From: Gemmatimonadaceae bacterium
Lineage (GTDB): Bacteria > Gemmatimonadota > Gemmatimonadetes > Gemmatimonadales > Gemmatimonadaceae
Assembly: GCA_036273715.1 (NCBI GenBank)
Contig: DASUHB010000033.1
Location: forward strand, 124,001-188,000
Length of the DNA stretch: 64,000 nucleotides
Direction: 5' to 3'
Positions 1-64,000 of this stretch are shown piece by piece. The notes beneath the pieces are model-generated. The model did no database searches. It worked only from the letters and a program-made list of their open reading frames with translations, and was not told where the DNA came from. Each line of letters opens with the position of its first letter. Position 1 is the first letter of the stretch. A program made the translations under genes and the position numbers.

Positions 1-262
1 CGTTCACCGAAAAGAAGTTGATCTCGCGCGTCTTCCCGGGCTGCTGGCTGACCCGCGCCAACGAGTGGTGCCTCACGAGCGTGTTGAGCAGCGACGATTT
101 CCCCACGTTGGATCGCCCGCTGAAGGCGACTTCGGGCAACCCGGCGTCCGGACGCCAACCATCGGGTGAGGCTTGTCCGCCCAGAAATTCCAGGCGTCGA
201 ATGACGAGCGCTTCCGATCGCGATCCGGACTGCGGTTCCTCGCTGCCGTCAGTGCGCGACAT
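1..262 (-). CDS. engB: EngB/YsxC-type ribosome-biogenesis GTPase, N-terminal part (cut by window edge)
   Basis: Reading the minus strand from an ATG at 262 gives a start [10 protein letters not shown] and then [20 protein letters not shown], the G1 P-loop (RSNVGKSS), followed by [15 protein letters not shown], the switch-I region with its conserved Thr. These are hallmarks of the EngB/YsxC family of GTPases that assist late 50S subunit assembly. Only about 87 residues lie in the window; the rest continues beyond base 1. Its start overlaps the 3' end of lon by 14 nt, so it is probably translationally coupled to lon, matching the lon-ysxC pairing known from Bacillus. Confidence 0.9.
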
Positions 263-2639
263 CGGACACCGCCATGCCGGTATCGACGTGGCGGTCCGCG
301 CGCAGCGCGAGTGACAACACCTCGTCCATCGTCGACACCGGATGGAACGTCAGCCCCTCGCGAATGTCGGGCGCGATCTCGTCCAGCTCGCGTGCGTTGG
401 CCGCCGGCATGATGATGTGCGCGACGCCCGCCCGCCGGGCCGCGACGAGCTTCTCCTTGAGTCCGCCGATGGGCAGCACGCGTCCGCGGAGGGTGACCTC
501 GCCGGTCATCGCCGTGTCGCCGCGCACGGCCGCGCCGGTGAGCGCGCTCACGAGCGCGGTCGCGATCGCGATGCCGGCGGACGGGCCATCCTTGGGCGTC
601 GCGCCGGCGGGAATGTGCACGTGGATGTCGCGGCCGCGGGCAAAATCCGCGTCGATGCCCAACAAGCTGGCGCGCGACCGCGCGTAGCTTAGCGCCGCGC
701 CGGCGGATTCCTTGAGCACGTCGCCTAACGTACCCGTCAATTGCAGGCGGCCCCGCCCGCGCACCACCGCCACCTCGATCTCGAGCAGATCGCCGCCGAC
801 CGACGTGAACGCGAGGCCCGTGGCCACCCCCACCCGATCCTCGAGCTGCGTCCGATCGTCGTCATACGGCCGCACGCCCAGCAAGCCGACGAGATCCTGG
901 GGCGCGATGGTGATCGGCGTCGCGGTCACGGCGGGGTTGGCGGCCGCGCGCCGGGCCAGCTTGCGGGCGATGCGCGCGATGCGGCGCTCGAGCTCGCGCA
1001 CGCCGGCTTCGCGCGTGTAGCCCCGCGCGATTTCCGTGAGCGTATCCGGCTGGATGGTCACCAGGGCCGGGTCGATCCCGTGGGTCCGCAGCTGCCGCGG
1101 GACCAGGTACTGCCGCGCGATGGCGTGTTTCTCGTGGTCCACGTAGCCCGGGAGCCGGATGATCTCCATGCGGTCGCGCAGCGGCTCCGGAACCTGGCCT
1201 AACGAATTGGCCGTCGTGATGAACAGCACCTGCGACAGGTCGTATTCGACATCGAGGTAGTGATCGCTGAACGCGCGGTTCTGCTCGGGGTCGAGGACTT
1301 CGAGCAGCGCCGCCGCCGGGTCGCCGCGCCAATCCTGTCCCATCTTGTCGACCTCATCGAGCAGAATCACCGGGTTGACGACGCCGGCGCGCCGCATCGC
1401 CTGGAGCACGCGGCCGGGCAGCGACCCGATGTACGTGCGGCGATGCCCGCGGATCTCGGCTTCGTCGCGCACGCCGCCCAACGACATGCGGGCGAAGCGC
1501 CTGCCTAACGCACGGGCGATCGACCTGCCCAACGACGTCTTGCCGACCCCGGGCGGGCCGACCAGGCACAGGATCGGCCCCTCGAGCTTCCCGACCAACG
1601 CCAGCACCGCGATGTAGTCGAGGATCCGCTCCTTCACGTCCTGCAGCCCGAAGTGATCCTCGTCGAGCACCGCCTGCGCGCGCGACACGTCCAGCAAATC
1701 GTCCGTGCGCTCCGTCCACGGGAGCCCCAACAGCCAGTCGAGATAGTTGCGCCCAACGGTCGACTCGGGCGACAGCGGCGGCGTACGGCGCAGCTTTCTC
1801 AGCTCGCGCTCGGCTCGCTCCCGCGCGTGCTCGGGCAGCCCTTTCGACGCGATCGCCGACTCCAGCTCGTCGAAATCGTCGCTGTCTTCCTGGCCCAGCT
1901 CGCGGTGAATCGCCTTGAGCTGCTCCTGCAGGTAGAACTCGCGCTGATTCTGAAACAGCGAGCCCCGCACGTCGTTCTCGATCTTGCGCTCGAGCCGCAG
2001 GATCTCGATCTCGGCTGTGAGCACCGCCGCCAGCCGCTCGGTGAGCGACGCGAACGACGGCGACTCCAGGAGATTCTGCCGCACCATATGCCGCACCTGC
2101 AGATGCGCCGCGATCGCGTAGGCGAGCCGCTCGCGCGATTCGCTGCCCTGTACGAGCGACAACACTTCGGCCGGAAGCCGCCGGTGCAGCCCGACGTATT
2201 CCTCGAACAGGCTGGCCGCCCGCCGCGACATGGCGTCGTCCGAGGCCGCGGTCGACTCCGCCCGCAGCGGGTCCGCGGTCACCGCGGCCCGCAAGAGAGC
2301 GCCGCCCGGCGTGTATCGCGCCGCACGTGCGCGCGCGACGCCTTCCAGCAACACCTTCGTCGTCCCGTTGGCCAGCCGCGAGACCTGCAGTACCCGCCCA
2401 ACGACGCCGGTGCGGTACAGAGTGGACGCGTGCGGTTCCTGCACGTCGCCGTCGCGTTGGGCAACCAGGAAAATCCAGCGGTCGCCGGCTATCGCCTGCT
2501 CGATGGCCGCGAGCGATCCCGGCCGCCCTACGAGCAGCGGGATGACCATGTACGGAAACACCACCACGTCCCGCAGCGGCATCACCGGCAGGCGGTCAGG
2601 AACGTCGAAGGTTTCGTCGCCGCGGACGATGGTGAGCAT
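249..2639 (-). CDS. lon: Lon ATP-dependent protease (first of two copies)
   Basis: A 796-residue AAA+ serine protease of LonA layout: N-terminal substrate domain ([15 protein letters not shown] near the start), coiled helical region, AAA+ module with Walker [10 protein letters not shown] near residue 360, and C-terminal protease domain with the Ser in PKDGPSAGI near 685 and the Lys in GGLKEKL near 727, the Ser-Lys dyad. Degrades misfolded and regulatory proteins in the cytoplasm. I chose the ATG at 2639 because homology to the Lon N-domain begins there; the open frame extends 42 codons further upstream without family resemblance. No Shine-Dalgarno is visible. Last-but-one gene of tig-clpP-clpX-lon-engB. 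It differs from the second Lon at 47433-49913 in N-domain sequence and in lacking that copy's C-terminal tail. Confidence 0.95.
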
Positions 2640-2799
2640 GGGAGGAATATAGGAACAGCGCCTCGCGTACGGCGCGCCACCGAACCGGATCAGGCGGGTC
2701 GCAGTCGCCTGGGCGAGCGAACTCGAGCACGGCCCCGGGTGCTGCCGTCGATTTCCTATTCCCAAAGCGTCGCGGCTACGCCGCGCGCTTGCCAGGTTT

Positions 2800-4050
<1,251 letters not shown>

Positions 4051-4123
4051 AGGGGTCCGCGGGAACAGGTGAAGCGGGCATCAGCTTGCTCCCCCATTGA
4101 CGGGGGGTGCGGTGGGGTGGCGA

Positions 4124-4152
4124 TACTTAACACCCCCAAAAATGACGGTCAA
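4124..4152 (-). promoter_or_regulatory. Sigma70-type promoter for clpX
   Basis: On the minus strand a -35 TTGACC (4152-4147), a 17-bp spacer and a -10 TAAGTA (4129-4124) lie 74-102 nt upstream of the clpX ATG. Spacing is optimal and five of six -35 bases match consensus. Start site would be near 4117. Inferred from sequence only. Confidence 0.55.
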
Positions 4153-4173
4153 GCGTCGTCGTCGACACGTTCA

Positions 4174-4189
4174 TGTGAACTAATTCACA
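4174..4189. promoter_or_regulatory. CRP/FNR-type palindrome upstream of clpX
   Basis: TGTGAACTAATTCACA is an exact TGTGA-N6-TCACA inverted repeat, the binding consensus of CRP-family regulators. Its centre is about 64 bp upstream of the predicted clpX start site, a position typical of class I activation. It overlaps the clpP stop codon by five bases, so chance or a terminator role is possible; no T-run follows. Confidence 0.35.
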
Positions 4190-4808
4190 AGGTCGCCTTC
4201 CGCTCCGTTGTCGCCAGCGCCCGGGCCTGTACGATCACGTTGTCGATCAGCCCGTACTGCTTGGCCTCGTCGGACGACATGAACCGGTCGCGGTCCACGT
4301 CGCGCTCGATCTGTTCTACCGTGCGGCCGGTGTGCTTCGCCATGAGCTCGTTCATCTTGGACCGCAAATACAGGATCTCTTTCGCCTGGATCTCGATGTC
4401 CGCCGCCGTACCTTGGGCGCCACCGGAAGGCTGGTGGATCATGATCCTGGCGTGCGGCAGCGCCGATCGCTTGCCCGAGGTCCCGGCCGCGAGCAGGAAG
4501 GCGCCCATGCTCGCCGCCATTCCCATGCAGATGGTCCGGATTGGCGAGTTCATGAACTGCATCGTGTCGTAAATCGCCATGCCCGCCGAAACGCTGCCGC
4601 CCGGCGAGTTGATGTAGAGATTCACGTCCCGTTCTGGATTATCGGCGTCGAGAAAGAGAAGCTGAGCGATGACGATGTTCGCGACGTCGTCGTTGATCGG
4701 CGTCCCCAGGAACACGATCCGGTCCATGAGCAAGCGCGAAAAGATGTCGTAGGTGCGCTCGCCGCGGCTCGACCGCTCGATGACGTACGGGGGATAAATG
4801 GTCGACAT
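4185..4808 (-). CDS. clpP: ClpP proteolytic subunit
   Basis: 207 residues, the standard size of this serine protease. Catalytic Ser100 sits in GMAASMGAF and His125 in [11 protein letters not shown]; the [19 protein letters not shown] handle-region motif is present. ClpP forms the tetradecameric chamber that degrades proteins unfolded by ClpX. I chose the ATG at 4808 ([12 protein letters not shown]) because the ClpP family begins there and an AAGGAG Shine-Dalgarno lies about ten bases upstream; an in-frame ATG eleven codons earlier lacks this. It follows tig by 56 nt on the same strand. Confidence 0.96.
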
Positions 4809-4864
4809 GGTGCTCCAGCTCCTTGATCGTGTGACCTGCAATGCCTGCCCGATGCCTTACGGAC

Positions 4865-6109
4865 TCACCCTTCTTCGATCGTGTTCTTCTCTTTGAGCCA
4901 CGAGAACACTTTGTCTTCCGTGATCGACCGCTCCAGTTCTTTGATTCTACCTGCCTTCTGTAACGACGCGTAGACCTGGCCAGGATCAACGCCGCGCTTG
5001 GACGCCATGTCCGCTACACGGTCATCGATGTCGGCTTCCGTCGCCTCGAGCTTCTCATTCTTGGCGATCGTGTCGACGACGAGGTCGCGCCGCACCTGGC
5101 GCTCGGCCATGGGGCGAAACTCGCGTTCGAAGCGCTCCTTCTCGCCCTCGGGGATCTGGTAGGCTTCCGCGTACGCCTGCATCAGCTGGCTGACCCAGCT
5201 GGGCGGGATCTCGAACGGGTTGGCGCCGATCACCTCATCCACGAGCTTCTGGCGCACCTGCGCGTCGGCCTCACGGTCGGCGTCCTTCTGGAGGTCTTCG
5301 CGAACCGTCTTGTTGAGTGCCGCGAGCGAATCGAAGTCGCCGACTTCCCGCGCGAATGCATCGTCGAGCGCGGGCAACGACTTTCGCTTCACGTCTTTGA
5401 CGGTGACTCTGACCTGCTTCGTGGCTCCCCGCTGCGCCTCGTCGGGGAAATCCTCGGGCCACTTCACCGCGCGCTCCAGGGTGGCGCCCGTCGGCGTCTC
5501 CATGATCAGCTCTTCGATGCCGGGAATGGCCTGGCCCCCGCCTAACACAATCCTGTATTCGCTGCCGTCGCCCATCGCGCCCGACTCGTCGGCCGTTGCC
5601 AGCTGCACGGTGACCATGTCGCCGGGCTGGCCGCGCTCCTCGACTGGCGCCCATGCCGCTTTCTGCTCGCGCATTGAATCGATCTGCTCGCGTACGTGAT
5701 CGTCGGTGACAACGCGCGGCGTGCGGGTGACGCGGAAGCCCACGGTGCGGGGCAGCTCGATGGACGGACGGATTTCGAGGTGCAGCTCGAAGGTGAGGGG
5801 CTGTCCATCGATGAATTTGAGCTCGTGCACGTGCGGCTGCGTCGCCAGCTCCACCTTCTCGCGCTCGAGCACTTCCTTGAACGCGTCTTGCACGGCGGAC
5901 TCGATGGCTTCCTGACGAATCGCGACAGCGAACTTCTTGCGCACCATCGCGGCCGGTGCCTTACCGGGGCGAAAGCCGGCCAGCCTGACCTGCGACGCAT
6001 AGCGTTTTGCCGCACGGTCCTCGCGCTCGCGCACTTCTTCGATCGGCACCGACACCTCGAGCAGGCGCTCGAGTCCCTCGGTCTTTTTCGGCGTGATGGC
6101 GATGTTCAT
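4865..6109 (-). CDS. tig: Trigger factor chaperone
   Basis: 414 residues with the three trigger-factor parts: a ribosome-binding N-domain containing LAGFRPGKAPAAMVRKKF (GFRxGxxP signature, around residues 43-60), a central FKBP-like peptidyl-prolyl isomerase domain beginning near GQPGDMVTVQL, and a helical C-domain. It binds the exit tunnel and shields nascent chains. First gene of the tig-clpP-clpX-lon cluster, the same order as in enterobacteria and firmicutes. The downstream gap to clpP is 56 nt. Confidence 0.95.
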   Translation of the reverse strand: MNIAITPKKTEGLERLLEVSVPIEEVREREDRAAKRYASQVRLAGFRPGKAPAAMVRKKFAVAIRQEAIESAVQDAFKEVLEREKVELATQPHVHELKFIDGQPLTFELHLEIRPSIELPRTVGFRVTRTPRVVTDDHVREQIDSMREQKAAWAPVEERGQPGDMVTVQLATADESGAMGDGSEYRIVLGGGQAIPGIEELIMETPTGATLERAVKWPEDFPDEAQRGATKQVRVTVKDVKRKSLPALDDAFAREVGDFDSLAALNKTVREDLQKDADREADAQVRQKLVDEVIGANPFEIPPSWVSQLMQAYAEAYQIPEGEKERFEREFRPMAERQVRRDLVVDTIAKNEKLEATEADIDDRVADMASKRGVDPGQVYASLQKAGRIKELERSITEDKVFSWLKEKNTIEEG

Positions 6110-6203
6110 GGGCGAAAAATAGGCGACGGGAGGGTCCGAGTGCAGAGGGGAGGGCCGCCCGAGTCCCTCTGGCGCGACGCGCTAGACGGGATCCGGCGCA
6201 CGG

Positions 6204-8123
6204 TCACCCGTGCGTCCAACGATTGTCCTGCGGCTTGAGGTCCTGAAATCGATTTTCCGGATCGAGCTGTACTGAGCGAACCGCCTTACCCGACGACGGG
6301 ACCGCGATCGTGAGCGTCGTGTCGCCGGCAAACCAGACGCTCGCGGGGCGGACCACCGTTTGCGAGGAGCCGTCGGACCACGTGATGCGCGCGATGACCG
6401 GCATGGCCATGGTGCCGTGGTCCGCCAAATCGATCACGACCTGGCCGTGTTGCTCGTGCACGCCGGTGATCGCCTGGTCGAACGTCTCGCTATTGAACCA
6501 CCATGCATTCCAGAACCAGCCGAGGTCCTGTCCGAGCTCATGGTCCATGAACATGAAGAAATCCCAGGGCGCGGGATGCTTGAACGCCCAGGCGTGCGCG
6601 TACGCGGCGAACGCGTTCTTGACCGCCGAATCGCCCACCACGCCGCCTAACGCATACAGCGCGACCGGCGCCTTGGCGTACGCCTGCTCTTCGTAATACG
6701 GGCCGGCGTAATCCGACGGCCACATGAGCGTCGGCTCGAGATCCTGACCCGCGACGGCGCGATAGGCCTGGATCCATTCGCTGAAGGTCGGTGGTTGCTT
6801 TTCGTACGCGGCGTCGGAAAACAGATCGATGTAGTCGTTGAAGCCTTCATCCTGCCAGCCGTACCGCGTTTCGTCGGAGCTCACGGTCATCGGGAACCAC
6901 TCGTGTCCCAGCTCGTGGGTGATCGTGCTCAGGTCGGCGCTGCAGAACACGATCATCGGATACTCCATGCCGCCTTCGGGTCCGTCGGCCACCGAGGCCT
7001 GCGGGAACGAGTACGGCATGACCATCTTCGAGTGGTGCTCGAGCGCGAAGCGCGCGTACTGGGCCGACCGGCGATAATCCGTGTGTTCGGGCAGATAGAA
7101 CACCTGCACGAGCGTCGGCGCCGGCGTGTTCGCGTGCGTCGCATCCAACACGTAGTCCTTGGATGTCGCGAACGCGAAGTCGTTGACGCGCGGGGCGGTG
7201 AAGTGCCACGTGAGCGACGTCCCGCTCGCCGTTGCCGATCCCGCGCCGCGGCCGGCGGCGTCGACGACGTGCACGGTGGTATCGGCGTGCATGGCCAGCG
7301 CGAGCCGGTCGCGCGCGGCCGGCGACAGGACGTCGGCTGCGTTAGTCAGCGTGCCGGTGGCGCCGACCAGCCAGCCGGCCGGCACCGTGATCTTCACGTC
7401 GAAGCGGCCGAACTGGTTGTAGAACTCGCCGAGTCCGAGGTACTGATCGGTGTCCCATCCGCGGAGGTCGTCGTACATGGCCACCTGCGGGTACCATTGC
7501 GCCACCTGATACAGCGACGTGCCCCAGCGGCCCATGCGTTCGGCGCGTTGGTCCAACGGGACGTTAGGCACCTCGAAATGCCAAGCTGCGTCGATCGTCG
7601 CCGACGCGCCGGGCGCGATGGGACGGTCGAGCCGGATCGCGGCCACGGTGCCGTGCACGGCGAAGGCGTGGGGATCGGCGAGCGACACCGCGTCGCCGTT
7701 CACGCTCAGCCGCTCCATCACATCGCCCTGCGTGATGTCGGTGACGTAGTCGTCGCGCGATTCCATGGCCGTGTTGTAGTTCTGCAGCAGCCTGAGCACG
7801 ATCGCGTGGAGCGTGTCGGGCGACGTATTGTGCAGCGTGACGTGCTCGGTACCGTGCAGCACCGCGCTGTCCACGTCGAGCCGCGCGTCGATATCGTAGT
7901 CCACGCTTTGCTGCCAGTAGGTCTTGCCGGGCGACCCGGTGGAGTCGCGGGTGCCGGCGCGGTAGGCGCGCTCGATTTCCGGGCCGAGGGGGATGGTGCG
8001 CTGGACGGGCCGCGCGGGCCAGCGCCCGGACTGCGCGGTCGACATGCCGGGGAAGGCAATGGTTAGGCACGCCGCCGCCGCCGCCAGGCGGCCAGTGGGC
8101 AACGAAATGCGTCGAGTGGTCAT
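6204..8123 (-). CDS. Secreted M1-family (gluzincin) metallopeptidase
   Basis: 639 residues starting with a signal peptide (basic MTTRR, hydrophobic AAAAACLTIAFPG, cleavage near STAQ). The zinc site is HELGHEWFP near residue 402 followed by DEGFNDYID with the third ligand Glu. GGMEYP upstream corresponds to the GxMEN substrate loop of M1 aminopeptidases. The N-terminal beta-sandwich typical of M1 enzymes is recognisable. Likely a periplasmic or surface aminopeptidase for peptide scavenging. It lies 94 nt upstream of tig but has no obvious functional tie to it; it diverges from the TonB-C-like array across a 203-nt gap. Confidence 0.9.
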   Translation of the reverse strand: MTTRRISLPTGRLAAAAACLTIAFPGMSTAQSGRWPARPVQRTIPLGPEIERAYRAGTRDSTGSPGKTYWQQSVDYDIDARLDVDSAVLHGTEHVTLHNTSPDTLHAIVLRLLQNYNTAMESRDDYVTDITQGDVMERLSVNGDAVSLADPHAFAVHGTVAAIRLDRPIAPGASATIDAAWHFEVPNVPLDQRAERMGRWGTSLYQVAQWYPQVAMYDDLRGWDTDQYLGLGEFYNQFGRFDVKITVPAGWLVGATGTLTNAADVLSPAARDRLALAMHADTTVHVVDAAGRGAGSATASGTSLTWHFTAPRVNDFAFATSKDYVLDATHANTPAPTLVQVFYLPEHTDYRRSAQYARFALEHHSKMVMPYSFPQASVADGPEGGMEYPMIVFCSADLSTITHELGHEWFPMTVSSDETRYGWQDEGFNDYIDLFSDAAYEKQPPTFSEWIQAYRAVAGQDLEPTLMWPSDYAGPYYEEQAYAKAPVALYALGGVVGDSAVKNAFAAYAHAWAFKHPAPWDFFMFMDHELGQDLGWFWNAWWFNSETFDQAITGVHEQHGQVVIDLADHGTMAMPVIARITWSDGSSQTVVRPASVWFAGDTTLTIAVPSSGKAVRSVQLDPENRFQDLKPQDNRWTHG

Positions 8124-8189
8124 TCGGGAGGGCGAGTGCAGGGTGGTATGCGAACCGCATTGGACGCGAGCCTACGGACGCGTTCCGGC

Positions 8190-8219
8190 TTGACTAACGC
8201 ATCCCGGGCCGCATATTGG
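8190..8219 (+). promoter_or_regulatory. Possible promoter for the TonB-C-like array
   Basis: TTGACT (8190-8195), an 18-bp spacer and TATTGG (8214-8219) lie about 110 nt upstream of the first array gene, in the divergent region with the M1 peptidase. The -35 is good, the -10 weak. The -35 overlaps a GACTAAC variant of the dispersed heptamer. Confidence 0.3.
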
Positions 8220-8326
8220 GGCCGGCACGAATGCATCCCGCAGCGCACCCCGCCGGTCCGTCGTCACGTATCGATCCGTTGAATCATAGCATCCGCCCTT
8301 GCGCGGCGGGTTGTCAGGAGAGAGTC

Positions 8327-9322
8327 ATGACACGCAGTGCGCCTCGCTGCAGTGGTGGGGTAGTCGCCGGTTCACGCGGGCGGTCTCTCGTTTTGGAGAT
8401 CGCGCTGCTGCTGGTCCCGCTGTCCGGTAGTGCGGCGCAGGCTCCGCGGACCGATCCTGCCACGGGCGGCCCGGCGGCTTCGGTGAGCGCGCCCGACTCG
8501 ACCTGGCTGGTCCAGGATTCTGTGGCAAGGGCGTGTCTGGACACGCTGTCTGACGGAAGTCTGCGCCCGGTCACCGTGTACCAGGTCGCGGCCGCCTCGG
8601 ATACAAGCCGCGTCGTGCTGGACCAGGTCGCGCTCATGTCCGAGCGCATCGGCGAGCGCGTGCGTGCTACGTTAGGCGGCGACTCGAGTGCTGTGCCGAA
8701 CGCCGACACGCTGGTGGCGTGGCGCCGCCTCGCCGGGAGTGTGCCGGTCAGAATGGTCGTGCACCGAGAAGCGGCCACAACCTGGACCACCGACAGCGGC
8801 GCCGACGCGGCCAAAGCCAAGCTTGCGACGCTCTACTCCACCGTGCTGCGGACCATCCCGAACGATGCACTAGGCATCGTCTGGCCGGACCGCCTGACGT
8901 CGGACTCGATAGTCGTCTCGTTTACGCTCACCAGCAGCCTGTCGTCGACACCACCGCTTACGCGGCCGGGCTATCCAATGGTGACGGTGTTCCGGACCAC
9001 CGGTGTCGGATTCACGCCTGCCATTGCGCGGCGGACCAACCCGGTGCCGGAGTACCCGATGGACGCGATGCAGCGGCGGATCGGCGCGGACGTGATGGTG
9101 AGCGTGGTCGTTAGGCCCAACGGCCGTGCTGACGCGCAGGGGAGGACGGTCGTCATCTCATCGCCCGATCCGATCGACATCGGAACGCGCGGCCATTTTG
9201 AGCGCGAGTTCAGCTCGGTCGTCGAAGGTGTCGTGCGGAATATGCAATTCGAGCCGGCCCGCGTCGGTGGCTGCGTTGTGCCGCAGCAAGCGGACTTCCC
9301 CTTCACGTTCCGCCGTGGGTAA
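8327..9322 (+). CDS. Secreted TonB-C-like domain protein, array copy 1
   Basis: 331 residues. The ATG at 8327 follows an AGGAG Shine-Dalgarno and begins a signal peptide (VLEIALLLVPLSGSAAQA). The mature part has a Cys in RACLDTL, a helical middle and a C-terminal domain with EYPMDAMQRRIGADVMVSVV, then FEPARVGGCVV, then an aromatic/basic end. The YP-x-x-A...G-x-V...V-x-x-x-G and final F-x-PA pattern resembles the TonB C-terminal domain, but there is no membrane anchor or proline-rich stalk, so it is probably a free periplasmic or surface protein. Two Cys (near the N-terminus and in GGCVV) are conserved through the array and could form a disulfide. Function unknown. Confidence 0.75.
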   Translation: MTRSAPRCSGGVVAGSRGRSLVLEIALLLVPLSGSAAQAPRTDPATGGPAASVSAPDSTWLVQDSVARACLDTLSDGSLRPVTVYQVAAASDTSRVVLDQVALMSERIGERVRATLGGDSSAVPNADTLVAWRRLAGSVPVRMVVHREAATTWTTDSGADAAKAKLATLYSTVLRTIPNDALGIVWPDRLTSDSIVVSFTLTSSLSSTPPLTRPGYPMVTVFRTTGVGFTPAIARRTNPVPEYPMDAMQRRIGADVMVSVVVRPNGRADAQGRTVVISSPDPIDIGTRGHFEREFSSVVEGVVRNMQFEPARVGGCVVPQQADFPFTFRRG

Positions 9323-9355
9323 GGCCGACCGCGCCGGTGTTCACTTGGGTCCTCC

Positions 9356-10308
9356 ATGCGTGTTGAGCAGTTCGGTCAACCGTCCGTGAGCCCGTCCCGG
9401 CGCCCGTTAGGCGTCGCCGCGCTGATGTTGCTGCTGGCCGTGCCGGTCGCAGCCTCCGCGCAAGCCGCATCGAGCGGCGTGATGGCCGACGACCGGGCCG
9501 GCCGCGCCTGCCTGGACACGTTGTCGGACGCCAACCTGACTCGCGTGACGGTGTCGCAGCGTGCGATCCTCATGGAAACCAATCCGGCGGTGCTGGCGCA
9601 GGCGGCGCTGATCTCGCAGCGCATCGCGGCGACGGCGCGCGCTGCGTTAGGCGGCGTCGGCGATTCGCTGCCCGCCGCCAACGCGCTCGGCGTCTGGCGG
9701 CAAGCGATCGAGCACCTCCCGTTGGTCATCGCGCTGCACCGGGACGGACCGTTTTCGTGGCATCGCGACCGCGGCGATGGATCGGCCACGGCCAAACTGG
9801 TTGCGTTCTACGAGCGCGTCCTGCGCTCGATTCCCGCCGACTGCTCTGGATCGTCTGGCCTGACGGCTACGCGCCCGACTCGGTCGCCATGCGCCTCGAC
9901 GTTCTGAGCGACGATCCATTCGAGAATGCGCCGTCGATGCGCGCCACGCTGTTCCCCGTCTTCACAGCCGACGGTTTGGCTCGCACCTCGGCGGCGGTCG
10001 ATGTGCGCGTCGATCCGGCGTATCCCCAGGACGCGATCGCTGACTCGATCACCGGCCGCGTATCGATGCAGGTCGTCATCGGCACCGATGGCAAAGCCGA
10101 CTCGAGCACGATACACATTGTCGAGCCATCGCCAGCGCAATTGGCGACATCGCCTATGGCGCACTTCTACCGCGAATTCATCGATGCATCACGGGCCGTC
10201 GTGACGCGCGAGACCTTTCGCCCGGCCAGGATCGCGGGATGCGTCATCCGGCAAGTCGTGAACCTGAGCTTCGACTATCTGCCGCGAAAGAAGCCGGCGG
10301 CGCAATGA
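9356..10308 (+). pseudogene. TonB-C-like array copy 2, broken by a frameshift
   Basis: The frame starting at ATG 9356 encodes a signal peptide (ALMLLLAVPVAASAQA), RACLDTLSDANLTRV and the middle region up to VLRSIPAD, then drifts into unrelated residues and stops at 9907. From about 9841 the +1 frame continues the family exactly (LLWIVWPDG, then YPQDAIADSITGRVSMQVVI and FRPARIAGCVI) to 10308. A single-base loss near 9841 explains it. Joined length would be about 317 residues, like its neighbours. Either a real pseudogene or a sequencing error; the fifth copy is also damaged, which favours decay. Confidence 0.8.
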
Positions 10309-11291
10309 CCGAGCATCGCATTCACCGGGCGTCAACGGAGACGGCCGTCGACCGGCTCCCGTGGACGCCCGTGCGCAGACAACGTTGGGCATGGGTGTTG
10401 GTCGCCGCGCTCGGACTGCCGGCGGCGAGCGCGCGACCGCAGTCTCCAGCCGCGCCCGCTTCGCCGGCGCGGGCCGTCGACGCAACGGCGTCGTGCCGAC
10501 TCCCTCTCGAGAGTTGGGTCGGTGCGTTCGATCTCGTCGGTCAATCGCTCACCGCCGCCGACACCGCCAGCGTGGTGACCGGCGAGCTGCCGCGGCTCAA
10601 CCGCCGCATCGCCGAGGCGGCGCGCGAGGCGTTAGGCGGCTCCGAAGCGGCGGTGCCGCGCGCCGACACGTTAGGCGGGCTCGACGGCGAGGTCGCGGTG
10701 CCGCTGCTGATCGTGCTGCATCGCGACGCACCGGCCACCTGGCACATCGCGCCGTCGGCCGACAGCGCCGGCGCGCGTATCGCCAAATTCTACAACGTGG
10801 TGCTCGGCGGCATGGCGCCTAACGACCAACGGATGCCGTGGCCGACGACCGCCCGCAGCGATTCGGCAGTGGTCCGGGTGTGGTTGAGCACCCAGCACTT
10901 CGGCCAACTCGATCTCGAACGGCCCGCGCCCAATGCTGTCCTGATCTTCAAGGCGCTGCATCCGATGGACCCGAACGGGCCGCCCGTGGTGGCGCATGGC
11001 GGATCGTTCCTGCCGTCATCGCACGTCATGGACGCGGGGATTGCGTGGCGGGTGGTGATGGAAGGGACCATTGATCCCGATGGCAAGCTCGAAAAGCACA
11101 CCATCCAGGACATCCGGTCGTTGGCGACGGCCTCTGACTCGGCGCACTTCAAGGACTATTACAAGCAGGTGGTCGACGCCGCGCGCGACGCGATGCTGCA
11201 CAGCATCTATGAACCCGCGCACCGCGGCGGGTGCGCCGTCGAACAGGTCATCCGTCAGTCGTTCTTCGTGAATTCCACCGGCAAACGATGA
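10305..11291 (+). CDS. Secreted TonB-C-like domain protein, array copy 3
   Basis: 328 residues, ATG at 10305 overlapping the stop of copy 2 (ATGA). It has an N-terminal hydrophobic segment (WAWVLVAALGLPAASARP) serving as signal peptide, a Cys in TASCRLPLE, a variable middle, and the C-terminal TonB-like fold: AWRVVMEGTIDPDGKLEKHT and YEPAHRGGCAVEQV. It groups with copy 5 (both have SFLPSSHVMD/RFIPSYKVME and a C-terminal IRQ-F/Y-F/Y-VN) rather than with copies 1, 2 and 4, so the array has two subtypes. Role unknown; TonB-like C-domains bind periplasmic loops of outer-membrane receptors, and this is a hypothesis only. Confidence 0.72.
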   Translation: MTEHRIHRASTETAVDRLPWTPVRRQRWAWVLVAALGLPAASARPQSPAAPASPARAVDATASCRLPLESWVGAFDLVGQSLTAADTASVVTGELPRLNRRIAEAAREALGGSEAAVPRADTLGGLDGEVAVPLLIVLHRDAPATWHIAPSADSAGARIAKFYNVVLGGMAPNDQRMPWPTTARSDSAVVRVWLSTQHFGQLDLERPAPNAVLIFKALHPMDPNGPPVVAHGGSFLPSSHVMDAGIAWRVVMEGTIDPDGKLEKHTIQDIRSLATASDSAHFKDYYKQVVDAARDAMLHSIYEPAHRGGCAVEQVIRQSFFVNSTGKR

Positions 11292-12205
11292 CACGCCGAA
11301 CGAGCGGTGCTGCAAGGGGCCGATGGGTCGCCGCGGCGGCGATTCTTGCATCGATTGCCTGTCCCGCTGCCGCCGCGTCGCAAGTCGCGGCGTTGGACAT
11401 GAGCACGCTGGCGCACAACGCGTGCGCGGACACGGTGACGCCGCAGCGATTTGTCACGACGACGATTTTTCAGTCGGCGGTCTCGGCCGACACGCTGTCT
11501 GCGCTCACGGCGCAGCTCGACCTGATCTCGCAGCAGGTTGCCGAACGTGCGCGCGCAGCGTTGGGCGCCGCGCCGAACATGGTCCCCGAGGACGATACGC
11601 TGGCCAACTGGCGTCACCTCAGCGGCACCCTGCCGCTCGAGGTCGTGTTCTACCGCGACAGACCGTCCGTCTGGCGTGTGGACAGCGCCGCTGACACGTC
11701 GAGAGCGAGGCTCCTCGCGGTATACAGTGACGTGCTGCGCCAGATGTCACCCAACGACCTGTGGGTCGTGTGGCCGCCCGGCTTTGCGTCGGACTCGGTC
11801 GTGCTCCGCTTTGCGTTAGGACCTAACGGTCCGCCCCGGGCGACGCATCAGCCGCGGTTTGCCGTTTTCTCCCTGCCCATGGGCGCCGTTGCACAGTCGC
11901 ACGCGCTGCCGAACCACGTCGCGCACCCCCAGTACCCGTACGACGCCGAGTTCCGCCGGGTGATCGCAACGCTGACAATGGATTTTGTGATCGATACGAC
12001 GGGCCACCCGGATTCTACGACGCTCAAGGATGAAACACCGCCGCCCAAGGTGTTCGACTTCCCGCGGGCCGAGATGTATTACCGCGAATTCGTCGCCGCC
12101 GCGCGCAAGGCGATCCTCGCCAGCACCTTTCACCCGGCTCGCTACGGCGGTTGCGCGGTGCGCGAGCTCGTGCGGGCGCCGTACGCGTTTCGCTTTCGCC
12201 CATGA
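11288..12205 (+). CDS. Secreted TonB-C-like domain protein, array copy 4
   Basis: 305 residues, ATG overlapping the previous stop by 4 nt. Signal peptide WVAAAAILASIACPAAAAS; mature Cys in HNACADTV; second conserved Cys in YGGCAVREL. The C-terminal domain shows PQYPYDAEFRRVIATLTMDFV and FHPARYGGC, the family signature. LWVVWPPG in the middle matches LWIVWPDG of copy 2, placing it in subtype A with copies 1 and 2. Translationally coupled to its neighbours, so the array is one transcription unit. Function not recognised. Confidence 0.72.
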   Translation: MTRRTSGAARGRWVAAAAILASIACPAAAASQVAALDMSTLAHNACADTVTPQRFVTTTIFQSAVSADTLSALTAQLDLISQQVAERARAALGAAPNMVPEDDTLANWRHLSGTLPLEVVFYRDRPSVWRVDSAADTSRARLLAVYSDVLRQMSPNDLWVVWPPGFASDSVVLRFALGPNGPPRATHQPRFAVFSLPMGAVAQSHALPNHVAHPQYPYDAEFRRVIATLTMDFVIDTTGHPDSTTLKDETPPPKVFDFPRAEMYYREFVAAARKAILASTFHPARYGGCAVRELVRAPYAFRFRP

Positions 12206-12874
12206 GGTGTAGGACAGTGAGATGCTTCCTCGTGACGTTAGTCGCGGTCCTCACTCAGTTGGTCGTTCCGTCACCGGCCCGTGCGCAGACGGCCGCCGTG
12301 CGTCCGGCGTGCCGACACCCGGTCACTGCCGCCGACGCCACCTATGACTTCGTCATGCAATCGCTCACGCCGGCCGACTCGGTGAAGGGAGCCGCAGGCG
12401 AGGTGTCGCTTCTCGACCAACGCATCGCCCACGCGATGCGCGGGTCGATCGGTGCTGCAGCTGAGTCTTCACGCCATTACACGAGGCCGGCCCGATTTCT
12501 TCCAGGTGACGAATACCTCGATGTTGGTGTTTGCGGCGCGGCACCCGGCCGACGCGGAGGCGCCGCCTATCTTCGAGCAAGAGGGTCGCTTCATTCCATC
12601 GTACAAAGTCATGGAGAGGGGCGTGGCGTGGCGGGTGGCGATGCAGGCGACGATCGACGATGAGGGTCGCGTGGAGAAGAGCACCGTGCACGACATCCGT
12701 GCGATGGCTTCGACGTCCGATTCGTCGCACTTCGAGGACTATTCCAGCAAGATCGTCGACGCGGCGCGTCAGGCGATGCTGGACAGCCGATTCGTTCCGG
12801 CGCATCGCGACGGTTGTAACGTCGAGCAGATCGTTCGGCAGGCGTATTACGTGAACCCGGCCGGCTATCGATGA
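12202..12874 (+). pseudogene. TonB-C-like array copy 5, internal deletion plus frameshift
   Basis: Begins with ATG at 12202 coupled to copy 4, has a signal peptide (FLVTLVAVLTQLVVPSPARAQ), Cys in RPACRHPV and DQRIAHAMRGSIGAA, then loses the family sequence and runs out of frame. From about 12460 another frame resumes the family (MLVFAARHPAD, AWRVAMQATIDDEGRVEKST, FVPAHRDGCNVEQI) to 12874. Compared with copy 3 roughly 230 nt of the middle are missing. The missing part spans the region between the N-terminal helix and the TonB-C-like domain. Probably non-functional. Confidence 0.78.
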
Positions 12875-12953
12875 CCGCCTGAAAGTGGAAGGACGCGCCT
12901 ATGCGGGTGAGGACCTGCGACCCGATTACTCAGACGTGAATCGGGGTGCGCGA

Positions 12954-13539
12954 TCAGAGGGGTTCCGGAGCGGACACATCGCCGAATCGACCGAACTTGA
13001 GCGCGAGCGTCGGCAGCACGAAGAGACTGAGGGCCGTCGATGTCACCAGACCGCCCAGGATCACGACGGCGAGCGGCCCTTCTATCTCCCGCCCCGGATC
13101 GCCGCTGCCGATGGCGAGCGGCAGAAGCCCCAATCCAGTTGCCAGCGCCGTCATGGGTGTCAGATCGACTCGGCGCCCTGAGCGCTCGACGTGCCGCGTG
13201 CGGGGGTCACAGACGAGATCGCCGATTCGGAAGACGTCGGGTGCGCGCGCCGCCTGCGTCGAGGCCGCGCACACGGTCATCAACTGCATTCCTGGCGGTC
13301 AAGAAGAGAATCGGAGTTGTACATCCAGCGCGGCGGAGCTCTCCGGCGACCGAGAACCCGTCTCGCCCAGGGAGCATCACGTCGCAGACGACGAGATCGT
13401 ACGCCGATCGTCGCGCCGCATCGAGACCCGAATCGCCGTCGAGCGCGGCGTCGACGACGTATCCCGCTTCCGCCAGTCCCTGGCGAAGGTACGCCGCGGC
13501 TTTGCGTTCATCCTCGATTACCAAGATCTTAATCGGCAC
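12954..13539 (-). pseudogene. Deletion relic: OmpR-type response regulator fused to the end of an HME-RND efflux pump
   Basis: From ATG 13539 the minus strand encodes a clean receiver domain (KILVIEDERKAAAYLRQGLA, DLVVCDVMLPGRDG with the phospho-Asp, [13 protein letters not shown]) resembling CusR/CopR-type metal regulators. At GLDAG near 13245 the frame shifts; the next frame carries the start of the winged-helix domain ([22 protein letters not shown]). Near 13155 this joins directly to the last membrane segments of an RND pump ([35 protein letters not shown]) and stops at 12954. So two deletions removed the regulator's C-terminus, presumably its kinase, the membrane-fusion protein and most of the pump. 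A decayed copper/silver-type efflux locus. Confidence 0.82.
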
Positions 13540-13592
13540 GCCCGTTTCTCATGCCGCGGGTGATTCTGCCTAACGCCTGTGGATTCCGCGGA

Positions 13593-13674
13593 TGCGAAGG
13601 GGGGGACTCGAACCCCCACGGATTGCTCCACTGGATCCTAAATCCAGCGCGTCTACCAGTTCCGCCACCCTCGC
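13593..13674 (-). tRNA. tRNA-Leu (anticodon UAG)
   Basis: Minus strand from 13674: acceptor GCGAGGG pairs with CCTTCGC (one G-U), D-arm with GGTAGACGC, anticodon stem CTGGA/TCCAG with loop TTTAGGA giving anticodon TAG (reads CUA), a long class-II variable arm and T-arm GGGGGTTCGAGTCCCCC. 82 nt with discriminator A; the CCA end is not encoded. Stands alone between the RND relic and htrA. Confidence 0.95.
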
Positions 13675-13775
13675 GACTTCGTCAGAACCTAACGGGCTCC
13701 AAATCACCGTGCCACCGCGCCCGTGGCCGTCTCCAGCCGTGTCCGTCGTGTCCGGTCTTGTCCGCCTTACAAGAA

Positions 13776-13802
13776 CGGCCCGGTTGCACCGCAACCGGGC
13801 CG
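13776..13802 (-). terminator. Intrinsic terminator of htrA
   Basis: A perfect 12-bp inverted repeat CGGCCCGGTTGC / GCAACCGGGCCG with a 3-nt loop, followed on the minus strand by TTCTTGT. It starts 23 nt past the htrA stop and lies before the tRNA gene. Confidence 0.8.
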
Positions 13803-13825
13803 CTCCCTGCCTCGTCGCGGGTTGC

Positions 13826-15400
13826 CTACTGGCCAACCTGCAGATTCACCACCCGCGTCCCCTTGGCCTGCGGATTGTACACCAGCAAGCTGATGGCGTC
13901 GCCATCCTTCATCTTCGACAACACGTCGTTCAAATCGGCCACCGATGTCACCGCACGCTCCGGCCGCGGATACAGAATGCGCGTGATGACGTCCGCGTCG
14001 GGCTGCAACTGCTGATACGCGACGCTTCCCGCCTTCACGTCCGTCACCGCCAACCCGTGCTGCGATGCCGGCAAGCCGACCCGCGTCGCTTCTTCCTGAC
14101 TCAACGGCTGCACCGCAATCCCCAACTTGTCGTAACTCGCGCCGCCGTTGTCGGGCGTCGACCCGCTGTCGGTGCTCGCCACTTGTTGATCGTTAGGCGC
14201 CTGCGCCAGCTTCACCTTGAAGTCCATCCGCTTGCCGTACCGCATGACCGTGACGTCGACGGTCTGCCCCGGCTCGTGCGTCCGGATGATCCGCTGGAGC
14301 GTCGCCACGTGATCGATCGGCTGGCCATCGACGGCCACGATCACGTCGCCGTGCTCGATGCCGGCGTCAGCCGCCGGGCTCGGACCATCGGGCGTCTTGC
14401 CGCCGACGAGCGCGCCATGGATGTCCTTGAGTCCTGCCACTTGCGCCGTCGTCGGGCTCACCTCGGTGATCGACACGCCGAGCACGGCTTGTCGGACGTG
14501 GCCGTACTTGATGATGTCATCCATCACGCTCTTGGCGAGCGTGATCGGAATCGCGAATCCATAGCCCGAGTAGTAGCCGGTCTGGCTCGCGATCGCGCTG
14601 TTGATGCCGATCACGTTCCCGTTGATGTCGACTAACGGACCGCCCGAGTTGCCCGGGTTGATCGCCGCATCGGTCTGGATGTAGTCGACCACGGCGTACT
14701 GCGACGCATAGAGATTGCGCAAGTTTCCGCTGCGGCCCTTGGCGCTGATGATGCCGGCCGTCACCGTGAAGTCGAGCGACAGCGGATTGCCGATCGCCAG
14801 CACCCATTGCCCCACCTGCGCCTTGCTGTCGTCGCCTAACGTCACCGTCGGCAGGTTCGTCGCGGCGATCTTGATCACCGCCACGTCCGTCGTCGGATCG
14901 CGGCCGACCACCTTCGCCGGATACACGTGGCCGTCGAACAGCTTCACCTTGAGCTTGTCGGCGTCCGCAACGACGTGGTTGTTCGTGAGAATGTATCCGT
15001 CAGGCGACACGATGAAGCCGGAGCCGAGCCCTTCCTCGGGCCGTGACTGCTGGGGGCCGAACTGCCGGAAGAAATCTTCCATGCCCGGCGGCAACTGCCC
15101 CTGCGGGATCCGCTGCACCCGCGCTTCACGCTCCGTGGTGATGGACACCACGGCCGGCCGCACGTGATCGACAATCGAGACGAATCCGTTGCTCAGATCC
15201 GCAACGGGCGCCATCGCCGCAGTATTCACCGTTGCCGATGTCAACCGTGCCGGCGTCGATTTCTGTTGTTGTGCAAAGCCGAACGGTGTCAGGTTGAGCC
15301 CGCCGGCCAGTATGAGACCGCCCGCAAAGGCGATGATGGCGACGATGGCAACGATGCCAAACGCGCCCAGCCGCGGACGGCGAGAATCATGAGGCGTCAT
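13826..15400 (-). CDS. HtrA/DegP-type serine protease with two PDZ domains
   Basis: 524 residues. One N-terminal membrane segment (FGIVAIVAIIAFAGGLIL, about 14-31) anchors or exports the protein. The trypsin-like domain has the triad His in LTNNHVVADAD (about 142), Asp in PTTDVAVIKI (about 172) and Ser in NPGNSGGPL (about 249). Two PDZ domains follow (GDVIVAVDGQPIDH and a second near the C-terminus). It degrades or refolds damaged envelope proteins and may act in stress signalling. Monocistronic with its own terminator. A short linker rich in Asp/Gly/Ser separates the PDZ domains. Confidence 0.93.
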   Translation of the reverse strand: MTPHDSRRPRLGAFGIVAIVAIIAFAGGLILAGGLNLTPFGFAQQQKSTPARLTSATVNTAAMAPVADLSNGFVSIVDHVRPAVVSITTEREARVQRIPQGQLPPGMEDFFRQFGPQQSRPEEGLGSGFIVSPDGYILTNNHVVADADKLKVKLFDGHVYPAKVVGRDPTTDVAVIKIAATNLPTVTLGDDSKAQVGQWVLAIGNPLSLDFTVTAGIISAKGRSGNLRNLYASQYAVVDYIQTDAAINPGNSGGPLVDINGNVIGINSAIASQTGYYSGYGFAIPITLAKSVMDDIIKYGHVRQAVLGVSITEVSPTTAQVAGLKDIHGALVGGKTPDGPSPAADAGIEHGDVIVAVDGQPIDHVATLQRIIRTHEPGQTVDVTVMRYGKRMDFKVKLAQAPNDQQVASTDSGSTPDNGGASYDKLGIAVQPLSQEEATRVGLPASQHGLAVTDVKAGSVAYQQLQPDADVITRILYPRPERAVTSVADLNDVLSKMKDGDAISLLVYNPQAKGTRVVNLQVGQ

Positions 15401-15566
15401 ACGTTGGTTCCGCTGTTTGAGCTATGAGAACGATACACCATGGCGTGGTTGCAAGTTTCACGCGCTCGCCACGTTGCTGTGCGCGACACTTCGGTCGAGT
15501 ACCCACTCGCCCTCGCATCGCGTTGGTCACAAGAATCCATCCAGAAGTTGCCGGCCTGTCAAGCAC

Positions 15567-15597
15567 AACGAGCGCCGGGCAGTGCCCGACGCTCGTT
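15567..15597 (-). terminator. Intrinsic terminator downstream of dnaK
   Basis: AACGAGCG-C-CGGGC / GCCCG-A-CGCTCGTT forms a 13-bp stem with one mismatch and a 3-nt loop; on the minus strand it is followed by GTGCTTG. It lies 37 nt past the dnaK stop, upstream of htrA. The T-run is weak. Confidence 0.6.
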
Positions 15598-15633
15598 GGT
15601 TCGTCCATCAGATTCCACACCCTCGGGCCTCCC

Positions 15634-17577
<1,944 letters not shown>

Positions 17578-17781
17578 AGTTTCCTCGATGTACGTTGATG
17601 CGCGCGTCGCCACGACAGAGTGGCGCCCGAATTCTTATGTCCGCAGTCCGGCCCAAGGTTCTCGCAAACTTGAGGCCCGATAATCGCGCCACATTGACAG
17701 CATATTCGTGGCGTCATGCGCGAGACTGGCAGAAGAGAATATCAGGTTTCCCGAGCGGTTGCCTCGAACGGAGATGAGTGA

Positions 17782-18537
17782 ATGATCCCACTCGGTGATG
17801 ACCTGCCACGCCTCTCGCGGCCGCGCATGACGTACATGATCCTGGCGGCGACCTGGGCCGTTTGGCTGCTCGTCGAGAAAGGCGGACTGGACCCGTACGC
17901 CCTCGCCAAGAGTATCTGCGACTACGGGATGGTTCCGGGCGAGCTCACGCACAAAGCCGCGCTCGGTACAGCGGTGCCGATCGGACCTGGAATGGTCTGC
18001 GCCGTCGACAATTCGCCGATCAACATCCTAACTCCGCTCCTGTCGATCTTCTTGCACGGCGGTTGGGAGCACATCCTCGGCAACTCGCTGTTCTTCTGGG
18101 TGTTCGGTCGAAGCGTCGAGGACAGCATGGGCTCCGGCCGATTCCTCGTGTTCTATCTCGTCTGCGGGCTTGCGGCAGCTGCTCTGTACATCGCTACCAG
18201 CCCAGCCTCGCCAGTGCCCACGGTCGGCGCATCGGGCGCCATCTCGGGAATCATGGGAGCGTATCTGCTCCTCTACCCGAAAGCGCGCGTGAACATGTTC
18301 TTCTTCATCTTCGTGCTGCCGATTCGTGCCTGGTTGGTGCTGCTGTACTGGTTCGGCCTCCAGGTGCTCGAAGGCCTGCCGCAACTCGGCCAGCAGATGA
18401 ACCCGCAGGTCTCAGGCGGCGTGGCGGTGTGGGCGCACGTCGGTGGGTTCCTCACAGGATTGCTCCTCGTGTCGCTCTTCGCCGACCCGCAACTGGTCCG
18501 ACGACATCGCACCGTGTTCGGCGGCTATTACGGCTGA
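17782..18537 (+). CDS. Rhomboid-family intramembrane serine protease
   Basis: 251 residues with about six hydrophobic segments. The catalytic Ser is in PTVGASGAISG (GxSG) and the catalytic His in WAHVGGFLTGL; the L1-loop equivalent HGGWEHILGNSLFFWVFG carries the His-x-x-x-His-x-x-x-Asn pattern typical of the family. Cleaves transmembrane substrates within the bilayer. An insertion of about 25 residues with two Cys (SICDY and MVCAV) lies before the conserved part. Diverges from dnaK across about 200 nt in which I could not define a convincing promoter. Confidence 0.9.
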   Translation: MIPLGDDLPRLSRPRMTYMILAATWAVWLLVEKGGLDPYALAKSICDYGMVPGELTHKAALGTAVPIGPGMVCAVDNSPINILTPLLSIFLHGGWEHILGNSLFFWVFGRSVEDSMGSGRFLVFYLVCGLAAAALYIATSPASPVPTVGASGAISGIMGAYLLLYPKARVNMFFFIFVLPIRAWLVLLYWFGLQVLEGLPQLGQQMNPQVSGGVAVWAHVGGFLTGLLLVSLFADPQLVRRHRTVFGGYYG

Positions 18538-18645
18538 TCGCCGAAGTGGTTCCGGCGGCATGTCGGTACGTGTAACTTCTGCTGTGCCTTGCCGCGGTCC
18601 GCGCCGTCGGGGCCCGGGTCATCCGCTTCTCATCGAACATCGGTC

Positions 18646-19401
18646 GTGCGAGCCCCAACCGTAGCGCGCATCGCGGCACTCATCGACCATACGCTCCTCA
18701 AGGCCGAAGCGACGCGTAGCGACATCGAGGCCTTGTGCGATGAAGCAAGCGAGCACGACTTCGCCGCCGTGTGCGTCAATCCGGTGTGGGTGCGCCTCTG
18801 CAGAGCATCGCTCGGGAGCCACCGCACCAAGGTAGCAACGGTCATCGCCTTTCCGTTGGGCGCGTCCGAATCGGACACCAAAGTCGGCGAAGCAGAGCTC
18901 GCCGAGAAGCAAGGGGCCCACGAGCTCGACATGGTGGCGGCGATCGGACACATCAAGTCCGGCGATTGGACACACGTCTCGCGGGACATCGCCGCGGTGG
19001 TCTCTGCCGCGGCGGGACGGACAGTCAAGGTGATCATCGAGACAGCCGTGCTCACCGACGCGGAGATCACGAGAGCGAGCACCATCGCACGCGACGCCGG
19101 CGCCGCGTTCGTCAAAACGAGCACCGGATTCCACCCGGCCGGCGGCGCGACGGCGCACGCCGTGTCGACCATTCGCGGCGCCGTCGGCGACGACATCGGT
19201 GTCAAAGCGTCAGGCGGCATTCGCGACTGCGATGCCGCGCTGCGCATGCTGGCGGCTGGCGCCTCCCGCATCGGCACGTCGAGCGGCGTGAACATCGTGC
19301 AGTGTCTCGATGCCGACCCGACGCCGTTCGCTGAGCTCATCCGGCACCCCGAGCGACACGCCGGATGCACCACCTCGCGCCCACCCCGCGCGTTCGCCTA
19401 A
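18646..19401 (+). CDS. deoC: Deoxyribose-phosphate aldolase
   Basis: 251 residues, DeoC family, splits 2-deoxyribose-5-phosphate into glyceraldehyde-3-phosphate and acetaldehyde in deoxynucleoside catabolism. Schiff-base Lys is in AFVKTSTGF near residue 157; the proton-relay Lys is in GVKASGGIRD. LIDHTLLKAEAT is the typical N-terminus, so GTG 18646 is taken as start; a TTG 57 nt earlier is possible. The stop codon is made by a GCCTAAC heptamer. It may act with the purine phosphorylase encoded 20 kb away. Confidence 0.93.
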   Translation: MRAPTVARIAALIDHTLLKAEATRSDIEALCDEASEHDFAAVCVNPVWVRLCRASLGSHRTKVATVIAFPLGASESDTKVGEAELAEKQGAHELDMVAAIGHIKSGDWTHVSRDIAAVVSAAAGRTVKVIIETAVLTDAEITRASTIARDAGAAFVKTSTGFHPAGGATAHAVSTIRGAVGDDIGVKASGGIRDCDAALRMLAAGASRIGTSSGVNIVQCLDADPTPFAELIRHPERHAGCTTSRPPRAFA

Positions 19402-19418
19402 CAGGAGCGACTGGTCCC

Positions 19419-20030
19419 GTGCGTCTCATTCCGAGAGACACCGCGTTCTTCTCGATGTTCGCGCAGCTGTCCAAGCGCCTGACGGCGGCCGCACGCTTGC
19501 TGGCCGGCCTATTCGCCGATCCATCGCGTCTCGATCACTTCACCTCGGCGATCAAGCTGGTGGAGCACGAGGCCGATACGATCACGCACGACATCATCGC
19601 GCGCATCGACCAGACGTTCGTGACACCATTCGACCGCGAAGACATCCACCTGCTCGCGTCGCGCCTGGACAACGTCGTGGATCTGGTCGATGGGACAGCG
19701 CGGCGCGCGGCGATGTTCCACGTGACAGACGTGCACGAAGCAGCAAAGAAGATCTGCGCGGTGCTCATTCAGGCGACCGACGCGATCGAAGCCGCCGTGG
19801 CTCACATGAAGGACGTCCGCTTCATTGTCGACAAAGGCCGCGAGATCAAGATGCGCGAAGAAGAAGGCGACGCGCTCTATCACGAGGCCGTCGGCGAGTT
19901 GTTCCGCGGCACCCCCGACCCACTCGAAGTGATCAAGTGGAAGGAACTGTACGACACGCTCGAGCGCGCGCTCGACCAGTGCGAGGACGTGGCCAACGTT
20001 CTCGAGAGCATCGCTCTCAAACACGCCTGA
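19419..20030 (+). CDS. PhoU-like (DUF47) Pit accessory protein
   Basis: 203 residues, all-helical, with two PhoU-like repeats: ...LVEHEADTITHDIIARIDQTF and EEEGDALYHEAVGELF. DUF47/YkaA proteins are normally encoded next to Pit transporters, as here, and are thought to regulate low-affinity phosphate uptake. GTG 19419 is preceded by AGGAG about 12 nt upstream; the stop is 3 nt before the pit start, so the two are co-translated. Confidence 0.88.
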   Translation: MRLIPRDTAFFSMFAQLSKRLTAAARLLAGLFADPSRLDHFTSAIKLVEHEADTITHDIIARIDQTFVTPFDREDIHLLASRLDNVVDLVDGTARRAAMFHVTDVHEAAKKICAVLIQATDAIEAAVAHMKDVRFIVDKGREIKMREEEGDALYHEAVGELFRGTPDPLEVIKWKELYDTLERALDQCEDVANVLESIALKHA

Positions 20031-20033
20031 TCG

Positions 20034-21077
20034 GTGGTCACGTACGTCGTCGCGATCATCGTGATCGCGTTCCTGTTCGACTTCAGCAACGGCTTCCACG
20101 ACTCGGCGAATTCCATCGCCACCGTCGTCGGTACGCGGGTCCTCAAGCCGCTGCCCGCGGTTCTCTGGGCCGCGTTCTTCAACTTCCTCGCCGCATTCAC
20201 CGTCGGAACGGCAGTCGCGCGGACGATGGGCCAAGGCATGATCCATGTCTCCATCGTCGATCCGAACGTCATCCTCGGCGCACTGCTCGGCGCCATCGCG
20301 TGGAACATCATCACCTGGTATTTCGGGCTGCCATCCAGCTCGTCCCACGCGCTCATCGGCGGCTACGGAGGAGCGGCCGTCGCGAAAGCGGGTTTCTCGG
20401 CCATCATTCCGGCCGGGTGGACCAAGACACTGGTATTCATCGTCCTGTCGCCCATCATCGGCATGATCCTGGGCTTCGTCCTCATGGTCGCGGTGTACTG
20501 GATTTTCAAACGCACACCGCCTGGACGGGTCGATCGCATTTTTCGGGTCGCCCAGCTCGCCAGCTCCGGCTTCTTCTCGCTCTCACATGGAGCGAATGAC
20601 GCGCAGAAGACGATGGGTATTATCGTCGGGCTGCTCGTTTCGACACAGGGTTACTTCGCGCACCAACCAGGATTGCTCGGACACTTGTACCTCACCCGGG
20701 GCGATGTCATTCCGCACTGGGTCGAGATCGCCGCCTACACCGCCATCGCCCTCGGCACTGCGTTAGGCGGATGGCGCATCGTGCACACCATGGGCTCCCG
20801 GATCACGCGGCTGAGACCCGTGGGCGGCTTCTGCGCAGAGACCGGAGGCGCGCTCAGCATCTTGCTGGCAACGAAGTTCGGAATCCCGGTGAGCACCACG
20901 CATACCATCACCGGATCCATCGTCGGTGTCGGCGCCACACAGCGCCTTTCTGCTGTGCGGTGGGGCGTCGCGGGCCGAATCGTTTGGGGATGGATTCTCA
21001 CGATCCCCGCGGCCGCGGCGATGTCCGCAATATTCTGGCTATTGTTGAGTCGGGTGATCATTACCGCCGCGGCCTAG
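20034..21077 (+). CDS. pit: Low-affinity inorganic phosphate transporter (Pit family)
   Basis: 347 residues, about ten transmembrane segments. Two inverted PiT signature repeats are visible: FSNGFHDSANSIATVVGTR near the N-terminus and SHGANDAQKTMGII in the middle, each with the D/N-rich GxNDxA motif that binds phosphate and cation. Length is that of the short bacterial Pit proteins (compare E. coli PitA about 500). Starts with GTG directly after the DUF47 gene. Works with the Pst system as the constitutive, low-affinity route. Confidence 0.94.
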   Translation: MVTYVVAIIVIAFLFDFSNGFHDSANSIATVVGTRVLKPLPAVLWAAFFNFLAAFTVGTAVARTMGQGMIHVSIVDPNVILGALLGAIAWNIITWYFGLPSSSSHALIGGYGGAAVAKAGFSAIIPAGWTKTLVFIVLSPIIGMILGFVLMVAVYWIFKRTPPGRVDRIFRVAQLASSGFFSLSHGANDAQKTMGIIVGLLVSTQGYFAHQPGLLGHLYLTRGDVIPHWVEIAAYTAIALGTALGGWRIVHTMGSRITRLRPVGGFCAETGGALSILLATKFGIPVSTTHTITGSIVGVGATQRLSAVRWGVAGRIVWGWILTIPAAAAMSAIFWLLLSRVIITAAA

Positions 21078-21171
21078 TGAACCGCGTCTGAGTCTAGAGT
21101 AGCGTCTGCTTCTGGTACTTGCGCGTCGTCATGAGCCGACGAGCGGAGACCTGTGTCCAATCACTGTGGCG

Positions 21172-21558
21172 TTAGGCAGTCGGGTTCTCGCTGACTCGGG
21201 CGACCTCGTCCGGTTCGCCGTCGGCCAGATGGCGCAACTGCTCGAAAGCGTGATGCCAGAAGCGATCGTATTTCCGGAGCCAGGGCGCGAGTGCCGCATT
21301 CATTGCTGCGGCGTCGAGCGCATAGATCTGCTGACGCCCGTCACGGCTGGCCTGCACCAGTCCAGCGGAGCGAAGCCCCATCAAGTGCTTGGAAATGCCT
21401 GACGGGACCAGATCGGGAAACTCAACCGACAGTCCGGTCACGTTGAGCGGACCCCGTTCGGCGAGAAGATCGAGGATGCGCCGGCGGGTGGGATCGGCCA
21501 GCATCCGAAACAGAGTGTCGGTCGCGTCCTCCGTCTGACGGTCAGCTTTCGCTCGCAT
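21172..21558 (-). CDS. ArsR/SmtB-family transcriptional repressor
   Basis: 128 residues with a winged helix: FRMLADPTRRRILDLLAERG, recognition region SGISKHLMGLRSAGLV and wing DGRQQIYAL. It lacks the paired Cys of metal-sensing ArsR proteins (no ELCVCDL), so it resembles the non-metal ArsR subgroup. Its own promoter carries a perfect AT-rich palindrome, indicating autorepression. Convergent with pit and divergent from ppk1, so control of ppk1 from the same operator is possible. Effector unknown. Confidence 0.88.
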   Translation of the reverse strand: MRAKADRQTEDATDTLFRMLADPTRRRILDLLAERGPLNVTGLSVEFPDLVPSGISKHLMGLRSAGLVQASRDGRQQIYALDAAAMNAALAPWLRKYDRFWHHAFEQLRHLADGEPDEVARVSENPTA

Positions 21559-21604
21559 TCACCCGCCCAGCGAGCTCGTGCGGATAACCTGAGGCATGGC
21601 CGTC

Positions 21605-21632
21605 ATTATATTACTACTTAGTAATGTGTCAA
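21605..21632 (-). promoter_or_regulatory. Consensus promoter with embedded ArsR operator
   Basis: Minus strand: -35 TTGACA (21632-21627), 16-bp spacer, -10 TATAAT (21610-21605), both exact sigma70 consensus. The spacer is almost filled by the perfect inverted repeat ATTACTA-CT-TAGTAAT (21610-21625), the type of site ArsR repressors bind. It sits 47-74 nt upstream of the arsR ATG. Strikingly AT-rich for this genome. Confidence 0.82.
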
Positions 21633-21743
21633 GCGGCACGCCTTGAGCTTCGTTGTAATCCCGTGACCAAACCATGATCTTTCTCGAGGTGGCGGCCAAC
21701 ATAGTGAAACCCTCCCACCTCGCCGTCGCCACCCACGCGGACC

Positions 21744-23981
21744 ATGCCTGAACTCGTCTTATCGCCTTCGCTGTTCATCAATCGTGAGCTCAGCTGGCTG
21801 GATTTCAACCAGCGGGTGCTTCACGAGGCATTCGACGAGCGCAATCCGCTGCTCGAGCGGCTCAAGTTCCTGGCGATTTTCAGCACCAACCTGGACGAGT
21901 TCTACATGGTGCGTGTCGCTGGCCTGCGCCGGCAGGTGGCGGCGAACGTGACCGCAACCGGCGCCGACGGCATGTCGCCGCAGGAGCAGCTCGATGCGAT
22001 TCGCACGCGCGTCGACGAACAGCTGATGATGAGCCAGCGTTGTTTGCACGACGAGCTGCTGCCGGCGCTGATGCAGCGAGGGGTGGGATTCCTCAGCATG
22101 AAAGATCTCGATCGCGACGAGCGCGCGTCGCTCGATGCGCGATTCGACGCCACGATCTTTCCGGTGCTCACGCCTCTCGCCGTCGATCCCGGGCATCCCT
22201 TCCCATACATCTCGAATCTGTCGTTGTCGCTGGCGGTGGAGGTGCGCGACCCGCAGACCGGTGTCGAGCACTTCGCCCGCGTGAAGGTTCCGCGAAGTCT
22301 CCCGCGTTGGGTGCCGACGCGAAAGCCCAACTGGTTCGTGCCGCTCGAGCGGGTGATAGGTGCGCACCTGGACAAGCTTTTCCCTGGGATGGAGGTGCGG
22401 AACTGGAACGTCTTCCGGATCACGCGCAATTCGGACATCGAGCTCGCGCCGTACGAGGAAGCGGAAGACCTGCTCGCATCCATCGAGGAGCAGGTTTTTC
22501 GGCGTCGGTTCGGCGAAGTGATCCGGCTCGAGGTGGAAGAGGGCACGCCCGAGGAAGTGCGCGCACTGCTGCTGGAGGAGCTGCGCGAGGATCGCCTTCC
22601 GCCGAGTGCGTCGCTCACCGAGCGCGACGTGTATGAGGTGGGGCGCCTGCTCGAGTTGGGCCAGCTCATGGATCTGGCCACCCTCGACATTCCCGACCTT
22701 CGCGATCCCCCGTTAGTCCCGGTGACGCCGCGGCCGTTCCGCGAATCGAACGGCGCCGTATTCGACGCGTTCCGCCAACACAGCGTGCTCGTGCACCATC
22801 CGTTCGAGAGCTTCGCCACCACCGTGGAGCACTTTCTCGAGCGCGCGGCCGAAGATCCGGAGGTGCTGGCGATCAAGATGACCTTGTACCGCATGTCGGG
22901 CGACACGCCGATCGTGCGCGCCTTGATCGACGCGGCCGAGCGCGGCAAGCAGGTGGCGGTGCTGGTGGAGCTCAAGGCGCGGTTCGACGAGGCGAACAAC
23001 ATCGAGTGGGCGCGACAGCTCGAGAACGCGGGCGTCCACGTGGCATACGGCCTCGTGGGACTCAAGACGCACGCGAAAATCGCGTTAGTCGTTAGGCGGG
23101 AAGCGGACGGCATTCGCCGCTACGTGCACGTCGGCACCGGCAACTACAACTCCCGCACGGCTCGCGTGTACACCGACCTCGGGTTCTTCACCACCGATCC
23201 GCGCATCGGCGCTGACATGACCGATCTGTTCAACGTCCTCACCGGATTCTCGCGCCAGAAGACGTTCCGGTCGCTGATCGTCGCGCCGTACGGGCTCCGC
23301 GAGCGGTTCCTCGAATTGATCGCGCGCGAGTCAGAGCACGCGCGGGCCGGGCGTCCGGCGCGCATCGTCGCGAAGATGAACGCGATCACGGACGCGGAGG
23401 TCATCGCCGCGTTGTATCGTGCGTCGCGTGCCGGCGTGGACATCGACTTGATCGTCCGGGGGATTTGCTGCCTGCGGCCCGGGCTTCCCGATGTCAGCGA
23501 ACGCATCCGCGTGATCAGCATCGTCGGCCGGTTCCTCGAGCATTCGCGGGTGTGGCACTTCCTGAACGGTGGCGCCGAGGAGTTCTATATCGGCTCGGCC
23601 GACTGGATGCCCCGAAATTTCGACGGTCGTGTGGAAGCTATCGTGCCCATCGAAGATCCCGCGCTCCACACGTCTCTGCGGACGCTGCTCGCGACGCTGC
23701 TTGCCGACAACCGCCAAGCATGGGATCTGGACGCGGACGGCAAGTATCGTCAGCGGCGTCCCGCGCCTGGCGAGCCGGAACGCGGATCGCACCGCTTGTT
23801 CTTGATCGATCCGTGGGGCGCGGCGGCGCCCGCGCAATCGACGCCCGCCCCGGCAGTCGAAGCCGTGTCGCCTAACGACGACACGTCCGACGATTCAGGC
23901 GCCGACGATCTGGACGGGCACGCCCGTCACCCGTTCAAGAAGCGCCCGCTTCCGCGTCGCGCCCCACAATTCGAGTCGTAG
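21744..23981 (+). CDS. ppk1: Polyphosphate kinase 1
   Basis: 745 residues, PPK1 family: reversibly transfers the ATP gamma-phosphate to polyphosphate. N-terminal INRELSWLDFNQRVL, catalytic His443 in LKTHAKI (equivalent to the autophosphorylated His435 of E. coli) and His462 in YVHVGTGNYN, plus the phospholipase-D-like C-domains (WHFLNGGAEEFYIGSADWM). A 60-residue low-complexity tail rich in Asp/Pro follows. Its 3' end overlaps the ppx coding region on the other strand by 87 nt. Together with ppx and pst it makes polyphosphate metabolism part of the phosphate locus. Confidence 0.97.
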   Translation: MPELVLSPSLFINRELSWLDFNQRVLHEAFDERNPLLERLKFLAIFSTNLDEFYMVRVAGLRRQVAANVTATGADGMSPQEQLDAIRTRVDEQLMMSQRCLHDELLPALMQRGVGFLSMKDLDRDERASLDARFDATIFPVLTPLAVDPGHPFPYISNLSLSLAVEVRDPQTGVEHFARVKVPRSLPRWVPTRKPNWFVPLERVIGAHLDKLFPGMEVRNWNVFRITRNSDIELAPYEEAEDLLASIEEQVFRRRFGEVIRLEVEEGTPEEVRALLLEELREDRLPPSASLTERDVYEVGRLLELGQLMDLATLDIPDLRDPPLVPVTPRPFRESNGAVFDAFRQHSVLVHHPFESFATTVEHFLERAAEDPEVLAIKMTLYRMSGDTPIVRALIDAAERGKQVAVLVELKARFDEANNIEWARQLENAGVHVAYGLVGLKTHAKIALVVRREADGIRRYVHVGTGNYNSRTARVYTDLGFFTTDPRIGADMTDLFNVLTGFSRQKTFRSLIVAPYGLRERFLELIARESEHARAGRPARIVAKMNAITDAEVIAALYRASRAGVDIDLIVRGICCLRPGLPDVSERIRVISIVGRFLEHSRVWHFLNGGAEEFYIGSADWMPRNFDGRVEAIVPIEDPALHTSLRTLLATLLADNRQAWDLDADGKYRQRRPAPGEPERGSHRLFLIDPWGAAAPAQSTPAPAVEAVSPNDDTSDDSGADDLDGHARHPFKKRPLPRRAPQFES

Positions 23982-25490
23982 CGGCTGTCCCGCCGTGCGC
24001 GGGACGGCGGTAATGCGGATGCCCGCGCGCGACCAACGTACCTTCACGCGGTCGACGGCACCGGTGTGTCCACGATCCAATCCATCGGCCACGCGCAGGA
24101 CGGCCGCGAGTCGCCTCACCTGTCGGCGGAGCGAACGATCGAGCGCGGCGAGCGTCTCGTGCGACCGGCGCGGCGTCGCGCCGCGGTGATATCGCGCCAC
24201 GTTGGCGATCACGAGCTGCTCGGCCGGTGACAAGCCAAGCAGCTCCGCATGCGCGATGAGGTAAAACGAGTGCTTGTGGTGCTTGTCGTAGCTGATGTAG
24301 TAACCGATGTCGTGCAGACGCGCGGCCGCGGCCAGGACGTCGCGCTCGCCGTGTTCGCAGCCCAGTCGCTCACGCAGCGCATCGAACAGCTGTAGCGCCA
24401 GACGCTGAACCTGCACGGCGTGGCGATCTTCCACGTCGCAGGCTTCGGCGAGTCGCTCGATCGATCGCTGGCGTGCATCGCCCGGACTCGCGGCGTGTGG
24501 TTTCACGCGTGCCGTCTCGAGCAGCAGCCCTTCGCGAATGCCGTACGCCGAGACGACGATGCTCGGCGCGTCGAGGCGCGCGAGCACTTCGGCGATCACG
24601 GCCAGACCCGCGACGATGATGTCGGCGCGACCCGCGTTGAGCCCCGGGACGGCGAGGCGTTCGGCGAGCGTCATGTCCTGGAGCGCGTCGAGGATGTGTT
24701 CGAGCTCAATGCGGGTGACGCGCGTGCCGTGCACCGTGCGCGCGGGGTGCAGGCCCTGCCGGGCCAGGGCCATGCCGGCGAGGTTGGTGAACGTGCCGCC
24801 GGAGCCCACGATGCGCGCGTTGCGCCACTCGCGCGCCGGCAGGTGCGAGCGGAGCTCGGCGCGAACATCGCGGCGGAGCGCCTTGACGGCGCGACGGCTC
24901 GAGCCCCGGTCGAAATATTCTTCCGTTAGGCGCAGGGCGCCGAACGGCAGCGAGACCAGACGGTCGACGAGGCCGGCGGCGCAGAGCACGAGCTCGAGCG
25001 AGCCGCCGCCGATGTCCGTCACCACCGTGCGGCCGCTGCCGAGGTCGAAGTGCGCGAGGGCGCTGCGATAGCTGAGGAGCGCCTCCGCGCGTCCATCGAG
25101 GACGCGCACGGGCAGGTGCGCGCCGCGCTGCACCATGTCGACGAATTCGCGCGCGTTGGATGCTTCGCGCACCGCGCTCGTGGCAACGGCCACGATGCGG
25201 TTGGCGCTGCGCTGCCGCGCGAGCGTGGCCATGCGGGAGATGGCCTCGCTGGCGCGCTCCATGGCGTGCGGCGCGAGCTGCCGCGATTCTCCAACGCCGG
25301 CGCCTAACCGCGGCGCCGCTTTCATTTCATCGACCACCCGGATATGGCCGCCGGGCGTCACGTCCGCGATCAACTGGCGGATGGAGTTGGACCCGATGTC
25401 GATGGCCGCGACGCGCTCGCTCCGCCCGTTAGGCGAACGCGGCGCGGCGCGGCGCGAGCGCGAACGGCCGGCGGCCGGCCGGCTCGTCAG
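23895..25490 (-). CDS. ppx: Exopolyphosphatase (Ppx/GppA family), non-AUG start
   Basis: About 531 residues. The ASKHA N-domain shows VAAIDIGSNSIRQLIADV, then TDIGGGSLELVL and GSGGTFTNLAGMAL; a C-terminal HD-like helical domain follows (LHDIGYYISYDKHHKHS). Hydrolyses polyphosphate (or pppGpp) from chain ends. No ATG, GTG or TTG exists in frame upstream of the conserved DIGSNS, and the frame is bounded by a stop at 25500-25502. A CTG at 25490, about 6 nt after a GAGGGGG Shine-Dalgarno that overlaps the phoU stop, is the best start; ATT at 25493 is an alternative. The 3' end overlaps ppk1 by 87 nt. Last gene of the pst operon. Confidence 0.88.
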   Translation of the reverse strand: MTSRPAAGRSRSRRAAPRSPNGRSERVAAIDIGSNSIRQLIADVTPGGHIRVVDEMKAAPRLGAGVGESRQLAPHAMERASEAISRMATLARQRSANRIVAVATSAVREASNAREFVDMVQRGAHLPVRVLDGRAEALLSYRSALAHFDLGSGRTVVTDIGGGSLELVLCAAGLVDRLVSLPFGALRLTEEYFDRGSSRRAVKALRRDVRAELRSHLPAREWRNARIVGSGGTFTNLAGMALARQGLHPARTVHGTRVTRIELEHILDALQDMTLAERLAVPGLNAGRADIIVAGLAVIAEVLARLDAPSIVVSAYGIREGLLLETARVKPHAASPGDARQRSIERLAEACDVEDRHAVQVQRLALQLFDALRERLGCEHGERDVLAAAARLHDIGYYISYDKHHKHSFYLIAHAELLGLSPAEQLVIANVARYHRGATPRRSHETLAALDRSLRRQVRRLAAVLRVADGLDRGHTGAVDRVKVRWSRAGIRITAVPRTAGQPLRLELWGATRKRALLERVTGVPVQIVGA

Positions 25491-25499
25491 AATTCCCCC

Positions 25500-26234
25500 T
25501 CAGGCGACCGACGGTGCGCCGAGCGCACCGCCGTTCACCGAACGCTCTTCGAGATGGTGCTTGATCGATTTGCCCTCGGCCAGGTACACCGCGTCTTCGG
25601 CGATGTTGGTCGCCAGATCCGCCACCCGCTCCAAGTTGCGACTCACCAGAAACAACTCCAATGCGGCCGAGATGGTCGTCGGATCCTCGAGCATGTGGGT
25701 GAGCAAGATGCGGAACACCGAATCGTGCAGCGCATCGACGTGATCGTCCCGCTTGCACACATCGCGCCCCAGCGCGCCGTCGGACCGGACGAATGCGTCC
25801 AGCGCATCGCTCAACATGGCGCGCGCGCGACGGGCCATGTCCTCGATTTCCGGGTCCGGCGTAATGATCGACCGCATGTCCGAAAGACGCAAGGCCGACT
25901 GCGCGATGTTCACGGCGTGATCGCCCACGCGCTCGAGATCGTTCGAGATCTTGATCGCGCCAATGATGAAACGGAGGTCGCGTGCCATCGGTTGCTGGAG
26001 CGCGAGCAGCGAGATGGCGAGTTGTTCGATCTCGATCTCGAGCGCATCGAGCTCGCGATCGCCGCTGAGCACGACGTCGGCCTTTCCGATGTCGCGGCGG
26101 AGCAGCGCGTCGACGGCGGCGTCGACCAGCGCTTCGGCGCGCTCCGACATGTCGAGCAGCCGTTGTTTGAGCAGGTCGAGCTGCTCGTGGAAATGGCGGA
26201 ACCCCGTCGTGCTCTCGAGTGGTGAGGGACTCAT
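25500..26234 (-). CDS. phoU: PhoU phosphate-signalling regulator
   Basis: 244 residues, two three-helix PhoU repeats with metal-site motifs [20 protein letters not shown] and [20 protein letters not shown] (E-R-x-x-D). PhoU bridges Pst and PhoR: it damps PhoR signalling when phosphate is plentiful and limits Pst activity. ATG 26234 overlaps the stop of the second pstB (ATGA). Ppx follows directly. Confidence 0.96.
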
Positions 26235-27067
26235 CCGAATCTCCCGGTGATATACGCCTCGGTGCGCGGCTGGCGAGGCGTGGTGAAGATCTGGTCGGTC
26301 GGCCCTGCTTCCACGAGCTCGCCGAGATAGAAGAATGCAGTCGTGTCGGAGACGCGCGCTGCTTGCTGCATGTTGTGCGTCACGATCACAATAGTCAGCT
26401 GCCGCTTGAGCTCGTACAGCAGCTCTTCGACGTGCTGCGTCGCAATCGGGTCGAGCGCCGAGGCAGGTTCGTCGAGCAGCAAGACTTCGGGATCGTTGGC
26501 CAGCGCGCGCGCGATGCAGAGGCGCTGCTGCTGGCCGCCCGACAATCCGAGCGCGCTCGAGTGGAGGCGATCCCGTACTTCGTCCCATAGGGCGGCGCGT
26601 CTGAGTGAGCTCTCGACCAACTCGTCGAGCTCGCTGCGGCGCGCGAGACCGTTGATGCGCGGACCGAACGCCACATTGTCGTAGATCGACTTGGGAAACG
26701 GATTCCAGCGTTGGAACACCATCCCCACGCGTTGCCTGAGGGTGACGATGTCGGTCTCGGCGCTGTGGATGTCTGTGCCGTCGAGCAGGATCTCGCCCTC
26801 GTGACGCGCGCCGGGGATGAGTGCGTTGAGACGGTTGATCGATCGGAGCAGCGTCGATTTCCCGCATCCCGAGGGGCCGATGAACGCGATGATCGTGCGC
26901 GGCCCGATCCGGAGCGAGATAGTGGTCAGCGCGCGCTTGGCGCCGTAGTAGAACGAGAAGTCGCGAATGTCGATCAGCCCGGTCAGGCCGGCGGCGGGCG
27001 CGGGCGCAGCAGAGGGCGCACGCTCTGGCGCCGGCGTTAGGCGCGGCGCCGCGATGGTGTGGCTCAT
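26231..27067 (-). CDS. pstB: Phosphate ABC transporter ATPase PstB (second copy, canonical)
   Basis: 278 residues. Walker [20 protein letters not shown]-loop [20 protein letters not shown] (the typical PstB sequence), signature [15 protein letters not shown], Walker [15 protein letters not shown]-loop [10 protein letters not shown]. Energises phosphate import through PstCA. A 40-residue Ala/Pro-rich N-terminal extension precedes the ABC core. Overlaps pstB1 and phoU by 4 nt each. This copy is closer to textbook PstB than pstB1. Confidence 0.95.
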
Positions 27068-27891
27068 CCAAACCGTCCCGTGATGTAGGCCTCGGTGCGC
27101 GGATCCGACGGCGACGTGAACAGCGTGCGGGTGGGCGCCATCTCGACCACGTCGCCGGCCAGAAAGAATGCGGTGCGATCCGAAATGCGGGCGGCTTGTT
27201 GCATGTTGTGCGTCACGATGATGATCGTGACTTCGCCGCGCAGCTCGCGCACCAGTTGCTCGACGCGCTGCGTGCTGGCCGGATCGAGCGACGCCGTCGG
27301 CTCGTCGAGCAACAAGACGCGCGGACTCGTTGCGAGCGCCCGGGCGATGCAGAGCCGTTGCTGTTGGCCGCCGGACAAGGCGAGCGCGCTCGCACCCAGG
27401 CGATCCTTGACTTCGTCCCACAGCGCCGCGCGTGTGAGTGCGCGCTCGACGATGGCATCTCGTTCGCGGCGCGAGACTCGCGCATCCATCACCCGGAGTC
27501 CCGCGGCGACGTTGTCGCGGATGGACATGGTGGGGAAGGGCGTCGGGCGCTGGAACACCATGCCGATGTGCATGCGCACGGCGATCGCGTTGACGCCCCG
27601 GTCGTAGATGTCGCGTCCATCGAGCAGCACGCGGCCGGAGACGCGTCCGTTAGGCATCGTCTCGTGCATGCGGTTGAGGCAGCGCAGAAACGTCGATTTG
27701 CCGCAGCCCGATGGGCCGATGATCGCCGTCACGCCGCCCTCGAGCACCGGCAGCGTGATGCCGTGCACGGCGTGAATCGGGCCGAACCACGCATCCAGCG
27801 ACTGAGCGACGAGGCGCGTGCGCTCCGGCGCGGCCGCCGGGGCGTCGCTCGCGGGTCGCGCATCCGCCAAGCCGGCGATCTGGCGTCTCAC
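27064..27891 (-). CDS. pstB: Phosphate ABC transporter ATPase PstB (first copy, divergent)
   Basis: 275 residues. All ATPase motifs are intact ([56 protein letters not shown]), but the Q-loop region is [19 protein letters not shown] rather than the usual [15 protein letters not shown] 27891 begins 1 nt after the pstA stop. Being adjacent to a second PstB, it could form a PstB1-PstB2 heterodimer or serve as an alternate ATPase. Both end in the same [10 protein letters not shown]. Confidence 0.93.
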
Positions 27892-27892
27892 G

Positions 27893-28810
27893 TCAATCGC
27901 CGCTTCCGGTGTCGAAGCGTGCCCGGGTGGCAACGCGGGCGATGAGACTGATGACGAGGATGAGCGCGATGAGGACCAGGGCGCCCGCCCAGGCGAGCCG
28001 GTGCCAGTCGTCGTAGGGGCTGATCGCATAGTTGAAGATCTGGAGGGGTAGCGCCGCGATCGGCTGCGTGACCGATGTGGACCAGAACTGATTGCCGAAC
28101 GCCGTGAAGAGCAGCGGCGCGGTTTCGCCGGCAACGCGGGCCAGGGCAACGAGCACACCGGTCACGATGCCGGCGCTCGCGGTGCGCAGGACGATGGTGA
28201 CGCCGGTGCGCCAGTGCGCGTAGCCCAACGCGAGCGCGGCTTCGCGCAGCGATGGTGGAACGGTGCGCACCATCTCTTCGGTGGTCCGCGCGATCATCGG
28301 GATCATCATTGCGCCTAACGCCACGCCGCCGGACAACGCCGAGAAGTGGCCCACCGGCCGCACGAGGAATTGCCAGGCGAAGATCCCCATCACGATCGAC
28401 GGGAGCCCGTTGAGCACATCGGACAGGAATCGCACGCCGTTGGCGAGCCACATCCCGCGATGCTCGGCGAGATACAGCCCCGCGCCCACGCCAACCGGGA
28501 GGCCGCACGCCAACGCGAGTCCGATGACGATGAGCGTACCGGCGATCGCATTTGCCATCCCGCCGCCCGCTTCGCCCACGGGCTCGGGCATGTGCGTGAA
28601 GAACGCCGGATTCAGCGACGAGGCGCCCTTGGCGACGAGATGAACCAGGATGAAGAGGAGCGGCAGCACGGTGACCACCGCCGCAGTCGCGAGCACGGCG
28701 AGCATGATCGCGTTCACCGCGCGCCGCCGCGCGAGTCTGCCGCGTGCGCGGGCGCTCACGGCCCGCTGCCGCGCGCTCGGCCGTTGGGTGTGAATTAGGC
28801 CGGCGGTCAC
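27893..28810 (-). CDS. pstA: Phosphate ABC transporter permease PstA
   Basis: 305 residues, six predicted membrane helices (AIMLAVLATAAVVTVLPLLF is the first). The EAA-type cytoplasmic loop that contacts PstB is SLREAALALGYAHWRTG. GLPSIVMGIFAW is conserved in PstA. GTG 28810 overlaps the pstC stop (GTGA). Forms the membrane channel with PstC. Confidence 0.95.
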   Translation of the reverse strand: MTAGLIHTQRPSARQRAVSARARGRLARRRAVNAIMLAVLATAAVVTVLPLLFILVHLVAKGASSLNPAFFTHMPEPVGEAGGGMANAIAGTLIVIGLALACGLPVGVGAGLYLAEHRGMWLANGVRFLSDVLNGLPSIVMGIFAWQFLVRPVGHFSALSGGVALGAMMIPMIARTTEEMVRTVPPSLREAALALGYAHWRTGVTIVLRTASAGIVTGVLVALARVAGETAPLLFTAFGNQFWSTSVTQPIAALPLQIFNYAISPYDDWHRLAWAGALVLIALILVISLIARVATRARFDTGSGD

Positions 28811-29802
28811 AGCGGTTTCGAGGCGGCGCCGCCGCCGACACGCCACACCAGCCACCGGGCGACTGCGTTGACGATGATCGTGATCACGAGCAGCGTGAAG
28901 CCGACGGCCATCAGCGCTGACAGGTGTGCGTCGCTGCTCGCCTCGCTGAACTCGTTGGCGATGAGCGACGCCATCGTGTACCCGGGCGCGAGGAGCGACG
29001 CCGAGATCTGCTGGCGGTTGCCGATGAGCATCGTCACGGCCATGGTCTCGCCTAACGCTCTACCCAGCCCGAGGATGATCCCGCCGATGATGCCGGACCT
29101 GGCATAGGGCACGACGGCGCGCCAGATGGTCTCCCATCGCGTCGCGCCTAACGCCAGCGCCGCTTCGCGCTGCGCGCGGGGCACCGCGAGCAGCACCTCG
29201 CGCGACACCGAGGCGATGTACGGCAGCACCATGATCGCCAGGATGAGCCCGGCCGCCAGCATGCTCGGTCCGTACGCCGGGCCGCTGAAGAACGGTGTCT
29301 TCCCCAGGCCGAGCGTGTCGCGCAGGAACGGCATGACGGGATCGCGGAGCAGCGGCAACAGGACGAAGATGCCCCAGAGGCCGTACACGACGCTCGGGAT
29401 CGCCGCCAGCAGATCGACGAGAAAGCCGACCGGCTGCCGCATCCACCGCGGAGCCAACTCCGACAGGAACACCGACACCCCCACGGCGAGCGGCGTCGCA
29501 ATGACTAACGCAATGGCGGACGAGACGAGCGTGCCGCAGATCGCCGGCGCCGCCCCGAAGCGCTCTTTGACCGGATCCCAGTCGCTCGACGTGAGGAACG
29601 AGAGACCGAAGTGCCGGAACGTAGGCCAGCCCGCCACCGCGATTTCCCAGCCGACCAGCGCCACCAGCAACGGCACGCACACCGCGGAGAACGTGATCGT
29701 TCCTCGGTACACGCGATCACCCACCTGACGGCCGTGGATTCGGACCACCGTACCCGGTCCCTCGGCCATCAGCACCGCTGGCGACATCGGGGCGGCGCTC
29801 AT
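28807..29802 (-). CDS. pstC: Phosphate ABC transporter permease PstC
   Basis: 331 residues, six membrane helices after a cytoplasmic N-terminus. AIPSVVYGLWGIF and the EAA loop AQREAALALGATRWET are diagnostic, as is GLGRALGETMAVTMLIGN. ATG 29802 overlaps the pstS1 stop by 4 nt. The frame is open 59 codons further upstream but that part only overlaps pstS1 antiphase. Confidence 0.95.
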   Translation of the reverse strand: MSAAPMSPAVLMAEGPGTVVRIHGRQVGDRVYRGTITFSAVCVPLLVALVGWEIAVAGWPTFRHFGLSFLTSSDWDPVKERFGAAPAICGTLVSSAIALVIATPLAVGVSVFLSELAPRWMRQPVGFLVDLLAAIPSVVYGLWGIFVLLPLLRDPVMPFLRDTLGLGKTPFFSGPAYGPSMLAAGLILAIMVLPYIASVSREVLLAVPRAQREAALALGATRWETIWRAVVPYARSGIIGGIILGLGRALGETMAVTMLIGNRQQISASLLAPGYTMASLIANEFSEASSDAHLSALMAVGFTLLVITIIVNAVARWLVWRVGGGAASKPL

Positions 29803-30875
29803 GTGCCGCCGCCTATGGAGTCGACGCGCGCATCGAGCCGCTTCCGCATCGCATCCGGAAGCGGTGCATAGTCGAGCGACGACGCGCTGCCTTCCCCGGA
29901 GTGCAGATACCAGTGCAGGAAATCTTTCAGTTTTTTTGCCTTCGTCGCGTCCCGCTGCGTGCGGTACACGAGCAGCCACGTGAACGACGCGATCGGATAC
30001 GCGCCCGCACCCGGCGCATTGACGATGGAGATGCGGTAGTCGGTGTTGTTAGGCAGGTGTTCTTGGACGCCCGCCGCGGCGGCGGTGGCCGACTCCATCG
30101 ACGGCGCCACGAACGCGCCGGAGACGTTCTCGATCCGAGCCGTCGGCAGATGGTTCTGCTCGGCGTAGGCGAGCTCGACGTAGGCGATGGCGCCCGGTGT
30201 CTGCTTCACCTGGCCCGCCACGCCTTCGTTTCCCTTTGCACCGATGCCAACCGGCCAGGACAGCTCTTTGCCTTTGCCCGGCGCGCGCGCCCACTCCGGA
30301 CTAACGGCCGACAGATAATCGGAGAAGATGTACGTCGTACCGCTGGCCTCGGCGCGGTGGACGACCAGCACGTCGGTGGCCGGCAGCGCGATGCCGGGAT
30401 TCGCTGCTCTGATCCGGCTGTCGTTCCATGTGGTGATATGCCCGAAAAACATGTCGGCGAGGATGTCGGCGGTGAGGCGGATCGGCGTCGCCATCGACGG
30501 CAGGTTGTACGTCACCGCAACCGCGCCGATCACCGTCGGAAAGTGCATCACGGGCGATTTGGCCCTGGCCAGCTCGTCGCCCGACATTGGCGCGTCGGAT
30601 GCGCCGAAATCGACCGTCCCTTCGCTCAGCTGGCGGATACCGCCGCCCGAGCCGATCGATTGGTAGTTGATCCGGACGCCGGTCTCGTGCGCGTAGTCGG
30701 AGAACCACTTGCTGTAAATCGGATAGGGGAAGGTTGCACCGGCGCCGGTGAGATCGACGGCGCCGGCCGTTGCGTTAGGCGCGTTGTCCGAGGCGGCGCG
30801 GCTTGGCGACCCGCCGCCGCACGCGCACAGCGCCATGGCGACGAACGGAATTGTGCCTGTCCTGCGGAGGGTCAC
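29799..30875 (-). CDS. pstS: Phosphate-binding lipoprotein PstS (copy 1)
   Basis: 358 residues. GTG start, signal ending in a lipobox-like ALCACGGG, then DLTGAGATFPYPIYSKW, the invariant PstS start. Phosphate contacts: GATFPYP, GSGGGIRQ, DFGASDAPM and RAEASGTTYIF. Captures periplasmic phosphate and hands it to PstCA. First gene of the seven-gene operon pstS1-C-A-B1-B2-phoU-ppx, with PHO-box-like repeats about 90 nt upstream. About half identical to PstS copy 2 by eye. Confidence 0.95.
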   Translation of the reverse strand: MTLRRTGTIPFVAMALCACGGGSPSRAASDNAPNATAGAVDLTGAGATFPYPIYSKWFSDYAHETGVRINYQSIGSGGGIRQLSEGTVDFGASDAPMSGDELARAKSPVMHFPTVIGAVAVTYNLPSMATPIRLTADILADMFFGHITTWNDSRIRAANPGIALPATDVLVVHRAEASGTTYIFSDYLSAVSPEWARAPGKGKELSWPVGIGAKGNEGVAGQVKQTPGAIAYVELAYAEQNHLPTARIENVSGAFVAPSMESATAAAAGVQEHLPNNTDYRISIVNAPGAGAYPIASFTWLLVYRTQRDATKAKKLKDFLHWYLHSGEGSASSLDYAPLPDAMRKRLDARVDSIGGGT

Positions 30876-30961
30876 GATGTCAGCGCTCCTGGAAACCGGT
30901 GCCGGGTGAAGTGCACGAGAGAAAGCTGCGCGGCGCCCTCGCGCGGTTCAGCACACGGGCT

Positions 30962-30994
30962 GTAACGACATCGTCACGGACGCGTCGAGCGCGC
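30962..30994 (-). promoter_or_regulatory. PHO-box-like 11-bp direct repeats before pstS1
   Basis: On the plus strand GTAACGACATC, GTCACGGACGC and a weaker GTCGAGCGCGC follow each other at an exact 11-nt period, the geometry of PhoB/PhoP half-sites. Located 87-119 nt upstream of the pstS1 GTG. The same GTMACG unit recurs before pstS2. The rest of the 273-nt gap (30876-31148) holds no gene I can support. Confidence 0.55.
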
Positions 30995-31148
30995 TCCGCA
31001 TCGCGCGTCTGGAGGGCACACACGAACCGGCCGCTGCGCCGACCAGCAGGAACTCGACGTTCCCGCGCTGAGGCCCCGCAGCGGCCCGTCTCGTGATTCC
31101 GGATCACGTACGGGCGCCTAACGGCGGCGCGCGTGTCGCTCCGACGAG

Positions 31149-32327
31149 CTAGAACAGCACCTGCCAGTGGATGAACCACAGCTCCGTCGGATTCCCGGAC
31201 AGGCCGCCCTTCGGCGTGGTCTTCTGGTAGTCGAGCGAGAACGAAGTCTTGGGCGTCGTGTCCCAGAAAATGCCGCCGACCCAGAACTCCTGATATCCGC
31301 TCGCCGCCGTGCTGGGCGTGAAATGGTCATAGCGGGCCAGAATGCCGATCGACGGAACCGGGCCGTGATGGCTGCCCCACTCCAAGGGCCGGAGCACGGC
31401 GAAGCCATCGTACAACCGGCCGGTGGTCGTGGTCACGATCTGATCCAGCGCGTCGGGGCTCCCGGCATCCGAATCATCCTTCTTCTCCGCCCATTCCCCG
31501 CCTAACTGAGCCCGCCGGTCCTTGATGCCGACGAACACGCCGTAGCGGTTCTTTGCCAGGCCGCTCGAGATCGGATTCGTCGGGTCGTTCACGAACGAGC
31601 TCGCGTTGTTCCCGAAGTAGCCCCAGGGAGAGATCGTCAGCGTCTGGAAGTAGCTGTGTGACTGGCCGAACGGCGTGAGCGACACGCGCAGGGCGAAGTC
31701 CTTGAAGCTGTTCGCCTCGGGCGCCTGATAGCCTGCGCCGTTGGTGATCGTGCCGTAGACTTCGCCTAACTTGTGCGGCAGCGTCAGCTGCGTCGCCGCG
31801 CCGAGGTCCGCCGAGGAGAAAAAGCTCAGCCGGTCGAGCGACGTCTTCGAGACCCAGCGGGGCCAGAAGCCTTCCTCGTGGTCGATCACGACGGTGTGCA
31901 GCATGCCGAATCGCGCCAGCGCCGAGAATCCGTTCGAGTCGGGCAGCGCGTACTCCCACTGCAGATAGCCGTATTTGAGCCGCACGAACCAGCCCTGGTA
32001 CGCGTTCGGATCGCCCTGGCCCTGTTGGATGTCCGTCGTGATGCGAACGCTCATCCGCTTCCCGGCTGGCATCTTGAAGGTGAGGTACGCCCGTTCGATG
32101 TCGAACTTGTTGGCGTGGCTGCCGCCGTTGGCCTTCTGCGACGCATCATCGGTTTCGACCTGGTAGTTGCCGAAGAGCCACCCCGAGAAATCGAGCGCCG
32201 GCGTCTTCGGCTTCGTGGCGGCGGTGTCGGCCTTCGTGGAATCCTTCGCATACTGTTGGGCGCGTGCGTGAGGCACAGCGAGGAGCATCGCCGCGGCCGC
32301 GGCGAGCAACGGGCGGAACGTGGGCAT
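31149..32327 (-). CDS. Outer-membrane beta-barrel porin, probably phosphate-linked
   Basis: 392 residues with signal peptide (LLAAAAAMLLAVPHARAQ), alternating amphipathic strands and a terminal Phe (WFIHWQVLF), the BAM recognition end. DFSGWLFGNYQVE at the start and the overall length resemble OprP/OprO-like phosphate-selective porins, but I cannot verify the arginine ladder, so the specificity is inference. It is 42 nt downstream of pstS2 and likely co-transcribed from the PHO-box promoter, which supports phosphate uptake across the outer membrane. Confidence 0.75.
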   Translation of the reverse strand: MPTFRPLLAAAAAMLLAVPHARAQQYAKDSTKADTAATKPKTPALDFSGWLFGNYQVETDDASQKANGGSHANKFDIERAYLTFKMPAGKRMSVRITTDIQQGQGDPNAYQGWFVRLKYGYLQWEYALPDSNGFSALARFGMLHTVVIDHEEGFWPRWVSKTSLDRLSFFSSADLGAATQLTLPHKLGEVYGTITNGAGYQAPEANSFKDFALRVSLTPFGQSHSYFQTLTISPWGYFGNNASSFVNDPTNPISSGLAKNRYGVFVGIKDRRAQLGGEWAEKKDDSDAGSPDALDQIVTTTTGRLYDGFAVLRPLEWGSHHGPVPSIGILARYDHFTPSTAASGYQEFWVGGIFWDTTPKTSFSLDYQKTTPKGGLSGNPTELWFIHWQVLF

Positions 32328-32369
32328 GGATTGTCGTCGACAGTGAAGGTGCGGGGATCGAAGTGAGTG

Positions 32370-33416
32370 CTACTTGGACGCGACGTTGACCTCGTTCAGC
32401 CGCTTGTCGAGCATGGCCACCATCGACGGCGGCAGCGGCGAATTGTCGAGCGACGGCGCTTCCCGTTCGCCGTCGTGAATTGCCCAACGGAGGAAGTCGA
32501 CCAGCTGTTTACCCTTCTTTGGGTCGACCGGGCGCTTGTACAGCAGCACCCACGTGAACGAGGAAATCGGATAGGCGGCGCGCCCGGGCGCGTTCACGAT
32601 CGAGATCCGGAAATCGGTGTTGGGCGGAAGCTTCGCCGCAGCGCCCGCGGCGGCTTCCGTCACCCCCTCGATGGTCGGCGCAACCCACTGGCCGGCGGCG
32701 TTCCTGATCAGCGCCGTCGGCAGATGATTCTCTTTCGCATACGACAGCTCGACGTATCCGATCGCGCCCGGCGTCTGTTTCACCTGGCCGGTGACGCCCT
32801 CGCTGCCCTTGCCGCCTAACCCAACCGGCCAGTTGATCGACTGCGCCCTGCCCGGGCCGCTCGCCCACGCCGGATTCACGGCCGACAGATAGTCGGTGAA
32901 GATGTACGACGTGCCGCTGCCGTCGGAACGGTGCACAACTACGATGTCCGAGCCGGGCAGCTTCACGCCTGGATTGAGCGAGGTGATCGACGCGTCGTTC
33001 CACTTCGTGACCTCGCCGAGATAGATGTCGCCGAGCACGTGGCCGGTTAGGCGCAAGGGCTGTTGGATGTCGGGCAGGTTGTACGTGATCGCCACCGCGC
33101 CCAGCACCGTCGGAATGTGCAGGATCGGGCCGCCCTTGGCCTTCGACATCTGCTCATCGGTCATCGGCCCATCCGATGCGCCGAAGTCGACGGTTTCATC
33201 GGACAGCTGGCGAATGCCGCCACTCGACCCGATCGACTGATAATTGATTTTCACTCCGGTCTTCTCGGCGTAGATCGACGCCCATCTCGAGTAGATCGGA
33301 TAAGCGAAGCTGCTGCCGGCCCCGGTCAGGTCGGCGCCCTGCGCGATGGCGGTCGCAGCGGCGATCGAAACGGCAGTGAGGCCCAGGGCTGCGGCACGCG
33401 TGAACCTGTCAGTCAC
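32370..33416 (-). CDS. pstS: Phosphate-binding protein PstS (copy 2)
   Basis: 348 residues. GTG 33416 follows a GAGGAG Shine-Dalgarno. Signal peptide LGLTAVSIAAATAIAQG without a lipobox Cys, so this copy is soluble in the periplasm, unlike copy 1. DLTGAGSSFAYPIYSRW, GSSGGIRQ, DFGASDGPM and RSDGSGTSYIF are the phosphate-binding motifs. Paired with the porin rather than with permease genes; it may deliver phosphate from the porin to the PstCAB encoded downstream. Four 11-bp PHO-like repeats lie 46-89 nt upstream. Confidence 0.95.
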   Translation of the reverse strand: MTDRFTRAAALGLTAVSIAAATAIAQGADLTGAGSSFAYPIYSRWASIYAEKTGVKINYQSIGSSGGIRQLSDETVDFGASDGPMTDEQMSKAKGGPILHIPTVLGAVAITYNLPDIQQPLRLTGHVLGDIYLGEVTKWNDASITSLNPGVKLPGSDIVVVHRSDGSGTSYIFTDYLSAVNPAWASGPGRAQSINWPVGLGGKGSEGVTGQVKQTPGAIGYVELSYAKENHLPTALIRNAAGQWVAPTIEGVTEAAAGAAAKLPPNTDFRISIVNAPGRAAYPISSFTWVLLYKRPVDPKKGKQLVDFLRWAIHDGEREAPSLDNSPLPPSMVAMLDKRLNEVNVASK

Positions 33417-33461
33417 GAAACACTCCTCTCGAGTTGTTGGGTGGAACGGTGCGTCCGCGGC

Positions 33462-33505
33462 GTAACGCAACGATCGTGACCGTGTCACGGTCGGGTCACG
33501 GCGTG
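33462..33505 (-). promoter_or_regulatory. PHO-box-like tandem repeats before pstS2
   Basis: Plus-strand units GTAACGCAACG, ATCGTGACCGT, GTCACGGTCGG and GTCACGGCGTG run head to tail with an 11-nt period; units 1, 3 and 4 begin GTMACG. This matches the 11-bp direct-repeat geometry of PhoB-family sites. Positioned 46-89 nt upstream of the pstS2 GTG. The remaining gap to phoR shows nothing else. Confidence 0.62.
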
Positions 33506-33649
33506 CTCGCTCGCGTGCGTCGCGCACGTGGCAGAGGGAATGCTCGGGACTGGATTGTGCCGCGCCGCTGCGCGCTCAGCATCCATTCACTCCGATTTCG
33601 GCTCGTGAATGCAGGCGGGGTACGAATCACCCTCGCGACGTCGCTCCAG

Positions 33650-35428
33650 TCACGGGCGCGTCACAGCGAGGCGGCGTGGATCGCGCGCCGCGTCGGACTC
33701 ACCAGCGTGGGCGGGGCCGGCGGGGAACAGCGCGCGGACCGTCGTGCCGCGACCCGGCGCACTCTCCGCTTCCACGCGCCCGGCATGCGCTTCGACCAGA
33801 TGCCGCACGATGGCCAGGCCTAACCCTGTGCCGCCCGCGTCCCGCGACCGGCCCGGGTCCACGCGATAGAAACGTTCGAAGATTCGCGGCAGATGCTCGG
33901 GCGCGATGCCGATTCCCGAGTCGCGCACGCCGACCCAGGTGCCCGCTCCGCCATTCGCCGGCGTCGTGAACACGGTGACAGAACCGCCGGCGGGCGTGTA
34001 GCGGACCGCGTTCTCGACGAGGTTGGCGACGATCTGGTGCAGGGCAGTGGGATCGGCGTACACCGTCGGCGCACGCGGATCGATGGCCGCATCGAGTGCG
34101 ACCGCGTGGTCGGTATGTGTGCGGCGGGTCGCGTGGAAGATGTCGTCGGCGATCGCGGCGACGTCGACGGGGGTCGGGTTCGGCCGCCATCCGCCGGATT
34201 CGATGCGCGACAGATCGAGCAGGTCATCGACGATGCGCCGCATGCGCTCGGCGTTGGCGCGAATCGCTTCGGCGAACTGCGCGCGCTGCTCGGCCGGCAG
34301 GTCATCGGTGACGATGGTTTCGGCGAACCCGCCGATGACGGTCAGCGGCGTCTTGAGCTCGTGCGACACGTTGGCGACGAAATCGCGGCGCACCGATTCC
34401 AGCCGCCGGGTGGCGGTGAGGTCGAGCAGCGCGAGCACGGCCCCGCCGTCGCCTAACGGGCGAGCCGTGATCGAGAGCGTCCGCTCGTAGACCACCGTTT
34501 CGCTGGGGCCGCTCGGCTCCCCGCCTAACGCAGCGCCCAACGCTTCGCGCAACAGCGCGTCCCGCGGCAGGAGGTCCACCGAGAACGGCACCGGCCGATC
34601 CGCGCGCAGCAGGCGCCGGGCGCTGTCGTTGAGCCGCACCACCCGGCGCTGCGCATCCACCGCCAGCAGGCCTTCGTGCAGCGACTCGATGGCCGCGGCG
34701 AGCAGCTCCTGCTCCGCCTGCAGCTCGCGCAGCCGCGCAGCCAGTTGCTCGGCCATGCGGTGCATCGCCGTGCCCAACTCACCGACTTCGCCCGGCGCGC
34801 TCAACGACGGCCGCCGCGCCAGATCCCCGGCGGCGAGCGAGCGCGCCACGTCGCGCAGCTCGACGATCGGCTGCGTCACGGCGCGCGAGAACGCGAAGGT
34901 GAGCGCCAGCGCGGCGCCCAGCGCGATGAGGGCCGAGAGCACCACGTCGTCGCGCGCGCTCGCCACGATGTCGCCTAACTGTGCCGTGCTCACCGACACG
35001 CGCGCGACGCCCACCGGTGCCGCCACCGCCACGTAAAGCTCCGAGTCGCCGCGCGATGGGCTCGCGCGCGTCGCCACCCCGGTCCCCCGTTCGCGCGCCG
35101 CCGCGACCTCGGGCCGCGCCGCGTGATTCTCGAGATGCGGCAGCGCGTCGTCGGCGAACTCCGAGTCGCCGATCACCCGGCCGTCGGGCGCGATCAGCGT
35201 GACGCGATGGCCGAGCGCGGCGCCCGCCGTGTGCGCCATCGTTTCCTGATCCGCGGATGGCTGCGCGGCCCACTCCGCCGCCACCAGCTGCGCTTCCCGC
35301 CGCAGTTGGTCGGTTTCCCGCGCCGTGAGCTCTCGCGCCAGGCGCTGGCCGCTGATCACGACCACGAGAATCGCGAGCACCGTGATCACGAGCGCGAAGC
35401 CCGCGAACAAACGGCGCGCGAGTCTCAC
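33650..35428 (-). CDS. phoR: PhoR-type sensor histidine kinase
   Basis: 592 residues: two membrane helices (LFAGFALVITVLAILVVVISG and LSALIALGAALALTFAFS) flank a periplasmic sensor region of about 150 residues, followed by HAMP, a PAS-like segment, HisKA with the phospho-His near 356 in NVSHELKTPL, and HATPase with NLVENAVRYTP, DSGIGI and GGTGLGLAI. The large periplasmic domain differs from E. coli PhoR and suggests direct sensing in addition to the PstSCAB/PhoU route. GTG 35428 overlaps the phoB stop. Confidence 0.9.
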   Translation of the reverse strand: MRLARRLFAGFALVITVLAILVVVISGQRLARELTARETDQLRREAQLVAAEWAAQPSADQETMAHTAGAALGHRVTLIAPDGRVIGDSEFADDALPHLENHAARPEVAAARERGTGVATRASPSRGDSELYVAVAAPVGVARVSVSTAQLGDIVASARDDVVLSALIALGAALALTFAFSRAVTQPIVELRDVARSLAAGDLARRPSLSAPGEVGELGTAMHRMAEQLAARLRELQAEQELLAAAIESLHEGLLAVDAQRRVVRLNDSARRLLRADRPVPFSVDLLPRDALLREALGAALGGEPSGPSETVVYERTLSITARPLGDGGAVLALLDLTATRRLESVRRDFVANVSHELKTPLTVIGGFAETIVTDDLPAEQRAQFAEAIRANAERMRRIVDDLLDLSRIESGGWRPNPTPVDVAAIADDIFHATRRTHTDHAVALDAAIDPRAPTVYADPTALHQIVANLVENAVRYTPAGGSVTVFTTPANGGAGTWVGVRDSGIGIAPEHLPRIFERFYRVDPGRSRDAGGTGLGLAIVRHLVEAHAGRVEAESAPGRGTTVRALFPAGPAHAGESDAARDPRRLAVTRP

Positions 35429-36150
35429 GTGATCGCGCGGGGTGTGCGCAACCGATACCCGAAGCCGCGCACCGTCTCGATCAGATCCGACGCCGCGCCA
35501 AGCTTCGCCCGCAGCCGTTGAACGTGCATGTCGACGGTGCGCGTCTGGATGTCTGGCGCCGCATCCCACACCGTTTCGAGGAGGTGCGAGCGGCCCTGCA
35601 CGCGTCCGCGCCGCTCGGCGAGCGTGAGGAGCAGGCGATACTCCGTGGGCGTCAACTCGACGTCCTGCGCATCCACGCTCACGCGGTGCGCCGCACGATC
35701 GATCGCGATCGGGCCGATCACCAGCCGGTCCGCCGCCGGATTGCCGGCAGCCGACACGCGGCGCAGAATCGCGCCGACCCGCAACACCAATTCCTGCGGG
35801 CTGAACGGCTTGGTGAGATAGTCGTCTGCGCCTAACAGAAGACCGCGGATGCGGTCCGCCTCCTCGCGGCGCGCCGTGAGCAGCAACACCGCCACGTGCC
35901 GTGTGCTCTCCGATGCCCGCAGCTCCTCCAGCACCTCGAACCCCGACATCCCGGGCAGCATCAGGTCAAGCACGATCAGCGCCGGATGCTCGTCTCGCGC
36001 CATGCTGAGCGCATCGGCGCCCGTCGATGCCGTCGACACGCGGTACCCCGTCTTGGCGAGATGATACGCGACGAGTCCAACGATGTCCGGCTCGTCGTCC
36101 ACGACGAGCACGCGTTCACCCGAGGCGGGTGTGACGGCGGCGGCGGTCAT
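35425..36150 (-). CDS. phoB: PhoB-type response regulator
   Basis: 241 residues. Receiver: VLVVDDEPD acidic pocket, phospho-Asp62 in IVLDLMLPGMSG, Thr in LLLTARRE, Lys in LTKPFSPQELVLRV. C-terminal OmpR/PhoB winged helix: VELTPTEYRLLLTLAERRGR and TRTVDMHVQRLRAKLG. Expected to bind the 11-bp direct repeats upstream of both pstS genes. ATG 36150 overlaps the udk stop, and phoR overlaps its own stop, giving a udk-phoB-phoR unit. Confidence 0.92.
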   Translation of the reverse strand: MTAAAVTPASGERVLVVDDEPDIVGLVAYHLAKTGYRVSTASTGADALSMARDEHPALIVLDLMLPGMSGFEVLEELRASESTRHVAVLLLTARREEADRIRGLLLGADDYLTKPFSPQELVLRVGAILRRVSAAGNPAADRLVIGPIAIDRAAHRVSVDAQDVELTPTEYRLLLTLAERRGRVQGRSHLLETVWDAAPDIQTRTVDMHVQRLRAKLGAASDLIETVRGFGYRLRTPRAIT

Positions 36151-36779
36151 TGCACCGCATCCTCCGTCCGGAGGCACTCCTGGATCTTGGCCACGATCAT
36201 CTCCACCGCGAGAACGTTGTCACGTGCGTGTGGCACGATCAGGTCGGCGTAGCGCTTGGACGGTTCCACGAATTCCTCGTGCATCGGGCGCACCGTCGTC
36301 TCGTATTGCTCGAGAATCTCATCGATCGGCCGCCCCCGTTCGTGCATGTCGCGGCGGATACGGCGAATGAGACGCACATCCGCGTCGGCATCGACGAAGA
36401 CCTTGACATCACACCGCTCGCGAATGCGCGAGTCAGCCAGCAGCAGAATGCCATCGATGATGATCGCGGGCGCCGGATGTACGGCGACGGTCTCGCGCTT
36501 GCGGAGGTGCCTCACGAAATCATACACCGGTTTGTCGATGCTGCGCCCCACCGCGAGATCTCCGATATGCCGCGCCAGCAGCTCGAGATCGAACGCATCC
36601 GGGTGGTCCCAGTTGAGGCGCCGCCGTTCCTCATCCGACAGATGCGTGAAGTTGCGGTAGTAGGCATCCATGTCCAGCATGACGACCCGCACCGGCGACA
36701 TCGCCGCGGCGACGTGCCGCGCCAGCGTGGATTTCCCGGAGCCGGAGCCGCCCGCAATTCCAACGACCAACGAGTTCAT
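36147..36779 (-). CDS. udk: Uridine kinase
   Basis: 210 residues. P-loop GIAGGSGSGKSTLARHVA at the N-terminus, DMDAYYRNFTHLS and NWDHPDAFD (substrate-binding), and IIIDGILLLADSRI are the Udk family motifs. Phosphorylates uridine and cytidine in pyrimidine salvage. Unusually it leads the phoB-phoR operon by a 4-nt overlap. Diverges from the 5'-nucleotidase gene across 156 nt. Confidence 0.94.
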   Translation of the reverse strand: MNSLVVGIAGGSGSGKSTLARHVAAAMSPVRVVMLDMDAYYRNFTHLSDEERRRLNWDHPDAFDLELLARHIGDLAVGRSIDKPVYDFVRHLRKRETVAVHPAPAIIIDGILLLADSRIRERCDVKVFVDADADVRLIRRIRRDMHERGRPIDEILEQYETTVRPMHEEFVEPSKRYADLIVPHARDNVLAVEMIVAKIQECLRTEDAVQ

Positions 36780-36935
36780 CGTTCGCTCGACTTGAATGCT
36801 GGTCGACGCGCGGGCCGGCGAAAAGTGGCCGCTGTGTCACGGAGATGTATCGAAGAATCGTTGGATTGCTCGCGGCGCGCCAGATCGGTCGCGGCAGGTG
36901 TCGTGCGGTCGGGGTCGCTCGTTAAGTTCAACGCC

Positions 36936-38522
36936 ATGCGGGCGTTACTCGAGAGTGGCCTCGTGCTGCTTGCGCTGACCTGGCCTGTCGCCGTGCGGGC
37001 CCAACGGCCTGGCGCGCGACGCGTTCCGGCCGGCATCGCACTGACGGCGGATTCGATCCCGCGATACGTGCGCCTCCGTGTGATCGCAACCAACGATTTC
37101 CACGGGGCGCTCGATCCGATCTCGGTGTCCGGCGGCGCCCTGCGCGGCGGCGCCGACGCCATGGCGGCAACGATCGCACGCGCGGCGCGCGGTTGTGCAC
37201 CGCCTAACTGCGCCACGCTGCTGGTCGATGCGGGCGATCTGTTCCAGGGCTCGGCGGCGTCCAATCTCGCCCACGGCGCGCCGGTCGTGGCCCTGTACAA
37301 CGCGCTCGGCTATGCCGCGACGGCCGTCGGCAACCACGAGTTCGATTGGGGCATCGACACCCTGCGAGCTCGAATGCGCGAGGCGAGGTTCGGGATCCTC
37401 GCCGCCAATGTGCGTGATCGTCGCGGCCGCCTTCCGTCGTGGGCGCGGGACGATACCATTCTCGATCGCGGTGGGCTGCGCATCGGCATTATCGGCGTGA
37501 TCGGCCCCGAGACCTATCACAGCATCATGTCCTCGCGGGTGCGCGGCCTGCGTTTCGACGACCCGGCGCCGATCATCGACTCGCTCGCGCGGTCGCTGCG
37601 TGCGCGCGGCGTGGATGCCGTGATCGTACTCGCGCACAGCGGCGCCTTCTGCGACGACGGAACCTGCCACGGCCCGGCCATCGACCTGGCCAAGCGCCTA
37701 ACGGAGCCGGTGAACGCCATCATCTCCGGCCACACACACACGCTGGTCGACACCCGCGTGGACCGCGTGCCCATCGTGCAGGCGCGGGCGTCGGGCCGCG
37801 CCGTGGCCGTGCTCGATCTCGCCATCGCGCCGACCGCCGCGCGCGACTCGGTGCTGTCGCAGGCGGTGCTCGAGTCGGCGACGGATGGCGACCCGCCGCC
37901 GATCGACTCCATCGTCCGCGCGGCGGACGCCCGCGTGGCCGGCCTCGAGCGCCGCAGGGTCGCGCGATTCGCCCGCGCCCTCGAGCGCGCCGGCCCGCAA
38001 TATCCGTTAGGCAACCTCATCGCCGATGCCCAACGGTGGGCCGGGAAGGCGGATGTCGCGGCCGTCAACAACGGCGGGATACGCCAGCGCGTCGCCGCCG
38101 GCGACGCCACGTGGGGCGCGCTCTTTGCCGTCCAGCCGTTCGCCAACGCGCTGCGCCGCCTGACCGTCCCCGGTCGCGCGCTCCGCGCCTACCTCGCGAC
38201 CATCGTCGGCACGGACGGGGTACCCACCGCTCACGTGTCCGGCATCGCGCTGGCCTTCGACCGCTCGCGCGCCGACCGTGCGCCGCGCCTCGTGTCCGCG
38301 CGCCTCAGCGGCGGCGGCGAGTTGCGCGACGACGCGCCATACACGATCGTCCTCAACGACTTCATGGCCACCGGCGCCGAGGGACGAATCCTGACGGAGG
38401 CGGCAACCGGCGACGAGACGCTCTCGGTCGATGACCTCGACGCGCTGGTGGCCTACCTGCGATCGCGCACCCAACCCGTCGTCGCGCCTAACGATAGGCG
38501 CATCACGATCTCGCAACCATGA
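36936..38522 (+). CDS. Secreted 5'-nucleotidase / metallophosphatase (UshA-like)
   Basis: 528 residues. Signal peptide SGLVLLALTWPVAVRAQ. Two-metal phosphatase motifs in order: IATNDFHGALD, VDAGDLFQGS, VGNHEFDWG, LAHSG, ISGHTHTLVD. C-terminal 5'-nucleotidase substrate domain: PLGNLIADAQRWAGKADVAA, NNGGIRQRVA, FAVQPFANAL. Releases phosphate and nucleosides from periplasmic nucleotides, so it serves both the phosphate locus and the downstream salvage genes. A TAAGTT -10-like hexamer lies 8 nt before the ATG, hinting at a leaderless mRNA. Confidence 0.9.
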   Translation: MRALLESGLVLLALTWPVAVRAQRPGARRVPAGIALTADSIPRYVRLRVIATNDFHGALDPISVSGGALRGGADAMAATIARAARGCAPPNCATLLVDAGDLFQGSAASNLAHGAPVVALYNALGYAATAVGNHEFDWGIDTLRARMREARFGILAANVRDRRGRLPSWARDDTILDRGGLRIGIIGVIGPETYHSIMSSRVRGLRFDDPAPIIDSLARSLRARGVDAVIVLAHSGAFCDDGTCHGPAIDLAKRLTEPVNAIISGHTHTLVDTRVDRVPIVQARASGRAVAVLDLAIAPTAARDSVLSQAVLESATDGDPPPIDSIVRAADARVAGLERRRVARFARALERAGPQYPLGNLIADAQRWAGKADVAAVNNGGIRQRVAAGDATWGALFAVQPFANALRRLTVPGRALRAYLATIVGTDGVPTAHVSGIALAFDRSRADRAPRLVSARLSGGGELRDDAPYTIVLNDFMATGAEGRILTEAATGDETLSVDDLDALVAYLRSRTQPVVAPNDRRITISQP

Positions 38523-38764
38523 CCGACCGCTTCACCGTCTTCGTCAACGGCGCCAAATTGGATGTCGCTGCCCCGGCCGCCGCCCTCGATGCGGTGCGGG
38601 CATGGGACTCCGACGCTGCCGCCGCCATCGAGCAGGGCACGCGCGCCCTCACCGACAGCCGCGGTCTCGCCCTTCCGCCCGGGTCGCCCCTCTACGCGGG
38701 CGCCATTCTCCGCGTCGTTGCCGTGCGCGATCGCGACGACGACGATGCGGACCTGCTCCACTGA
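38519..38764 (+). CDS. 81-residue protein of unknown function (possible beta-grasp fold)
   Basis: Starts MTDRFTVFVNGAKLDV and overlaps the nucleotidase stop (ATGA); ends 1 nt before the adenosine deaminase GTG. FTVFVNG at the start, then alternating hydrophobics and SPLYAGAILRVVAVR near the end, looks like a ThiS/MoaD-type ubiquitin-like fold, but the C-terminal Gly-Gly needed for thiocarboxylate is absent; the tail is acidic (RDRDDDDADLLH). I do not recognise a family. Tight coupling on both sides suggests a role in nucleoside use. Confidence 0.6.
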   Translation: MTDRFTVFVNGAKLDVAAPAAALDAVRAWDSDAAAAIEQGTRALTDSRGLALPPGSPLYAGAILRVVAVRDRDDDDADLLH

Positions 38765-38765
38765 C

Positions 38766-39806
38766 GTGCCGGCCATAACCAGCGACCTGCTTCGAGCACT
38801 GCCCAAGGCGGAGCTGCATTGTCACCTCGATGGCAGCATCAGGCCATCGACGCTCCTCGAATTGGGCCGAGAATACAAGCAGCCGATGCCGGCCGCGGGC
38901 GCAGACGCGTTGGCCGAACACATGGTGGTGCGCGATGCGCACAACCTGGAGGATTATCTGGCGCGGTTCGGCACCACGCTCTCCGTGTTGCAGCACGCGG
39001 ACGCGCTCGAGCGCGTCGCCTACGAGCTCGTCGAAGACGCGGCGCGCGACGGCGTCCGCTACATCGAGATGCGGTACGCGCCGGTGCTCAACACGCGCGC
39101 CGGCCTGTCGTTAGGCGAAACGGTAGACGCCACCCTGCGCGGCATCGCGCGCGGCGAGCGCGACCACGGCACGCGCGGCCGCATCATCATTTGCGGCCTG
39201 CGCCAGCTCTCGCCCGACGTGTCGCTCGAGCTGGCACGACTCGCGGTGGCCTACCGCGATCGCGGCGTGGTGGGCTTCGACCTCGCCGGCGCCGAGCGCG
39301 ACCACCCGGCTCGCGACCACGCCGCGGCCTTCGCGCTGGCGCGCGAGCACGGCCTCGCGTGCACCGTGCACGCCGGCGAGGGTGACGGTCCGGGCTCCGT
39401 AAGGCAAGCGGTGCACGACTGCGGCGCCGACCGGCTCGGTCACGCCACCCGCCTCATCGAAGATGAAGGCCTCACGCGCGTCGTAAACGAGCGGCGCATC
39501 GCGCTCGAAGTGTGCATCACGAGCAACGTCCAGACGCGCGCCGTGGAGAGCTACGATGCGCATCCGGTCCGACAGTACTTCGACCGCGGCCTCCTCGTGG
39601 TGCTCAACACCGACAACCGTCTCATGAGCGGCACCACACTCACCGACGAATACATGCACGCGGCGCGGCATCTCGACTTCACCTTCGCCGAGCTCGCGGC
39701 CATCGCGCGCAACGGGTTCGCGAGCGCGTTCATGCCGGCGGCCGAACGGGACGCAATGCTCGCCGACGCCGATCGCGAGATCGCGCGGCTGGCGGCGTGT
39801 CCGTGA
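38766..39806 (+). CDS. add: Adenosine deaminase
   Basis: 346 residues, TIM-barrel amidohydrolase that converts (deoxy)adenosine to (deoxy)inosine. Zinc ligands and catalysis: AELHCHLDGSIRP (HxH), CTVHAGEGDG (His and catalytic Glu), RLGHATRL, and VLNTDNRLMSGTTL (Asp). GTG 38766 is chosen because PKAELHCHLDGS must lie near the start; the open frame extends upstream in conflict with the 81-residue gene. Product inosine feeds the phosphorylase encoded next. Confidence 0.94.
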   Translation: MPAITSDLLRALPKAELHCHLDGSIRPSTLLELGREYKQPMPAAGADALAEHMVVRDAHNLEDYLARFGTTLSVLQHADALERVAYELVEDAARDGVRYIEMRYAPVLNTRAGLSLGETVDATLRGIARGERDHGTRGRIIICGLRQLSPDVSLELARLAVAYRDRGVVGFDLAGAERDHPARDHAAAFALAREHGLACTVHAGEGDGPGSVRQAVHDCGADRLGHATRLIEDEGLTRVVNERRIALEVCITSNVQTRAVESYDAHPVRQYFDRGLLVVLNTDNRLMSGTTLTDEYMHAARHLDFTFAELAAIARNGFASAFMPAAERDAMLADADREIARLAACP

Positions 39807-40645
39807 CATCCCCGGCCGGCGCCGCCGCCGCAGTCGACCGCGCTGCCGCCGCGTTAGGCGCCGGCCTCGGCGATTTCGCGCCCAGGCTCGCGCTCATTCT
39901 TGGTTCCGGCCTCGGCGGGCTCGCGCGCCGGATCGATGCGGTCTTCGACCTGCCCGTCGGAGACGTGCCGGGGTTTCCATCGGCCCGCGTCGAGGGGCAC
40001 GACGGCCGCATCATCGCCGGCTCGCTCGACGGCGTGCAGGTGCTCGCGTTCGCGGGGCGCTCGCACCTGTACGAAGGCCACGAGCCGGCCGTGGCCGCGC
40101 TGCCGGTGCGCATCGCCTATGCGTTAGGCGCGCGGTCGCTCTTCGTGAGCAACGCCGCGGGCGGCATCCGCCCCGCGCTCCGGCCGGGCCACCTGATGAT
40201 CATCCGCGATCACATCAATCTCATGTGCCGCAACCCGCTCGCCGGTCCCGTGGCCCGGCACGAAACGCGGTTCCCCGACATGTCTGCGCCGTACGACGCG
40301 GAGTTCGTCGCGGTGCTGCGCGGCGCGGCCGCACACGCGCGCATCGCGGTCGTCGAAGGCGTGTACGCCGCGGTGCTCGGCCCATCGTACGAGACGCCCG
40401 CCGAAATCCGCATGCTCGAGTGGATGGGCGCCGACGCCGTCGGCATGTCCACCGTCCCGGAGGTGATCGCGGCCCGCGCCCTCGGCATGCGCGTGGCGGG
40501 CGTTTCGCTCATCACCAACCTCGCGGCGGGACGCGGCGGCGCGCCGCTCGACCACGACGAGGTTTTATCCGCCGCCGCCCGCGCCGCGGGCGATGTCGAA
40601 CGCCTCGTCCGCGCCTTCGTCGTCCGGGCGGCGGCCAGCCGTTAG
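39803..40645 (+). CDS. Purine nucleoside phosphorylase (trimeric type)
   Basis: 280 residues, PNP family 2: LILGSGLGGLARRI, FAGRSHLYEGH, VSNAAGGIRP and GMSTVPEVIAA are the phosphate and nucleoside sites; Asn in SLITNLAAG marks the 6-oxopurine-specific trimeric enzymes. Splits inosine and guanosine to base and ribose-1-phosphate. GTG 39803 overlaps the add stop; a second GTG 6 nt upstream is possible. The stop codon lies in a GTTAGGC heptamer whose other strand supplies the thiD stop. Confidence 0.93.
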   Translation: MTSPAGAAAAVDRAAAALGAGLGDFAPRLALILGSGLGGLARRIDAVFDLPVGDVPGFPSARVEGHDGRIIAGSLDGVQVLAFAGRSHLYEGHEPAVAALPVRIAYALGARSLFVSNAAGGIRPALRPGHLMIIRDHINLMCRNPLAGPVARHETRFPDMSAPYDAEFVAVLRGAAAHARIAVVEGVYAAVLGPSYETPAEIRMLEWMGADAVGMSTVPEVIAARALGMRVAGVSLITNLAAGRGGAPLDHDEVLSAAARAAGDVERLVRAFVVRAAASR

Positions 40646-41424
40646 GCGAAGTGGTTGAGCGGCCCCCGTCCGGCGCCGAGGCCGGGCGCGCCGGCAATCG
40701 CGCGGTGCACGAAGTCGAGCGACGTCTCCACCGCCCGCTCGAGCGGCACGCCTAACGCAAGGTGCGCGGCGATGGCCGCCGACAACGTGCAGCCGGTCCC
40801 GTGGGTGTGCCGCGAATCGATCCGCCGGTGGCGGAACACACGCACGACACCCCGCGCGCCGTCGAACAACACGTCCGCCACCTCGGCGCCGGCGGCATGG
40901 CCCCCCTTCACCAGCGCGGCCGGCGCGCCTTCCTCCACCAGCCGGCGCGCCGCCCGCTCCTGGTCGGACACGCTCGCCACCCCCTCGCCCGTCAGCACCA
41001 TTGCCTCTTCTATGTTAGGCGTGATGAGATCGCAGACCGGCAGCAACGCCGACCGCAGCACGCCGACGGCGTCCCGCTCGAGCAGCGCGTCGCCGGAGGA
41101 TGCCACCATCACCGGATCGAGCACGTAAGGGTGCAGCGCATGCGCCGTGATCGACGCGGCCGCTGCCGCGATCACGGCCGCCGTGCCTAACATCCCGCTC
41201 TTGACCGCATCCGGACGCAGGTCCGTCGCCACCGCCTCGATCTGCGCCGCAACCAGCGCCGCCGGCAGCGCCATCCACTCCCGTACGCCCTCGGTGTTCT
41301 GCGCCGTCACCGCGGTGATGGCCGACGTCCCGAAAACGCCGAACCGGTGAAAGGTCTTGAGGTCCGCCTGAATGCCGGCCCCGCCGCCCGAGTCCGAGCC
41401 CGCTATCGTGAGCACGATCCGCAT
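40642..41424 (-). CDS. thiD: Hydroxymethylpyrimidine (phosphate) kinase
   Basis: 260 residues, ribokinase fold. TIAGSDSGGGAGIQADLKTF is the substrate-binding start; DPVMVASSGDALL and HTHGTGCTLSAAIAAHL (anion hole and catalytic Asp region) are typical ThiD. Phosphorylates HMP and HMP-P for thiamine synthesis. ATG 41424 begins MRIVLTIAGSD; the frame extends nine codons upstream. Converges on the phosphorylase with a 4-nt stop overlap. Confidence 0.93.
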   Translation of the reverse strand: MRIVLTIAGSDSGGGAGIQADLKTFHRFGVFGTSAITAVTAQNTEGVREWMALPAALVAAQIEAVATDLRPDAVKSGMLGTAAVIAAAAASITAHALHPYVLDPVMVASSGDALLERDAVGVLRSALLPVCDLITPNIEEAMVLTGEGVASVSDQERAARRLVEEGAPAALVKGGHAAGAEVADVLFDGARGVVRVFRHRRIDSRHTHGTGCTLSAAIAAHLALGVPLERAVETSLDFVHRAIAGAPGLGAGRGPLNHFA

Positions 41425-41547
41425 GGCGTATGATGCGCCGCGCCCGGACACCCAACAACCGGCCGCGTGACGATGCCTCCCGCTCGACCGTCAACCAGAT
41501 CAGGCAGTTACTCGTCGTCCTAACCACGGCACGCCACCGAGTTCGCC

Positions 41548-42447
41548 ATGAATACGCCCCGCACCAACGTCCTGATCATCGCCGACCGGCTCGACGGAGC
41601 ACAGGCGCTGACGCAGCGCCTCGAGCCGGCCGATTCGCTCACGCCTGGATTCGAGGTGCTCCAACCGCCTCTCGCGCCGGCGGAGGGTATCTCCAGATTG
41701 GCGCGCGGCGGAGTCGACGTGCTCGTCCTCGATGTCACCGGATCCGAAGACGCCGGTCTCGACACCGTACGCCGGGCGCGCTTCGAGGCGCCGGACATCC
41801 CCGTGGTGATGCTCGCGCCTCCCGGCACCTCCAGCGAATCGATCGGCCTGCGGGCTGCCGAAGCCGGAGCGCAGGATGTTGTCACCCGCGACCAACTCGA
41901 TGCCGGCGACCTCCGCCGCGTTCTCCGCTACGCCATCGAGCGGCATCGCCTGCAAGCCACGCTGCGCCAGCTCGCATTGAGCGACGAGCTGACCGGCCTC
42001 TACAATCGGCGCGGCTTTCTCGCGCTCTGCGAGCACCATCTCAAGCTCGCCCACCGCATGCGTGGGCTCATGCTGGCTGTCGTCGACATCGATCGGCTGC
42101 GCGATATCAACGAGCGATTCGGCCGCGATGAGGGCGACCGCGCGATCGTCGCCGCGGCGAGTGCGCTGCGCAGCACGTTTCGCGCATCGGATGTGGTGTG
42201 CCGCCTGGCGGGCGATGACTTCGCGACGCTCGTGCTCGATGCCACCGACGACGCGCTGCACGCCGTCGCGCCCCGCCTCCGGGCCTGCGTCGGGCGCCAG
42301 AACGCCGCCCAACGGGATCGTGCCTACGCGCTGTCGCTCACCATGGGCGTCGTGCGATTCGAGCCGCATGCCGTGCCGCCCATCGAGGAGCTCCTGGTGC
42401 GCGCCGGCGAAGCGCTCGCGACGCGCAAGGCGGCGCGCGTGGTCTAA
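41548..42447 (+). CDS. Receiver-GGDEF protein with altered active-site motif
   Basis: 299 residues. Residues about 4-125 form a receiver domain (VLIIADRLDGA, VLVLDVTGSED with the phospho-Asp, PVVMLAPPGT). Residues about 145-299 form a GGDEF domain (LALSDELTGLYNRRGFLALCEH, VVDIDRLRDINERFG). The signature is AGDDF (about 221-225) instead of GGDEF/GGEEF; the catalytic Glu is Asp. This may be a weak or inactive cyclase acting as a c-di-GMP or GTP sensor. The only GGDEF in the window, which also holds a c-di-GMP riboswitch. Confidence 0.85.
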   Translation: MNTPRTNVLIIADRLDGAQALTQRLEPADSLTPGFEVLQPPLAPAEGISRLARGGVDVLVLDVTGSEDAGLDTVRRARFEAPDIPVVMLAPPGTSSESIGLRAAEAGAQDVVTRDQLDAGDLRRVLRYAIERHRLQATLRQLALSDELTGLYNRRGFLALCEHHLKLAHRMRGLMLAVVDIDRLRDINERFGRDEGDRAIVAAASALRSTFRASDVVCRLAGDDFATLVLDATDDALHAVAPRLRACVGRQNAAQRDRAYALSLTMGVVRFEPHAVPPIEELLVRAGEALATRKAARVV

Positions 42448-43229
42448 GGCTTGGGCAGTCCCTTCACCCGGTTCTGAAAATCGTGGAACGCCTGCGTGTC
42501 TTGCGTTAGGCCTTTGAGCACCGAGGGATCGATTTTGTCGATGAGCCGCTGGGTATCCGCGATGCGGCTCTGGTCGCTCGGGTGATCCGCGAACCAGTTT
42601 TCCACGGCCGACGGATTCGACTTCTGCTCCGACAGCATCTTCTGAAACATCTCCGGCAGCCCATGCGGATCGATGCCCGCACGCGTCACGTACGTCACGG
42701 CGCTCTCGTCTGCCTGCTGCTCGTCTTCCCGGCTGAACTTTGCGAACACCGCGGTTCCGGCGACGTTGATCGCCGCGCCCGTCGTCGGATCCTTGCAGAC
42801 GTTGGTCAGGATGCAGCCCACGGCCAATCCAACGCTGGCGCCTTCCTCCTTCTGCATTAGCTTCACCGAGTGACGGTGAATCACGTGGCCGATCTCATGG
42901 CCCAATACCCCTGCCAGCTCGTCCATCTTGTCCGCCTGCTCGATCAGTCCCCTGTTCACGTAGATGTACCCGCCGGGAACGGCGAACGCGTTCACTTCCG
43001 GGCTATTCACCACGTAGAAATGCCACTCCAGGTTCCGATTGTCCGATAGCTTCGCAATGGAATCGCCGAGCGTATTCACATACCGGTTGACCTCGGCGTC
43101 CTGGATGATCGGGAGCTGTTTGTTGATCTCCGCCGACTGCTGCTGGCCCATCTGAACTTCCTGCTGCGTCGACATCGTCGCGCAACCGCAGAGCAGCACA
43201 CACAATCCGCCGCGTATCACTCGCCGCAT
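42444..43229 (-). CDS. M48-family metalloprotease lipoprotein
   Basis: 261 residues. Lipoprotein signal VLLCGCATMS; zinc motif HEIGHVIHRHS with the third ligand in EQQADESAVTY. Resembles BepA/LoiP-type outer-membrane quality-control proteases (VNSPEVNAFAVPGGYIYVNRGL is characteristic). ATG 43229 is favoured since the signal starts there; an ATG eight codons earlier is possible. Converges on the GGDEF gene with overlapping stops. Confidence 0.9.
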   Translation of the reverse strand: MRRVIRGGLCVLLCGCATMSTQQEVQMGQQQSAEINKQLPIIQDAEVNRYVNTLGDSIAKLSDNRNLEWHFYVVNSPEVNAFAVPGGYIYVNRGLIEQADKMDELAGVLGHEIGHVIHRHSVKLMQKEEGASVGLAVGCILTNVCKDPTTGAAINVAGTAVFAKFSREDEQQADESAVTYVTRAGIDPHGLPEMFQKMLSEQKSNPSAVENWFADHPSDQSRIADTQRLIDKIDPSVLKGLTQDTQAFHDFQNRVKGLPKP

Positions 43230-43300
43230 GGCATGCCCCCAATTCGAATCCATCCGGTGCCTGGGCAAGAGCCGTTCCGCCCGCTTCACAAGTCACGAAG

Positions 43301-44059
43301 GTGAAGCTGCTTAGCATCGCGCGGGACCTGAAGCGCCGTCGGGCGCGCGAGCGCCAAACGCGGTTTGTCGCCGAGGGCATCCGAAGCGTCGAGGAATTAT
43401 TGCGCTCACCTCTCACGGTGGACGGTGCGCTCGTCTCGCCGGCACTCGGCGCGACGCCGCGCGGTGCCGCGCTCCTCGAGTCGATGCGCGCCGCGAGCGT
43501 GACAATCCTCGACGTCAGCCAAACGGACTTTGCGAGCGCATCCAGCACCGATGCTCCTCAAGGCGTCCTCGCCATTGGCCAGATTCCCGAGCGCGATGTG
43601 TCAGCGCTGACGTTCACCCACCGCCCTCGCGTGCTGGTCCTGGATGGCGTACAGGATCCCGGCAACGTCGGCACCCTGCTCCGAACCGCTGCCGCGTTCG
43701 GCGTCGACGCCACGCTCGCCATGCCTGACACGGTTGACCTGTGGAATGCCAAAGTCGTCCGTAGCGCAATGGGCGCGCTGTTCAGGCACCAGGCGCTCGC
43801 GTGCGACTGGGACGCATTCGACGCCTTACGGACCACGCAACACCTGCAATGTTGGGCCGCGGATGCTTCGGGTGAGCCCGTCGATCAGGTACGGGGCGAG
43901 CGCGCGATGGCGCTTGTCGTCGGCAACGAAGGCGCGGGTCTCTCGAACCAGACGCGCGCGCGCGCCGACCGGCGCGTCGCCATTCCGATTTCCGCGGACG
44001 TCGAGTCGCTCAACGTTGCCGTCGCAGCGGGCATTCTCCTCTACCAACTCCGTCCGTGA
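43301..44059 (+). CDS. TrmH/SpoU-family RNA 2'-O-methyltransferase
   Basis: 252 residues. N-terminal RNA-binding region (FVAEGIRSVEELL), then the SPOUT knot: LVLDGVQDPGNVGTLLRTAA (motif 1), LVVGNEGAGLS (motif 2) and IPISADVESLNVAVAAGILLY (motif 3). SAM-dependent ribose methylation of rRNA or tRNA; the exact target (23S G2251-type versus tRNA) is not decided by sequence. GTG start; the last codon overlaps the start of the next gene (GTGA). Confidence 0.9.
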   Translation: MKLLSIARDLKRRRARERQTRFVAEGIRSVEELLRSPLTVDGALVSPALGATPRGAALLESMRAASVTILDVSQTDFASASSTDAPQGVLAIGQIPERDVSALTFTHRPRVLVLDGVQDPGNVGTLLRTAAAFGVDATLAMPDTVDLWNAKVVRSAMGALFRHQALACDWDAFDALRTTQHLQCWAADASGEPVDQVRGERAMALVVGNEGAGLSNQTRARADRRVAIPISADVESLNVAVAAGILLYQLRP

Positions 44060-44901
44060 TTCAAGGCTCCGCCGCCGGTGTTTCGGTCTTGTCGGGCGTT
44101 TCCGCCTTCGTGCTTGGCGCCATCTTCGGCTCCTTCCTCAACGTGTGCGTCGCGAGGTGGCCGAAAGAGCTGTCGGTGGTGAGTCCGCGCTCCCGCTGTC
44201 CGCGGTGCGGGCACCAGATCACGTGGTGGGAAAACATTCCGATAGTGAGCTGGCTGCTGCTGCGGGCAAAGTGCCGCGGCTGCAAGCAACCGATCTCCGC
44301 CGTGTATCCGTTGGTCGAGCTGGTGGTTGCGTTGGGCTGGCTGGCCGCGCTGCTCGAATTCGGCCCCACGCTCACGGCGCTTCGCGTCGCGGTATTCGGC
44401 ACGATCCTGCTCGGCATCATGCTCACCGATGCGACGGCGTATGTCATCCCCGATGGGTTCACGGCGTTCGGGGTGGTCTGGGCGCTGGTGATGGCCATTG
44501 CAGCCGCCGTGATGCGCGAAACTTCGGTGTTCGCCAACCTGTATGATTCAGCGATAGGGGCGTGTGTCGGCGCGGGCGTGATCGCCATCGCCGGATGGCT
44601 GGGCGAGATGGCGTTCAAGAAGGAAGCGATGGGATTTGGCGACGTGACGCTCATGGCAATGGTGGGTGCGCATTTGGGCATCGGGCGCACGTTCCTCACG
44701 GTATTTTTCGGTGCCGCGCTGGGCGCGGTCATTTTCTTGTTGGTGGTGTTTCCGATCGGGTACGTGCGCAGCCGGCGTGCCGGTGTGGAGTTCGACGCGC
44801 CGCTCGTTCCATTCGGCGTGTTTCTGGCCCCGGCGGCCATGATCGCGCTTTTGTGGGGCGGTCCGCTCATCAACTGGTATCGAGGACTCACGGGACTCTA
44901 A
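44056..44901 (+). CDS. pilD: Prepilin peptidase / N-methyltransferase (type IV pili or type II secretion)
   Basis: 281 residues, about seven membrane helices. The N-terminal cytoplasmic loop has the Cys-tetrad CPRCGHQ...CRGC; GSFLNVCVARWPKEL is the family start. Aspartyl protease residues: LTDATAYVIPDGFT and GFGDVTLMAMVG. Cleaves and methylates type IV prepilin-like leaders at the inner membrane. GTG 44056 couples to trmH; its stop TAA overlaps the next ATG (TAATG). Confidence 0.93.
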   Translation: MIQGSAAGVSVLSGVSAFVLGAIFGSFLNVCVARWPKELSVVSPRSRCPRCGHQITWWENIPIVSWLLLRAKCRGCKQPISAVYPLVELVVALGWLAALLEFGPTLTALRVAVFGTILLGIMLTDATAYVIPDGFTAFGVVWALVMAIAAAVMRETSVFANLYDSAIGACVGAGVIAIAGWLGEMAFKKEAMGFGDVTLMAMVGAHLGIGRTFLTVFFGAALGAVIFLLVVFPIGYVRSRRAGVEFDAPLVPFGVFLAPAAMIALLWGGPLINWYRGLTGL

Positions 44902-46124
44902 TGCTCGGCGACGTGCTCGGCTCTGATGATCAGGCGCTCGCGCGCACCACACGCGATTTGACGGCGGAGGCTCGTGCCGGCCGCCTCGAGACCGTGCGCT
45001 GCCGCGACGACGAAATCGCGCGCGTCATCGACATCCTGTTGCGCCAGAGCAAGAACAACCCAGCGTTAGTCGGGCCGGCCGGCGTCGGCAAGACCGCCAT
45101 CGCCGAGGGGCTCGCCCAACGGATTGCATCGGGCGACGTGCCGCTCGCGCTGCGCCAGGTCAAACTGCTCGCGCTCGATCACGTCGCGCTGCTCGCCGGT
45201 ACGATGTATCGGGGCCAATACGAGGAGCGCTTGCGCGACATCGTCAGTGCGGCGTCGTCCGATCCGAACATCATTCTGTTCATCGATGAATTGCACAACC
45301 TGATCGGGCAGGGCACCGCGATGGGCGCGGCGATGGATGCGGCGAACATGCTCAAGCCGGCGCTCGTCCGCGGCGAGTTTCGCGTGATCGGCGCGACCAC
45401 ACAGGACGAGTACGATCACTGGGTGCGCGGCGATCCGGCGCTCGAGCGGCGCTTCCAGAAAATCACGGTGCGCGAGCTGTCGGTGGAGCAGACGCTCGAA
45501 GTGCTGCACGCGCGCAAAGAGCGGCTCGAGCGGCACCACAATGTGGCGATCGCCGAAGAAGCGCTCATGGCAAGCGTGGCGCTCACGGACAGGTACATCA
45601 CCGATCGCGCGCGCCCCGACCGTGCGATCGACGCGCTCGATGAAGCCTGCGCGCACACGCAAGCCATCGCGCGCTATCCCACCGATCTCGAGGCGATGAT
45701 CGTGGAGCGCCGCCACCTGGTGCGGCTGGCCGAGCGCGATGTGGTCGCGGCGCCGCGTCCGGCGCCGAGCCCGGTGATGGAGGATGGCACGCCGGTAGAC
45801 GACCCGATCGAGCGGATGGCGCGCGGCGGCATCGCCGCGCTCGAGCGCTTCGGCGCGGAGCTCGAGGCCGCATTCACTGGGCAGCGCGCCGCGACGCCTG
45901 CGCCGGCGGCCGCCGGCGCGTCGGCGCAGCAGCCGCCTAACGGACAGTCCGCGCCGGCGCCGGAGCGCGGGCCGCGCGTCGTCCCGGCGGCGCGCTCGCG
46001 GCTCGCCGCGCTCGAGACCGAGCTCCAGCGCCGTCTGATCGACGCCGGCCTCGTCGTGCGCGGACACGACGTCGCGCGCGTGGTCGCCGTGGCCACCGGA
46101 CTCGACGTGCAATGGACGCCCTGA
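44901..46124 (+). CDS. Clp/Hsp100-type AAA+ ATPase consisting of D1 only
   Basis: 407 residues. D1 motifs of ClpA/B/C are intact: Walker A GPAGVGKTAIAEGLAQRI near 57, pore loop MYRGQYEERLRDIV, Walker B ILFIDELHNLIG near 127, sensor/Arg region GATTQDEYDHWVRG and ALERRFQKI. There is no N-terminal Clp-N repeat and no D2. After a 90-residue Pro/Ala linker the protein ends with HDVARVVAVATGLDVQWTP, matching the D1-D2 linker (IAxVVSxWTGIPV) of full-length Clp proteins and stopping exactly there. No IGF loop for ClpP is seen. Overlaps prepilin peptidase by 1 nt and the metallopeptidase by 13 nt, so it is an intact gene, not a frameshift. Confidence 0.85.
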   Translation: MLGDVLGSDDQALARTTRDLTAEARAGRLETVRCRDDEIARVIDILLRQSKNNPALVGPAGVGKTAIAEGLAQRIASGDVPLALRQVKLLALDHVALLAGTMYRGQYEERLRDIVSAASSDPNIILFIDELHNLIGQGTAMGAAMDAANMLKPALVRGEFRVIGATTQDEYDHWVRGDPALERRFQKITVRELSVEQTLEVLHARKERLERHHNVAIAEEALMASVALTDRYITDRARPDRAIDALDEACAHTQAIARYPTDLEAMIVERRHLVRLAERDVVAAPRPAPSPVMEDGTPVDDPIERMARGGIAALERFGAELEAAFTGQRAATPAPAAAGASAQQPPNGQSAPAPERGPRVVPAARSRLAALETELQRRLIDAGLVVRGHDVARVVAVATGLDVQWTP

Positions 46125-47425
46125 CGGCGGCGCGCTCGACGCTGGCGGCGGCCCTCGTGATCGCCGCCGGCGCCTGCTCGCACAGCGACGCGGCATCGAC
46201 GAACGGGCCGTACGCGCGCCAGGTGGCAGAGGACATCCCCATCATCGAGCGCGGCACCGGACTCAAATTCAAGCGGCCGCCGGTGCTCGAGACGCGCACC
46301 AGAGCGCAGGTTCGCGACTTCCTCGAGGCGCAGTTCACGTCCGACGAGAGCGCTCAGGAGCTGGCCGGCAAGCAGGCGTTCTACAGCCGGTTAGGCCTCA
46401 TTCCCGACACGCTCGATCTCAAGTCGCTATTCATCAATCTGCTGACGGAGCAGGTCGAAGGGTTTTACGATCCGCACACCAAGGTGCTCTACGTCGTCGA
46501 CAGCGCGCCGCCCGAATTCCTCGGCGTCACGATCCAGCACGAGCTGGTGCACGCGCTGCAAGACCAGTACATGAACCTGGATTCGATCAACCAGGTCAAG
46601 CGTCAGAACGATCGCAGCCAGGCGGCAAAGGCGGTGATCGAGGGTCAGGCGATGCTCGTGCCCATTCAGGCGGCGCTCGGTCCGGGCGCCGGGCTCCCGG
46701 GTGGATGGGATCGCGTGCGCGACATGATTCGCGACAGTCGCATGCAAGGCATGGCCGAAATGCGCGCCGCGCCGGAGATCGTCCAGGAGACGTTGATCTT
46801 TCCGTATTTGAGCGGCGCCGAATTCGTGCGGCAGTTCGAGCTGCACATGGCCGGCAAGCAGCCGTACGGTGCGAACATGCCGACGTCCACGTCGGAGATT
46901 CTGCACACCGGCTCGTTCTTTTCTCCGCGGCGCCAGGCGCCGCTGAACATCGCCTTCGCGGCGCCAGCCGCGGGCAAGGTCACGTACGACGACAACCTCG
47001 GCGAATTCGAGACGCGGATCTACCTGATGCAGTTCCTGCAGGATCAGAATTCGTCGATGCGGGTGGCCGCCGGTTGGGCAGGGGACCGCTACGAGGTGAT
47101 CAAGTTCCCCTCGGGGGTCGGCGTGGCATGGCTCACGCTCTGGAACACGACCTTTCAAGCGGGAGAATTCGGCAGCGACGCCGAGGCCATCATCGCCCGC
47201 CGTTTCAAGAACCCGGCCGGCAAGGACACTCCGTTAGGCAAGGTGTTCGAGCTGCCTGGCGACCGCACGGTGACGATCTGGGGCGGGACGGTGGCCGGCC
47301 ATGCGGCCGTGCTGTACACCGATTTCCCCGCCGGCGAGTCCCCGAACGTCGTGCGCGCCGCCCAGGCGCACGTGAGCGTCTGCCCGGCGACGGGGCCGTG
47401 TCCGGCCGCCGATTCGACGCGCTGA
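46112..47425 (+). CDS. HExxH lipoprotein, putative gluzincin metallopeptidase
   Basis: 437 residues. Lipoprotein signal ending in AAGACSHSD. The zinc motif IQHELVHALQDQY has His143, Glu144 and His147; VIEGQAMLV about 33 residues later gives an EGxA-type third ligand, the gluzincin arrangement. FYDPHTKVLYVV precedes it. The C-terminal 150 residues are beta-rich with two Cys. I do not recognise a named family. It overlaps the D1-only Clp gene by 13 nt and so is probably co-expressed, though the ATPase is cytoplasmic and this protein envelope-anchored. Confidence 0.75.
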   Translation: MDALTAARSTLAAALVIAAGACSHSDAASTNGPYARQVAEDIPIIERGTGLKFKRPPVLETRTRAQVRDFLEAQFTSDESAQELAGKQAFYSRLGLIPDTLDLKSLFINLLTEQVEGFYDPHTKVLYVVDSAPPEFLGVTIQHELVHALQDQYMNLDSINQVKRQNDRSQAAKAVIEGQAMLVPIQAALGPGAGLPGGWDRVRDMIRDSRMQGMAEMRAAPEIVQETLIFPYLSGAEFVRQFELHMAGKQPYGANMPTSTSEILHTGSFFSPRRQAPLNIAFAAPAAGKVTYDDNLGEFETRIYLMQFLQDQNSSMRVAAGWAGDRYEVIKFPSGVGVAWLTLWNTTFQAGEFGSDAEAIIARRFKNPAGKDTPLGKVFELPGDRTVTIWGGTVAGHAAVLYTDFPAGESPNVVRAAQAHVSVCPATGPCPAADSTR

Positions 47426-47432
47426 CTGTCCG

Positions 47433-49913
47433 TTAGGCGCGCGCCGCGCCCACCGCCGGCCGCTCGACCGCCACCGTCCGCTCAGCCGCTTCGCGCTCCG
47501 ATGACGCCGCCACCGGCTGAGCCGCCGGCTGATCCGCCGGCTGCGCCGAGGCGGGCTCGAGCAGCGCCAGCCGGAACACCTCATCCATGGTCGAGACGAA
47601 CGTGAACGCCATGTTCGTGCGCATCTCGTTCGGGACATCCCGCAGGTCCTTCTCGTTCAGTTTCGGCAGGATCACTTCGCGCAGGCCCGCACGATAGGCG
47701 GCCATCATTTTTTCCTTCACGCCGCCGATCTCGAGCACCTTGCCGCGGAGCGTCACCTCGCCGGTCATCGCCAGGTCGCGCCGCACAGGACGGTCCGACA
47801 GCGCGCTCGCGATGGCCAGCGTCACCGTGATGCCCGCGCTCGGCCCGTCTTTGGGCACCGCGCCGGCGGGCAGATGGATGTGCAGATCGAATTCGCGGAA
47901 CATCTTCTCATCGATGTCGAGCTGCTTGGCGCGCGACCGCACGTACGAATACGCCGCGTCCACGGACTCGCGCATCACGTCGCCTAACTGGCCGGTCACG
48001 ATCAACCGGCCCGTGCCCGGCATCTTGAGCGCCTCGATGGTCATGAGATCGCCGCCGGTGGCCGTCCATGCGAGACCCGTCACCGTGCCCACTTCCGGCT
48101 CCTTCTCCGCCTCTTCGCGCGCGTACCGCGGCACGCCCAACAGCTCCTCGACCTTCCCCGTGTCCACCACCCACGCGCCTTCCTCGCCCTCGGCCTTCCG
48201 TAAGGCGCGCTTGCGCATGATCGCCGAGATGTTGCGCGAGAAGCCGCGCAGCCCCGCCTCGCGCGAGTAGCCGCTCGAGATGAACCCCAGCACTTCGTCG
48301 GTGAACTGCAGCTCCTTGTCGCTGATGCCGTGCTCCTCGAACAGCTTCGGCAGCAGATAGCGCCACGCGATCTCGACCTTCTCCTCGATCGTGTAGCCCG
48401 CGATCCGGATGACCTCCATGCGGTCGCGCAGCGGCGCCGGAATGTCGAACAGGTTGTTCGCCGTGCAGATGAACAACACGGAGGAAAGATCGAACGGCAG
48501 GTTGACGTAATGGTCTACGAACCCGTGATTCTGCGACGGATCCAGTACCTCGAGCATCGCCGCCGTCGGATCGCCGGCCATGCCGCCCGACGTCATCTTG
48601 TCGATCTCGTCGATCATGAGGACGGGGTCGCGCACGGCCACGCGGCGCAGCGCCTGGATCAGCAGGCCGGGCATCGCGCCCACGTACGTGCGCCGGTGTC
48701 CGCGAATCTCCGCTTCGTCGCGCACACCGCCCACCGAAATCCGGTAGAAGGCGCGGCCGATGGATGACGCGATCGCTTCGCCTAACGACGTCTTGCCCGT
48801 ACCCGGCGGCCCGACGAAGCAGAGAATCGGACCGTGCGGATCGCCGCCCCGCAGCTGCCGCACGGCGAGGTATTCGCGGATGCGCTCCTTGGCTTCGCTC
48901 AACCCGTAGTGCTTGGCATCCAGTGCCTCCTGCACCTTCTGCAGGGTGATCGTGTCGGCGCCCGACGTCACGGTCCACGGCAGCGAGAGCAGCCAGTCGA
49001 GGTACGTCCGGATCACCTGATACTCGCTCGATGCCGGCGACAACATGCGCAGGCGCTCGGTCTCGCGCCGCGCCTCGTGCGCCGCCTTCTCGGGAAGTTG
49101 GGCGTCTTCGATTTTCTTGAGGATGTCGATCGCATCTTTCTCGCCCGGGTCGGCTTCGCCCAACTCCGCCTGGATCGCGCGCAGCTGCTGGCGCAGGTAG
49201 AACTCGCGCTGGTGCTGCTCGATCTTCACCTCGGTCTGCCGCTTGATGTCCTCCATCACGCGCGCCCGGGCGACTTCGCGCTCGAGACGGCCTAACACGA
49301 ACCGGATGCGGTCGCCGATGTCCAGCCGCTGCAACACCTCGTCCTTCTCCGAGATGCGCAGATTCATGTTCGTCGCTGCGAGGTCGGCGAACCGCCCCGG
49401 GTCGGACATGTTCATCTTGAGAATCGCCGGCACCTCGTCCGGGATGCGATCCACCAGCTCGGCCAGCGTCTCGGCCGCGGCCACGAGGCGCGCCATCAGC
49501 TCCTCGCCCTCGATCGGATCCAGCGGCGTTTCCTTGGCCGGCTTGATCACGGCCACCGGATACGGCTCGCGCGACACCACCGACTCGACCACGATGCGCC
49601 GGAGTCCCTGAAGGGTGATTTGAATCGTGTCGCCGGGCAGATTGATGCGCTCGTGCACGCGCGCCGCGACGCCCACCCGGCCGACGAATGCGTCGGCGTT
49701 GATCGGTTCGTCGTGATCGCCCGTCGCCACGAGCAGTCCCACGATGAGTCCGGGCTCATCGTTGGACCGGATGATGGACAGGTTCTCCGGCGCGCCCATC
49801 TGCACGGCGATGGTGCCCAGCGGATAGACGATCGTCGACCGAAGCGCCATGAGCGGCAACGTCGGCGGGAGCTCCGAGCGAAGAATCTCTTCCTTACGCT
49901 GTGCGCGAGCCAT
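47433..49913 (-). CDS. lon: Lon ATP-dependent protease (second copy)
   Basis: 826 residues. N-domain ([19 protein letters not shown]), AAA+ with Walker [16 protein letters not shown] near 367, protease domain with Ser in [11 protein letters not shown] near 688 and Lys in [11 protein letters not shown] near 732. A C-terminal Ala/Gln/Pro-rich tail of about 45 residues ([16 protein letters not shown]) extends beyond the usual end. ATG 49913 begins [11 protein letters not shown]; upstream in-frame codons show no Lon similarity. Closer to canonical LonA than the first copy. The stop TAA is made by a GTTAGGC heptamer. Confidence 0.95.
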
Positions 49914-50019
49914 TTCGGTGGAGTGAGGGGGAAACGGCGAAGAAAACGACGAGTGCTTGCCGGGATCCGGCCGGCGCCGCGGTGGGGCACGATCCAGGGC
50001 CTCGATCATCGCGGCGTCG

Positions 50020-50048
50020 TTGAACTCAATGATACGTCGATCTATCTT
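50020..50048 (+). promoter_or_regulatory. Promoter of ffh, probably leaderless
   Basis: TTGAAC (50020-50025), 17-bp spacer, TATCTT (50043-50048). The ATG of ffh is 9 nt past the -10, so transcription would begin at or next to the start codon. No Shine-Dalgarno is present. Confidence 0.5.
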
Positions 50049-50056
50049 TCACGGCT

Positions 50057-51379
50057 ATGTTTGACGAGCTAAGTGACAAGCTGGACGCCGTGTTCACGCG
50101 CCTGCGCGGCCGCGGCGTCCTGTCGGAAGCCGACATCAAGGAAGGTCTGCGCGAGATCCGCCGCGTCCTCCTCGAAGCCGACGTCAACTTCCAACTCACC
50201 CGCGAATTCCTCGAGCGCGTCGAGCAGAAAGCCGTCGGCGTCTCTGCCCTCCGCACTGTCTCGCCCGGACAGCAACTCGTCAAGATCGTCCACGACGAGC
50301 TGACCGCAATGTTGGGCGAACAGCGCGAAGGCCTCCGCATGAGCACCGTGCCGCCCACCGTCGTGCTCATGGTCGGGCTGCAAGGCTCCGGAAAAACGAC
50401 CACCGCCGCCAAGCTCGCCCGCCGCCTCGCCGGCGAAGGCCGCCCAACCCGGTTGGTCGCCGCCGACGTTTATCGGCCGGCCGCCATCGACCAGCTCGAG
50501 ACCCTGGCCGCGCAGATCGGTGCGCCTGTCACCGTCGACCGCTCGACCAACGACGTCGTCAAGATCGCCAAGAAAGGCGTCGACGACGCCCGCCGCGCGC
50601 GCGAACGCGTGGTCATCATCGACACCGCCGGCCGCCTGCAGATCGACGACGACATGATGCGCGAGCTGTCGCGCCTCAAAGATGCGCTGCACCCGGATGA
50701 GATTCTCCTCGTCGCCGACGGCATGACAGGTCAGGACGCCGTCCGCATCGCCAAAGGGTTCAATGACACGCTCGGTATCACCGGCGTCGTGCTCACGAAG
50801 ATGGACGGCGACGCGCGCGGCGGCGCGGCACTGTCCATCTTCGGCGTCATCAAGAAGCCCATCAAATTCATCGGGCTCGGCGAAAAAACGGACGCGCTCG
50901 AGGACTTCTACCCCGACCGCATGGCCGGGCGCATCCTCCAGATGGGCGACATCGTTACCTTCGTCGAGAAGGCGCAGGAGTCCTTCGATGCCGAAGAAGC
51001 GAAGCGCCTCGAGAAGAAAGTGCGCCGGGAAGGCTTCGATCTCGAGGACTTTCTCGCCAGCATGAAGCAGATTCAGCGTCTCGGACCTCTGGAAGGGCTG
51101 CTCAAGCTGCTGCCGGGGGTCAACGCGAAAATGCTCAAGCAGGCAAAGCTCGATCCCAAGCGGCTCAAGCACGCCGAAGCGATCGTGCTCTCGATGACGA
51201 AAGCCGAGCGCAAGACACCCGGGATCATCAACGGCTCGCGGCGCGCGCGCATCGCCAAGGGCGCCGGCCGGCCGATCAGCGAAGTGAACCGCTTGCTGGA
51301 CCAGTTCCGCGACATGCAGAAGGCGATGAAGCGGATGCAGAAGGAAGGCCGGCCGCCAGGCATGGCGTTCGGTCGTTAG
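50057..51379 (+). CDS. ffh: Signal recognition particle GTPase Ffh
   Basis: 440 residues. N-domain, G-domain with GLQGSGKTTTAAKLA, DTAGRLQID and TKMDGDARGG, and a Met-rich M-domain (FRDMQKAMKRMQKEG). Targets membrane proteins co-translationally with SRP RNA. Ends Ala-Phe-Gly-Arg with the TAG stop inside the first of two tandem GTTAGGC heptamers. First gene of ffh-rpsP-rimM-trmD. Confidence 0.97.
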   Translation: MFDELSDKLDAVFTRLRGRGVLSEADIKEGLREIRRVLLEADVNFQLTREFLERVEQKAVGVSALRTVSPGQQLVKIVHDELTAMLGEQREGLRMSTVPPTVVLMVGLQGSGKTTTAAKLARRLAGEGRPTRLVAADVYRPAAIDQLETLAAQIGAPVTVDRSTNDVVKIAKKGVDDARRARERVVIIDTAGRLQIDDDMMRELSRLKDALHPDEILLVADGMTGQDAVRIAKGFNDTLGITGVVLTKMDGDARGGAALSIFGVIKKPIKFIGLGEKTDALEDFYPDRMAGRILQMGDIVTFVEKAQESFDAEEAKRLEKKVRREGFDLEDFLASMKQIQRLGPLEGLLKLLPGVNAKMLKQAKLDPKRLKHAEAIVLSMTKAERKTPGIINGSRRARIAKGAGRPISEVNRLLDQFRDMQKAMKRMQKEGRPPGMAFGR

Positions 51380-51388
51380 GCGTTAGGC
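51375..51388. repeat. Tandem pair of the dispersed GTTAGGC heptamer
   Basis: Two directly adjacent GTTAGGC copies (51375-51381 and 51382-51388) at the end of ffh; the first supplies its TAG stop. Best single example of a heptamer seen about 80 times in the window on both strands. Confidence 0.9.
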
Positions 51389-51466
51389 CCCGGGTGCGGT
51401 CCGGATCTGCCGGACACGCGATGAGCCCGGTGGAGTGATCACCCAAGTCTCGAAGGAGCAGGCACC

Positions 51467-51778
51467 ATGGCCGTCAGGATTCGCCTCCGCCGCGTTGGGC
51501 GGAAAAAACAACCCGTGTACCGGATCGTCGTCACCGACTCGCGCAGCCCGCGCGACGGCCGCTTCATCGAGATGATCGGCAGCTACAACCCGCGCCAGAG
51601 CGAGTCGCCGCTGCAGCTGCAGACCGAGCGTGCCGACTACTGGTTAGGCGTAGGCGCCCTGCCCAGCGACACCGTGCGCTCGCTGCTGCGCAAGGCCGGC
51701 CTGCTCAAGGCGCGCCACGAAAAACGTGTCGCTGCCCGGCGCCAGGGCAGCGCCGTGCCGGTGCCCGAGACGGAGTGA
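51467..51778 (+). CDS. rpsP: Ribosomal protein bS16
   Basis: 103 residues; MAVRIRLRRVGRKKQPVYRI and FIEMIGSYNPRQ are the S16 signature, and VGALPSDTVRSLLRKAG is conserved. About 15-20 residues longer than E. coli S16 through a basic and then Pro/Glu tail. AAGGAG precedes the ATG. Structural part of the 30S subunit. Confidence 0.97.
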   Translation: MAVRIRLRRVGRKKQPVYRIVVTDSRSPRDGRFIEMIGSYNPRQSESPLQLQTERADYWLGVGALPSDTVRSLLRKAGLLKARHEKRVAARRQGSAVPVPETE

Positions 51779-51779
51779 C

Positions 51780-52319
51780 GTGGGCGCGCCCGCTCCCGAG
51801 CTCCTCGTGGTCGGGCGGCTGCGCAAGGCACACGGCATTCGCGGGGCCCTGGTCGTCGAGCCCATGACCGACGCGCCGGACGCGGTGTTCGCGGCCGGCC
51901 GTCGGCTCGTCGTCGGCACGCCTAACGGAGATCCCGACCCCGCCGGCCGCACCCTCACCGTCCACACCGTGCGCCCCCAGCCGGACGGATCCCTCATCGT
52001 CCAGTTCGACGGCATCGCCGACCGCAGCGAAGCCGAGCGCTGGCGCGACCGCTACCTGCTCGCCGACGCCCGCGACCTCGAGCCGCCCGGCGCCGGCCAG
52101 GTCTACGTCCACGAGCTGCCCGGCATGCGCGTCGAGCTGCCGTCCGGCGAGTCGTTAGGCACCGTGGCCGGCGTCCTCGAGCTGCCCCAGGGCCTGGCCC
52201 TCGAGATCACCGACGGCGCGCGGAGCGCGCTGCTGCCGTTCCACGCCGAGTTCGTCCGCCACGTCGACCGCGCCGCGCGCCGCATCGTCGCCGTCCCGCC
52301 CACCGGATTGTTCGAATGA
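51780..52319 (+). CDS. rimM: 16S rRNA processing protein RimM
   Basis: 179 residues. GRLRKAHGIRGALVVEPMTD is the RimM N-domain; the PRC-barrel follows (VHELPGMRVELPSGESLG). Binds S19 and helps 30S maturation. GTG start 1 nt after the rpsP stop. Confidence 0.93.
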   Translation: MGAPAPELLVVGRLRKAHGIRGALVVEPMTDAPDAVFAAGRRLVVGTPNGDPDPAGRTLTVHTVRPQPDGSLIVQFDGIADRSEAERWRDRYLLADARDLEPPGAGQVYVHELPGMRVELPSGESLGTVAGVLELPQGLALEITDGARSALLPFHAEFVRHVDRAARRIVAVPPTGLFE

Positions 52320-53023
52320 CGCTCCAGGTCAACATCGTCACCATCTTTCCGGAGTTCTTCGCCGCACCGTTAGGCCTGAGCATCCCCGCCCGCGCCGCCG
52401 CCGCCGGTGCCGCCGCCTACCGCCTCATCGACCTCCGCGACTTCACCCACGATCGCCACCGCACCGTCGACGACTACCCCTTCGGCGGCGGACCCGGCAT
52501 GGTCATGAAACCGGAGCCGTTCTTCGAGGCCGTCGAATCGCTCGACGCCACCGGACCCGTCGTCCTCGTCTCCGCCCGCGGCCGCGCCTTCACGCACGCC
52601 GATGCCGTACGCTACGCCGCCGGCGACACCCTCACGATCCTCTGCGGCCACTACAAGGACGTCGACCAACGCGTCGCCGACCATCTCGCCACCGAAGAAA
52701 TCTCCATCGGCGACTACGTCCTGAGCGGCGGTGAGCCCGCCGCCCTCGTCATCGTCGATGCAACCGTCCGACTCCTCGAAGGCGCGATGTCGGACATGGA
52801 CAGCGCACGCACCGACTCCCACTGGACCGGTGGCTTGAGCGCGCCAAGTTACACGCGACCCGCCATCTTTCGCGGCTTCGCCGTGCCCGACGTCCTCATG
52901 TCCGGCGACCATAAGCGCATTGAAGCGTGGCGCCGCCACGCAAGCGAACGCTTGACGCGCGACCGACTCGCCGGCAGCGAGACCGCCGGAACGCCTCATG
53001 CGGATGATCCGCCGCAGCCGTGA
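52316..53023 (+). CDS. trmD: tRNA (guanine-37-N1)-methyltransferase
   Basis: 235 residues, SPOUT fold. VNIVTIFPEFF start, DYPFGGGPGMVMKPEP, LCGHYKDVDQRVADHL and EEISIGDYVLSGGEPAAL (knot, SAM binding), and a C-terminal PSYTRPAIFRG. Makes m1G37 and prevents +1 frameshifting. ATG overlaps the rimM stop. Normally followed by rplS, but here two unrelated genes intervene. Confidence 0.97.
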   Translation: MTLQVNIVTIFPEFFAAPLGLSIPARAAAAGAAAYRLIDLRDFTHDRHRTVDDYPFGGGPGMVMKPEPFFEAVESLDATGPVVLVSARGRAFTHADAVRYAAGDTLTILCGHYKDVDQRVADHLATEEISIGDYVLSGGEPAALVIVDATVRLLEGAMSDMDSARTDSHWTGGLSAPSYTRPAIFRGFAVPDVLMSGDHKRIEAWRRHASERLTRDRLAGSETAGTPHADDPPQP

Positions 53024-53064
53024 GACCCGCTCGCGACCTTTCGACGCACCACCACGCGCCCACC

Positions 53065-54426
53065 ATGAAATCGATCAACCCTGCCACCGGACAAACGCTC
53101 GACGAGTTCGACGAGCTCACCGACGCCGAGCTCGATGCCTGTCTCGAGCGTGCCGCACGAGCCTTCGAGCACCACCGCCTGACCAGCTTCGCCGAACGAG
53201 CGCGCCGCATGACGCGCGCTGCCGAAATCCTCGAGAGCGAAAAGAATGACCTCGGCGCCGTCATGACGCTCGAGATGGGCAAACCGCTGCGCAGCGCGGC
53301 CGAGGAAGCCGCCAAGTGCGCGTGGGTCTGCCGCCACTATGCCGAGCACGCCCAGGCGCTGCTCGCCGACGAAGACGTGAAAACCGAGGCGTCACGCAGC
53401 TACATCGCCTGTCAACCGTTAGGCGCCGTGCTCGCGGTCATGCCGTGGAATTTTCCGTTCTGGCAGGTGTTCCGCTTTGCCGCGCCGGCGCTCATGGCCG
53501 GCAATGTCGCGGTGCTCAAACATGCCTCCAACGTGCCGCGCTGCGCGCTCGCCATCGCAGACGTGCTGCGCCGCGCCGGCTTCGACTGCGACGAATTCCA
53601 AACGCTGCTCATCGCGTCCTCGCGCGTCGGCGATGTCATCCGTGATCCGCGCATCGCCGCCGTCACGCTCACCGGCAGCGAGCAGGCGGGCAGTGAAGTC
53701 GCCAGCGTCGCCGGAAAGATGATCAAGAAGACGGTGCTCGAATTGGGCGGCAGCGATCCCTTCATCGTGATGCCGTCGGCCGATCTCGACAAAGCAGCGA
53801 AAGTCGCCGTCAAGGCGCGCATGGTGAACAACGGCGAATCCTGCATCGCGGCCAAGCGCTTCATCGTGCATCGGGACATCGCCGCCGAATTCGAGCACCG
53901 CTTCGTCGCCGGGATGCAAGCGCTCGTGATCGGCGACCCGATGGATCCCAAAACCGACGTCGGTCCGCTCGCGACGCCGAAAATCCGCGACGATGTCGCG
54001 ATGCAAGTGGACCGGAGCGTCGCCGCCGGCGCACGCCTAGTCATGGGCGGCAAACGCATTGATGGGCCCGGCAATTACTATGCGCCCACCGTGCTGGCCG
54101 ACATTCCGCGCGACGCGCCTGCGTATCGCGAAGAGGTGTTCGGCCCCGTCGCGTCGCTCTTTCGCGTCGAGAGCGCGCGCGACGCGATCACGCTCGCCAA
54201 CGACACCACCTTCGGACTCGGCGCATCCGTCTGGACACGCGACTCCGCCGAGCGCGATGCATTCGTGCGCGACGTGCAAAGTGGAGCAGTGTTCGTGAAT
54301 GCTCAGGTCGTTTCGGACCCGCGGCTGCCGTTCGGTGGCGTAAAACGTTCCGGCTACGGGCGCGAGTTATCGCGCGACGGCATTCGAGAATTCGTGAATG
54401 TGAAGACGATTTTAATCGCAGAGTGA
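53065..54426 (+). CDS. gabD: NAD(P)-dependent succinate-semialdehyde-type aldehyde dehydrogenase
   Basis: 453 residues, ALDH fold. VMPWNFPFWQVFRFAAPALM (cofactor site), VTLTGSEQAGSEVA, general-base Glu in VLELGGSDPF near 227, catalytic Cys260 in NNGESCIAAKRF, and VFGPVASLF. The short N-terminus and GKPLRSAAEEAAK resemble GabD/SSADH enzymes that oxidise succinate semialdehyde, but the substrate is inference. ATG 53065; a GTG at 53020 overlapping the trmD stop is less likely. Ends at a strong terminator. Confidence 0.88.
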   Translation: MKSINPATGQTLDEFDELTDAELDACLERAARAFEHHRLTSFAERARRMTRAAEILESEKNDLGAVMTLEMGKPLRSAAEEAAKCAWVCRHYAEHAQALLADEDVKTEASRSYIACQPLGAVLAVMPWNFPFWQVFRFAAPALMAGNVAVLKHASNVPRCALAIADVLRRAGFDCDEFQTLLIASSRVGDVIRDPRIAAVTLTGSEQAGSEVASVAGKMIKKTVLELGGSDPFIVMPSADLDKAAKVAVKARMVNNGESCIAAKRFIVHRDIAAEFEHRFVAGMQALVIGDPMDPKTDVGPLATPKIRDDVAMQVDRSVAAGARLVMGGKRIDGPGNYYAPTVLADIPRDAPAYREEVFGPVASLFRVESARDAITLANDTTFGLGASVWTRDSAERDAFVRDVQSGAVFVNAQVVSDPRLPFGGVKRSGYGRELSRDGIREFVNVKTILIAE

Positions 54427-54447
54427 ACAAAATCCCCTGCGATGCGG

Positions 54448-54490
54448 CGCTGCTTGACTGACCACACAGTCAAGCAGCGTTTCATTTTGT
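54448..54490 (+). terminator. Intrinsic terminator after gabD
   Basis: CGCTGCTTGACTG / CAGTCAAGCAGCG, a perfect 13-bp stem with loop ACCACA, then TTTCATTTTGT. It ends the ffh-to-gabD unit, so the next gene has its own promoter. Between here and the riboswitch (54491-54640) nothing else is evident. Confidence 0.9.
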
Positions 54491-54640
54491 GTGTGATCTA
54501 ACGCGGGCTCACTCGCGCTCATACCTTGTGTGCCCACGTCGCTTCTTTGGACGTTGCCGCTGGATGACCTCGAACGTCTTCGGTTCGCACCGCACGCTCG
54601 CATTCATTCATCACAACTCGCACGGTTGCTAACGCCTCAC

Positions 54641-54735
54641 CGGCGTAGTAACGAGGGCAAAGCCGCCGAAAGGCGGTGACGCAAAGCTACGAGGCTAAAG
54701 CGAGCTGACGCTCCGCCATGCCAGTCGAGCCGTCG
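54641..54735 (+). promoter_or_regulatory. Cyclic di-GMP-I (GEMM-I) riboswitch
   Basis: Core features in order: GGGCAAAGCC (54655-54664), stem GCCGCC/GGCGGT closed by a GAAA tetraloop, GACGCAAAGC (54678-54687), then GGCTAAAGCG...CGCTCCGCC, the tetraloop-receptor hairpin, and a 3' GCC...GAGCCG that can pair with CGGC at 54641. These match the conserved GEMM-I aptamer that binds c-di-GMP. Just downstream GGAC-AA-CCC (54739-54747) can pair with GGG-A-GTCC (54753-54760), burying the GGGAG Shine-Dalgarno of the protease, so control is probably at translation. Confidence 0.85.
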
Positions 54736-54764
54736 CGCGGACAACCCAATACGGGAGTCCCACG

Positions 54765-56501
54765 ATGAAACGTCTCCTCGCCGGCGCCCTGGTGGCCATG
54801 TCGCTTGCTGCATGCAGCGACGCCACGGGCCCGGAAGCATCCCCCGCATCCCCCCTCGCCAAGGCGCCTTCGACGCAGCCGGACGTCCGCGCCGATCACT
54901 ACATCGTCGTCTACCGCGACAATGTCACTCGCACACCGACGGCTGCGAGCCGCATGATCACGAGCGGTCGCATAAGCGTCGAGCACACATACACTGCGGC
55001 GCTCAACGGCTTCGCGGCCAAGCTCGACTCGGGCCAGGTCGCTGCACTGCGCTCGGATCCCGATGTCGCCATCGTCGAGCCGGACATCATCGTGCACGCG
55101 TTTGGCACCGAGTCCAGTCCCGATTGGGGACTCGATCGCCTCGACCAGCGCTCGCTCCCGTTGAGCAATACGTATTCGTACGGCAGCACCGGTGCAGGCG
55201 TGAACGCGTACATCCTCGACACCGGCATTCGCTACTCGCACACGGATTTGGGCGGCCGCGCGCATTTCGCCTACGACGCGTTCGGCGGCAACGGCTCCGA
55301 TTGCTTTGGTCACGGCACGCACGTCTCGGGCACGGTCGGCGGCATCAAGTACGGCGTGGCCAAGGATGTCACCCTCTGGTCGGTTCGCGTGCTGCAGTGT
55401 GATGGGAGCGCGCCGCTCTCCAACATCATTGCCGGCATCGATTGGGTGACGGCGCACCACAGGAGCCCGGCCGTCGCCAACATGAGCCTCGGCGCCACTC
55501 TGGCACCCGCGCTCGACTCGGCCGTGGCCAAGTCAATTGAATCCGGCGTCACGTACGTCGTCGCTGCCGGCAACTACACCGAGAATGCCTGCCAGATCTA
55601 TCCGGCGAACCTGCCCACCGCGATCGATGTCGCGGCGTCCGACAATACGGATCACAGGTGGGCGTATTCGGACTACGGGTCGTGTGTGTCCCTGTTCGCG
55701 CCCGGTGTCAACATCACGTCCGATGACTATTTGAGCGACATCGCGACGGTAACGTGGTCGGGCACGTCGATGGCGTCGCCGCACGTGGCGGGAATCGCGG
55801 CGTTGTACCTGGGCGCGCACCCCACGGCGACGCCGGCGCAGGTGAAGCAGGCGATTCTGGCCAACGCGACGTCGGGACACATCCTCAACCTGAGCGGCTC
55901 GCCTAACTTGCTCGCCTACAGCGCGTTCGTCGGCGGCACGTCCTCGCCCACCGCCGCGCCGGCGCCGAGCTCGTCCTTCACCGCGGCATTCTCGGCGACG
56001 TGCGGCACCACCAACAGCTGCGGCTTCGACGCGAGCGCGTCGAGCCTGCCTAACGGAGCGTCGTCGTACAACTGGTGGTTCGGCGACGGCAAGGCCGCCG
56101 GGTCGACGAGCCCGACGATCACGCACCCCTACGCGAAGGCGGGCACCTATTCGGTGAAGCTCTTGATCGACGACAAGAGCGGCAACAAGACGACCATCAC
56201 GAAGAGCATTACGGTCGGCGCCACCGCCCAGTCGTCGCCCACGACGACGTCGTCGACCTATGTGAAGCCCGTGATCGACGTCTCGTGCAGCACGGTGTAT
56301 TGCGCCTTCAACGGCATCGATTCGAGCGTTCCGGACGGCGTGTCGTCGTACAGCTGGGCGTTCGGCGACGGCCGCACCGGCTCGGGTCTCAAACTGCAAC
56401 ACGAGTACTCGAAGTCCGGCACCTACACTGTGCAGCTCACCATCGTAGACAAGCTGGGCCACAAAGGCACCACGACCCGGTCGGTCACGGTTAAAGCCTA
56501 A
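54765..56501 (+). CDS. Subtilisin-family (S8) lipoprotein protease with two PKD domains
   Basis: 578 residues. Lipobox LAACSDAT; I9 propeptide (HYIVVYRDN to IVEPDIIVHAF); proteinase-K-like catalytic domain with Asp152 (ILDTGIRYSHTD), His183 (GHGTHVSGTVGG) and Ser335 (GTSMASPHVAG); then two PKD-type beta-sandwich domains (YNWWFGDGKAAG...; YSWAFGDGRTG...), each with a Cys pair. A secreted, surface-anchored protease, perhaps for biofilm or polymer degradation given its c-di-GMP riboswitch. Stop made by a GCCTAAC heptamer. Inserted in the otherwise conserved trmD-rplS interval. Confidence 0.93.
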   Translation: MKRLLAGALVAMSLAACSDATGPEASPASPLAKAPSTQPDVRADHYIVVYRDNVTRTPTAASRMITSGRISVEHTYTAALNGFAAKLDSGQVAALRSDPDVAIVEPDIIVHAFGTESSPDWGLDRLDQRSLPLSNTYSYGSTGAGVNAYILDTGIRYSHTDLGGRAHFAYDAFGGNGSDCFGHGTHVSGTVGGIKYGVAKDVTLWSVRVLQCDGSAPLSNIIAGIDWVTAHHRSPAVANMSLGATLAPALDSAVAKSIESGVTYVVAAGNYTENACQIYPANLPTAIDVAASDNTDHRWAYSDYGSCVSLFAPGVNITSDDYLSDIATVTWSGTSMASPHVAGIAALYLGAHPTATPAQVKQAILANATSGHILNLSGSPNLLAYSAFVGGTSSPTAAPAPSSSFTAAFSATCGTTNSCGFDASASSLPNGASSYNWWFGDGKAAGSTSPTITHPYAKAGTYSVKLLIDDKSGNKTTITKSITVGATAQSSPTTTSSTYVKPVIDVSCSTVYCAFNGIDSSVPDGVSSYSWAFGDGRTGSGLKLQHEYSKSGTYTVQLTIVDKLGHKGTTTRSVTVKA

Positions 56502-56531
56502 CGGTAGCCGCCGGCGGTGGAGCCCGGATCG

Positions 56532-56559
56532 AAAGAGGCGTCCCAAGGGACGCCTCTTT
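56532..56559 (+). terminator. Intrinsic terminator after the S8 protease
   Basis: AAAGAGGCGTCCC / GGGACGCCTCTTT, a perfect 13-bp stem with a minimal AA loop, T-rich on both strands. Begins 30 nt past the protease stop. Confidence 0.88.
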
Positions 56560-56618
56560 CCCGTTCCGGCCGTGGTCGACGCAGCATCGATGGGATGCCG
56601 CTCCTTCATGGCTTGCAT

Positions 56619-56744
56619 CTACGTGCATGAAGACGCGGACACAGCAGGACACAACGGACAAAGCACTGACAAAAAATCAACGCCTTGGTGTTGCTCGTGT
56701 CGTATCCGTTGCGTCCTGCTTGGTCCGCGTCTTCATGAGCGTAG
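56619..56744. repeat. 40-bp imperfect inverted repeat with 46-nt loop
   Basis: Left arm 56619-56658 (CTACGTGCATGAAGACGCGG onward) and right arm 56705-56744 are reverse complements at about 35 of 40 positions, with partial pairing continuing into the loop. It lies in a 379-nt gap (56571-56949) with no gene and would form a long hairpin on either strand. No transposase nearby. Downstream (56780-56830) the gap is AT-rich and may hold the rplS promoter. Could be a MITE remnant, a structured RNA or a REP-like element. Confidence 0.85.
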
Positions 56745-56949
56745 CACTTTGCCCGACCGGCCTGCCTCACGATCCACCTTCTATTGTTCGTTTATAAGTT
56801 CGTTCGATTTTTCCTCCCGGCCACGCTTCCGGGAAATGCCGGCGGAGCAGCCGTCGGTGCTGGTCGCGCTAGCGTCGAACTCGGGCATCGGTTAAGTTCA
56901 TCAGTCTGTAGAAGCGACCCCCGGGCACGACCCCAGCCCCGAGCGATAT

Positions 56950-57318
56950 ATGCACGCGTTCATCGAAACCCAAAAAGAATTCATGCGCTCCGACATCCCC
57001 CCGTTTCGTCCTGGGGATACGCTGCGCGTTGCTGTTCGCGTGAAAGAAGGCGACAAGGAACGGCTGCAGGCCTTTGAAGGCATCTGCATTGCCCGCCGCG
57101 GGAGCGGCGTCAGCGAAACGTTCGTCATGCGCAAGGTCTCCAACGGCGTCGGCGTCGAGCGCATCTTCCCCGTGCACAGCCCGATGATCGGCACCGTCAC
57201 CGTCGTCCGCCGTGGACGCGTGCGTCGCGCCAAGCTTTACTACCTGCGCAACGCAAGCGGCAAGCAAGGCCGCATCCGCGAGCGGAAGACGCACCTCGGG
57301 CAAGCCGCCGAGGAGTAA
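56950..57318 (+). CDS. rplS: Ribosomal protein bL19
   Basis: 122 residues. [38 protein letters not shown] and [17 protein letters not shown] are the L19 signature. 50S protein at the subunit interface. Separated from trmD by gabD and the protease; its own upstream region has TTAAGTTCA about 50 nt before the ATG that may be part of a -10. Confidence 0.97.
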
Positions 57319-57323
57319 CACCC

Positions 57324-58085
57324 ATGGGCGGACGGCGCGGCGCGGACTCGCCTCGGCGCGCCGGCGTACACCGCCTACGCTGGACCACCATCGAACGGGA
57401 CCTGCGCCGCCAAGGCGCGTCGTTGATTGCCGGCGTCGATGAAGTCGGGCGCGGCTGCCTCGCCGGCCCCGTGGTCGCCTGTGCCGTCATCATGCCGCCC
57501 GAGGCGCGCGCGCTGCCCGGCGTCGACGACTCCAAGATGCTCCCCGCGGCCCGACGCCGCATCCTCGCCGCCCGCATCGCCGAGCGCGCCGTGTCGTTTG
57601 CGTTAGGCGCCGCGTCGGTGCTCGAGATCGAGCGCTTCAACATCTACCACGCGTCCGCGCTCGCCATGCGCCGCGCCCTCCGCCGCCTCCGCGCCGCGCC
57701 CGACCGCATCCTCGTCGACGGCCGCCCGATTCGATCGTTAGGCATCGAGCACACCGCCATCGTCGACGGCGACGATAAGTGCTACAGCATCGCGTGCGCG
57801 TCGATCATCGCCAAGGTGACCCGCGACCGCTTGATGACGTACCTCGCAAAGCGCCACCCCGCCTATAGCTGGGAACGGAACTGCGGGTACGCCACGCCCA
57901 TCCACATTCAAGCGCTCCGCGACACCGGCTCCAGCCGGCACCACCGCAAAGCGTTCGTCGACACCGCGCTCTACGGGCCCCCGCAGCTCGAGCTGTCGCT
58001 CGATGATGCAAACGTCCCGGACAGCGTTGCCACGCTCATCGCCGACACGTTTCAAACCCTGCCGCCCGAGCAACCCACCCTGTGA
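57324..58085 (+). CDS. rnhB: Ribonuclease HII
   Basis: 253 residues. GVDEVGRGCLAGPVVACAVI (first metal Asp-Glu pair), ILVDGRPIRSLG and CASIIAKVTRD are RNase HII motifs; the enzyme removes ribonucleotides from DNA. The Shine-Dalgarno GAGGAG overlaps the rplS stop. About 35 extra residues precede the domain compared with E. coli. Stop overlaps the next gene's GTG. Confidence 0.95.
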   Translation: MGGRRGADSPRRAGVHRLRWTTIERDLRRQGASLIAGVDEVGRGCLAGPVVACAVIMPPEARALPGVDDSKMLPAARRRILAARIAERAVSFALGAASVLEIERFNIYHASALAMRRALRRLRAAPDRILVDGRPIRSLGIEHTAIVDGDDKCYSIACASIIAKVTRDRLMTYLAKRHPAYSWERNCGYATPIHIQALRDTGSSRHHRKAFVDTALYGPPQLELSLDDANVPDSVATLIADTFQTLPPEQPTL

Positions 58086-58918
58086 CGACACCGCAGCCGC
58101 CGGTTCCGGTCTTCCGACCCGGGCTCTTCGACGGCCAAATCGCGCTCGTCACGGGTGGCGGCACCGGCATCGGATTCGGCGTTGCCCAACTGCTCGCCGA
58201 GCTCGGCGCGACGGTCGTGCTCGCCAGCCGCAACCAGGCGCATCTCGATCCCGCCGTCGAACAGCTGCGCTCCGTTGGGCGGAAGGCAGCGTCGTTGGTC
58301 CTCGATGTCCGCGATGCCGATGGCGTCAAAGCCGCCGTTCGCTCGGTCGCCGACGCGCACGGCCGAATCGATGTGCTCGTCAACAACGCGGCGGGAAATT
58401 TCTACGTCCCGTCGGAATCGATGAGCGCCAACGCCTGGCGCTCGGTGCTCGAAATCGACCTCTCCGGCACGTTCTTCTGCTCGCAAGCAGTGATGCCGGT
58501 AATGCGCGATCGGGGCGGCGGGCGCATCGTCAACATCTCCATGACGCTGCACTACCGCGGATGGCCGCTCATGGCGCACGCGACGGCGGCAAAAGCCGGG
58601 ATCGACGCACTCACCCGCACGCTGGCGCTCGAATGGGCTCGCCACGGCATTCGTGTGAATGCCGTCGCGCCTGGACCGATCCCTACCGAGGGCGTGAAAA
58701 AAGCGTTCGCGGCGCTGCCCGGCCAACCACAGGACGTGTTTTCCGCCGAGCGCGCCATGGACGACTACGCGCGACGAGCGATTCCTCTCGCGCGCATGGG
58801 TTCACCGCGCGACATCGCGAACATGGTCGCCTTTCTTGCATCGCCGGCCGGCGACTGGATCACCGGCGCCATCATGGTGGTCGACGGCGGTGAATGGTTG
58901 CGGAAGAGTCCGAATTGA
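58082..58918 (+). CDS. Short-chain dehydrogenase, 2,4-dienoyl-CoA reductase-like
   Basis: 278 residues, Rossmann fold: VTGGGTGIGFGVAQ, then NNAAGNFYVP and IVNISMTLHYRGW. The usual Tyr of YxxxK is not present in front of the Lys (HATAAKAGIDALTR), which is the pattern of peroxisomal 2,4-dienoyl-CoA reductases. C-terminal ITGAIMVVDGGEWL. Probably NADPH-dependent reduction in unsaturated fatty-acid oxidation; substrate inferred. GTG start coupled to rnhB. Confidence 0.85.
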   Translation: MTTPQPPVPVFRPGLFDGQIALVTGGGTGIGFGVAQLLAELGATVVLASRNQAHLDPAVEQLRSVGRKAASLVLDVRDADGVKAAVRSVADAHGRIDVLVNNAAGNFYVPSESMSANAWRSVLEIDLSGTFFCSQAVMPVMRDRGGGRIVNISMTLHYRGWPLMAHATAAKAGIDALTRTLALEWARHGIRVNAVAPGPIPTEGVKKAFAALPGQPQDVFSAERAMDDYARRAIPLARMGSPRDIANMVAFLASPAGDWITGAIMVVDGGEWLRKSPN

Positions 58919-59073
58919 AGGATTCTCATGCTGGATGCAGCAATGTCGCCCTACGGAGCGAGTTTTTTTCGCCTGAGTGACTCACGTCACACGCGTTTTG
59001 CGGGGCACATTTTTAGCATGATCGCAACGTGTCCCAGTAGACCTCACTCGAGTGGAACAACCCGGAGCAACCC

Positions 59074-59718
59074 ATGAAACACCAGCTCAAGACCATCGCG
59101 GTAGTTGCGCTTGTCGCACCAGTGATGGCTGCCTGTGCCTCCAAGGGCTTCGTCAGACAGAATCTGGCGTCAGGCCTCGCGGCGCAGAAGGCGTACACTG
59201 ACTCGTCGGTCTCGAATGAGCGCACGGCGCGCATGGCCGCCGACAGCTCACTCTCCAATGACGTGGCCTCGTTGCGCAAGGATCTCGACAGCCTTCGCAC
59301 CGAATTCGGCGCGAAGATCACCGCGCTCGAGAGCGGGCTCCAGTTCGCACTGCCTGTGCACTTCGCCTTCGACGACGCCACCGTTCGTGACGAAGATCAC
59401 GACGCGCTCGATCGCTTCGCGAAGATCGCGCAGAAGTATTATCCCGGCTCGACCATCACGGTCGAAGGCTTTGCCGATCCGGCCGGCTCGCAGCGCTACA
59501 ACGTGAAGCTCTCCGAGCGTCGCGCTGAGGCGGTCAAGGCGTATCTGGCGTCGCAGGGACTGACGGACCAGGTCAACACGGTCGGCTACGGCAAGACGCG
59601 CCTCGTGGTGCCGGGCGCCGAAAAGGATGCACCGGGAGCGGAGAAGAATCGCCGCGTCGTGTTCGTCATCGAGAGCAAGGGCGACTCGACCGCGACCACC
59701 GCGTCCACCATGCAGTGA
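59074..59718 (+). CDS. OmpA-family peptidoglycan-binding lipoprotein
   Basis: 214 residues. Lipoprotein signal (VMAACASKG), a coiled-coil of about 60 residues with repeated Asp/Ser spacing (SNDVASLRKDLDSLRTEF), then the OmpA/Pal domain: VHFAFDDATVRDEDHDALDR and TVEGFADPAGSQRYNVKLSE with ERRAEAVKAYL. Anchors the outer membrane to peptidoglycan; resembles Pal/Lpp hybrids. The preceding 155-nt gap holds the palindrome TGAGTGACTCA (58975-58985), a possible operator. Confidence 0.9.
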   Translation: MKHQLKTIAVVALVAPVMAACASKGFVRQNLASGLAAQKAYTDSSVSNERTARMAADSSLSNDVASLRKDLDSLRTEFGAKITALESGLQFALPVHFAFDDATVRDEDHDALDRFAKIAQKYYPGSTITVEGFADPAGSQRYNVKLSERRAEAVKAYLASQGLTDQVNTVGYGKTRLVVPGAEKDAPGAEKNRRVVFVIESKGDSTATTASTMQ

Positions 59719-59751
59719 GCTGACATAGCAAAACGAAAACTGGTGATGCGG

Positions 59752-59781
59752 GAACGGCGCGTCCTTCGGGGCGCGCCGTTC
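59752..59781. terminator. Bidirectional terminator between convergent genes
   Basis: GAACGGCGCGTCC-TTCG-GGGCGCGCCGTTC, a 13-bp stem with a UUCG tetraloop, between the stops of the OmpA-like gene and the flippase-like gene. Followed by TTGC on plus; minus side is moderately T-rich. Confidence 0.82.
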
Positions 59782-59795
59782 TTGCATCGCGACCA

Positions 59796-60809
59796 CTACG
59801 TCGCGCTCCCTTCGGCGCCGTCCGCCGGCGCCCCCGCACCGGCCGCCTTTCGCTTCCGCGCCGAGAGCACCAGATCCGGCGCCAACGCCGCGCCTAACAC
59901 AGTCACCGGACCGTTCTGCACGACTTGCAACAGCAACGCGACGCCCACAGCGGCATCCTTGGACAGCCCCATCGCCTGGGCAGTGGCCGCATACACGAAT
60001 TGAAAGAAGCCGACGTTGCCTGGCGTCGCACGCGCCAGAAATCCGACGTTCACCAACAGCATCGCGGTGATGCTCCCGGCAATCGAAATGGGAAAGTGCG
60101 CCGCAACCGCCGTCAGATGATATGACGCGATCTGCGTCCCCCAGTTCACCAACGTGAGCACGAGCGCCGCCCCCATGCGCCGCAGCGTGACGATGTGCGC
60201 AAGACGCTCGATGAATCGCTCGAAGCCCGCACGCATCCGCGCGACCGTCCCCGTGATTTCTTGACCCGCCGGAGGCGGATGCGGCGCGTGCGCAAGCAAC
60301 GCAATCAGCACGACGACGATCGCGCCGAGCACCCCGACGGCTTCGGGTCGCCACCGCGCAACGCTCTCCGGCAGCGGCAGCAGAAACGCCGCGCCGATGA
60401 GCACGAGCACGTAGCCGATGAAATCGAAAAGCCGTTCGAGCGCCAGCGCCGCCACCACGCCCGTCCCCGACGCCGCCGAGCTGCGCGTCACCAGCACCGC
60501 GCGCGCCGCTTCGCCGCTGTTCGCAATGAGCAGATTGTTGATCCCCGCGCCTGCCGCCGTCGCACGCATCGCCAGGCCCAACGACGGCGCGCCCACCGGC
60601 CTCAGGAATATCCACCACACCACTGCTTTGGCAGCCACCGTGGCGAGGTTCGCAAGCGCAGCCAGGAACAGCAGCCACGGCGACGCCGAGCGGATCGCGC
60701 GCCACGATGCATCCCAATGGACCGTTCGCGCGTAATACACGACGAGCGCCACCATGCCCAACGTCAGGGCACCGTGCAGCCATCGGTTCTTGCTCAGTCG
60801 ACCGGCCAT
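59796..60809 (-). CDS. Flippase-like membrane protein (UPF0104 / LPG synthase TM-region family)
   Basis: 337 residues, about eight membrane helices. GxGxRA-type start (WLHGALTLGMVALVVYYART), SLGLAMRATAAGAGINNLLI and NWGTQIASYHLTAVAAHF fit the family that includes AglD/MprF membrane halves, thought to flip lipids or polyprenyl-linked sugars. No catalytic domain attached. C-terminal Arg/Lys/Gly tail. Divergent from the TonB receptor across about 200 nt. Confidence 0.82.
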   Translation of the reverse strand: MAGRLSKNRWLHGALTLGMVALVVYYARTVHWDASWRAIRSASPWLLFLAALANLATVAAKAVVWWIFLRPVGAPSLGLAMRATAAGAGINNLLIANSGEAARAVLVTRSSAASGTGVVAALALERLFDFIGYVLVLIGAAFLLPLPESVARWRPEAVGVLGAIVVVLIALLAHAPHPPPAGQEITGTVARMRAGFERFIERLAHIVTLRRMGAALVLTLVNWGTQIASYHLTAVAAHFPISIAGSITAMLLVNVGFLARATPGNVGFFQFVYAATAQAMGLSKDAAVGVALLLQVVQNGPVTVLGAALAPDLVLSARKRKAAGAGAPADGAEGSAT

Positions 60810-61012
60810 GACATCCGAGAACGCGTGAGGAAAGAGAGCGCTGAACGCTAGCAGAACATCGCCGCATTGTCATTCGTTTGCCGGCAGTTTGTCGACCCGC
60901 TCGGTCCACGTTTGGCCAGCTCCCACCCAACATCGCCGGATCGACCCGGGTACTAGATGTCGCTCACGGGACGTTCGACGCCGCCCCCCAACTGGATAGC
61001 TGACCCATCGTA

Positions 61013-64000
61013 ATGATCCTCCACCCTGGGTGCACCAAGCGCTTGATTCGCCTGGCGTCGGCGGCGCTTGCCCTTGCCGCCGCCGGGATGTCCGTCCACG
61101 TGTCCGCCGCCGCACAGGTCGGAACGACCACCGACATCCTAACGGGAATGGTCACCGATCCCCTCGGGCACCCGATCGAGGGCGCCGATGTCGAGGCGAT
61201 GTCGTTGGAAACGGAGATCTCGCGGCACGCGCACACCAACGACAAGGGACGATACACGATCGTCTTCCCGGATGGCGGCGGCCAGTATCGCGTCACGGTC
61301 CGCTTCATTGGCATGGCGCCGTCGGTCGTTTCGGTCGCGCGCCAGGCAGACGAAGATCGACTGGTGAGCGACATCCACATGTCGCCGACGGCCCAGCGTC
61401 TGGCCACCGTCACAGTGAACGCCCGGCGCAACAATCGCCGCGGAAACCAGCGCACGCCGGGATCCACCGAACGCGACATCACGTCCGAAATGGCCGCACG
61501 TCTGCCGGTGGACGCAAGCGACCTCAACGCGCTGGCGACGCTCGCGCCCGGCGTCGTCGGTCTCGATGGCACGGACTCCACCGATGCAGCGTTCTCCGTT
61601 GCCGGTCTTCGCCCAACGGCAAACTCCCTGACGCTCGACGGCCTCAGCTTTGGTTCGGGCAATGGCGCCGTGCCGCAGGATGCCGTCCGCTCGACGCAGG
61701 TCATAACCAGCACCTACAATGTTGCGCGCGGAGAGTTTAGCGGCGGCCTCGTAGCGTCCACGACGCGCGGTGGGACCAACGTCCCCGAGGGCTCCTTCAC
61801 CTACACCCTGCGCGATCAGGCCCTCGCGTGGGGCGCGGGTGATTCATCGCTCTCGGCCGCCTACACGCAGAACCAGCTCGGCGGCGGCTTCGGCGGCCCG
61901 ATCGTGAAGGACAAGCTGTTCGTGTTCGGCGCGGTGCAGGGCCGGTGGCGCGACAACTCGCTGGCGTCGCTGCTCAACGTGAACCCCGCCGTGCTGCAGC
62001 GGTTAGGCGTGAACGCCGATTCGCTCGACCGCTTCCTCTCGCTCGTCGGCGCGGCGGGCGTTCGGCCCGATCTCCCCGACATCCCGCCCACGCGCAGCGC
62101 CGGCAATACGTTAGGCCTGGTGCGCGCCGACTGGCTCATCTCGGACAACCAGACGCTCATGATTCGCGGCGACTGGCGCGACATCACGCAGAATCCCACG
62201 CGCGTGAGCCAGTTCGCGCTGCCGCAAACCGGCGGTGTGTCGGACGAAACCGGTGGCGGAGTGATGGGCGTGCTCACGTCGTACTTCGGCGGCAGCTTCA
62301 TCAACGAGCTGCGCGCATACTGGTCGCGCGACCATCGCGCTGCCGATCCGTTCATGGACCTGCCGGACGGCCGGGTGCAGGTCGCCTCGCAGCTGGCCGA
62401 CAGTCTCAACGGAATCTCGGCCCTCGCGTTCGGCGGCAGCATTGGACTGCCCCAGCGCACGAACAACACGAGCTTCGAGTCCACGGAAGAATTGTCGTGG
62501 CTCCCGGGGAGCGGCACGCACCGCATCAAGGCGGGACTCTACTACGACCGCACGCGCTACGACCAGGATGTCACGACCAACGAGTTCGGCACCTACTTCT
62601 ATTCGTCGCTGCAGCAGCTGGCCGACAACCAGCCGGCGGAATTCACACGCACGCTTGCGCCTAACGTGCGGGCCGGCGCCAGCGAGAACGCGGCGTTCTA
62701 CCTGGGAGACATCTGGCGCATTGGCCGCGTGCTCCAGCTCACGTACGGCGCGCGCATGGAAGGCGCCACGGAGTCCGGCGCCCCGGCATTCAACCCCCTC
62801 GTCGATTCGCTGTTCGGCCGCCGCACCGACCGGTTCCCCACCGAGTTGAGCGTCAGCCCGCGACTCGGCTTCACGGCGCTGTTAGGCGGCGCGGGAGGCT
62901 TCGCCTCGACCATCATCCGCGGCGGCGTCGGCGAATTCCGCAGCCCGACGCCGACCGGCCTCTTCGCCGCGGCGCAGGGCGCCACCGGCCTCCCGGGCAC
63001 CGAATCCCAGCTCGTGTGCATCGGCGAGCAGGTGCCGGTCCCCGACTGGACATCGTTCGCGCTCGACCCCTCGACGATTCCGACCCAGTGCGTCGGTGGC
63101 GCCGGCACGACGTTCAATCAGCTGCAGCCCAACGTCGTCGTGTTCGACCCGAATTTCACGTCGCCGCGCGCCTGGCGCGCGTCGTTAGGCGTGCAGCGCC
63201 GCGTCTTCGACCGGATCGGCCTCAATGTCGATGCCAATTGGACGCGCGGCGTCAGCCAGTACGGCTTCTCCGATCTGAATCTCGACACGCTGCCAAAGTT
63301 TCGCCTGGCCGACGAGGGCAACCGGCCGGTGTACGTGTCGCCCGCCGACATCGACCCGGTGAGCGGCGTCGTGAACAGCGCCGCCTCGCGGCTCCATCCC
63401 GAGCTGGGGGACGTCATTCAGGTGCAGTCGAATCTCGCCTCCGAGTCGGGGCAGGTGACCTTTGGCCTCAACGGATTCACGGACGCCGGCGCGGTGTATT
63501 CGATTTCGTACACGTTCACCAAAGCGCGCGACCAATCGTCGTTCTCCTGCTGCTCGGCCACCGCGGGCTTTGGTTCACCGACCACCGCCGGCAATCCGAA
63601 TCGGCCGGAATGGTCCAACAGCAACTTTCAGCGCGAGCACTCGTTCATCGGCACGTTCACGGTGCCCGTCAATCCCGCCATCGAGATCACGAGCATCGCG
63701 CGGCTCTCGTCCGGCGCGCCGTTCACGCCGCTCGTCGCGTCCGACATCAACGGCGACGGCGCGCGCAACGACCGCGCGTTCATCTTCGATCCGGCCGCCA
63801 CGGCCGACACCGCGGTCGCCAACGCGATGCGGCGCGTGCTGGCCTCTGCCTCGCCGTCCGTTCGCGACTGCCTGCTCGAGCAACTCGGCGCGGTGGCCGC
63901 GCGCAACAGCTGCCAGGGCCCGTGGCAGCCGGCGTTCGACTTGCAGCTCAACATCCGGCCCAACATCCTCGGCCTCGATCGCCGCCTAACGCTCTCGATC
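61013..64000 (+). CDS. TonB-dependent outer-membrane receptor (Oar-like), cut at window end
   Basis: At least 996 residues with no stop before the window end. Signal peptide ASAALALAAAGMSVHVSAAAQ, then a carboxypeptidase-like beta-sandwich (LTGMVTDPLGHPIEGADVEA), a plug domain (SDLNALATLAPGVVGL; FSGGLVASTTRGGTN) and beta-barrel strands beginning GGGFGGPIVKDKLFVFGA. Resembles Oar-type receptors for large substrates; ligand unknown. Five GTTAGGC/GCCTAAC copies lie in its first 3 kb and one at the very end. Confidence 0.92.
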   Translation, partial: MILHPGCTKRLIRLASAALALAAAGMSVHVSAAAQVGTTTDILTGMVTDPLGHPIEGADVEAMSLETEISRHAHTNDKGRYTIVFPDGGGQYRVTVRFIGMAPSVVSVARQADEDRLVSDIHMSPTAQRLATVTVNARRNNRRGNQRTPGSTERDITSEMAARLPVDASDLNALATLAPGVVGLDGTDSTDAAFSVAGLRPTANSLTLDGLSFGSGNGAVPQDAVRSTQVITSTYNVARGEFSGGLVASTTRGGTNVPEGSFTYTLRDQALAWGAGDSSLSAAYTQNQLGGGFGGPIVKDKLFVFGAVQGRWRDNSLASLLNVNPAVLQRLGVNADSLDRFLSLVGAAGVRPDLPDIPPTRSAGNTLGLVRADWLISDNQTLMIRGDWRDITQNPTRVSQFALPQTGGVSDETGGGVMGVLTSYFGGSFINELRAYWSRDHRAADPFMDLPDGRVQVASQLADSLNGISALAFGGSIGLPQRTNNTSFESTEELSWLPGSGTHRIKAGLYYDRTRYDQDVTTNEFGTYFYSSLQQLADNQPAEFTRTLAPNVRAGASENAAFYLGDIWRIGRVLQLTYGARMEGATESGAPAFNPLVDSLFGRRTDRFPTELSVSPRLGFTALLGGAGGFASTIIRGGVGEFRSPTPTGLFAAAQGATGLPGTESQLVCIGEQVPVPDWTSFALDPSTIPTQCVGGAGTTFNQLQPNVVVFDPNFTSPRAWRASLGVQRRVFDRIGLNVDANWTRGVSQYGFSDLNLDTLPKFRLADEGNRPVYVSPADIDPVSGVVNSAASRLHPELGDVIQVQSNLASESGQVTFGLNGFTDAGAVYSISYTFTKARDQSSFSCCSATAGFGSPTTAGNPNRPEWSNSNFQREHSFIGTFTVPVNPAIEITSIARLSSGAPFTPLVASDINGDGARNDRAFIFDPAATADTAVANAMRRVLASASPSVRDCLLEQLGAVAARNSCQGPWQPAFDLQLNIRPNILGLDRRLTLSI

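Follow-up and report, generated by a model that had tools for sequence, protein, structure and literature searches.

TonB serves the outer membrane as its energy-transfer protein and, to our knowledge, discussion of its C-terminal domain (CTD) is normally confined to its role as the end piece of a force transducer anchored in the inner membrane. A motor box has been described in TonB, and the CTDs of both TolA and TonB bind their targets by strand addition (PMC12204202). The locus studied here lies in a window of 64,000 nucleotides (the whole stretch of DNA that was analyzed, to which the positions below refer) and contains an array of five genes. With the TonB energy transducer (PF03544/PF13103, TIGR01352) the array proteins share the predicted fold and the signature positions of the C-terminal domain, but they carry a signal peptide instead of a motor-coupled helix and have no proline stalk, and they differ further in their second domain, their paired cysteines, and the absence of ExbBD neighbors. 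The resemblance to TolA domain III is a distant one of fold (Z of 4.9 to 1lr0 for copy 3), and unlike TolA, the array proteins lack an anchor and a long domain II, with no tol-pal context seen. Weak matches to NF038079, the NCBIfam model of the myxochelin receptor MxcH, in which a TonB-C domain is fused to the receptor, were given by 11 of the 25 family members; however, the array copies measure about 300 aa and have no plug or barrel, TonB_C being the only domain found above its cut-off in them. For their part, a set of sister Gemmatimonadaceae proteins (L055, L059, L069, L074, and L097) are likewise secreted and have an N-terminal Cys, a GC.V Cys near the C terminus, a TonB_C end and, in several cases, an N-domain that matches TonB_2. 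In contrast to the array proteins, they show a shorter loop before the last C-domain helix and an N-domain nearer to a recognizable TonB_2, and they were not seen in arrays.

The original prediction of five tandem paralogues was borne out by open reading frames and the family profile, which placed all of them on the plus strand between positions 8327 and 12874 of the window. The source genome, that of a soil-type bacterium, is a 4.3-Mb draft that is 98.7% complete. The features of the array are as follows.

8190 to 8217, plus strand: sigma-70-like promoter match, possible operon promoter (consensus scan, one found versus 0.5 expected; weak)
8327 to 9322, plus strand: copy 1, intact open reading frame of 331 aa (TonB_C 30.5 bits versus a cut-off of 24.6; AlphaFold2 pLDDT of 74.8)
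9356 to 10308, plus strand: copy 2, reading frame disrupted near 9846 (net one-base frameshift), two overlapping open reading frames
10305 to 11291, plus strand: copy 3, intact (328 aa), of a divergent subtype that lacks the YP motif
11288 to 12205, plus strand: copy 4, intact, 305 aa (TonB_C 26.4 bits)
12202 to 12874, plus strand: copy 5, a relative of copy 3 with an internal deletion of ∼230 nt near 12455, frame broken
10305 to 10308, 11288 to 11291, and 12202 to 12205, plus strand: ATGA overlaps joining copies 2 and 3, 3 and 4, and 4 and 5, seen in the sequence

Four-base stop/start overlaps had been claimed from copy 2 to copy 5, and ATGA was indeed present at all three junctions. The promoter-like match, located 109 nt upstream of copy 1, was the sole match found in the region by the consensus scan, which is weakly consistent with the transcription of copies 1 to 5 as a single transcript. 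The two predicted lesions were also present in the sequence. Copy 2 has suffered its net one-base loss relative to an intact relative on contig JAICLH010000034 (L034), whose orthologue (L034 8107-8952) is 76 to 83% identical to it, while the deletion in copy 5, defined relative to copy 3, is also what shifts its frame. Copies 3 and 5 belong clearly to the family (family profile E values of 3e-91 and, for the copy 5 fragment, 6e-41). L034, from a close relative, has six copies in the equivalent position, after tig and an M1 peptidase gene, and since every reading frame of this syntenic counterpart is open, the array is not a product of chance.

From a reading of the sequence between 249 and 17613, the array lies among proteostasis genes (lon, clpX, clpP, tig, M1 peptidase, degQ-like, and dnaK). 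A functional link to lon, clpX, clpP, tig, degQ, and dnaK was considered and dropped, because other family members lie elsewhere and one relative of the genus has the M1 peptidase gene without an array. Downstream, positions 12954 to 13539 hold remnants that read like a response-regulator DNA-binding segment running into the terminal part of an RND efflux pump; they overlap a response-regulator receiver fragment, look decayed or rearranged, and adjoin a tRNA-Leu gene (13593 to 13674).

The N termini of the five copies were read directly. All of them begin with a basic stretch, which leads into a hydrophobic core and then a cleavage site of the AxA type, in agreement with the signal peptide attributed to every copy, and none contains the S-x3-H motor box. 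Similarly, neither a proline stalk nor a hydrophobic segment was found in the mature array proteins, as had been predicted; proline amounts to 7 to 9% of the mature chain and is scattered along it, and the position of the spacer is occupied by a folded domain in the model. The real TonB of the same genome (G000:C69), for its part, has the S-x3-H motif, a proline stalk, and ExbB/ExbD-like neighbors. The array proteins would be located in the periplasm, and they are not energy transducers: they cannot transmit ExbBD force, because a signal peptide stands in for the motor-coupling helix and there is no proline stalk.

The structures of copies 1 and 3, one from each proposed subtype, were predicted with AlphaFold2 using alignments of window and L034 sequences only (9 to 11 rows), and the mean pLDDT was 75 in both models. 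The features assigned to copy 1, with residues in mature numbering, were the following.

8519 to 8941, plus strand: N-terminal domain, residues 28 to 168 (b-a-b-b-a-b by DSSP of the model; profile link to sister N-domains)
8534 to 8536, plus strand: conserved Cys 33 (invariant in 25 members; 34 of 35 in the wider set)
8969 to 9319, plus strand: TonB C-terminal-like domain, residues 178 to 294 (predicted structure match to 6i97_D)
9272 to 9274, plus strand: conserved Cys 279 (Cys in 34 of 34 family sequences; Arg or Lys in 24 of 24 genuine TonBs)

The TonB-C-like end of the original prediction was recovered as a TonB fold in both models, so that the structural check proposed for refuting that prediction did not refute it. 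The C-domain of copy 1 matched 6i97_D with a Z of 11.2 and an rmsd of 1.8 Å over 88 residues, and that of copy 3 with a Z of 9.7 and an rmsd of 2.2 Å over 90 residues. The best 14 structural matches of copy 1 were all TonB or TonB-like CTDs, the following rows falling to a Z of ∼4, and the Foldseek result for this copy was concordant; in both copies, TonB CTDs alone rose clearly above background. At the sequence level, copies 1, 2, and 4 scored above the curated cut-off of Pfam TonB_C (PF03544), while the copy 5 fragment did not reach it and copy 3 gave no Pfam match; TonB_C matches at an E value of 0.1 or better were obtained for 23 of the 25 family members, and Pfam or TIGR TonB families matched most of them. 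Matches to PknH_C, EutM, and DUF6301, either single or weak, were set aside. The assignment of the predicted C-terminal domain to the TonB CTD fold is thus well supported.

Each mature array protein in which they were counted contains exactly two cysteines, and the conserved pair that had been noted proved to be these sole cysteines, maintained throughout the family. Both are invariant in the 25-member family alignment; when the set was widened to 35 members, all had the second and 34 had the first. The comparison set of genuine TonBs consisted of 24 Gemmatimonadaceae TonBs with S-x3-H and a proline stretch. The presence in an exported protein of only two cysteines, both conserved and with Cys in place of the TonB Arg/Lys, strongly suggests one intramolecular disulfide between them, which would probably tie the N-terminal beginning of the chain to the point where the last CTD strand starts.

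The region between the signal peptide and the TonB-like end had been regarded as the variable middle of a one-domain TonB-C protein. In the models it is instead a second structured domain: in both copies 1 and 3 the N-terminal half shows a strand-helix-strand-strand-helix-strand order, as does the C-terminal half of copy 1. When the profile of the array N-domain was compared directly with that of its own C-domain, the result was insignificant, Pfam gave no direct homology to TonB_2 or TonB_C, and a search of PDB sequences with the N-domain returned chance matches only. A weak link was provided by sister proteins retrieved with bridging profiles (L059, L060, L074, and L097), whose N-domains score 22.8 to 38.9 bits against Pfam TonB_2 (cut-off, 22), that of L055 falling narrowly under it (21.8 bits versus 22). 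A sister N-domain profile of four sequences matched that of the array N-domain with a P of 1.3e-5, and a twelve-sequence sister profile, some members of which may be without a true N-domain, did so with a P of 3.5e-4. Fold matches of the N-domain to RNA polymerase alpha (Z of about 4) were treated as background. Taken together, profiles and models lend moderate support to the view that the N-domain may be a divergent, TonB-derived, second TonB-CTD-like domain.

We define the family by a signal peptide, both domains, and the two conserved cysteines, all of which are present in the array. Profile searches were adopted because a single-protein search of genome contigs had yielded just one close relative. 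Searched with the family profile, 17 of 395 sampled genomes of the phylum, nearly all of one family, had members that were full length or clearly of two domains (E value of 1e-26); in the Gemmatimonadaceae search, ∼20 of 179 genomes carried a member, the remaining matches covering the TonB_C end only. Roughly 10% of Gemmatimonadaceae genomes thus have the family, in most cases as a single gene whose surroundings differ from genome to genome. No gene neighbor of the single-copy members was common across genera, and neither a TonB-dependent receptor nor any other shared partner was found beside family members. Within the genus, G357 has four copies, one with an internal deletion, and G228 a single frameshifted copy located elsewhere, with no array beside its M1 gene. 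An independent tandem triple is present in another genus (G419, L051 5177-8142), and the closeness of its first and third copies to one another suggests a recent duplication. The array is thus a lineage-specific expansion of a family that otherwise consists of scattered single genes. In agreement with the view that it is not a recognized system, no characterized family was matched in Pfam, NCBIfam, PDB sequences, or the open-access literature searched, and literature searches for anchor-free or tandem TonB-C proteins returned nothing on the array family. Within that literature, the TonB domain is already known, whereas a plan with two Cys, two domains, and no anchor, and the expansion of such proteins in tandem, appear to be undescribed.

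Other TonB_C proteins of unusual architecture were also observed. In the same genome, contig C63 encodes on the minus strand (L004 1462-2649) an exported 396-aa protein with CarboxypepD_reg, receptor Plug, and TonB_C domains, so that receptor plug and TonB-C domain are joined in one chain without a beta-barrel, and contig C69 (L060 2707-3495, minus strand; also L005) encodes an anchor-free protein with two TonB-C-like domains (TonB_2, 38.9 bits; TonB_C, 53.3 bits) in which the second conserved position is not a Cys. The protein at L052 6370-8034 has a likely lipoprotein signal and TPR repeats, followed by an array-type N-domain plus TonB_C module. Two small stalk-less TonB_C proteins (L061 1387-1788 and L002 1423-1989), one apparently secreted and one lipoprotein-like, indicate that anchor-free TonB_C proteins may be common in the group.

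In the midpoint-rooted tree, the array copies of the genus group together and form orthologue groups common across genomes. Thus, naming the six L034 copies H_a to H_f in order, copy 1 groups with H_c and G357_a, copy 2 with H_e and the G357 copy that bears the deletion, and a further group unites copies 3 and 5, H_f, and H_a. Of the two subtypes previously proposed, the one formed by copies 3 and 5 stands, together with the two L034 copies, as a strongly supported clade (support, 1.0), but copies 1, 2, and 4 do not form one. Between the window and L034, array orthologues are 55 to 83% identical, versus 94% for tig and 86% for the M1 peptidase. For this genome pair, dN/dS was about 0.25 to 0.38 for intact array pairs, 0.13 to 0.26 for the pieces of copy 2, 0.04 for tig, and 0.12 for the M1 peptidase, all of them rough ratios since synonymous distances are near 1. 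Judged by these sequence comparisons, the array proteins are evolving far faster than the neighboring genes, yet under purifying selection, and the breakage of copy 2 is recent, this copy having been under such selection until then. Across the relatives, arrays have formed and decayed repeatedly.

As regards function, since TolA and TonB CTDs bind by strand addition (PMC12204202), peptide binding is the natural guess. We tentatively favor, at rather less than even confidence, a role as passive binders: the soluble mature protein would bind extended segments of envelope proteins by beta-strand addition, TonB-box-like segments of outer membrane receptors being the first candidate ligands. As copies arise by duplication, diverge quickly, and are lost, the partners would be tuned or diversified.

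A possible explanation, to which we give somewhat less credit, is that the TonB-CTD fold serves as a generic scaffold for another task (binding of a small ligand, peptidoglycan, or a nonreceptor protein) unlinked to TonB-dependent transport. In comparison with genuine TonBs, the edge strand that pairs with the TonB box showed no higher conservation than the remainder of the domain (P of 0.18 and 0.38), copies 3 and 5 and the sequences related to them lack the YP motif, no receptor lies nearby, and the TPR lipoprotein has the same module, all of which would suit such a scaffold. On the other hand, most members retain the positions typical of the TonB fold (YP Pro, G229, PA, and Phe), and the fold closely matches that of a receptor-bound TonB (6i97). 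The same lack of preferential conservation of the pairing strand, together with the loss of YP in copies 3 and 5, counts against a TonB-box ligand, and we regard as unlikely the more specific version in which soluble, disulfide-stapled twin TonB-CTD proteins would engage TonB boxes or TonB itself, gating, buffering, or assigning receptors without force, with each array copy specialized for a receptor.

It is improbable that the array supplies soluble TonB-CTD mimics as decoys or immunity against phages, bacteriocins, or secreted attackers using the TonB route: the fast evolution, copy number changes, and decay in sister genomes would be expected of it, but no defense or mobile-element neighbors were seen, dN/dS is well under 1, and many relatives keep a single copy. 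Equally improbable, and disfavored, is that these are former transducers, paralogues of TonB that have turned into decaying junk since losing their anchor and stalk, given that, although two of the five copies are broken here and broken or deleted copies occur in two other genomes of the genus, all six copies at this locus are open in a related genome, purifying selection acted even on copy 2 until recently, and the anchor-free plan with both cysteines is family-wide and therefore ancient.

A family that preserves the TonB CTD fold but has shed the motor connection, acquired a fixed pair of cysteines and perhaps a second copy of the fold, and then multiplied in tandem would show that this domain can exist on its own, as a soluble binder in the periplasm, and the array family offers a direct test of what the domain can do without force. 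For Gemmatimonadota genomes, it also means that TonB_C matches do not equal TonB transducers.
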